The notes beneath the pieces were generated by a model, which saw only the letters and a list, made by a program, of their open reading frames with translations, had not been told where the DNA came from and did not search any database. Shown here one piece after another: positions 1-33,135 of a DNA stretch of 33,135 nucleotides. How positions within the stretch are numbered: position 1 is the first letter of the stretch; the number at the start of each line of letters is the position of its first letter. Location of the stretch: contig CALVXQ010000003.1 in the NCBI GenBank assembly GCA_944371435.1, forward strand, positions 1 to 33,135. The letters are read 5' to 3'. A program made the position numbers and the translations under genes. Origin of the DNA: an uncultured Bacilli bacterium. GTDB lineage: Bacteria > Bacillota_I > Bacilli_A > RF39 > UBA660.

Positions 1-446
1 CCAATATTAACAGCAATTTTATAATATTTATCTTCCGACTTAAAGAAATTACCATTACTATCTTTGACTAAAGTTATATACCAATAACTAAAATTAAACT
101 CATGATCTGTATATGATATATTAACATCACTTACCCCTCTACTTGGAGCTTTTAAATTATCCCAGAGTTTTTTTACCTCTTCTTCTTTCTTAGAATCATA
201 TACAATATCCTTACTTTCTTTTAAAGCTATCTTATCAACCGCATTAAAAGAATCATACTTAGTAATAAATTCTTCGTCAATACTATCTAAACCACTTTCA
301 ATAAAAGCAAAACCTCCACAATCATTATCAGTTAATTCAACATCAGTATAATAATAAATATTGTCATTTAAGTTAATCATCTCTTCTTTATTTTCACAAC
401 CAGGTAAAAATAATAAACTTATCATAATTATTAAATATTTTTTCAT
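1..446 (-). CDS. Lipoprotein of unknown function, truncated at window edge
   Basis: This frame stays open from an ATG at 446 to base 1 and its 3' end is outside the window, so only about 148 residues are seen. The start is fixed by AGGAGA 6-9 bases upstream. The N-terminus is a short Lys-Lys start, a hydrophobic stretch and a lipobox LPGC, so the mature protein should be anchored on the outer face of the membrane through a diacylglyceryl cysteine. The mature part is acidic, with many Asp, Glu and Tyr and a run of charged residues (KKEEEVKKLWD). I do not recognise a family. It has its own promoter and is not part of the operon to its right. Confidence 0.8.
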   Translation of the reverse strand, partial: MKKYLIIMISLLFLPGCENKEEMINLNDNIYYYTDVELTDNDCGGFAFIESGLDSIDEEFITKYDSFNAVDKIALKESKDIVYDSKKEEEVKKLWDNLKAPSRGVSDVNISYTDHEFNFSYWYITLVKDSNGNFFKSEDKYYKIAVNI

Positions 447-462
447 AATAATCTCCTATTCA

Positions 463-468
463 ATTATA
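463..468 (-). promoter_or_regulatory. Extended -10 promoter for the truncated lipoprotein gene
   Basis: The minus strand reads TGTTATAAT, an extended -10 (TG-N-TATAAT), 17 bases before the start codon at 446. No good -35 lies at the right distance. Confidence 0.6.
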
Positions 469-549
469 ACATAGGTTTTTTGTTTATTATAAATAAATCA
501 GCAGGAAAAATTTAATATCTTGCTTACTTTTATACCACTATATTTAAAA

Positions 550-903
550 TTACTTCTTAACTTCTTTAACTATCCAAGTCATAATAATATCTACTATATA
601 ATCTATTTCTTTCCTACTTAGTTCTTTATCTTTAGCTATTTTATGCCATTTATAAAGACAAGAACGACAACAAGTTGCTGTTGCATGTTGAGCAATAAAT
701 ACCGGATGTCCCCTCATTGGTGTCTGTGCTCCATCATTTAAAATTACTTTAGGAGCTAATCTTTTAGTTATAAAAGTATAAGCATGTTCTTGAATAGTAT
801 CTAAACCTTTAGTTTTTACATAATCTATATCTTTTTCTTTTAAATGAAACTTACTTCTAAATTTAGATAGTTCTAATCTTTTTAATATATATTCTTTATT
901 CAT
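550..903 (-). CDS. DUF4186 family protein
   Basis: This is a 117-residue protein that I recognise as DUF4186 from its pattern: a basic N-terminus with SKFRSKFHL, then DTIQEHAYTFI and KRLAPK, then the core QTPMRGHPVFIAQHATATCC followed by RSCLYKWHKI. The adjacent Cys-Cys with a third Cys three residues on, and the His residues in the core, look like a metal site or catalytic centre, but the family's function is not known to me. There is no signal peptide, so it should be cytoplasmic. It lies 18 bases after the DHHW gene on the same strand and could be the last gene of that operon. The Shine-Dalgarno (AGAAAGAAG) is modest. No clear terminator follows. Confidence 0.88.
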   Translation of the reverse strand: MNKEYILKRLELSKFRSKFHLKEKDIDYVKTKGLDTIQEHAYTFITKRLAPKVILNDGAQTPMRGHPVFIAQHATATCCRSCLYKWHKIAKDKELSRKEIDYIVDIIMTWIVKEVKK

Positions 904-921
904 AATAATACTTCTTTCTAA

Positions 922-2001
922 TTAAAATATCTTTAACATATCACTACTATTTATAATAGAAGTATTATATAAAATTAATATATCTTGATTATCAAAAGTT
1001 ATATAATCACTTAATAGATTCATATTCATATATCTTAAATCTACTAAAGTTATTTTTTTATATCCTTCGATTAATAAAGGAGCTAGACTACTACTAAATG
1101 AATCTCTAAATATAATAAGTTCTTTTTTACTTGTATTAGAATTATTAGTAATTTCAATAAGAGCTGATGAACCACCTAAGAAAACATCGTAAGAATCCAT
1201 TTTACCTAAAGAAGATTCTTCATAAACTGTATTTAATTTACTTTCAATATCATAAACACTAGCAGCATCGATTATATCATTAGTTAAATAAGTTAATTTA
1301 TCAAAAGGTACTTTAAGTCCTATCTGACCATAATAAGTTCCTTTAAATTCTGTAAATTCATGTCTCTTGTAATCTTTATCTTTAATCTTAAAACCCATAC
1401 TACTACTTAATAAATCTACTATCTCATCTAATGTTTCTTGTTTCCAATGAATATCTGTATAATAATAATTAGAAAGTTCTAACTTATCAGTCAAATCAAT
1501 ATATTCCATATAATCTAAACCTTGATTAACCATACTAAATAATAAATCATAATCAATTTTTAAATATTTATTACTAGAATAATAATTTTTATCCGGAATA
1601 ATACTATAATAAACATTCATATCTTTTAAATAAGTATTATATAATAAATTCATTTTATCTATAAAAGTATTTACTTTATTTATATTTAATGGATAATCTA
1701 TTTTAATTATTTGGCCATCTTCGATAAAAAGATTATTATTATCAAGTTTACCTAATATATTATATTGAACCCAAGCTTTTAGGCCCCGAAAATAATCTCG
1801 CCAGACAAATTGATCAGAACTATAATCTTCAATACTTGCAAATACACTAGCGTCTAGCAAACCACTCAAAGTTATATCAGGAAATTTAGTTAAATATCTT
1901 CGTTCACTATCTGATATATCAATATCTTTAACGATAATATTTAATAAAAACAGACCACAAACGATAATTATAAATAAGATTGTTATTATTTTATTCTTCA
2001 T
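922..2001 (-). CDS. DHHW/AlgJ-like protein, partner of the MBOAT acyltransferase
   Basis: The protein has one N-terminal membrane segment (about residues 5-24) and an extracytoplasmic SGNH-like domain. Diagnostic pieces are TDIHWK (about 182-187, the DHHW-type motif), GGSSALIEI (about 276-284) and IFRDSFSSSLAPLL (about 297-310), which fits the DHHW/AlgX-AlgJ group. Members work with MBOAT proteins to transfer acetyl or other acyl groups to extracellular polysaccharides; here the MBOAT gene ends only 8 bases upstream, supporting one operon. Two ATGs are in tandem at 2004 and 2001. AGGTG lies 2 bases before the first and 5 before the second, so I take 2001. The motif reads DIHW in place of DHHW. 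The actual polymer and acyl group cannot be read from the sequence. Confidence 0.85.
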   Translation of the reverse strand: MKNKIITILFIIIVCGLFLLNIIVKDIDISDSERRYLTKFPDITLSGLLDASVFASIEDYSSDQFVWRDYFRGLKAWVQYNILGKLDNNNLFIEDGQIIKIDYPLNINKVNTFIDKMNLLYNTYLKDMNVYYSIIPDKNYYSSNKYLKIDYDLLFSMVNQGLDYMEYIDLTDKLELSNYYYTDIHWKQETLDEIVDLLSSSMGFKIKDKDYKRHEFTEFKGTYYGQIGLKVPFDKLTYLTNDIIDAASVYDIESKLNTVYEESSLGKMDSYDVFLGGSSALIEITNNSNTSKKELIIFRDSFSSSLAPLLIEGYKKITLVDLRYMNMNLLSDYITFDNQDILILYNTSIINSSDMLKIF

Positions 2002-2009
2002 CATATCAC

Positions 2010-3407
2010 CTAAAATCTAAAATATAAAAATGGATTAAAAGAAGCATCTATTAAGAAAGCAGTTATAATAATTAAAAGTAACATACTACCACTTATTTCT
2101 AAGAAAGAACCTATATAACGTAGTTTTGGTTTACTAAAGATTTTTTGCCAATATTTTACAACTGGAGTAGCAAAAATAATACCACATAATAAAACAACTA
2201 AATAACTTCTTAAATAATATATAGTACTAAAGTTACTAAATGGTAAGTTATTAAAGCCAAATATACTCTTTAAGAATACAACAATTTCACTTAAACTCTC
2301 AGAGTTAAAAATAATAAAACTTATTAAAACTAAGAAAAGGGTATAAATATGACTAAATATGCGATGCTTATCTAAGAAATCTTTTAATAAATATTTTTCT
2401 ATTATTAAAAGAATACCAAAATATACGCCCCAGATAATAAAATTCCAAGCAGCTCCATGCCAGAATCCTGTTAAGAACCAAACAATAAATATATTTCTAA
2501 TATGTTTTAAAATTCCTTTGCGACTACCACCTAGAGGAATATAGACATAATCTCTAAAAAAGCTAGATAAAGAAATATGCCATCTACGCCAAAAATCAGT
2601 AATACTTTTAGCAATAAAAGGATAATTAAAATTTTCTAAGAAATGGAAGCCAAACATTTTTCCTAAACCAATAGCCATATCACTATAGCCTGAAAAATCA
2701 AAGTATATCTGAAGAGTCTCACTTACTGCTATTATTAAATAAGTTAAGATTGCTTTATCTGGTATATTACCTAATAAAGATACTAAAGAACCTAACTCAT
2801 TGGCTATTAATACTTTTTTAGCTAGACCAATAATAAATCTGATTACTCCACTTCCAAATTCATCAAAACTACATTTTCTTTTCTTTAATTCATCATCGAT
2901 ATCACTATATCTGACAATCGGACCAGCAATTAATTGAAAAAATAAAGAAACATATGTACAAAAATCGATAAGATTTTTACTTGCTTTTACCTTATTAGTA
3001 TAAACATCAACAACATAACTCAAAGTTTGAAATGTAAAAAAGCTAATTCCGATTGGCATTACAATATTTAAAAAGGGAATATTAGTATTAAAAATATTAT
3101 TTATATTATCGATAAAAAAGTTAAGATATTTAAAATACATAAGAAGTCCAATATTAGTTACAATAGCAGTTATAAAAACAATCTTAGCTAATTTTTTGTT
3201 ACGATATTTATCTATTAATAAACCGTAAATGAAATTCATTAAACATGATAATAATAAGATAATTAGAAATTTACCCTCCCCATAAAAGTAAAAAAATAAA
3301 CTACTTATTAACAAACATAAATTTTTAAATTTATTAGGAATTATAAAATAAATAATTAATACTATAGGCAGAAAATAGTATAGAAATGTTATACTTGAAA
3401 AAACCAT
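2010..3407 (-). CDS. MBOAT family O-acyltransferase (AlgI/PatA-like)
   Basis: This is a polytopic membrane protein of 465 residues that should move acyl groups across the membrane for O-acylation of a cell-surface or secreted polysaccharide. Family signs are the opening VFSSITFLYYFLP, FDFSGYSDMAIGLG (about 237-249), DFWRRWHISLSSFFRDYVYIPLGG (split here as DFWRRWHISL at 271-280 and FRDYVYIPLGG at 284-294), and GFWHGAAWNF (314-323) with the conserved His at about 317; His277 is also conserved. Tandem ATGs occur at 3410 and 3407; GGAGG ends 3 bases before the first and 6 before the second, so 3407 is the better start. A terminator's U-tract runs directly into this Shine-Dalgarno, so expression probably depends on read-through from the lipoprotein gene. 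The DHHW gene follows. Confidence 0.93.
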   Translation of the reverse strand: MVFSSITFLYYFLPIVLIIYFIIPNKFKNLCLLISSLFFYFYGEGKFLIILLLSCLMNFIYGLLIDKYRNKKLAKIVFITAIVTNIGLLMYFKYLNFFIDNINNIFNTNIPFLNIVMPIGISFFTFQTLSYVVDVYTNKVKASKNLIDFCTYVSLFFQLIAGPIVRYSDIDDELKKRKCSFDEFGSGVIRFIIGLAKKVLIANELGSLVSLLGNIPDKAILTYLIIAVSETLQIYFDFSGYSDMAIGLGKMFGFHFLENFNYPFIAKSITDFWRRWHISLSSFFRDYVYIPLGGSRKGILKHIRNIFIVWFLTGFWHGAAWNFIIWGVYFGILLIIEKYLLKDFLDKHRIFSHIYTLFLVLISFIIFNSESLSEIVVFLKSIFGFNNLPFSNFSTIYYLRSYLVVLLCGIIFATPVVKYWQKIFSKPKLRYIGSFLEISGSMLLLIIITAFLIDASFNPFLYFRF

Positions 3408-3417
3408 CATTTACCTC

Positions 3418-3443
3418 CAAAAAAAAGTCTTCACAAGAAGACT
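3418..3443 (-). terminator. Hairpin plus U-tract between lipoprotein and MBOAT genes
   Basis: On the minus strand AGTCTTC and GAAGACT form a 7-bp stem with a TTGT loop, followed by eight Ts. The upstream gene's stop codon (3444-3442) overlaps the stem, and the T-run ends exactly where GGAGG of the MBOAT gene begins. It looks like an intrinsic terminator or attenuator inside the operon. Confidence 0.75.
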
Positions 3444-3900
3444 ATAAATTTTTAAAATTATTCAATATTTTATCAGCAGTATCATTTGAAGCCATAATTA
3501 GAATTATAACATCATCGTTACTATCAACGATTACTTTTTCTGCTTCAACACATACCCATTTAGCTGGATTAACATTGTCTTTTATCTCTTGTTTAGCTTG
3601 TTCTATATCAACGCCATCAGCTACTCTTAAGACAACAACTGAATGGGCAATCGAACTTATTAATGGTTCTGATGCGATTGCTTCTTTAAAATCAATAGTA
3701 TCAACACCTAAATAATAAGCCATATTATCTTTAGTAATTTGCGTATTATTTAAACTTGGTAGTTCATCTTCGCCAAAGCCTTCATAAACCTTAGCAAGTA
3801 TATCTTCTAAGGACATATCTAAAGTTTCTTTTTTACCACAGCCAGTAAGAACTACTAGTAAAGCACTAAATACTAAAAATATGCTAAAAATCTTTTTCAT
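3442..3900 (-). CDS. Lipoprotein, probably DUF4358 family
   Basis: The 152-residue product opens with a type II signal peptide (MKKIF, hydrophobic core, LTGC lipobox at about 18-21), so it should be a membrane-anchored lipoprotein. The mature part has a pattern I associate with DUF4358: ITKDNMAYYLG, then EAIASEPLISSIAHSVVVLRV, then NVNPAKWVCVEAEKV and a final strand DDVIILIMAS. The family assignment is from memory of the motif and is moderate. It is first in an operon with the MBOAT and DHHW genes, so a role in surface polysaccharide acylation is a fair inference. The start is fixed by TAGGAGG. A strong promoter sits just upstream. Confidence 0.8.
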   Translation of the reverse strand: MKKIFSIFLVFSALLVVLTGCGKKETLDMSLEDILAKVYEGFGEDELPSLNNTQITKDNMAYYLGVDTIDFKEAIASEPLISSIAHSVVVLRVADGVDIEQAKQEIKDNVNPAKWVCVEAEKVIVDSNDDVIILIMASNDTADKILNNFKNL

Positions 3901-3918
3901 ACTTCAACCTCCTACGGC

Positions 3919-3947
3919 ATTATACTATTGCTGATTATTATTTGCAA
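3919..3947 (-). promoter_or_regulatory. Sigma-A promoter of the O-acylation operon
   Basis: The minus strand has TTGCAA (3947-3942), a 17-base spacer and a perfect TATAAT (3924-3919). No TG precedes the -10. The transcript would start about 12 bases before the start codon. Confidence 0.82.
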
Positions 3948-3955
3948 GTAAAAAT

Positions 3956-4225
3956 TTATCTTTGTTTTTTACTATACATTTCATCATAAATAGAATCTAG
4001 GTAACTAGCTTCTTCTAAAGTTTTACAGTCAATAGCAAATTTAGAAAGATATAAACCAGTATTTAATTTTACCTGTAACTTATCTATAGCCATTTTAAGA
4101 ATTCTGATACGATTAGAAATGGTTCCAAACTCTTCTAAATCAGCATTATTTTTATATCTTTCGAATTCACGAGATAATATTTCTGATAAAAATATTATTT
4201 GTTTTTCTATTTCTTGCATATCCAT
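3956..4225 (-). CDS. Small hypothetical cytoplasmic protein
   Basis: The product is 89 residues starting MDMQEIEKQ, chosen because GGAAGG lies 7 bases before the ATG at 4225; a longer reading from a TTG at 4243 would place this ribosome site inside the gene. The first two thirds are predicted helical and charged (ILSREFERYKNNADLEEF, then RIRILKMAIDKLQVKL), giving a possible coiled coil; the C-terminus is polar. I do not recognise a family. It is transcribed away from the Y-family polymerase gene, with which it shares a 105-base divergent promoter region. Confidence 0.7.
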   Translation of the reverse strand: MDMQEIEKQIIFLSEILSREFERYKNNADLEEFGTISNRIRILKMAIDKLQVKLNTGLYLSKFAIDCKTLEEASYLDSIYDEMYSKKQR

Positions 4226-4257
4226 GAAATTTCCTTCCTTCAATTAAATGTATTCCT

Positions 4258-4263
4258 ATTCTA
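4258..4263 (-). promoter_or_regulatory. Extended -10 for the 89-residue protein gene
   Basis: The minus strand reads TGATAGAAT, one base off an ideal extended -10, 32 bases before the start codon at 4225. The -35 region is poor. Confidence 0.45.
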
Positions 4264-4304
4264 TCACATTTAACATAAATTACCTAATTTATTGAACATA
4301 TAAA

Positions 4305-4313
4305 TGGTATAAT
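4305..4313 (+). promoter_or_regulatory. Extended -10 promoter for the Y-family polymerase operon
   Basis: TGGTATAAT is a perfect extended -10, 17 bases before the start codon at 4331. GAACATAT at 4294-4301, just upstream, matches the left half of the Firmicute LexA box (GAAC-N4-GTTC) but the right half is AAAT, so damage control through LexA is only a possibility. Confidence 0.65.
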
Positions 4314-4330
4314 AAGAAAAGGAGGTTTGT

Positions 4331-5578
4331 ATGCAAGAAAGAAATATCCTTTGTATCGATTTAAAAAGTTTTTTTGCCTCCGTTGAATGTCTAAAAAGAA
4401 AAATAGATCCTTTTAAAGTTAATTTAGTAGTAGCTAATCCTAAACAAGGTCAAGGTGCTATTACCTTAGCAGTTACCCCACATTTAAAAAGTCTAGGCGT
4501 TAAATCAAGGGGACGTTTATATGAGATACCTAAAGAAGTTAAATATATAATTGCAGAACCTCATATGGCTTCCTATATTGAGTATAGTAAAAAAGTAGTT
4601 AATATCTACTTGAATTTTGTAGCCGAAGAAGATTTACATATTTATTCAATCGATGAATGTTTTCTTGATTTAACTAATTATTTGAAACTGTATAATAAAA
4701 CTGATTATGAAATAGCACAAGACATTTTAAATACTATTTATAATGAAACTGGATTAACTGCTACCTGTGGAATTGGTCCTAATATGTTATTAGCTAAAGT
4801 AGCTATGGATACAGAAGCTAAGAAGTATAAAAATGGGATTGCAAAATGGACTTATGCTGATGTTAAAACTAAATTATGGAGTATTAATCCTTTATCTAAA
4901 ATGTGGTCAATCGGGCCACGAATGGAAAAAAGATTAAATGGCTTAGGATTATATACGATTGGCGATATTGCTAATTATGATAAAAACAAATTAAAAGATA
5001 AATTTGGGGTTATTGGCGAAGAATTATGGTTACATGCTAATGGAATTGATAACTCAGTAATTAGTGATTGGAAAGAAGCACCTAAAGATTTAAGCTATTC
5101 CCATTCACAAGTGCTATTCAAAGATTATAATGGCAATAACATAAGATTAATAATTACGGAAATGGTTGAAGTAATTACTAAAAGATTAAGAGAAAATCAT
5201 AAACAAACAGGTTTAATTGGTCTTAATATTGGGTATTCTAAGAATATTGGTGGTGGTTTCTATCACTCTATAAAAACAGTACCTACTAAATCTTCACGAG
5301 AAATTCTTAGAGTCTGTTTAAATATATTTGATAGATATTATACTAATTTACCAATTAGAAAAGTTAGTATCGTAGCCGGAAGATTAACTGATGATGATTC
5401 TTTTCAACTAAATTTATTTGAAGATTATAACAAAATTGTCGAAGATAATAAATTAAATGAAACAATCGATGAAGTTAAAAATAAATATGGTAAAAATAGT
5501 ATTCTAAAAGCTTCAGCTTTATTAGACGACTCCACTGCTATCGAAAGAAATAAAAAGATAGGAGGTCATAATGCCTAA
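4331..5578 (+). CDS. Y-family DNA polymerase (UvrX/DinB-like translesion polymerase)
   Basis: The 415-residue product is a translesion polymerase that copies damaged templates with low fidelity. The catalytic acids are visible: Asp10 in CIDLKSFFAS and Asp108-Glu109 in YSIDECFLDLT, which bind the two metal ions. A helix-hairpin-helix-type thumb (WSIGPRMEKRLNGLGLYTIGDIA, here about residues 193-215) and the little-finger region follow. Near the C-terminus QLNLF (about 364) is a typical beta-clamp binding motif. The AAGGAGG ribosome site is strong. Its last 8 bases overlap the YolD-like gene, the same pairing as B. subtilis YqjW/YqjX and UvrX/YolD. Such cassettes are often SOS-controlled or carried by mobile elements; here only half a LexA box is visible. 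Confidence 0.93.
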   Translation: MQERNILCIDLKSFFASVECLKRKIDPFKVNLVVANPKQGQGAITLAVTPHLKSLGVKSRGRLYEIPKEVKYIIAEPHMASYIEYSKKVVNIYLNFVAEEDLHIYSIDECFLDLTNYLKLYNKTDYEIAQDILNTIYNETGLTATCGIGPNMLLAKVAMDTEAKKYKNGIAKWTYADVKTKLWSINPLSKMWSIGPRMEKRLNGLGLYTIGDIANYDKNKLKDKFGVIGEELWLHANGIDNSVISDWKEAPKDLSYSHSQVLFKDYNGNNIRLIITEMVEVITKRLRENHKQTGLIGLNIGYSKNIGGGFYHSIKTVPTKSSREILRVCLNIFDRYYTNLPIRKVSIVAGRLTDDDSFQLNLFEDYNKIVEDNKLNETIDEVKNKYGKNSILKASALLDDSTAIERNKKIGGHNA

Positions 5579-5888
5579 AAAAAGTCGCGAAGAAATAATA
5601 TGGCAACCATTTAATTCTTTAGTACCTTTAAATTCTCTTAAAAAAACAATTGATAAAAATAAAGTAAAAATCCCTAAACCTGTATTATCTCCTGATCAAA
5701 TAAAAGATTTGGAAGAAAAAATATTAGATAGTTATTATAGTAAAGAAGAAATAATTATTACTTACTATCGCGAAGGATTCCTATATAAAGTAAAAGCGTA
5801 TATAAAATATATCGATAAGTTAAAAAAACAATTAATACTAAGTAATGGTTTAATAATATATTTTAAACAAGTAATAGCAATATCTTAA
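5571..5888 (+). CDS. YolD-like protein
   Basis: A 105-residue basic protein that starts inside the end of the polymerase gene with AGGAGG 5-6 bases before its ATG, so the two are translationally coupled. The opening (KKSREEIIWQPFNSLVPL) and the small beta-rich C-terminal half (ITYYREGFLYKVKAYIKYID ... LILSNGLIIYF) fit the YolD-like family. Members are found beside Y-family polymerases and are thought to assist or control them; the mechanism is not known to me. A terminator follows 6 bases after the stop. Confidence 0.85.
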   Translation: MPKKSREEIIWQPFNSLVPLNSLKKTIDKNKVKIPKPVLSPDQIKDLEEKILDSYYSKEEIIITYYREGFLYKVKAYIKYIDKLKKQLILSNGLIIYFKQVIAIS

Positions 5889-5894
5889 ATACCT

Positions 5895-5923
5895 AACTTC
5901 AAACGAAGTTTCTTTTTTTATTT
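5895..5923 (+). terminator. Intrinsic terminator after the polymerase-YolD pair
   Basis: AACTTC (5895-5900) pairs with GAAGTT (5905-5910) around an AAAC loop, followed by TCTTTTTTTATTT. Confidence 0.8.
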
Positions 5924-5932
5924 AGAAATTTA

Positions 5933-5941
5933 TGATATATT
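5933..5941 (+). promoter_or_regulatory. Extended -10 promoter for the sortase operon
   Basis: TGATATATT is a near-ideal extended -10, 28 bases before the sortase start. No convincing -35. Confidence 0.55.
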
Positions 5942-5969
5942 ATTTATGTAAGATAGAAAGTGGTACCTA

Positions 5970-7535
5970 ATGCAGAAGATATTAATTGAAATTAAAGATG
6001 ATACGTTAGAATTTACAAGTTTAGTTAAATTAAAACCTAATACTAGTAATTTATTAAATACGAATATTATTTCTAATAATGAATTATTATTCTCTTTAAG
6101 TTATTTAAACGAAAATTATAATATAGTTAATTTATTTATTAAAGAATTATGTCAAGATAAAAAAATTAAGAAAATTTGCATTAGTAATATGTCTTTAGTA
6201 AGTACTATTTGTCATCTCGTAAATAATGTTAATATCGAAGAAATAGATATTCAGGAAGAAGTAAATATATCTTATGAAGCTTATGAAGCTTTAATTACTA
6301 TCCCCTCTTTGATAAAGATTGTTTGTTTTACCATACCTACTTATATGTTAGATTTATTTGATCAAAAAAATATTATTGTCGAATCACGGCAAGAAGTATT
6401 GTTCACTTCTAAGTTTATGGAAGATAATAATTTAACTTCTTATTCAAATATATATTATAAAGAAAAAATTAATTTTAATACTATTACGGAAGAAGATTTA
6501 GAAGATTTTAAAACATTCTTAAAAATCAATAAGTATTTAAAGACTATATATCTTAATACTTCTCTTAAAGAATTTGTAAATAAAGTTGTTGAAGTTTTAG
6601 TTAGTTATCGTTTAAAAAAAGTCAAAATAATTATTTTAGATGATAATATTAATAAAGTTAATGCGGATAATTTAAGAGAACTTAATAAAAAATATAGTAA
6701 ATATCTGATAATTAGAATATCTTATTCGAAAGAATATATTAAAAAGAATTATTTAAAACAGATAATATTAACTACTTTTTCTTATTGTTTAATAATTATT
6801 ATTGGCATTGTTGCTATGACATTTAGTTATATTTTTATTAGTAATTATCAATCAGAACAAAACTTAATAGCTATTCAAGAAGAAATAGATAATATATTAA
6901 AAGATTATCCTAATCATGATATTACTCCCCCAACAACTACTCCTGATGGAGATGTTCCAAGTATTCCTACTCTTACTCCTAATGAAGCTTATTTAAGTTT
7001 AAAAGAAATCAATGATGATACAGTAGGTTGGTTAACTGTACCTGGTACTAATATCGATTATCCTGTTGTTAAAACTACTGACAATGATTATTACTTAACT
7101 CATAATTTTAAAAAACAAAAGGATTATAATGGTTGGGTATTTATGCATTATTTAAACAATGATACTACCTTAGATAAAAATACTATTCTATTTGCCCATA
7201 ATCGTTATTATAGCGGTTTAATGTTTGGAACTCTAAACAATGTAAATAACGAAGATTGGTATAGTAATACTGAAGAAAATTTAATTACTTTTAATACTAT
7301 TTATAACAATTATCAATGGGAAGTATTCTCTATTTATAGTATTAAAGTAACAGCAGATTATCTAAAAACAATTTTTGATAGTGATGAAGAATGGTTAGAA
7401 TTTATTGACTTACTAAAAAGTAGAAGTGTTTTTACAAGTGATATTGAAATAGGACCAGATGATAAAATATTAACTCTATCAACTTGTTTAGAAAATAATA
7501 AAAGATTAGTAGTTCATGCCGTATTAAGAAAGTAG
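5970..7535 (+). CDS. Class B sortase with a large N-terminal cytoplasmic domain
   Basis: Of 521 residues the last 190 form a class B sortase, a transpeptidase that attaches proteins to the cell wall or to each other: NDDTVGWLTVPGTNIDYPVV (about 348-367), catalytic His410 in FAHNRYYSGLMFGTL, Cys506 in LTLSTC and Arg512. One membrane segment lies at about 263-291, then a Thr/Pro-rich spacer (DITPPTTTPDG). Unusually, about 260 residues precede the membrane segment and should be cytoplasmic. They show alternating short strands and helices with hydrophobic periodicity (for example KKIKKICISNMSLVSTICHL), loosely like a leucine-rich repeat; I cannot name the fold. Ordinary SrtB proteins are about 230-250 residues. 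The Shine-Dalgarno (AAAGTGG) is weak. The 1007-residue gene follows after 7 bases. No sorting-signal substrate is seen in the window. Confidence 0.9.
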   Translation: MQKILIEIKDDTLEFTSLVKLKPNTSNLLNTNIISNNELLFSLSYLNENYNIVNLFIKELCQDKKIKKICISNMSLVSTICHLVNNVNIEEIDIQEEVNISYEAYEALITIPSLIKIVCFTIPTYMLDLFDQKNIIVESRQEVLFTSKFMEDNNLTSYSNIYYKEKINFNTITEEDLEDFKTFLKINKYLKTIYLNTSLKEFVNKVVEVLVSYRLKKVKIIILDDNINKVNADNLRELNKKYSKYLIIRISYSKEYIKKNYLKQIILTTFSYCLIIIIGIVAMTFSYIFISNYQSEQNLIAIQEEIDNILKDYPNHDITPPTTTPDGDVPSIPTLTPNEAYLSLKEINDDTVGWLTVPGTNIDYPVVKTTDNDYYLTHNFKKQKDYNGWVFMHYLNNDTTLDKNTILFAHNRYYSGLMFGTLNNVNNEDWYSNTEENLITFNTIYNNYQWEVFSIYSIKVTADYLKTIFDSDEEWLEFIDLLKSRSVFTSDIEIGPDDKILTLSTCLENNKRLVVHAVLRK

Positions 7536-7542
7536 GTGTCTT

Positions 7543-10500
7543 ATGATAGATAATATAATTAAAGATTTAAACAATATTATAGAATATACAATATATAAAG
7601 ATATTAAACTAGATTCAGAAATGCAAAACAAATTAGATAATATTATTATATATATGAATAATAGTAAAAATATAATTAAAGATTTAAATAGTATTATGGA
7701 AATTAAAAATAAAGAAAATAAAATATTTTTAGAAAGATATATTAGTATTATATTATCTAAAACTAACCTTTCTTTTTTAGATATTAGTAAAATTCTTAAA
7801 ACTAATATTTCTTTAAATATAAAATATATTTTATGGAATAAACTAAGTACTAGTAATAAAATAAATTATCTTCTTGCTAATAATATAGAAACTGACGATT
7901 TAACTCTAATAAATATTTCTTTAGATAATAAAAATACTAAGTTATATCATAATATAGTCAGTAATAAAGATATTTTAAAAAAATTAAAAAATATTACTCC
8001 TAATATTAATATCGTAAAAAAAGAAGATTTTGAAACAGAAGATATCTTAAAAGTAATTGATTCTAAGACAGTTAGTAAGTATATTATGAAATATTATTCT
8101 ACTTATAATAATTTTAAAAACTTAGTAATTAATAATAACAATATTATTAATTATGCTAATAAATATAGTATTAAGATAGATAAAATAGATAAAGAAGACT
8201 TAAACACTCTAGTAAAAGAATATCCTTTTATCATTACTAAATTAGATACTAAAATAAGTATTAATTATTTAACTAGCGAAACTTTAAAACAAATTTTAAA
8301 TAATAATAAAGATTTAGATATTACTAGTAGTGCTAAAGAATTATTAACTATTTTAGATTCTAATAATATTTATAAATATTTTAATTTAGACTTTGTTAAA
8401 CAACAAAAAGATTTTACGCTAAGTATCTATCCTTTTGCTAAACTAGATAATAACTTAACTAAAGAAATTATATATAACTATGATTTATTAAAGAAATTTA
8501 CTTATAATACTATTGTTACTATTATTAATAATTTATACATGGAAGAAATGAAAATAAGTCTATTTAGAAATAATAATTTTATCGAAGAAATCCCTAGTTA
8601 TTATTTAATTCAAATTTTAAATAATATGAACTTTAAAAACGTCTTTAATTTATTACAAAATATTAATTTATTAACTAAACTAGATAACTTAAATATTAAA
8701 TTAAATATTGAAGATAACTTATTTGTGGATAGTTACTTAGATTCTCCTACTCTAGTAAATATAAGTAATCCCAAAATGCTCTATAATATGCTTTTATTAA
8801 GTAATAATACTATAAAATATTTAGAATTTCCTTACTTAAATTCCCGTTTAAATATAGTAGATATAATAGATATCTTAGTTAATAAAAATATTAATATCTT
8901 TGATACTTCTTTATTAAAGTTATTTAAAACTTTAGAAATTAAAGATTATATTAATAAAATGCTAAAAACTTATCATATCAATTACGATTTATTATTAAAT
9001 GATTATGTTTTCCATAATATCTATAACTATAATAAAAATAAATTAACTAGTCTTGATTTAGATAATATAAAATATTTATTCGATAAAATATATACTAAGG
9101 GAATTAATACTTCGGCTTGTTATGCTATTGATATAGATTCTTTTAAAAGTATTTTAAATAGTTATATCCTATTAGGTTTTGATAATACTAATAAATTATT
9201 TGAAAATGGAACATATAATATTACTTTTAAAAATATTAATAGTTTAAAAAATATTTATGTAAAGAAATTTAAAAAAGACTTAAATTTATTAAGTGTTAAA
9301 AAAGTTACTAAACTATTTAGTAAATATTTAATAAAATTAGATAAAAATAGTAATGAAAATTTCTTAAGAAATTACTTATTAGATATACCAGAAATAAAAA
9401 GTTATCTTATGTTATTTAATAATACTAAATATTCTTCTCTTAAAGATACTACTAAATTATGTCTAAATTATTTAGATTATAGTAATTATAATAATGAAGT
9501 AGCTAACAATTTATTAACTAACTTTATTAAAGGATTTAATAGTTACTATAAAGATAAATGGATATTAGATTTAAAAAATAGATTTGATAAAATAACGATA
9601 AAATCTTCTTTAATAAGTACTAATATCTTATATCAAACAGAAAAAGTAATAGATCAAGATTATACAATTAAATATAAATTAGACTTATTTAAAAAATTTT
9701 TAAAAGCTAATAATAAAGATAATTATTCTAAATACTTTAATATTCCTTTAGATCAAGTAATAGTTAAATATTTAAAATATATTAAAACAAAAATAACTTT
9801 AGATGATTTAATAAACAAAGTTTTAATAGATACAGATATAAATACGATATTAAATAGTTTAAATATTAAAACACCAATTTTTTATAACTTATATAAAGAA
9901 ATTAAAAAAGAAGAAGAATTAATCAATAATTATAATATTATACTTAAAACTAAATTAAAGAATATGCATAGTACTAGAGTAATTACTATCTTAAATCATA
10001 TTTGTTATAATACTACTATTCCTTTTATAATAGATAATAAACTTAAAAAAATTATTAATGATTTAAAAAATAAAATAAGTTTATTTAATGGAAAAGTAGA
10101 TGTTAATAAACTAAATAATTCTTTAGAATATACTAATATATTTACATTTAATAATCTTAATGAACTGGAAGAATACGATTTAAAATACCAAAAAATTAAT
10201 GATATTTTAGAAAAAACGGATAAATTTGTTAATAAATATATTAATACTGAAGAAATAAAAGCTAAATATAAAGATTACTATAAATATTCTTTAGATACTT
10301 ACTTAAATATGATACCAGTTAATAAAAATTATTATTCTTTAAAAAGAAGATATTTATATTTAGAAGATTTTAAGAAAATATTTAATGGTTATGACTTATC
10401 TATTAATCATTATTTAAGTTCTACTACTAAATCTTTCTTAGTAAATAATCTAGTATATGTTGCTTTAGGTTATCTAGATGATTTTACTAATAACTTTGGT

Positions 10501-10566
10501 ACATCTTTAAATCATATTGATGATACAAAACTATACCATAATATCTATGAATTAGTTAGCAAATAA
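7543..10566 (+). CDS. Large unknown Asn/Lys/Ile/Leu-rich protein in the sortase operon
   Basis: A 1007-residue open frame starting 7 bases after the sortase gene and ending before a strong terminator, so the two form one operon. I recognise no family. There is no signal peptide, no membrane segment and no C-terminal sorting signal, so it should stay in the cytoplasm. More than half the residues are Asn, Lys, Ile or Leu (38 of the first 60). The sequence is a long succession of short amphipathic stretches such as KDLNNIIEYTIYKDIKL and FNLLQNINLLTKLDNLNIK, suggesting an alpha-helical repeat or solenoid. The C-terminal 200 residues carry more Tyr and charged residues (KRRYLYLEDFKKIFNGYDL) and look more globular. 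Cys is rare. It may act with the cytoplasmic part of the sortase; that is inference from adjacency only. Confidence 0.78.
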   Translation: MIDNIIKDLNNIIEYTIYKDIKLDSEMQNKLDNIIIYMNNSKNIIKDLNSIMEIKNKENKIFLERYISIILSKTNLSFLDISKILKTNISLNIKYILWNKLSTSNKINYLLANNIETDDLTLINISLDNKNTKLYHNIVSNKDILKKLKNITPNINIVKKEDFETEDILKVIDSKTVSKYIMKYYSTYNNFKNLVINNNNIINYANKYSIKIDKIDKEDLNTLVKEYPFIITKLDTKISINYLTSETLKQILNNNKDLDITSSAKELLTILDSNNIYKYFNLDFVKQQKDFTLSIYPFAKLDNNLTKEIIYNYDLLKKFTYNTIVTIINNLYMEEMKISLFRNNNFIEEIPSYYLIQILNNMNFKNVFNLLQNINLLTKLDNLNIKLNIEDNLFVDSYLDSPTLVNISNPKMLYNMLLLSNNTIKYLEFPYLNSRLNIVDIIDILVNKNINIFDTSLLKLFKTLEIKDYINKMLKTYHINYDLLLNDYVFHNIYNYNKNKLTSLDLDNIKYLFDKIYTKGINTSACYAIDIDSFKSILNSYILLGFDNTNKLFENGTYNITFKNINSLKNIYVKKFKKDLNLLSVKKVTKLFSKYLIKLDKNSNENFLRNYLLDIPEIKSYLMLFNNTKYSSLKDTTKLCLNYLDYSNYNNEVANNLLTNFIKGFNSYYKDKWILDLKNRFDKITIKSSLISTNILYQTEKVIDQDYTIKYKLDLFKKFLKANNKDNYSKYFNIPLDQVIVKYLKYIKTKITLDDLINKVLIDTDINTILNSLNIKTPIFYNLYKEIKKEEELINNYNIILKTKLKNMHSTRVITILNHICYNTTIPFIIDNKLKKIINDLKNKISLFNGKVDVNKLNNSLEYTNIFTFNNLNELEEYDLKYQKINDILEKTDKFVNKYINTEEIKAKYKDYYKYSLDTYLNMIPVNKNYYSLKRRYLYLEDFKKIFNGYDLSINHYLSSTTKSFLVNNLVYVALGYLDDFTNNFGTSLNHIDDTKLYHNIYELVSK

Positions 10567-10573
10567 TAAATAG

Positions 10574-10610
10574 AAAATAGCATCGATAAAAATTTTATTG
10601 GTGCTATTTT
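10574..10610 (+). terminator. Strong terminator after the sortase operon
   Basis: A near-continuous 18-bp stem: AAAATAGCA (10574-10582) pairs with TGCTATTTT (10602-10610) and the inner ATAAAA pairs with TTTTAT, with two G-T pairs and almost no loop. The arms end in A and T runs, so it could act on both strands. Confidence 0.8.
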
Positions 10611-10638
10611 ATGTTAATTACGCAACAAATATAAATTA

Positions 10639-10647
10639 TGCTATAAT
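10639..10647 (+). promoter_or_regulatory. Extended -10 promoter for the ABC exporter pair
   Basis: TGCTATAAT is a perfect extended -10, 19 bases before the ATG at 10667. It lies downstream of the longer possible start at 10598 and so rules that start out. Confidence 0.7.
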
Positions 10648-10666
10648 CATTATTATAGGAGTATAT

Positions 10667-12646
10667 ATGATAAGGATTGAACATGTAAATAAAGTAATAG
10701 ATAATAAATGTATTTTAGAAGATATTAATTTAACTTTACCCGATACTGGCTTTATTTTAATAAAAGGCGATAATGGTGCTGGTAAATCAACTCTTCTTAA
10801 TTTAATTGGTGTTTTAGATAAACCTACATCAGGTAATATCTTTTATAATAATACAAATTTAACTTTATTAAATGAAGAAAAACTTACTACTTTTAGAGAA
10901 GAATATATAAGTTTTATTTTTCAAGATCCTAATCTATTTGCTAATTTTACAGCTTTAGAAAATATTAATATTACTAATAAAAATAATTTAAATGAAGTAA
11001 TTAATTTTTTAGATATTAAAGATTTATTAAATAAAAAAGCTAAAGTTTTATCTGGTGGTGAACAGCAAAGAATATCTATTGCTCGAGGTATTCTTAAAGA
11101 CTCTCCTGTTTTACTCGCAGATGAACCAACTGGTGCACTTGACTTAGAAATGAAAACTAATCTTTTTAGTTATCTAAAAAAAATAAGTAAAGAAAAACTA
11201 GTAATTATTATTAGTCATGATACAAATTTAGCTTCCTTTTTAGCCGATATGATTATTGAAATAGATAATGGAAAAATAATTAATATTATTAATAAAAATA
11301 ATTTTTTAGAAGAAAATCATAAACATATTTATCATAATCAGTTTAAGGCATTAAATTTTACTTTAAAAAATTTATATCAAAATAAAGTAAGACTTATTTT
11401 TAGTAGTTTTATTCTAATAATTACATTATATTTATTATGGTTATCTACTTCTTTATCTAGTTTAAATTATAATAAAATACATGAAGATACGATGAATTTA
11501 GAAAATGATACTTTATTTATATTTAATAAAAATAATGCTCCATTTTTTAACGATGAAGATGTTACTTATCTTAAAAATACTATTAACCAAGACCTTATTA
11601 TAGGAAAATTATTAGTTTTCAATTCTAATTTTTTTGTTAATAATATATATAAAAGACCTAATCTTTATTTATCTATTATCCCAATCAATAACTTTACTTA
11701 CTTTGATATATCATACTTAAAACACGTTGATTATGGAAGATATCCAACAAAAGATAATGAAATCGTTATTAGCTCTTATTTAGCTGATTTAGCAATTCAT
11801 GATGGAATTTTATTAAATGATGGTTTTATTTATAAACCTACTAATTATGAAGCTTTAGTTACCGAAAATAAGGAAATTGATTTAGGGGGTAAACCAGTAT
11901 ATATAGTCGGTATCTTTGATTTAGGACTAGAAGAACAATATGGATACCTAAAAGAAATAGATGATTATTATCATTTAACAACAAGACAAAAAGCTGAATA
12001 TTATATTTATGGTGATAAAGTATTAAATAATGCTGCTAATGTTTATGTTACAGACGGATTTTGGGATTACTTTAGTGATATCCCTAACAGTTATATTATC
12101 AATAAGAAAATATATACATATATAGAAGATAAACAGATTAGAGATGAAGTATTTGCTAATTTTCCTATCGAAGGTAGTGAATTTACAATTGCAACCAACT
12201 ATAGTCCAATTATTATTGCTTTAAAAGATTTAGTTAATAGATTTGTTGATATTTTTAAAGTAATATCTATTATACTAAGTATATTTACTATTCTATTACT
12301 AATCAATTACACCTTAAATAGTATATTTTTACATCAAAAAAATATTGCTATCTTAAAAAATTTAGGAATTAAAGAAAAACAAATTAATACTTTATTTATA
12401 ACGGAATTACTATTCCTAACTTTATTTAGTTTTATAATATCATTTATTCTCTTCTTAGTATCAAGACTTATAATTAATAATATAGCTAGTAACTTTATTA
12501 CTTTTAAAATCAATATTTTACCTATTAATATAATTAATATCTTAGCTATTTTCCTAGGCATTTTATTATTTATCTTCTTAGTATCTTTTATAATTAAAAA
12601 GAAAATAAAAAAACTTAGCCCTCAAAAAATATATAAAACAAATTAG
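10667..12646 (+). CDS. MacB-like ABC exporter, ATPase fused to FtsX-type permease (first of pair)
   Basis: The start at 10667 (MIRIEHVNK, 659 residues) is chosen from TAGGAG 6 bases upstream and the promoter at 10639. Residues 1-220 are an ATP-binding domain with Walker A GDNGAGKST (34-42), Q-loop FQDPNL (Gln86), signature LSGGEQ (128-133), Walker B LLADE (149-153) and switch His184. A first membrane segment at about 240-263, a large extracytoplasmic domain, then three C-terminal membrane segments with the FtsX-type motif HQKNIAILKNLGIKEKQI give MacB topology. Such proteins do not move substrates through the membrane lumen but drive conformational work on the outside or expel peptides, lipoproteins or antibiotics. 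The second exporter follows after 10 bases and the two probably pair. The substrate cannot be read from the sequence. Confidence 0.92.
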   Translation: MIRIEHVNKVIDNKCILEDINLTLPDTGFILIKGDNGAGKSTLLNLIGVLDKPTSGNIFYNNTNLTLLNEEKLTTFREEYISFIFQDPNLFANFTALENINITNKNNLNEVINFLDIKDLLNKKAKVLSGGEQQRISIARGILKDSPVLLADEPTGALDLEMKTNLFSYLKKISKEKLVIIISHDTNLASFLADMIIEIDNGKIINIINKNNFLEENHKHIYHNQFKALNFTLKNLYQNKVRLIFSSFILIITLYLLWLSTSLSSLNYNKIHEDTMNLENDTLFIFNKNNAPFFNDEDVTYLKNTINQDLIIGKLLVFNSNFFVNNIYKRPNLYLSIIPINNFTYFDISYLKHVDYGRYPTKDNEIVISSYLADLAIHDGILLNDGFIYKPTNYEALVTENKEIDLGGKPVYIVGIFDLGLEEQYGYLKEIDDYYHLTTRQKAEYYIYGDKVLNNAANVYVTDGFWDYFSDIPNSYIINKKIYTYIEDKQIRDEVFANFPIEGSEFTIATNYSPIIIALKDLVNRFVDIFKVISIILSIFTILLLINYTLNSIFLHQKNIAILKNLGIKEKQINTLFITELLFLTLFSFIISFILFLVSRLIINNIASNFITFKINILPINIINILAIFLGILLFIFLVSFIIKKKIKKLSPQKIYKTN

Positions 12647-12656
12647 AAAGGATTAT

Positions 12657-14969
12657 ATGATAAAACTAGTAAAAGTTAATAAATTAATTGTTAATAGAGA
12701 AATATTACGAAATATTAATCTTACTTTACCAGATACAGGATTAGTTGTAATTAAGGGAAAAAATGGTTCCGGTAAATCTAGTCTTCTAAATATAATTAGT
12801 GGGATAGATAATCCAAGTACTGGTAATATATATTATGATAATACTGATATAACTAAGTTAAATGAGGAAGATAAAAGAAAATTTAGAGAAAAATATATTA
12901 GTTTAGTATTTCAAAAACCTAACCTATTCTTAAATAGTAATGTAAATGATAATATTACTATTGTAAATGATGAAAAAAATATTAAAAAAGTTTTACAATT
13001 TTTTAATCTAGAAAACTTAAAAAAGACAAAAGTTAAAAAGTTATCGGGTGGCGAAAAAGAAAAAGTTGCTTTAGCAAGAGGCTTAATCAAAAAATGTCTA
13101 GTACTTTGTCTTGATGAACCTACTTCTAATTTAGATACTAAGACTAAAATTGATTTATATAGATACTTAAAGAATATATCTAAACATAAATTAGTAATTA
13201 TGGTATCTCATGATTCTTTAAGTGAAGAATATGCTGATATAATAATTAACATGCAAAATGGCGAAATAGAAAAGATTATTAATAAAAATACTATGCAAGG
13301 GAAACTAGAATTTATCTCTCATAAGAATAATTTTAATAGTATAAAATTTGTTATTCATAATCATTTTACTAATAAAATTAAATTAATTTTTAATAGTATT
13401 CTCTTAATCTTTATTTTTACTATTATTATCTTATTTTTATCTTTAAAAAATATAAATATAGTCGATTTACACACTAGTTCTCTTGCGTTAGAAAAAGATA
13501 GTATAATGATTTTTAATAAGCAAAATTATAGTAGTGTTTTTGCAGATAATTATTTTAATGAAGATGATATAACTTATCTAAATAATAATAAAATATCTAA
13601 AAATAATTTAATTATTGGTAAAAATATTTTTTATAATAATAGTCTTCTTAATTTTACATATGTAAATCGTCTAGATTATCTCTATGATCCGGTTGAAAGA
13701 TTAACCTTTATCGATATAAAAGATTTAGCAAATGAGATAATTGGTAAATTACCAGAAAAATCTAATGAAATTGTAATAAGTTCAACTTTAGCAGATATTA
13801 TGGGTAAATACGGAGTTAAAACAAGTTTAAATACTGATTATTACCCTGGTAGTTATGAAGAATTTATAAACAGTGATTTCTTTCTATTATTAGGTAATCA
13901 AGAAGTTAAAGTAGTAGGTATTTATTTATTAGATGAAGAAAAATATAGTGATTTAAAAGATAATAAGATATCTTCTTTTAAAGAAAATATCTTAAGAAGA
14001 TTATACACTGACTTTTTATATTGCTATGCCGGAAATATATATGTTACTAGTGATTTCTTCAATTTATTTAATACGCCAAAGAATAGTATAAATCCCTTTA
14101 ATTCCTTTATCATCCTACCTAAAGGTTCGAATATAACAGGAACTTTACTACCATTTAATGAAGGAATGAGCGTTGAAGTATCTGATGGAAGAATAATTAC
14201 GGAATTACAAGAGAATGAAATTATCGTAAATCAAGATATGTTAAATTCATTATTATTAGATGATGTAAATAGTATTGGTAGAGAAATAAATATAGAAATT
14301 GAAGATTATATTACCAAACAAAAGTATAATTATCATTTAACTATAGTAGGAATGTCTAATGATGAAAATTATTATATTAATTCTAATACTTTAAAAGGTT
14401 TACTGACTAATACTTTTTTTACTAATAAATTATTTATAAAAGAAGATAATGAAAATACTATTCATAATATGTTAATAAAATTTGCTAAAGATAGTAATTC
14501 TGATTATTATCTAACAAGTAATTATTCTAATGTTATTGAAGATTTAACTGTTCTTACTACAATTATTAGTTTTATATTTAAATACTTATTACCTATCTTT
14601 GTTATATTATCAATTATTTTATTAATAAATTATATCTATAGTAGTATTAAAATACATCAAAAAGATATCGCAATCTTAAAAAGTTTTGGCATAAGTAATA
14701 ATAAAATAAACTTATTATTCATCGAAGAATTAGGAATTATATCTTTTATAGCCTTAATAATTTCTTTAGTAATATTTTTGATTATTAAATTTATTATAAA
14801 TTATATAGCCTATACGATTTTAGCTTTTAAAATAAATGTTTTACCATTAAATATCTTTAGTCTTATTATTATATTTTCGATTATTCTAGGAATAATTATA
14901 ATAACGATTTTAATAAGTCAAAGAAAAACTAAAAAACTTAGTCCAGAAATTATTTTTAAAATAAATTAA
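12657..14969 (+). CDS. MacB-like ABC exporter, ATPase fused to FtsX-type permease (second of pair)
   Basis: A 770-residue paralogue of the preceding gene, with GAAAGG as ribosome site. The ATPase motifs are intact: Walker A GKNGSGKSS (about 34-42), Q-loop FQKPNLF, signature LSGGEK, Walker B LCLDE and switch His in MVSHD. A membrane segment follows (FNSILLIFIFTIIILFLSL), then a larger extracytoplasmic region than in the first copy, and three C-terminal membrane segments with HQKDIAILKSFGISNNKI. Both N-termini share NLTLPDTG and both C-termini end KKLSP. Both copies keep complete ATPase sites, so neither looks degenerate. A heterodimer is the simplest reading. The stop codon directly abuts the bidirectional terminator at 14970. 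Confidence 0.92.
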   Translation: MIKLVKVNKLIVNREILRNINLTLPDTGLVVIKGKNGSGKSSLLNIISGIDNPSTGNIYYDNTDITKLNEEDKRKFREKYISLVFQKPNLFLNSNVNDNITIVNDEKNIKKVLQFFNLENLKKTKVKKLSGGEKEKVALARGLIKKCLVLCLDEPTSNLDTKTKIDLYRYLKNISKHKLVIMVSHDSLSEEYADIIINMQNGEIEKIINKNTMQGKLEFISHKNNFNSIKFVIHNHFTNKIKLIFNSILLIFIFTIIILFLSLKNINIVDLHTSSLALEKDSIMIFNKQNYSSVFADNYFNEDDITYLNNNKISKNNLIIGKNIFYNNSLLNFTYVNRLDYLYDPVERLTFIDIKDLANEIIGKLPEKSNEIVISSTLADIMGKYGVKTSLNTDYYPGSYEEFINSDFFLLLGNQEVKVVGIYLLDEEKYSDLKDNKISSFKENILRRLYTDFLYCYAGNIYVTSDFFNLFNTPKNSINPFNSFIILPKGSNITGTLLPFNEGMSVEVSDGRIITELQENEIIVNQDMLNSLLLDDVNSIGREINIEIEDYITKQKYNYHLTIVGMSNDENYYINSNTLKGLLTNTFFTNKLFIKEDNENTIHNMLIKFAKDSNSDYYLTSNYSNVIEDLTVLTTIISFIFKYLLPIFVILSIILLINYIYSSIKIHQKDIAILKSFGISNNKINLLFIEELGIISFIALIISLVIFLIIKFIINYIAYTILAFKINVLPLNIFSLIIIFSIILGIIIITILISQRKTKKLSPEIIFKIN

Positions 14970-14997
14970 AAGCCAGTTTAATTATCTAAACTAGCTT
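14970..14997. terminator. Bidirectional terminator between the ABC exporter and sufU
   Basis: AAGCCAGTTTA (14970-14980) pairs with TAAACTAGCTT (14987-14997) with one mismatch and a 6-base loop. TTTTTT follows on the plus strand and TTTTAATTT on the minus strand. The sufU stop codon (14993-14991) lies inside the right arm. Confidence 0.82.
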
Positions 14998-15416
14998 TTT
15001 TCATATTCATTAATTGCTTTAATAATACCTTCCCAAGGAAGTAAGGCACAAGTTTTTCGATTGGGTTGTTTATAAATATCACTAAAAGCTTGCGCCTCAC
15101 CTAAATTAGTATTTAATTTACCACTTTCTAACATTTCCTTATAATTAGCATATAATTTTTTTACCTCAGTAATTGTTTTATTCTGAAGTAACTTAGTCAT
15201 AATAGAAGCAGCAGAAGTTGCAATAGCGCAGGCTTCCCCATCAAATTTAACATCTTTAATTATATTATCTTCAATTAAGACATAAATATCTAGATTATCA
15301 ATACAAGATACATTATTAGTATTAGTTTTAATATAGTTAGAATCACTAGGTATTATTTTATTACTAGGATGCATGTAATTATCTAAAATAGTTTGTCTTC
15401 TTAATTCATTATCCAT
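14991..15416 (-). CDS. sufU: Fe-S cluster assembly protein SufU
   Basis: SufU takes persulfide sulfur from the cysteine desulfurase SufS for Fe-S cluster assembly in the cytoplasm. The 141-residue length is normal. The zinc-binding residues are visible: Cys38 and Asp40 (SCIDNLD), Cys63 (GEACAIATSAASIM) and Cys123 (RKTCALLPW). The usual CGD motif reads CID here. The ATG follows the sufS stop codon directly (15417/15416), so translation is coupled. The gene's last codons form one arm of the terminator. No sufB, sufC or sufD is in the window. Confidence 0.93.
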   Translation of the reverse strand: MDNELRRQTILDNYMHPSNKIIPSDSNYIKTNTNNVSCIDNLDIYVLIEDNIIKDVKFDGEACAIATSAASIMTKLLQNKTITEVKKLYANYKEMLESGKLNTNLGEAQAFSDIYKQPNRKTCALLPWEGIIKAINEYEKS

Positions 15417-16613
15417 TTATATCATCTCTTTTAATATTTTATCTTTATCTTTAAGTAATTCAATTACTCTATCTATTTCTTCTTTAGTATTATAAAAATA
15501 TAAACTAATACGGCAGGTATTTTTAACCCCTACTTCATCTTTTAAAATTTTAGCACAATGATTTCCTGCACGAATACATATATTATACTTATCTAAATAA
15601 ACAGCAACATCTTGGGAAAATATTCCTTCAACATTAAAAGTTATAATGCCACTATCGGCTTCTAAATTAATTATATCTATATGCTTAAGAGATAAAAGTT
15701 TATCGATAAAGTAATTTCTTAAATTTAACTCATAATCATGAATATTCTTAAGACCGATATTAGTAATATATCTTATTGCTTCTCCTAAACCTAAAACACC
15801 AGCTATATTAGGTGTACCTGCTTCTAATCTTGTTGGTAAAGGTTTTAAATAAACATCTTCGATTGAATCAAAGGACTCATTCATTCCCCCACCTAAATTA
15901 ATTGGTTCTAAAGATGCCAACAATTCCTTTTTACCATATAAAACACCTACACCTGTTGGTCCACACATTTTATGAGCTGAAAAAGCTAAGAAATCACAAT
16001 CTAAATCTTGGACATCAGTTGGAATATGACCAATACTTTGGGCGGCATCGACAACGACAAATATTCCCCTTTCATGGGCTATTTTACAAATTTCTTTAAT
16101 CGGTCTAATATCCCCAATAACATTTGTAATGTGAGCTAAACTAATAACTTTAGTATTCGGGGTAATAGCTTTTAAAACATTGGCAATTGTTACATAATAA
16201 TTATTATCTAATTCAATATAATTTACTTGTAAATTTAATTCTTTAGCTAATCTAAACCAAGGTAAGACATTTGAAGCATGCTCTGACTTGGTAATTAAAA
16301 TTTCATCATTAGGTTCTAATAGATTACCAAAAAATCCTGTTACTATATAATTCAAAGATTCTGTAGCCCCACCAGTAAAAACAATTTCACTACGATCCTT
16401 AGCATTTATAAAATCTTTGACTAAATTTCTAACTAACTCATATTCTGTATCTACCTTTAATGATATTTTATAATCCCCACGATGAGCATTAGCATTATAT
16501 TCCGTATAATACTCGTCCATCTTCTTTATTACACTTAATGGTTTTTGCGTAGTAGCACCATTATCTAAATAAATAATATCATTACAAAAAAATGGAAAAT
16601 CTTCACGATGCAT
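15417..16613 (-). CDS. sufS: Cysteine desulfurase SufS
   Basis: A PLP enzyme that converts cysteine to alanine and a protein-bound persulfide, passed to SufU. The 398 residues start at MHREDFPFF because GGGAGGTGA lies just before the ATG at 16613; the TTG at 16628 would put this site inside the gene. The opening motif YLDNGATTQKP, the PLP-binding Lys215 in AFSAHKMCGPTGVG and the catalytic Cys353 in RAGNHCAK are all present. The usual RxGHHCA loop has Asn in place of the first His (RAGNHCA), a small change near the active Cys. The C-terminal CRISLYFYNTKEEID is typical of the family. Confidence 0.95.
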   Translation of the reverse strand: MHREDFPFFCNDIIYLDNGATTQKPLSVIKKMDEYYTEYNANAHRGDYKISLKVDTEYELVRNLVKDFINAKDRSEIVFTGGATESLNYIVTGFFGNLLEPNDEILITKSEHASNVLPWFRLAKELNLQVNYIELDNNYYVTIANVLKAITPNTKVISLAHITNVIGDIRPIKEICKIAHERGIFVVVDAAQSIGHIPTDVQDLDCDFLAFSAHKMCGPTGVGVLYGKKELLASLEPINLGGGMNESFDSIEDVYLKPLPTRLEAGTPNIAGVLGLGEAIRYITNIGLKNIHDYELNLRNYFIDKLLSLKHIDIINLEADSGIITFNVEGIFSQDVAVYLDKYNICIRAGNHCAKILKDEVGVKNTCRISLYFYNTKEEIDRVIELLKDKDKILKEMI

Positions 16614-16754
16614 ATATTCACCTCCCAATTTTTAATCTAACTTTTACTAATATTTTATTCCTTATAATAATATTGATATATTGTATTTGCCCTAAGAAAT
16701 AAGAAAAATATTGTCCTAATTATAGCACTAAATTTATTCCATAGCAAATTTTCC

Positions 16755-16783
16755 TTGAACTATTTAATAATTTATTATATAAT
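16755..16783 (+). promoter_or_regulatory. Sigma-A promoter of tRNA-Arg
   Basis: TTGAAC (16755-16760), a 17-base spacer and a perfect TATAAT (16778-16783), ending 20 bases before the tRNA. Confidence 0.8.
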
Positions 16784-16803
16784 CTTATTTGTAATCCAGT
16801 TAT

Positions 16804-16880
16804 GTCTCCATAGCTCAGCTGGATAGAGCATACGCCTTCTAAGCGTACGGTCGAGTGTTCGAATCACTCTGGGGACACCA
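16804..16880 (+). tRNA. tRNA-Arg (anticodon TCT)
   Basis: The 77-base cloverleaf has acceptor arm GTCTCCA paired with TGGGGAC (one G-T), D-loop AGCTCAGCTGGATAGAGC, anticodon stem TACGC/GCGTA around the loop CTTCTAA (anticodon TCT, reading AGA/AGG), T-arm GAGTG-TTCGAAT-CACTC, and an encoded CCA end at 16878-16880. AGA is the dominant Arg codon in this window, which fits. Confidence 0.97.
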
Positions 16881-16889
16881 GGAGAAATT

Positions 16890-16916
16890 AAAGGGCTTAA
16901 TAGGCTCTTTTATTTT
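16890..16916 (+). terminator. Terminator of tRNA-Arg
   Basis: AAAGGGC (16890-16896) pairs with GCTCTTT (16904-16910), one G-T pair, followed by TATTTT. Confidence 0.72.
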
Positions 16917-16981
16917 AATCTTCAAATTATTAAATAATTAAAGATTCACATGGTGCTTACTAATATAACTTGTGATATTTA

Positions 16982-17057
16982 AATGCACCATCATAGGGCA
17001 AAATTGGGTCTCAAAACAGCAAAAATGCACAATTTTTTTAAAATATTGTGCATTTTT
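16982..17057. repeat. 76-bp direct repeat, left copy (upstream of Fic gene)
   Basis: It matches 18162-18237 with 72 of 76 identical bases; the differences are at 17020, 17034, 17037 and 17039. The first 38 bases are identical. The repeat begins AATGCAC and ends with GTGCATT plus Ts, so its ends are inverted relative to each other. Its right half is a hairpin with a 13-bp stem (AAAAATGCACAAT with ATTGTGCATTTTT), less perfect than in the right copy. A related ATGGTGC at 16950-16956 is inverted to GCACCAT at 16985-16991. The Fic promoter begins 11 bases after the repeat. Confidence 0.93.
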
Positions 17058-17067
17058 ATATTTATTT

Positions 17068-17076
17068 TGTTATAAT
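17068..17076 (+). promoter_or_regulatory. Extended -10 promoter of the Fic gene
   Basis: TGTTATAAT is a perfect extended -10. The nearest -35-like hexamer, TTGTGC (17046-17051), is inside the right arm of the repeat hairpin, so a protein bound to the GTGCA palindrome could block transcription. Confidence 0.65.
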
Positions 17077-17095
17077 TTAACTAGAGGTGAACAAA

Positions 17096-18163
17096 ATGGA
17101 AATAGTAAAACTTAATGAATTACCTATTAATTATAATATGGATAAGGAGTTATTACGTTTACTTGCAGATGCTAATGAATTATATGGGGAGTATAAATCA
17201 AAATTAAAAAACAGTAAAATAAATTCTAAACTTTTTTTAGATTCCCTTATTTTAAAAGAAAGTTTTAAATCAACACAAATTGAAGGAACTCAAATCTCGC
17301 AAGATGATATATATTATTTAAAATACATGCCTAAAACAGATGAAAACTTGGAAATTCAAAATTTAAAAATGGTAATTGATTATGCTAAAAACTATTTAAA
17401 TGAAAATGATAAAATAAATTTGGAATTTGTAAATGAAATTCATAAAATTCTCTTAAATAGCGTTCGCGGTAATGAAAAAGAACCAGGTAAAATACGCAGT
17501 ATTCAAAACTGGATTGGTCCAAATGGATGTACAATTGAAGAGGCAAGCTATATCCCTCCAGCACCAGAAAAAGTACCGCTTTTACTAGATAATTTATTTA
17601 AATATATGAATGATTTATATATAGATCCCCTATTTATAAATATGGCTATTTCTCATTGCCAATTCGAATCAATTCATGCTTATAGAGATGGTAATGGAAG
17701 ATTAGGTAGAGCTTTAATTCCAATCCAATTGGCTGCTTTAACAAATGAAGAACCTATTTTATTCTTATCAGAAATTATAGAGCTTTATAAACCTACTTAT
17801 TATCGCTTATTAAATGAAAGTCGTAATGGAAATATATTAGGATTTATTAAATTCTTTTTACAATGTATTATAGAACAATGCAATAACTATATATATAAAA
17901 TAAATCGAATTGAACAAATATATGAAAAAAATAATGAGAAAATAAAAGTATTAAAAAGTAGTGCTGTATATCAAATAATGCCTATTATTACAAAATTAGT
18001 AATTTTTACTAAAAAGGAAATAGAAGATGAATCTAAATTATCCAGAAATACAGTCTCTAGAATTATTGATAAATTAGTAGAACTTAATATTTTAGTTCCT
18101 GATACTAATCACACAAAACTTGGTTATCGTTACCAAGATATATACAATGTATTTATCAAATAA
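17096..18163 (+). CDS. Fic family AMP/nucleotide-transferase, self-inhibited class, with C-terminal winged helix
   Basis: Fic enzymes transfer AMP or another nucleotide-derived group to a target protein. The active site is complete: HAYRDGNGRLGR (194-205) matches HxFx(D/E)GNGRxxR with Tyr for Phe. An inhibitory helix with S59-x3-E63-G64 lies in the N-terminal domain (class II arrangement), so no separate antitoxin is needed. The C-terminal 60 residues (IFTKKEIEDESKLSRNTVSRI) look like a winged helix-turn-helix that could bind DNA. The ATG at 17096 is preferred (GAGGTGA 6 bases upstream) over the in-frame GTG at 17087, which overlaps that site; 355 residues. The gene sits between tRNA-Arg and scpB, flanked by 76-bp direct repeats, which suggests acquisition as a unit. 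The target protein is unknown. Confidence 0.93.
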   Translation: MEIVKLNELPINYNMDKELLRLLADANELYGEYKSKLKNSKINSKLFLDSLILKESFKSTQIEGTQISQDDIYYLKYMPKTDENLEIQNLKMVIDYAKNYLNENDKINLEFVNEIHKILLNSVRGNEKEPGKIRSIQNWIGPNGCTIEEASYIPPAPEKVPLLLDNLFKYMNDLYIDPLFINMAISHCQFESIHAYRDGNGRLGRALIPIQLAALTNEEPILFLSEIIELYKPTYYRLLNESRNGNILGFIKFFLQCIIEQCNNYIYKINRIEQIYEKNNEKIKVLKSSAVYQIMPIITKLVIFTKKEIEDESKLSRNTVSRIIDKLVELNILVPDTNHTKLGYRYQDIYNVFIK

Positions 18164-18237
18164 TGCACCATCATAGGGCAAAATTGGGTCTCAAAACAGT
18201 AAAAATGCACAATATTCTAAAAATATTGTGCATTTTT
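18162..18237. repeat. 76-bp direct repeat, right copy (downstream of Fic gene)
   Basis: The copy lies exactly 1180 bases after the left one. It starts within the Fic stop codon (18161-18163) and its last base is the last base of the scpB stop codon (18239-18237), so it fills the whole gap between the convergent genes. Confidence 0.93.
18201..18237. terminator. Bidirectional terminator inside the right repeat
   Basis: AAAAATGCACAATATT (18201-18216) and AATATTGTGCATTTTT (18222-18237) form a perfect 16-bp stem with a CTAAA loop. T-runs leave the stem on both strands, so it can end both the Fic and scpB transcripts. Confidence 0.82.
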
Positions 18238-18824
18238 TAAACAGCAACCTCTTCGGAAGTAGGATTTTCTTTATATATAGATTGAAATAAATCTTTATCA
18301 TCAGTTTCTACTTCCTTAGTAGGTAACTTAGGTAAATCATTTAAAGTAGCTAAACCAAAGTAATCAAGAAAATCACTAGTAGTTCCATACAAATTAGGTC
18401 TACCAGGCATTGTTGATTTACCAACTTCTTTAACTAAGCCTTTAGCAACTAATTTTCTAATTACCCAAGAATTATTAACACCTCGCATCTCATCTACTTC
18501 AGCCCTTGTTATTGGCTGATGATAGGCAATAATAGCTAATGTTTCCAATGCTGATTGCGATAAGGTATTAGTTTCAGGATTGACTATTAATTTTTCATAA
18601 TATTCTTTATGTTCTTTCTTAGTAGTTAACTTAAAGGCATTTCCTAAATAACTAATTCTTATCCCCCTTTTAACATCTTCATAAGATTTTTTTAACTCCA
18701 TAAGTAATTCTTTAGCTTCATCCATTGTTATTTCTAAAATATTACATATCTGTTCTAAAGTTAATCCTTCATCACCAACAACAAATAATAACCCTTCTAA
18801 AACAGCAACTTTATCATCCTTCAT
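18237..18824 (-). CDS. scpB: Segregation and condensation protein ScpB
   Basis: ScpB dimers bind ScpA and, with SMC, form the condensin that organises and separates chromosomes. The 195 residues contain two winged-helix domains; conserved pieces are LEGLLFVVGDEGLTLEQI, LSQSALETLAIIAYHQPITRAEVDEMRGV and the end of the second domain GRPNLYGTTSDFLDYFGL. The start overlaps the end of scpA by 11 bases, with AAGGTG as ribosome site. A short acidic tail follows the folded part. Its stop codon touches the right 76-bp repeat. Confidence 0.96.
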   Translation of the reverse strand: MKDDKVAVLEGLLFVVGDEGLTLEQICNILEITMDEAKELLMELKKSYEDVKRGIRISYLGNAFKLTTKKEHKEYYEKLIVNPETNTLSQSALETLAIIAYHQPITRAEVDEMRGVNNSWVIRKLVAKGLVKEVGKSTMPGRPNLYGTTSDFLDYFGLATLNDLPKLPTKEVETDDKDLFQSIYKENPTSEEVAV

Positions 18825-19545
18825 TTAATACACCTTCTACTATAATCGGACTATAACTATTTTCTTGAAATATCTTTAACTCTTTATTCTTACTCATCTG
18901 TAGTATGGCTAAAAATGTTACAACGATATACTCTCTATTAATAGTATCAAATAAACTAAAAAACTCTACACGTTTTTTATTTTGAATAATCTTTTTAATC
19001 GAAGTTATTCTATCTTCAATACTTAATTCTTTTTTAGTAATTTTAGTATTAAGAGGCTTTAAAAACTTAGCTCTTTTTTGATACTCCAAGAAAGCTTGAT
19101 ATAAGTCATCAGTCGTAAATAACCCTTTAGTTAATTTATTATCTTTAGCATAAATCTTTAAATTTTCCGGAACTTTAGTAAATACTTCACTTCTTTTTTC
19201 TTCTAAATCTTTAAAAGTATTAGTTATATTTTTTATCTCTTCATACTCGATTAATTTATTTCTTAAATCCTCTTCACTTGTTATACTATATTCATCAGCA
19301 GTATCCTCTTCATCTTTCCTATTAACTAATAAACGGGCTTTTAAATTAACTAATTCAGCAGCCATTACTAAATAACTAGAAGCAATATCAATATTTAAAG
19401 ATTCAAAATTATTAATAATATTAAGATATTGATCAATTATTTCTTTTAAATTAATTTCATAAATATCCATTTTGGATTGCTTAACTAAATGTAAAAGAAG
19501 ATCTAAAGGACCTTCAAAATCATTAATATGAAAATTATAATCCAT
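18814..19545 (-). CDS. scpA: Segregation and condensation protein ScpA
   Basis: ScpA is the kleisin that bridges the SMC heads. The 243 residues begin MDYNFHINDFEGPLDLLLHLV, the family's hallmark N-terminus, from the ATG at 19545 with AGAGGGGG just upstream; a longer frame to 19581 would overlap the preceding gene and put this site inside. The N-terminal part (DIYEINLKEIIDQYL, then LVMAAELVNLKARLL) binds the SMC neck, and the C-terminal winged helix (about 185-243) binds the SMC cap. The middle is charged and variable, as usual. It overlaps scpB and follows the 442-residue membrane protein by 16 bases. Confidence 0.96.
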   Translation of the reverse strand: MDYNFHINDFEGPLDLLLHLVKQSKMDIYEINLKEIIDQYLNIINNFESLNIDIASSYLVMAAELVNLKARLLVNRKDEEDTADEYSITSEEDLRNKLIEYEEIKNITNTFKDLEEKRSEVFTKVPENLKIYAKDNKLTKGLFTTDDLYQAFLEYQKRAKFLKPLNTKITKKELSIEDRITSIKKIIQNKKRVEFFSLFDTINREYIVVTFLAILQMSKNKELKIFQENSYSPIIVEGVLNEG

Positions 19546-19561
19546 AATTTTCCCCCTCTTT

Positions 19562-20890
19562 TTAATGGCAAGTAAAACCAAGAGATTCTATTTCATAATT
19601 TAAGACATCTTTACTAGTATCCTTCTTATAATAATATATATCTTCTCCTGTTAAATCAACATCAGTAGTATAATTAATAGTAGCAGTATAAGTAAAACCA
19701 GTATCGATTGCTAAGGCATTAGCAGTTGCAATTCCACTTTCTTCAACACGCAATGCTTTAGCTTGATAATTTAAGAAATTAACAGTATAACTATTATCAT
19801 CAACCTTAATATAGTTATAATTATCTCTAATACTTACTAACTTATTATCTTGAAAAGTATAAGTTAAAGTACGATTAGGAGCCTCACAAGTAATTACTGT
19901 ACCTAATTCAGATATAGGATAATCTGATACATTACGATTTACTACTTGAAAAGAATTAGCATTAGTATAAATAGATTCATCAATAGGACTTTGCATCGTT
20001 GTAGTACCACCAGCACCTAAATTATCAATATTAATTAAAGCTCGTCCTAAATATGTATTATCTTGATAAAAATCAATATATACTCGATTAGTAGCAAAAT
20101 CAAAGCCATTCTGAGTATCAATATTCTTAAGTGTATAATTAAAATAATATGTATTATTAGCCATAGTCTTGGAAACATTGCTAATTTCTATATTCTCATA
20201 TTTGGCTATTACTGTTGGATCAATTAAATATGTTTCGATAACAGGTTCTTCTGGTAATGGTTCCTCTTCCTCATCATCAGGTAAAGATGGAGTTGGTACT
20301 TCTTCTAAAACCTCAGAATTATCACTTATATTTAACTTACTTAATAAATCACTAAAATAAGGAGTTATCTCCGGAATAAAAAATATTGTTGCGATTAAAA
20401 CAGTAAATAGTATTACCATTGCTAAAGGACTCTTTTGCTTATCCTTCTTAATCTTACCAATACTTTTACTAGCTAAAGCTGGTTCTTCTGGAATGGTACC
20501 AGTTGGCGTTGCCGGAGATACATTAGGATTAGCTTGCACATTAACATTAGGTTGAGGAGTTTGAACTTGAGATGGCACTGGTTGTTTTGGAGCAGCCATT
20601 CCATTATTTAAAGTGTTATTCTCATTTAATTGATTACTTAAATCTGCCTGATTAAAAAATGTATTATGATTAGGTTGAGGAGAACTATTTTTTAAAGCTG
20701 GTATATCCGGTTTTGCTTCTACTGGGGGAGTAGTTTTATCTTCACCAAGATTTCCCAATATTTTAGGAGTATTTAATTCTTCCACTTTTTTGGGTTCTTC
20801 TTTTTTTTCTTCCTCCTTAGAAACTGGTGTTTCTATCTTACGTCCCCATATATCTGTATTTACATTATCACTAGGATTATTGTTATTCAT
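19562..20890 (-). CDS. Single-pass membrane protein with Pro/Asn-rich cytoplasmic tail, unknown function
   Basis: The 442-residue product has a disordered N-terminal tail of about 150 residues rich in Pro, Asn, Gln and Lys/Glu, a basic stop (KIKKDKQK), one membrane segment (about 155-173, SPLAMVILFTVLIATIFF), an acidic Pro-rich linker (LPDDEEEEPLPEEP, about 204-217) and an outer domain of about 220 residues with beta-rich, Thr/Tyr/Asn-rich sequence. Two Cys residues (VITCEAPNR and the terminal FTCH) could form a disulfide. I recognise no family. The start is supported by GAGGG. It is the first gene before scpA-scpB, with a promoter of its own, so it probably is co-transcribed with them. Confidence 0.82.
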   Translation of the reverse strand: MNNNNPSDNVNTDIWGRKIETPVSKEEEKKEEPKKVEELNTPKILGNLGEDKTTPPVEAKPDIPALKNSSPQPNHNTFFNQADLSNQLNENNTLNNGMAAPKQPVPSQVQTPQPNVNVQANPNVSPATPTGTIPEEPALASKSIGKIKKDKQKSPLAMVILFTVLIATIFFIPEITPYFSDLLSKLNISDNSEVLEEVPTPSLPDDEEEEPLPEEPVIETYLIDPTVIAKYENIEISNVSKTMANNTYYFNYTLKNIDTQNGFDFATNRVYIDFYQDNTYLGRALINIDNLGAGGTTTMQSPIDESIYTNANSFQVVNRNVSDYPISELGTVITCEAPNRTLTYTFQDNKLVSIRDNYNYIKVDDNSYTVNFLNYQAKALRVEESGIATANALAIDTGFTYTATINYTTDVDLTGEDIYYYKKDTSKDVLNYEIESLGFTCH

Positions 20891-20916
20891 ACTATCCCTC
20901 TTTTTCTTATAACTTA

Positions 20917-20946
20917 ATTATATCAAGTTTTAATAAGTTTTGTAAA
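20917..20946 (-). promoter_or_regulatory. Promoter of the membrane protein-scpA-scpB operon
   Basis: The minus strand has TTTACA (20946-20941), an 18-base spacer and TATAAT (20922-20917) preceded by TGA, so it has both a fair -35 and an extended -10. Confidence 0.75.
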
Positions 20947-20962
20947 TATTTGAACAAGATAA

Positions 20963-20989
20963 AACTTCTAAACTATGAATTTAGAAGTT
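20963..20989 (-). terminator. Terminator after spoVAE
   Basis: AACTTCTAAA (20989-20980 read on the minus strand) pairs with TTTAGAAGTT across a 7-base loop, a perfect 10-bp stem, followed by TTATCTT. The spoVAE stop codon overlaps the first arm. The U-tract is weak. Confidence 0.65.
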
Positions 20990-21338
20990 AATCTTTAGCT
21001 TTACAAAATAAAGTTATTATGAATGCAAATATAATGGCACTAGTAATACCGGCTGAAGTAGTAGATAATAAGTTACTAAACATTCCTAAAGCTCCTTTAG
21101 TATAATACCCTTCAATGCATGCTTTATATAATAAATTACCAAATGATGTAATAGGAACACTAGCAGCAACACCAGCCCAATCAATAAAATAGTCATAGAT
21201 ACCTAAAAATGATAAGATAGCTCCAAGAACAACAAATAAAGAAGTAATATGACCTGCAGTTAATTTAGTATTATCTAATATTAATTCACCTAATAAACAA
21301 ACAATCCCACAAAATATTGCCCCATTAAGATAAATCAT
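20988..21338 (-). CDS. spoVAE: Stage V sporulation protein AE (SpoVAE)
   Basis: A 116-residue membrane protein with about four hydrophobic segments. GEL near the start, KLTAGHITSLFVVLGAILSFLGIYD, and the central DWAGVAASVPITSFGNLLYKACIEG are typical of SpoVAE (the EB form). With SpoVAC and SpoVAD it forms the channel in the spore inner membrane that takes up dipicolinic acid during sporulation and releases it at germination. GGAGGTGG precedes the ATG, and the start lies inside the last codons of spoVAD (14-base overlap). Confidence 0.94.
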   Translation of the reverse strand: MIYLNGAIFCGIVCLLGELILDNTKLTAGHITSLFVVLGAILSFLGIYDYFIDWAGVAASVPITSFGNLLYKACIEGYYTKGALGMFSNLLSTTSAGITSAIIFAFIITLFCKAKD

Positions 21339-22302
21339 CTTCCACCTCCAAACTTATAGCATGACATATCGCTGGTATAGTCTTTTTTTGATTAACCGAT
21401 GTTGGGGAATGTAAAGAACCTGTTGCTAATAATAAAATTCGTTTATACTTTCTATTATTTAGTATCTTGTTAAAAACTACTAATGGTAAAGTAACTGGTC
21501 CGGAAGAACCTGATATAGCAAAATCTTCCTCCTTAAAAAGTAATGAACCAGCATCAATATAATTATCAATTTTAATATTATTTACCTTTAATAATTCTTT
21601 AAATATTTTAGCTCCTACTCTTCCTAAATCACCAGTAAGAATAACATCATAATAGTTAGGATCTCTTTTAAATTCTTCAAGATGTTCTTTTAAAGTCGTA
21701 AAAGCCGCAGGAGCCATTACTGCACCCATATTAAGACAATCACTTACACCATAATCAACTACTTTACCAATCGTAGCCGATTCCACTTTAATCTTCGTTT
21801 TATAATTAGTTAGATAAACACCTACTGCTCCAGTAGCAGTTAAAGTACTTCTTTTAATCTTAGGTGCTCCGTATTCGATTGGATAACGAAATTGTCTTTC
21901 AGCTACATTAATATGACTACTAGTTAATACTAAAGAATTTTTTATCTTTTTACTATCAAGCATATTAGCCGCTACAATTAAACTTTCATTAAAAGAAGCA
22001 CAGGCACTATAGCAACCTAAATAAGGAATAGGAAATTTAGCCATAACGGCACTAGAAATAGCAAGTTGATTAGATAATTCTCCAGATACAACTAAATCAA
22101 CTTTATTAAGTTTATTATTCTTAATTAAATTATCTAAACAAGCATATTGCATTTTTTCTTCAGCTTCTTCAAATGTTTTCATTCCAAAATAATAATCTGT
22201 TATTATTTGATCATAATCCTTAATGCTACCTTTAACTTCATTTGGTCCAGCAATAGAGTAACTATCCGCAATAAATACATTTTTAAACTTATAACTAGCC
22301 AT
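21325..22302 (-). CDS. spoVAD: Stage V sporulation protein AD (SpoVAD)
   Basis: A 325-residue thiolase-fold protein that binds dipicolinic acid on the forespore side of the SpoVA channel. Recognisable regions are VFIADSYSIAGPNE near the start, PYLGCYSACASFNESL (with the thiolase-like Cys pair), VLTSSHINVAERQFRYPIEYG, LTATGAVGVYL, VILTGDLGRVG, and the C-terminal LLLATGSLHSPTSVNQ. Length is close to the usual 338. It overlaps spoVAC by 8 bases and has AAGGTGG as ribosome site. Confidence 0.96.
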   Translation of the reverse strand: MASYKFKNVFIADSYSIAGPNEVKGSIKDYDQIITDYYFGMKTFEEAEEKMQYACLDNLIKNNKLNKVDLVVSGELSNQLAISSAVMAKFPIPYLGCYSACASFNESLIVAANMLDSKKIKNSLVLTSSHINVAERQFRYPIEYGAPKIKRSTLTATGAVGVYLTNYKTKIKVESATIGKVVDYGVSDCLNMGAVMAPAAFTTLKEHLEEFKRDPNYYDVILTGDLGRVGAKIFKELLKVNNIKIDNYIDAGSLLFKEEDFAISGSSGPVTLPLVVFNKILNNRKYKRILLLATGSLHSPTSVNQKKTIPAICHAISLEVEDDLS

Positions 22303-22729
22303 ATAAGACCACCTTAATAACAGCTAAAATAAATGCTGATACTATACCATATAAGATAACTGAACCTGCTAATTTAAAGACATTAGCACCCAAACCAGTA
22401 ATAAGTCCATCTTTCTTATAATCAAGAGCACTAGATGTTACGGAATGAGCAAATCCCGTAATAGGAATAATTAAGCCACAACGGACTTTAGCCACCCAGT
22501 TATCGAAGAAACCTAATCCAGTAAATAAACTAGCTAAAAATATTAAGATAATAATAGTCCAAATATTAGCTTCTTTATCGCCAATATTATAACTTGTTAA
22601 TATCTGAAAAATAATAATAGATATTATCCCTATTAAGGCACCAGTTATAAAAGCCATTAAAGCATTTTTTAGTCTTTCTTCACTAGGAGTATACTTCTTT
22701 ACTAACAACTTATAATCATCTTTATTCAT
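22295..22729 (-). CDS. spoVAC: Stage V sporulation protein AC (SpoVAC)
   Basis: A 144-residue polytopic membrane subunit of the SpoVA dipicolinic acid channel. Family regions are DYKLLVKKYTPSEERLKNALMAFITGALIG, the central DNWVAKVRCGLIIPITGFAHSVTSSALDYKKDGLITGLG (split: DNWVAKVRCGLIIPITGFAH, then SVTSSALDYKKDGLITG), and AGSVILYGIVSAFILAV. Two ATGs are possible; the one at 22744 is part of the Shine-Dalgarno region and of a hairpin, so the ATG at 22729 (MNKDDYK), 6-7 bases after GGAGGA, is used. The hairpin encloses that Shine-Dalgarno. Confidence 0.95.
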   Translation of the reverse strand: MNKDDYKLLVKKYTPSEERLKNALMAFITGALIGIISIIIFQILTSYNIGDKEANIWTIIILIFLASLFTGLGFFDNWVAKVRCGLIIPITGFAHSVTSSALDYKKDGLITGLGANVFKLAGSVILYGIVSAFILAVIKVVLYG

Positions 22730-22734
22730 TAAAA

Positions 22735-22761
22735 AATCCTCCATACTTATTATGAAGGATT
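22735..22761 (-). promoter_or_regulatory. Hairpin covering the spoVAC ribosome site, with a following U-run
   Basis: On the minus strand AATCCTTCATA pairs with TATGGAGGATT (11 bp, one T-G pair, loop ATAAG) and runs into TTTTTT and then the spoVAC ATG. The second arm contains GGAGG, the spoVAC Shine-Dalgarno. The shape fits a terminator, a translation block, or both. Confidence 0.72.
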
Positions 22762-22779
22762 AATTTATTTTTTATTCAA

Positions 22780-23421
22780 TTAATGTAAAGATTGATATAA
22801 TTCATCTAAACTCTTTTTCTCATAACGAGATACTTTTACTTGCGTAAGATTTAATTTCTTAGCTACTTCTTGTTGAGTATAATCATCAAAATATCTTAAT
22901 TTAATAATACTACGATAAGGTTCTTCTAAGTTATCTACACCCCATTTTAAATCTAAATAATCAATATTATTAGCTTTTTCATCTTTAATTGTATTATATA
23001 AAGAAGTATCATTATCTAACTCGTTATCTAAACTCAAAATACTATAAGTAGAGTTAATAGCATTACTAACTAGACTAGGATCGATATTCAAATAATTGGC
23101 AATCTCTAAAGTTGTAGGAACCTTACCTAGACTTTGGGTTAAATAAACATTAGTTTTCTCAATTAATTTAGTTAATTTTAAGATATCCCGATTTTGTTTC
23201 AAAGCTTTAGCCGATAGCATATAATTATACATTTCCCCAAATATATATTTATAAGCATAAGTAGAAAATTTAGTTTTTCCATCATCTTTATAATGGTTAT
23301 AAGCTTGAATTAAACCTAATACTCCAGCCTGATACAAATCATTATACTCTACACCATAAAAATTATTAGCAATACTCTTTATTAAGGGTTTAAATTCTTC
23401 GATAGGTATATCAATATTCAT
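22780..23421 (-). CDS. sigF: Sporulation-type sigma factor (SigF/SigG-like)
   Basis: A 213-residue sigma-70 factor with region 2 (NDLYQAGVLGLIQAYNHY, KFSTYAYKYIFGEMYNYM), region 3 (LTQSLGKVPTTLEIANYLNI) and region 4 (EEPYRSIIKLRYFDDYTQQEVAKKL, then TQVKVSRYEKKSLDEL). The region 4 ending is that of the SigF/SigG/SigB branch. In B. subtilis sigF is directly followed by the spoVA operon, and here spoVAC follows after 50 bases, so I favour SigF over SigG. It is shorter than the usual 255 residues, missing most of the sequence before region 2. The genes for the anti-sigma system (spoIIAA, spoIIAB) are not next to it; ddl is upstream. AAGGAGG gives a strong ribosome site. No standard promoter is evident in 23422-23515. 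Confidence 0.85.
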   Translation of the reverse strand: MNIDIPIEEFKPLIKSIANNFYGVEYNDLYQAGVLGLIQAYNHYKDDGKTKFSTYAYKYIFGEMYNYMLSAKALKQNRDILKLTKLIEKTNVYLTQSLGKVPTTLEIANYLNIDPSLVSNAINSTYSILSLDNELDNDTSLYNTIKDEKANNIDYLDLKWGVDNLEEPYRSIIKLRYFDDYTQQEVAKKLNLTQVKVSRYEKKSLDELYQSLH

Positions 23422-23515
23422 GATATTAGCCTCCTTACCCGTAATATAGAATAATTTTTTAATAATTTAAACAGTTTCGACAAATGTTTTCAAGAAATAC
23501 TCTAGAGATTGACAA

Positions 23516-24691
23516 CTAAAACTTTGTACCCTTTACACCTTTAGTTCCATTAAAATTACTTAATATATTACTATCAAAAGAATTTATCTTCTTTTGTTTT
23601 GTTTGATAATTACGAATTCCTATTTTAATTAATTCATCTAATAAATCACTATATTTTTTATTACTTGGTTCCCATAAATAAAAGGCTAAAGATCCAGGAC
23701 AAGTATTTATTTCATTAATATAGACTTTTTTACTAGTATTATCAACTAAAAAATCTATTCTAACTACTCCAGAATTACCTAAAGCTAAAAATGCTTTCTT
23801 AGCTATTGCAATTATTTCTTCTTGCATTTTTTTAGGAATATCAGCCGGAATTTTCCGAGAACTAGCAGATAAACCTTTTAGAGATTTTGTTTTACTACCA
23901 CTTAAGTACTTATCATCAAAAGTTAAGATATGATGAGAATTATTTACTTCTTCAATTTGGGATACTTCTAAACTTTGATAATTACCTAAAACAGAAATAT
24001 TTACTTCTTTTAAGTCAGTAAGACATTTTTCTACTAATATCTTTTTATCATAACTAATTGCTTCTTTAATCGCAACTTTTACCTCTTCTAAATTATTAGC
24101 TACACTTATGCCAATACTACTTCCTAAATTAGCTGGTTTAATAATAACCGGATATCCTAACTTTTTTATTTCATCTAAGTATTTATCATTATCATTATTA
24201 TATTCATAATCATAAAACCAAATAAAAGGTAGAACTGGTAATTTATTAACTTCATAAACAGATTTTTGAATAACTTTATCTTGACCAACAGCACTAGCTA
24301 AAACATCACTACCAACATAAGGAATATTAATAGTCTCTAAATATCCTTGCAATTTACCATCTTCAACATTCGTACCATGCACTATTGGGAATATAATATC
24401 TATTTCATATTTATATCTTTTAAAGAAACCAGTTGTTTGTAAATAAAACTTATTTCCTTTATTTACTAAAATACATTCACTAGTAAACCTTTCTAACTCA
24501 GCCATATCTTTATAAGTATTAATATCTTTTAATACTTCACCAGTATGCCAAACTCCTTTTTTATCAATATAAATGGGTATTATTTGATACTTATTAGTAT
24601 CCATATTTTTTATAGCTTGAAGCGCTGATATAATACTTACTTCATGTTCAACGCTTACACCCCCAAATAAAACACCAACTTTAATTTTCAT
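23516..24691 (-). CDS. ddl: D-alanine--D-alanine ligase
   Basis: An ATP-grasp enzyme that joins two D-Ala residues for peptidoglycan precursors. The 391 residues start at MKIKVGVLFGG (ATG 24691); a GTG at 24700 is possible but GAAAG would be only 2 bases from it. Family motifs: GGVSVEHEVS near the N-terminus, HGTNVEDGKLQGYLE, PYVGSDVLASAVGQDK, PVIIKPANLGSSIGI, and the metal-binding VRIDFLVD and NEINTCPGSLAFYLWEP. The PGSLAFYLW ending is the form I associate with many clostridial Ddl proteins. It is the last gene in an operon with a hydrolase and the MurF-like ligase. The C-terminal tail (FDSNILSNFNGTKG) extends beyond the usual end. Confidence 0.93.
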   Translation of the reverse strand: MKIKVGVLFGGVSVEHEVSIISALQAIKNMDTNKYQIIPIYIDKKGVWHTGEVLKDINTYKDMAELERFTSECILVNKGNKFYLQTTGFFKRYKYEIDIIFPIVHGTNVEDGKLQGYLETINIPYVGSDVLASAVGQDKVIQKSVYEVNKLPVLPFIWFYDYEYNNDNDKYLDEIKKLGYPVIIKPANLGSSIGISVANNLEEVKVAIKEAISYDKKILVEKCLTDLKEVNISVLGNYQSLEVSQIEEVNNSHHILTFDDKYLSGSKTKSLKGLSASSRKIPADIPKKMQEEIIAIAKKAFLALGNSGVVRIDFLVDNTSKKVYINEINTCPGSLAFYLWEPSNKKYSDLLDELIKIGIRNYQTKQKKINSFDSNILSNFNGTKGVKGTKF

Positions 24692-24706
24692 TCTAATCAC
24701 TACTTT

Positions 24707-26302
24707 CTATTCATTATATGTATCTGGCAAATCATTTTCATATAAAGCATAAATTTCTTTTTTTAAATCTAGTTTAGCTAATAAAAGATAAGTACTACGA
24801 ACATCATTAGTAATTATAATATTTTCTTTATTATACTTAGCAGCAAGAAGCCCTTCATAAATCGGTTTAGTCTGTTTTTCTCCAACTAGCACTACTACAT
24901 CTGCTACTTTAGCTATTTCTTTACCAAATTCATAATTACATTTTTCTTCTTCTTTACCAAGTTCTACCATTCCCGGCGTAACAACAACTTTAGCCCCTGG
25001 CATCATATCTAAAACTTCTAAGGCCACTTTAGCACCAACTGGGTTAGAATTATAAGCATCATCTATTTGATAAAAATTACCTATTTTTTTTAATTCTAAA
25101 CGATGTTCTACGGGGGTTATATTACTAACTGCCTCAATTAACTTAGAAACTGATATTCCAAGGGTATAACCAACAGCAATACCTGCTACAATATTACTTA
25201 TATTATGACGTCCTAATAATTTAGTTGTAAATTTATAACTTTGTTTTAAATCTCGAAAATATACTTCAAAGGTAGAACCTTTATAACTACAACTAATATT
25301 TTTCGCATAAAAATCTGCTTCTTTATTTTTTAAAGCATACCAAACTATTTTAACTTTATTTTTTAAAGGATAATTTACTTGAAATGGATCGTCTTTATTC
25401 AAAAAAGCTATGCCATCAGCAGGTAGGCTTTCGATAAGTTCAAACTTCGTCTTAACAATATTTTCTTGCGAGCCAAAAGTTTCTAAGTGAGCTTGACCAA
25501 TAGTAGTTAACAAGCCATACTTAGGCGATACTAAATTACATGCATTTTTTATTCTACCAACCCGATAAGCTCCCATTTCGGCAATGAATATTTCATCAAA
25601 AACCGTTAAATCATTATTAATAGTAGTCATTAAACCAACATCAGTATTAAAGTTTTTAGGAGTTGGATGAGTAATATATTTAATACTTAATATTTCGTTT
25701 AAAACATTTTTGGTACTAGTTTTACCATAAGAACCAGTAATACCGATAGTTACTAAATTATTTAAAGAATGTAATTTATTAACAGCTTGATGCCAAAACT
25801 TTTTATAAATTAATCTTTCAATAGGATTATTAATAACTTTAACAATATATACTATATAATAATTAAATATTAATAATAAGACTGCTATTAATAAAAAGAT
25901 ATTACCTAAATTAGAATTAAATGTATACAATAAAAATGGTAATAAATTAAGAATATAAAGAGTAAGTATCTGTCTTTTAACCCGAGCTGTCTTTACTAAA
26001 GGTTTTTTAGCTTTTTCTAGCATAATAGTATATTTTATTACTTCAGAATCAATTAAAAGAATAAAGATACTAAGAATAATTAAAATATAAGATATAAAAT
26101 TATTTAATAAAGTTGCTACTAAAATTAATAAACCAGCTAATAAATCATAATGATAAAAAGCTGTTTTTAAATTATTCTTTAACCATTTTAAATAGCGATT
26201 ATTTTCATTATAAAGATTTTGCTGTAACATATGTAATGATTTACGTGATTTAACCGTAACTACATAAAATATAACAACAAATGCTAATAAATATATTAAC
26301 AT
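24707..26302 (-). CDS. murF: MurF-like Mur ligase with an N-terminal membrane domain
   Basis: The enzyme should add D-Ala-D-Ala to the UDP-MurNAc-tripeptide. The C-terminal 350 residues are a Mur ligase: P-loop GITGSYGKTST (187-197), FIAEMGAYRVGRI, HLETFGS, LGRHNISNIVAGIAVG, DDAYNSNPVGAKVAL and VTPGMVELG. The first 155 residues are different from a classical MurF: about five hydrophobic segments (2-18, 52-68, 70-86, 112-128, 134-154) in place of the usual soluble UDP-binding domain. At 531 residues it is longer than the usual 450. The AGGAGG site is strong. ddl, whose product is the substrate, follows after 15 bases, and an alpha/beta hydrolase gene ends 1 base before the start. A MurT-like or other amide ligase role is less likely given the neighbour ddl. 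Confidence 0.88.
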   Translation of the reverse strand: MLIYLLAFVVIFYVVTVKSRKSLHMLQQNLYNENNRYLKWLKNNLKTAFYHYDLLAGLLILVATLLNNFISYILIILSIFILLIDSEVIKYTIMLEKAKKPLVKTARVKRQILTLYILNLLPFLLYTFNSNLGNIFLLIAVLLLIFNYYIVYIVKVINNPIERLIYKKFWHQAVNKLHSLNNLVTIGITGSYGKTSTKNVLNEILSIKYITHPTPKNFNTDVGLMTTINNDLTVFDEIFIAEMGAYRVGRIKNACNLVSPKYGLLTTIGQAHLETFGSQENIVKTKFELIESLPADGIAFLNKDDPFQVNYPLKNKVKIVWYALKNKEADFYAKNISCSYKGSTFEVYFRDLKQSYKFTTKLLGRHNISNIVAGIAVGYTLGISVSKLIEAVSNITPVEHRLELKKIGNFYQIDDAYNSNPVGAKVALEVLDMMPGAKVVVTPGMVELGKEEEKCNYEFGKEIAKVADVVVLVGEKQTKPIYEGLLAAKYNKENIIITNDVRSTYLLLAKLDLKKEIYALYENDLPDTYNE

Positions 26303-26303
26303 A

Positions 26304-27029
26304 TTAATTACCTCCTATAAAACTTTTTATAATTTTTACAACATAATCTAAATGTTCTAAATAAGCATAATGCGTTGCACCCTCTATCTTGATTAAAGCG
26401 CCATCTTTTAATAACTTTTCTAACTTCATAGCATCAGAAATAGGGGCTGCAGTATCGTTAGTACCCCATATTAATATCGTCGGTGCCGTAATCTTTTGCG
26501 CACATTCTGATAAGTCTTCATTAATTGTATTAACTAAAATACCCCGCATAATGACTGAAGCATTCTTATAATCAGTTGAACCAATATAATTTTTAGCTAC
26601 TTCTACTAATAGTTTAGTTCCCGGTATCTTTTTTAAATTTTTTAATAATTTTTCTTTTACACTAGTTTTACGTTCTCTAACACATGGTGCTCCAAATAAA
26701 ATCAGTTTATCAACCTCGTACTTACTAGCATAAATAATACCTATTCTCCCCCCAAAAGAGTGACCAATAACGATTGGTTTCTTAAGTCCCACTTCTTCGG
26801 CAAAATCATGAATAATTTCTGTATATTCATAAATATCATAAGATTTAGTTGGCTCACTAGAAGCCCCAAATCCAGGTAGGTCTAAAATAGTAATACGAAA
26901 GCCCTCAAGTTTTTTTCCTAGAGGTAACATCATTTCTTTATTTTGCCCCCATCCGTGTAATAATAAAATATCTCTTCCACTACCAAACATCATATAAGAA
27001 ATATTTATATCTTTTATAATAACATTCAT
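26304..27029 (-). CDS. Alpha/beta hydrolase
   Basis: A 241-residue cytoplasmic hydrolase with a complete triad: Ser91 in GHSFGG, Asp192 in GTNDTAAP and His220 in GATHYAYLEH. The oxyanion region LLLHGWGQN (22-30) and DLPGFGASSEP (50-60) are typical of the family. The substrate cannot be told. It is the first gene of a three-gene unit with murF and ddl, ending 1 base before murF, so a role in envelope or acyl metabolism is possible but not shown. AAGGATG is the ribosome site. It has its own extended -10 promoter after the miaA terminator. Confidence 0.9.
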   Translation of the reverse strand: MNVIIKDINISYMMFGSGRDILLLHGWGQNKEMMLPLGKKLEGFRITILDLPGFGASSEPTKSYDIYEYTEIIHDFAEEVGLKKPIVIGHSFGGRIGIIYASKYEVDKLILFGAPCVRERKTSVKEKLLKNLKKIPGTKLLVEVAKNYIGSTDYKNASVIMRGILVNTINEDLSECAQKITAPTILIWGTNDTAAPISDAMKLEKLLKDGALIKIEGATHYAYLEHLDYVVKIIKSFIGGN

Positions 27030-27051
27030 AAAAGCACATCCTTGTTTATTA

Positions 27052-27060
27052 ATTATATCA
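27052..27060 (-). promoter_or_regulatory. Extended -10 promoter of the hydrolase-murF-ddl operon
   Basis: The minus strand reads TGATATAAT (27060-27052), 22 bases before the hydrolase start. No clear -35. Confidence 0.68.
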
Positions 27061-27091
27061 TAATAAATTAAAATTAATTAATATTTTCCAT

Positions 27092-27136
27092 AAAAAAACT
27101 ATTTAGATTCAATATAATTTTCAACATCTAAAATAG
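27092..27136 (-). terminator. Terminator overlapping the end of miaA
   Basis: On the minus strand CTATTTTAGAT (27136-27126) pairs with ATCTAAATAG (27108-27099) with one bulged base and a 17-base loop, followed by TTTTTTT. The miaA stop codon TAG is the last part of the stem, so the whole hairpin lies in coding sequence. Confidence 0.62.
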
Positions 27137-27950
27137 TTTTGTTAAAATCATCATAACAAGTGTTAAACCATTTAACATCCATTTGATTATTAAACCAAGT
27201 ATACTGTCTTTTCGCATAATGACGAGAATTTTTTTTAATTAAAGAAATAGCTTCTTCTAAAGAAATATTATTATCTAAATAAGAATATATTTCTTTATAC
27301 CCAATTCCCGTAAGTAATGCTTTACTACGAATATGTAAATCATAAAATTTCTTTACTTCCTCAACTAATCCAGCACTAATCATCTTATCGACACGTTCAT
27401 TTATCTTCTTATACAATGTATCTCTATCGGTTGTTAAACCAATCAGAATAAAGTCATATAATTTTTCTGGTTTTACTATAGTAACATCTTTCTTATTTAA
27501 AAATCTAATTAAGCGTTTACGATTATTTACATGTATAGAACAGTTTTTATCCTTTTTTAAAGCTAACTTATATAACTCTTCATTAGAATACCCATCATAT
27601 GTCTTATTACCATCATCTGATGAGAAACGATAATCGTATAAAGTTGCCTTTAAATATAAACCTGTTCCCCCAACAAAGATAATATTTCGATTCTTATATT
27701 TCTCTAAGATATTTCTAGCATCTTTTTGATAATCAAAAACAGTATAATTATAATTAACATCGACAAAGTCTATTAATTCATGAGGAATTCCTTCCATTTC
27801 TTCTGGTGTAATTTTAGCTGTTCCAATATCTAGTCCTTTATATACCTGCATCGCATCACAATTGACTATTATCGCGTTATATTTTTTAGCTAATTCTAAG
27901 GACAATTTAGTTTTACCAACAGCAGTTGGTCCTACTACACATAAAATCAT
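27099..27950 (-). CDS. miaA: tRNA dimethylallyltransferase MiaA
   Basis: MiaA adds an isopentenyl group to A37 of tRNAs that read codons starting with U. The 283 residues are slightly short of the usual 300. Visible motifs are the P-loop GPTAVGKT (7-14), NCDAMQVYKGLDIGTAK (DSxQxY-type substrate site), IPHELIDF, VGGTGLYLKA, and the C-terminal TGIGYKEIYSYL and SRHYAKRQYTWFNNQ. It starts 4 bases after the amidoligase stop with GAGGTAAG as ribosome site, so they are co-transcribed. The 3' end is part of a terminator hairpin. Confidence 0.96.
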   Translation of the reverse strand: MILCVVGPTAVGKTKLSLELAKKYNAIIVNCDAMQVYKGLDIGTAKITPEEMEGIPHELIDFVDVNYNYTVFDYQKDARNILEKYKNRNIIFVGGTGLYLKATLYDYRFSSDDGNKTYDGYSNEELYKLALKKDKNCSIHVNNRKRLIRFLNKKDVTIVKPEKLYDFILIGLTTDRDTLYKKINERVDKMISAGLVEEVKKFYDLHIRSKALLTGIGYKEIYSYLDNNISLEEAISLIKKNSRHYAKRQYTWFNNQMDVKWFNTCYDDFNKTILDVENYIESK

Positions 27951-27953
27951 ATC

Positions 27954-28943
27954 TTACCTCGTTAATCCTAATATCTTCTGAAAAGATTTAGTATCTTCAT
28001 TATTATTTTTTAAATATTGCCTTAAAAAATATACTTTATCTAAATTATTATTAAATACTAAATCACAAAATTCTAAAGCACTATCTAAATGAATCTTATT
28101 ATAATCTGAAAAATAAGAATAATTATATTTATTTAATTTACGACGATGAAAAATTGTTTCATAATCAAATTTATCACTTTTAACATAGTATAACATTTTC
28201 ATAAATAGATTAATATTATTTTGCCAAATAATAGGATTTAAAGTTCCATTAGGATTACGAAACTCAATCGTATTATTTAAGTTATATTGACCTAATTTAT
28301 TACATTTTTCAAAACTAACAGCAGCAGCATTTTCTTTTTTTAACATAGCGAGTACTTCCATAAAATCAGTAGGGAATTCTTGTAACACCAAAAAAGCTTC
28401 TTCAAAATCCGCATTACAATTATAAGCATACTCATCAATAAGTGGTCGACTAATCGTATACTCACCATTACCAAAACGAAATATAACATCTTCATAAGTT
28501 GACCAAAGTAATAAAAAACGGGACAATATTTCCGAACTTTCTGGCAATATTTGAGCTCCAACATGAACTTGAGCCGCACATTTTTCATTAATACTACTAT
28601 ATCTTTTCAAAATATCACATACTCTTTTTATTTCTTGCCAAGAATTAATATCATCTTTTAAAGGAGGAGATGTAAATTCTAACCCCTCATCTAAACTTGG
28701 TTCTTCTTTTTTAGTCCAACCTTCATCTTCATACATAAAGTAAGCACTTGCTAAATCATTATAATCAATTATATCTTCTGTTTCTATTTCGATTCCAAAC
28801 GTATCTTGAGAAGATAAACTAAGTGTATTTCTATATTCTAGTAAATAAAGATTTAAGTAACTTAAAATTTCTTCTAAATCTTTTTTAGATAATTTAGAAA
28901 ATAATAAATTTCCTTGTTTATTGATTAAATCAAATATTTCCAT
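27954..28943 (-). CDS. Putative amidoligase (COOH-NH2 ligase, GCS-like fold)
   Basis: The 329-residue protein has the pattern of the predicted amidoligase family related to glutamine synthetase/gamma-glutamylcysteine synthetase folds: GIEIETE (50-56), DEGLEFTSPPL (85-95), CAAQVHVGAQI (122-132), and NTIEFRNPNGTLNP (224-237), each with the conserved acids, His and Arg expected to bind ATP and metal. Such enzymes are thought to form an amide bond between a carboxyl and an amine, on a peptide, protein or cell-wall part; the substrate here is unknown. It is soluble with no signal peptide. It lies between mutL and miaA with a GGGGGTG ribosome site. Known relatives often occur in phage or peptide-modification clusters, so this housekeeping setting is unusual. 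Confidence 0.75.
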   Translation of the reverse strand: MEIFDLINKQGNLLFSKLSKKDLEEILSYLNLYLLEYRNTLSLSSQDTFGIEIETEDIIDYNDLASAYFMYEDEGWTKKEEPSLDEGLEFTSPPLKDDINSWQEIKRVCDILKRYSSINEKCAAQVHVGAQILPESSEILSRFLLLWSTYEDVIFRFGNGEYTISRPLIDEYAYNCNADFEEAFLVLQEFPTDFMEVLAMLKKENAAAVSFEKCNKLGQYNLNNTIEFRNPNGTLNPIIWQNNINLFMKMLYYVKSDKFDYETIFHRRKLNKYNYSYFSDYNKIHLDSALEFCDLVFNNNLDKVYFLRQYLKNNNEDTKSFQKILGLTR

Positions 28944-28962
28944 TACAACACCCCCTAATCTA

Positions 28963-30711
28963 TTAATTCATAATCCTCTTAAACATTCTTTCTAAATCAT
29001 AATTACTAAACTTAATCATAGTGGGTCTACCATGAGGACAATTATAGGGATTATCAGTTTTTACTAATTCATCTAAAAGTTCGCTCATTGCTTCATGAGA
29101 AATATGCATATTGGCTTTAATCGACATTTTACAAGCTAAAGTAATCGCAGCACCCTCTCTAAATTTATCTGGATCAAACTTATTACCATAACTTATTACT
29201 AAATCAATAATTCTTCTAATACTTTCTTCTTCATAACCTTGTAACAACCAAGTCGGATGTTCAATAACCCGGAAAGTGTTAATTCCAAATTCATCAATTT
29301 TAAAGCCAATACTATTTAGAAAATCTAAATGTTCTCTAAGTACTAAAGCTTCACTAGCATTTAGTTCAATCGTTATCGGAAATAAAGTCCTAGTAGTACT
29401 AGTCTTACTTTCTTTTAAAGCTTTAAAAAATCTTTCATAATTAATTCTTTCTTGAGCGGCATGCTGATCAATTAAATACATCCCTTCTTCATTTTCCGCA
29501 ATAATATAAGTACCATGTACTGCTCCAACTGGAAATAGTTTGATTCTTTTTATTTCTTCATTAGGTTTTACAACATCAACTTGTTCTTCAGCAATACTAA
29601 ATAAATTTAATTCAGTTTGTTCTTCTTTTTGTTCCTCTTTAATATTAGCTTCAATAATACTATTTATTTCATTTTTAGTAAAAACATCATTAGTGGCTTC
29701 AATTCTTCCTAAAGCACTAGGTATAAGTAAATTATTATATAAAGCTTCCTTAATAGTATTCATAATTAAATCTGTTAAAGCGCTTATTTTGCCCAATTTT
29801 ATATCCTGTTTAGTAGGATGAATATTAACATCGATTAAAGTAGGATCTGTATTAATATTAATTACAACGATTGGAAACTTAATATCCGGTTTATAAGTAT
29901 AATAAGCATCATTAATAGCTTTATTTATTTCATTATTTCTTACTACCCTTCCATTAACAATAGTTGTCATATGATACCTATTAGATTTTAAAATCTCTGG
30001 TTTACATATATATCCATAAATATCATAATCATCATTAGAAGCTTTTATCTCAATTAATTTAGAAGAAACTTGTAAACCATATATTTCATGAATAGTCTTC
30101 TTTAGATTACCAGAACCACTTGTATTTACTATGATACGTTCATTATTCAATAATTTAAAACTAATTTTAGGATAACTTAAAGCTAATTTTTCTAAATAAG
30201 AAACACAATTGGCTAACTCAGTTGCTTCTGTTTTTAAATATTTTAAACGAGCTGGAGTATTATAAAATAAATTTCGTACTTCAATTGTTGTTCCAATCAC
30301 ACAATCTGAATCTTCATTTATTAAAAATTTACCACCTTTAATTTTAACATGAGTACCAACATCACCAGTTGAAGTGATCAAATCAACTTCACTAACAGCC
30401 GCAATCGAAGGAAGTGCTTCACCACGAAATCCTAAAGTATTTATAAAAAATAAATCGTCTTCTTTTAACAATTTAGAAGTAGCATGTCTTTGAAAAGCTA
30501 ACAAGGCATCTTGCTTATCCATCCCTGTACCATTATCAATTACTTTAATCCCATTTAAGCCACCATTTACTAGTTCTACCCGAATATCACTTGCTAAGGC
30601 ATCAATCGAATTTTCAACTAATTCTTTAACTACTGAAGCAACTTTTTCAACTACTTCACCAGCCGAAATTTTATTAGCTAAATTTTCACTCATGATATTA
30701 ATCTTACTCAT
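28963..30711 (-). CDS. mutL: DNA mismatch repair protein MutL
   Basis: The 582-residue protein has the GHKL ATPase N-terminus: LVENSIDA (31-38), DNGTGM (59-64), GFRGEALPSI (94-103) and GTTIEVRNLFYNTPAR. The C-terminal domain carries the endonuclease motif DQHA-x2-E-x4-E (415-426, DQHAAQERINYE), plus ACKMSIKANMH and CPHGRP, so it is a nicking-type MutL of the non-methyl-directed kind. A Glu/Lys-rich linker separates the domains (about 350-388). It overlaps the end of yqeH by 8 bases; GGGGGA is the ribosome site. mutS, often the neighbour, is not in the window. Confidence 0.97.
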   Translation of the reverse strand: MSKINIMSENLANKISAGEVVEKVASVVKELVENSIDALASDIRVELVNGGLNGIKVIDNGTGMDKQDALLAFQRHATSKLLKEDDLFFINTLGFRGEALPSIAAVSEVDLITSTGDVGTHVKIKGGKFLINEDSDCVIGTTIEVRNLFYNTPARLKYLKTEATELANCVSYLEKLALSYPKISFKLLNNERIIVNTSGSGNLKKTIHEIYGLQVSSKLIEIKASNDDYDIYGYICKPEILKSNRYHMTTIVNGRVVRNNEINKAINDAYYTYKPDIKFPIVVININTDPTLIDVNIHPTKQDIKLGKISALTDLIMNTIKEALYNNLLIPSALGRIEATNDVFTKNEINSIIEANIKEEQKEEQTELNLFSIAEEQVDVVKPNEEIKRIKLFPVGAVHGTYIIAENEEGMYLIDQHAAQERINYERFFKALKESKTSTTRTLFPITIELNASEALVLREHLDFLNSIGFKIDEFGINTFRVIEHPTWLLQGYEEESIRRIIDLVISYGNKFDPDKFREGAAITLACKMSIKANMHISHEAMSELLDELVKTDNPYNCPHGRPTMIKFSNYDLERMFKRIMN

Positions 30712-31675
30712 TATTTAATCCCCCAAATAAAGATACTCTTATACTTATAGTATCAAAATACTTTTTACTAACTTTTAAATTACAAGCTTTTTTAATATTA
30801 ATAAAACCTAGTCCTGTTATAACTAAGTCGGTATTATCAGGAACATGAATAATACTAAAATCTTCTAAATCATAGTTATATCTTCTTTCTAAGTTTATAT
30901 CATTACTAAAATAAATAGTAATACTATTGCCACCAAAGTTATTAATAACTAAATCATTTTCAATCAATAAACTAGTATTATCTTTCATCTGATAAGTAAT
31001 AGGTTTAATTATCTTCTTACAATTAGCCTTCTTAATTAAACTATTATTTATATCCATTATATTTTTCTTATATTTAAAACCTGGTGTATCAGTAATAACT
31101 AAATTATCAATTTTAATATTTAAAAAATCAAGAGTAGTATCTGGTAAAAAACTTTCTGTTATAACCTTTTCATCTAATAAGGTATTAATCAAAGTACTTT
31201 TTCCTGAGTTAGTATATCCAACTATATAACAAGAATTTAAACTCTTATTAATCATTTCTTTAATAATAATATTCTTATTCTTACTATCTTTAGCTGATAC
31301 TAAATAGATATCTTCATTTATTTGATAATTATTTCTTAAATAATCAATAATACTACTATCTTTAATACTTCTAGGAATAATATCTTTCTTAGTAACTAAT
31401 AAAGTCTTAGTATATCTAAATTTTTTATACGTATCTATTACTTCATTACTTATATTCAAAAAATCTATTAAAAAGAAAACGTGTTTTTTATTATTATTAA
31501 TTATTTTTATTATAGTATCATTATCTTTACTTACTAATTCCTTTTTTAATTCACCATAATGCCTCAAACGATGGCAACGCATACATATTTTAAACTTTAA
31601 ATCGGGCACATATCCTATTTTTTCTTTATCAATATTTTGTAAAGTTACCCCACATCCTAAACACTTTTTAACCAT
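30704..31675 (-). CDS. yqeH: Ribosome assembly GTPase YqeH
   Basis: YqeH is a circularly permuted GTPase needed for 30S subunit assembly. A zinc finger (Cys5, Cys8, Cys31, Cys34: CLGCG and CMRCHRLRHYG) is followed by the permuted motifs G4 TKKD (95-98), G5 SAK (127-129), G1 GYTNSGKST (153-161) and G3 DTPG (196-199). At 323 residues it is shorter than the B. subtilis form (366). The ATG at 31675 (MVKKCLGCG) is preferred because GAGGTAA lies 6-7 bases upstream; it overlaps the yqeG stop by 8 bases. The C-terminal part is compact but keeps GLGFINIKK. Confidence 0.94.
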   Translation of the reverse strand: MVKKCLGCGVTLQNIDKEKIGYVPDLKFKICMRCHRLRHYGELKKELVSKDNDTIIKIINNNKKHVFFLIDFLNISNEVIDTYKKFRYTKTLLVTKKDIIPRSIKDSSIIDYLRNNYQINEDIYLVSAKDSKNKNIIIKEMINKSLNSCYIVGYTNSGKSTLINTLLDEKVITESFLPDTTLDFLNIKIDNLVITDTPGFKYKKNIMDINNSLIKKANCKKIIKPITYQMKDNTSLLIENDLVINNFGGNSITIYFSNDINLERRYNYDLEDFSIIHVPDNTDLVITGLGFINIKKACNLKVSKKYFDTISIRVSLFGGLNNE

Positions 31676-32189
31676 AATAATTACCTCGTTTAAAACTTCC
31701 TTTCTTCTCAAAAGAATTTAAAATTTTCTTTTCAATAAAACGATTAAATTTTGTCCAAACAAAATCTTCTTCATTTATTTTATCAACAAATATAGAAGTA
31801 AAATTCATTTTATTAGCACCCCAAATATCAGTTAAAATCTGATCGCCAATACAAGCAATTTCGCTATCTTTATAGCCATATTTTTTCTTTATAATACGAT
31901 ATTTTTTCTTAAGAGGTTTACAAGAGGAATATGCAGAATCAACATTTAATTCTTCTTTAAAAGGAGTTACTCTTTTTTTTCCACTGTTAGACATAATAAT
32001 TATTTTAAAACTTAAATCGTCTAAATAAGCAAAAAGCTCTTTTATCTTGCGAGTCGGTCTTTTAGCATATATCGAAACTAAAGTATTATCTAAATCAAAT
32101 ATTAAACACTTAATTCCATTTTCCTTTAATTTTTTATAATCAATTTTATATATATCTTTAGCATAAATATCCGGATAAAACAAGTTCAT
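31668..32189 (-). CDS. yqeG: YqeG family HAD phosphatase
   Basis: A 173-residue HAD IIIA-type phosphatase with the nucleophile motif IFDLDNTL (30-37; Asp32 and Asp34), motif II Ser67 in IMSNSG, a Lys at about 91 in KPLKKKY, and motif III GDQILTDIWGAN (115-126). It is regularly upstream of yqeH in Firmicutes; the substrate is not established in my knowledge. AAAGGAA is the ribosome site. The end overlaps the yqeH start, so they are coupled. Confidence 0.93.
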   Translation of the reverse strand: MNLFYPDIYAKDIYKIDYKKLKENGIKCLIFDLDNTLVSIYAKRPTRKIKELFAYLDDLSFKIIIMSNSGKKRVTPFKEELNVDSAYSSCKPLKKKYRIIKKKYGYKDSEIACIGDQILTDIWGANKMNFTSIFVDKINEEDFVWTKFNRFIEKKILNSFEKKGSFKRGNYYG

Positions 32190-32210
32190 AAAAATATTCC
32201 TTTCTTATTA

Positions 32211-32232
32211 AAAGCAAGATATATCTTGCTTT
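32211..32232 (-). terminator. Perfect palindrome, probable weak terminator after the lipoprotein gene
   Basis: AAAGCAAGATATATCTTGCTTT is read as two 11-base arms with no loop bases to spare (32211-32232). On the minus strand TTTTAATAAG follows, so the U-tract is short. The lipoprotein stop codon overlaps it by 2 bases and the yqeG ribosome site follows within 10 bases. Confidence 0.55.
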
Positions 32233-32764
32233 AATTACAATCATCAGTTTTACTCTTTACTAAAAAACTAGTACACTCACTATCTAAACATAAAAGTTTA
32301 TCTTTATAATAAAGTTTAAAATCTCCTAATGTTAAAACATTATTACTTTCTTCATATTTTCCTTTATACTCTTTAGCATCAACATTATCTAAATTTAATC
32401 CGTAATTATAAGTATCATCTTCAATTACTAATTTTTGACTAGTTACTTCAAAACTCTTAATCTCAATACTTTCGATGCCATCTAAGTCTTTTAATACTTC
32501 TTCACTACTATTCATACCTATTTTATTATTAAAATATATATTTATCGTTGTATTACCTTTTTCTATATCATCTACAACATCATAGCCTCTTAAATAATTT
32601 AAACCTTGGACTTTATTTAATATATTATTATATTCTTTACTAGTATAATCTTCTTCTAAAATAACTAAAGTACTAAATATCTCATTTTTTTGACACCAAG
32701 TTCCTTCATATTTAGAACAACCACATAATAAAGTAATTAATAACAACATTAGAATTTTTTTCAT
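32231..32764 (-). CDS. Lipoprotein of unknown function
   Basis: The 177-residue product has a type II signal peptide (MKKILMLLLITLLCGC, lipobox LCGC at about 13-16). The mature part has several Cys residues (WCQKN, LLCLDSECTSF, DDCN at the C-terminus), which could form disulfides or bind metal, and a beta-rich pattern of strands (TTINIYFNNKIG, SIEIKSFEVTSQKLVIEDD). I recognise no family. It has its own extended -10 promoter and lies between rhodanese and yqeG on the same strand. TAGGAG is the ribosome site. Confidence 0.82.
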   Translation of the reverse strand: MKKILMLLLITLLCGCSKYEGTWCQKNEIFSTLVILEEDYTSKEYNNILNKVQGLNYLRGYDVVDDIEKGNTTINIYFNNKIGMNSSEEVLKDLDGIESIEIKSFEVTSQKLVIEDDTYNYGLNLDNVDAKEYKGKYEESNNVLTLGDFKLYYKDKLLCLDSECTSFLVKSKTDDCN

Positions 32765-32785
32765 AGATACTCCTAAAACACAAAT

Positions 32786-32794
32786 ATTATATCA
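32786..32794 (-). promoter_or_regulatory. Extended -10 promoter of the lipoprotein-yqeG-yqeH unit
   Basis: The minus strand reads TGATATAAT (32794-32786), 21 bases before the lipoprotein start. TTTAAA lies 17 bases farther upstream as a fair -35. Confidence 0.7.
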
Positions 32795-32814
32795 CAAGAA
32801 TTAATCTTTTTAAA

Positions 32815-33072
32815 TTAATTATCAAGTAATACCTGTGTTACATCGTATCCATATATTTCTAAAATACTTACTAAACGTCTACTCTTACTTCCATGACGAC
32901 AATAAAAATAATACTTCTTATTTTTATCTAAAAGTGTCCCAAAATTATAAACTAATTCGTTATAGGGAATATTAATAGCCCTTGCATCATGCCAAAGTTT
33001 ATAACTATAATTATCTTCTAAATCTACTAATACTCCATCATTAGCATATTCACTTAATTTTATTGTTTTCAT
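32815..33072 (-). CDS. Small rhodanese-like domain protein
   Basis: An 85-residue single rhodanese domain with the active-site loop YCRHGSKSRRL (Cys58), which normally takes and gives sulfane sulfur. The N-terminal half carries the usual VLVDLED strand and the DARAINIPYNEL segment (HIPGAINIP-like). Single-domain forms move sulfur between partners; the substrate is unknown. TAGGAGG precedes the ATG. The region right of 33072 is its upstream sequence, in which I see no convincing promoter. Confidence 0.88.
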   Translation of the reverse strand: MKTIKLSEYANDGVLVDLEDNYSYKLWHDARAINIPYNELVYNFGTLLDKNKKYYFYCRHGSKSRRLVSILEIYGYDVTQVLLDN

Positions 33073-33135
33073 CTAAAACCTCCTAAGTTAAAATATGCTA
33101 TCCCAAACTCAATCGTCATTACATTCACATATTTT

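Follow-up and report, generated by a model that had tools for sequence, protein, structure and literature searches.

Cells with several sortases must pair each surface protein with its enzyme. The accepted sorting code is an extracellular pentapeptide, the cytoplasmic tail being seen as a charged stop, and the canonical cell wall sorting signal is made up of LPxTG, a hydrophobic segment and this charged tail. For C. difficile the tail has been counted with the membrane anchor (PMC5569036). The closest described enzymes are the SrtB sortases of S. aureus, B. anthracis and C. difficile, which have a catalytic domain with His, Cys and Arg, a single N-terminal membrane anchor and NPxTG-like motifs. 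A cytoplasmic N-terminal extension is known from Streptomyces SrtE1, where it is ~100-200 residues long and required in vivo (PMC5148588), so a cytoplasmic extension of a sortase is not as such new. RF39-type Bacilli are reported to keep sortases, which related orders have lost (PMC10868615).

The DNA analysed here (the window) is a stretch of 33,135 nucleotides from an uncultured Bacilli bacterium of the RF39 lineage, a placement to which genome size and A+T content also point; its family consists of gut bacteria with very small genomes. It encodes a sortase that shares all of the above features of SrtB, but differs from SrtB in having a ~260-residue LRR-like cytoplasmic domain (the N-domain), and none of the matched solved SrtB structures covers such a domain. 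With SrtE1 it shares the cytoplasmic N-terminal extension: SrtE1 belongs to class E, its extension has acidic and basic segments, and the accessible part of the report proposes no conserved substrate tail (PMC5148588). Assignment to an SrtE1 type was considered and rejected, given that the best curated family is class B and that the extension is a folded-looking domain. A search of the open-licence literature turned up no LRR-like sortase domain, no tail-reading domain and no tail code.

Gene organisation

The features of the locus are collected in Table 1. The best curated family for the sortase in NCBIfam is the class B sortase TIGR03064 (163.1 bits, cut-off 153.75), and the Pfam Sortase match covers residues 355-519. 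There is only one strong hydrophobic segment (residues ~264-292, peak 2.55 in a 19-residue hydropathy scan), for which the orientation N-in/C-out is expected, with about 260 residues ahead of it. This agrees with the original prediction of a large domain on the cytoplasmic side of a class B sortase. The prediction also had a 1007-residue protein encoded close downstream and closed by a strong terminator, and the reading frame does indeed follow on the same strand after a gap of 7 bases and ends at a 17-pair hairpin; one terminator-like site was found against 0.2 expected. Between the window and genome G002, the differences at codon positions 1, 2 and 3 are 50/23/125 for the sortase gene and 123/58/225 for the 1007-residue gene, and both genes are under protein-level constraint.

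Table 1. Features of the sortase locus, in positions of the window.
Feature	Position	Strand	Evidence
Short hairpin and T-run (AACTTC-AAAC-GAAGTT..TTTTTTT) between the pol IV/YolD-like genes and the sortase gene	5895..5919	+	Fold -4.4 kcal/mol, z -2.0, weak
Class B sortase gene with N-terminal cytoplasmic domain	5970..7535	+	521 aa; TIGR03064, Pfam Sortase, 58-member alignment A1
Proposed tail-reading N-domain, residues 1-262, an alpha/beta solenoid that looks LRR-like	5970..6755	+	AlphaFold2, Foldseek, profile matches
Single transmembrane helix, residues ~263-293	6756..6848	+	Hydropathy; long helix 254-299 in the model
Sortase B catalytic domain	6987..7532	+	His410, Cys506 and Arg512 invariant across 58 relatives (A1); SrtB crystal structures matched by profile
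Partner gene of one clade, for the 1007-residue helical protein (family c3)	7543..10566	+	17/17 adjacency; AlphaFold2 model all-helical
Best conserved c3 core, residues ~310-475	8470..8967	+	Invariant columns 342-469 of alignment A4; present in short members (281-494 aa) as well as in full-length ones
Terminator-like hairpin at the end of the two-gene unit	10574..10610	+	17 pairs, -19.2 kcal/mol, z -7.6

Several other genes of the window may be mentioned. A Y-family DNA polymerase gene and then one for a YolD-like protein (4331-5888) lie directly upstream of the sortase, an arrangement that genus mates have kept (L040, L041). The window also encodes Ddl and a Mur ligase, which suggests a cell wall. 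A Fic/DOC family protein (17087-18163) stands alone on the + strand. There is also a SpoVAD homologue (21325-22302), with neighbours of 116 and 149 aa, and its presence in a genome of ~1 Mb suggests that some sporulation genes have been kept. A search of viral contigs gave one distant sortase match only.

Predicted fold of the N-domain

AlphaFold2 was run on residues 1-300 with three input sequences, the 58-member alignment being left out of the folding. In the model (pLDDT 81.7, pTM 0.68) helix and strand alternate regularly and are followed by a long membrane helix, so that the N-terminal part is a folded-looking domain. The top PDB match of the N-domain model in Foldseek is ribonuclease inhibitor (probability 0.96, E 3.7e-3, TM 0.24), and many of those ranked next are LRR/F-box or NLRP proteins, although unrelated folds also appear among them. 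In BFVD, the best-named matches are mostly LRR and F-box proteins. Overall the Foldseek matches range from E 4e-4 to 1e-2, with TM-scores of about 0.2-0.25. A sequence-profile search of the PDB gave seven matches, all below threshold and all LRR proteins, among them ANP32A and SKP2.

In its alternating helices and strands the model looks like the solenoid of LRR proteins such as these. It differs from them in its low TM-scores, in its fusion to a sortase membrane anchor and in having no Pfam LRR motif, the LRR family being absent from the Pfam matches of 58 N-domains. On the strength of these weak fold and profile matches we describe the N-domain as looking LRR-like, by fold only, and do not claim membership of the LRR family. 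LRR-like solenoids typically bind proteins.

Distribution of the N-domain

A profile made from the N-domain alone (A6, 58 rows) detects it in 134 of the 386 genomes, and in 51 of the 150 genera, of the window's family. It nearly always stands in a full-length sortase frame: the open frame mostly has 510-590 codons, which is the length of a fused sortase, and several of the matches in shorter frames are at contig ends. Samples of the remaining class and phylum gave no full-length match, and a single 65-residue match (E 8.7e-5) comes from another family. The original prediction required that the domain should not be common in ordinary sortases; it is frequent among class B sortases of this one family, and in those samples it was not found full-length outside it. 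About 9 changes of N-domain state fall on an rpoB tree of 70 genera.

Some genomes have two or three N-domain sortases at separate loci: G143 (L053, L055, L073), G201 (L068, L080) and G025 (L079, L090). In G143 and G201 each of them is near its own protein with the C-terminal tail described below, which offers a natural test for tail specificity. One sub-clade of N-domain sortases (L069, L077, L083, L089) has a conserved convergent gene set (clusters c14/c16/c13) that includes the gene for a protein of 500-640 aa, which has VPxTG and ends in a short tail (for example RNGKFN). At another locus (L009, 3626-4339) a collagen-like protein with GPTGPTGP repeats is encoded two genes from the N-domain sortase.

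A clade-specific partner gene

The 1007-residue protein has a hydropathy peak of 1.15 and hence neither a membrane segment nor a signal peptide, in line with the original prediction. It has no family match in Pfam, NCBIfam or the PDB (best PDB profile match E 0.74), and with the N-domain lacking a Pfam LRR match, the description of both as outside known families is upheld. The AlphaFold2 model, made from two close sequences, is all-helical, with a pLDDT of 44 that is too poor for a fold search.

A profile of the family (c3) finds members of 281 to 1397 aa in 17 of the 386 genomes, from 6 genera. In all 17 the gene comes directly after that of an N-domain sortase and in the same orientation, as expected if the two were neighbours in relatives, and the pairing is more than chance. 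The carriers make up about one clade of the sortase tree (two changes, against 14.4 with shuffled labels). In genus g119 (L233, L234, L235, L043) the protein is truncated to 281-494 aa, with its gene still directly 3' of the sortase, as if decaying or being reduced to the conserved core. In G326 the profile match crosses three stop codons.

About 117 of the 134 N-domain genomes lack the c3 family, and in these the sortase is usually the last gene ahead of a convergent neighbour. The N-domain aligns between sortases with and without the partner, and no homology between the N-domain and the 1007-residue family was found. It follows that the partner is a clade-specific addition, that the N-domain is older and more general, and that the general role of the domain must be elsewhere. 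Of the idea of a sortase and its cytoplasmic partner as one system, the linkage is thus genuine and exclusive, while the N-domain is independent of the partner. The adjacency, the short gap and the shared terminator would all suit an N-domain that evolved to bind the 1007-residue protein, coupling synthesis or secretion of a substrate to its anchoring; set against the spread of the domain through genomes without the family, across which it still aligns, and the unrelatedness of the two families, this reading is highly improbable. The 1007-residue protein appears instead to be a fast-evolving, sometimes truncated helical accessory of one clade, and our guess is that it acts as an adaptor or scaffold.

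Likely substrates and their tail

No gene adjoins N-domain sortases as consistently as that of a likely substrate. A generic motif scan for a signal peptide, NxxTG and a transmembrane segment finds such a protein in most N-domain sortase neighbourhoods. The divergent neighbour of the sortase gene is, at 17 loci, a member of a single family of ~200-aa proteins with a signal peptide, an extracellular domain, an NPxTG-like motif, a membrane helix and a tail. The likely substrates generally have NPxTG and a membrane helix, and then end, mostly at a fixed distance, in K-[F/L/M/I]-Y-[K/R/H]-[I/V]-COOH. They are like the canonical sorting signal in the motif, the membrane helix and the positive residues near the end, but unlike it in that sequence and length are conserved to the last residue (K-Phi-Y-[K/R/H]-[I/V]-COOH).

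The tailed proteins form 27 ectodomain clusters, one of which holds 45 of the 89 proteins, and the tail is also found on distal proteins with unrelated ectodomains. Pfam gave no match for four substrate proteins of N-domain sortases. In several distant relatives the tail is a variant one (KFPQA, KKKKYI), or no tail was found. A division of tails with F from those with L or M according to presence of the 1007-residue gene was suggestive in adjacent substrates, but is broken by distal ones in G187 and G035, and is not claimed here.

In the window's own genome (G000) the likely substrates are on other contigs and not beside the sortase, and so the tail was not visible from the window on which the original prediction was based. 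One is a 200-aa protein ending TPDTG...SRKNKFYRV (contig C23, L105), the other a 144-aa protein ending NPETG...SKRNKFYHV (contig C8, L110). This genome has one further sortase, which is short (183 aa) and class B-like (contig C10, L131 1414-2956). Its gene overlaps that of a 336-aa protein which contains a MucBP domain, carries a sorting signal (VNTG) and ends WWKNEKKDY, and these two form a separate sortase/substrate pair.

Association of the tail with the N-domain

With a motif scan that is blind to the tail sequence and requires only Lys or Arg within the last 12 residues, we compared 47 sorting-signal proteins near N-domain sortases with 21 that were either near short sortases or found with PF00746 in genomes having only short sortases. 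A hydrophobic residue at -4 together with I/V/L/M/A at -1 occurs in 39/47 and 0/21 respectively (Fisher 2e-11, a value that is only indicative, as the tail rule was set after the tails had been seen and the rows are phylogenetically related). Lys is at -5 in 40 of the 47 proteins near N-domain sortases, and the protein ends exactly 31 residues past TG in 34/47 against 3/21. Four NPxTG proteins near short sortases have no such tail (L142, L156, L162, L169), two of them from genomes (G014, G003) in which tailed proteins do lie near a further sortase, one with the N-domain. The contrast between N-domain and short sortases is seen inside single genomes: KFYRV/KFYHV and KNEKKDY in G000, KFYRI and KKRNN in G014, and KFPQA and NYEN in G003.

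A profile of the whole sorting signal (A2), made largely from proteins adjoining N-domain sortases, was searched genome-wide. Of further genomes with the N-domain, 44 of 58 have a match (best E 3e-21); of those without it, 9 of 73 do, and these matches are weak (best 1.9e-4). If the tail is scored at a profile E up to 1e-5, 26 of the 36 N-domain genomes on the rpoB tree have it, the other 10 lacking a strong A2 match, against 0 of the 34 others. Dependent evolution of tail and N-domain fits this tree better than independent evolution (LR 21.1, 4 d.f., p 3e-4). A stricter independent-pairs test agrees in direction in all informative pairs at this threshold (about 3.7 against 0), which are too few for significance (median p 0.125).

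The tail might be a lineage-specific version of the usual positive membrane-retention tail, co-inherited with the substrate genes, its link with the N-domain then reflecting shared ancestry of the locus. Charged, membrane-holding tails are present in all sorting signals (e.g. PMC5569036), many of the tailed proteins adjoin the sortase gene, and about half of them share one ectodomain cluster. Retention, however, needs only charge and not a fixed C-terminal K-F/L-Y-K/R-I/V at a fixed length, and the tail both occurs on distal, unrelated ectodomains and follows the repeated gains and losses of the N-domain. We regard this explanation as unlikely.

Somewhat unlikely, in our judgement, is a second possibility, that the N-domain serves localisation or recruitment, docking the sortase to the Sec machinery, lipid II synthesis or the divisome, with a third party or the membrane reading the tails. 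An LRR-like fold would suit any protein partner, the 1007-residue protein could be such a partner where it is present, and the cytoplasmic extension of SrtE1, needed in vivo, has been proposed to bind other proteins (PMC5148588). A housekeeping partner would nevertheless leave unexplained why the tail is restricted to substrates of N-domain sortases and is absent beside short sortases of the same genome, and the most consistent neighbour of the sortase gene is that of the substrate.

Proposed mechanism

Direct reading of the tail is favoured here because N-domain and tail face the same compartment and occur together across genomes, because the fold class is one that often binds proteins, and because in three genomes the tail also separates the two sortases of the same cell. 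The domain structure, the linkage of the two genes, the tail and its association with the N-domain are observed, whereas physical recognition of the tail and the working of the 1007-residue protein are what we infer; that the N-domain reads the substrate tail, with the 1007-residue protein as a clade-specific accessory, is a proposal to which we give an even chance. Outside the membrane, NPxTG/TPxTG would be cut and the protein joined to peptidoglycan by the ordinary sortase B domain, while inside the cell the LRR-like N-domain would hold the C-terminal tail of the substrate, usually 31 residues past TG. For efficient delivery to the N-domain sortase a Sec-inserted protein would need the inner tail as well as the outer motif, and the substrates of this sortase would thereby be kept separate from those of any short sortases that share the cell. 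The helical protein, which in one clade comes from the same transcript, may serve there as an adaptor or scaffold that attaches to the N-domain or to the tail once this is occupied. The full proposal, in which the sortase examines its substrate twice, by NPxTG outside the membrane and by K-Phi-Y-[K/R]-[I/V] bound to the LRR-like N-domain inside, with a helical adaptor in one clade, is tentative, its chances being slightly short of even.

Implications

If a folded cytoplasmic domain does read a specific tail, sorting would start at the inner side of the membrane, and cell-wall proteins would carry a sorting code that is read in the cytoplasm. The N-domain and the tail would then be a transferable tag/receptor pair. 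Tail reading would also provide a testable role for the 1007-residue family, so far without annotation, and would explain how substrates with similar motifs are kept apart by two class B sortases in one genome of ~1 Mb.
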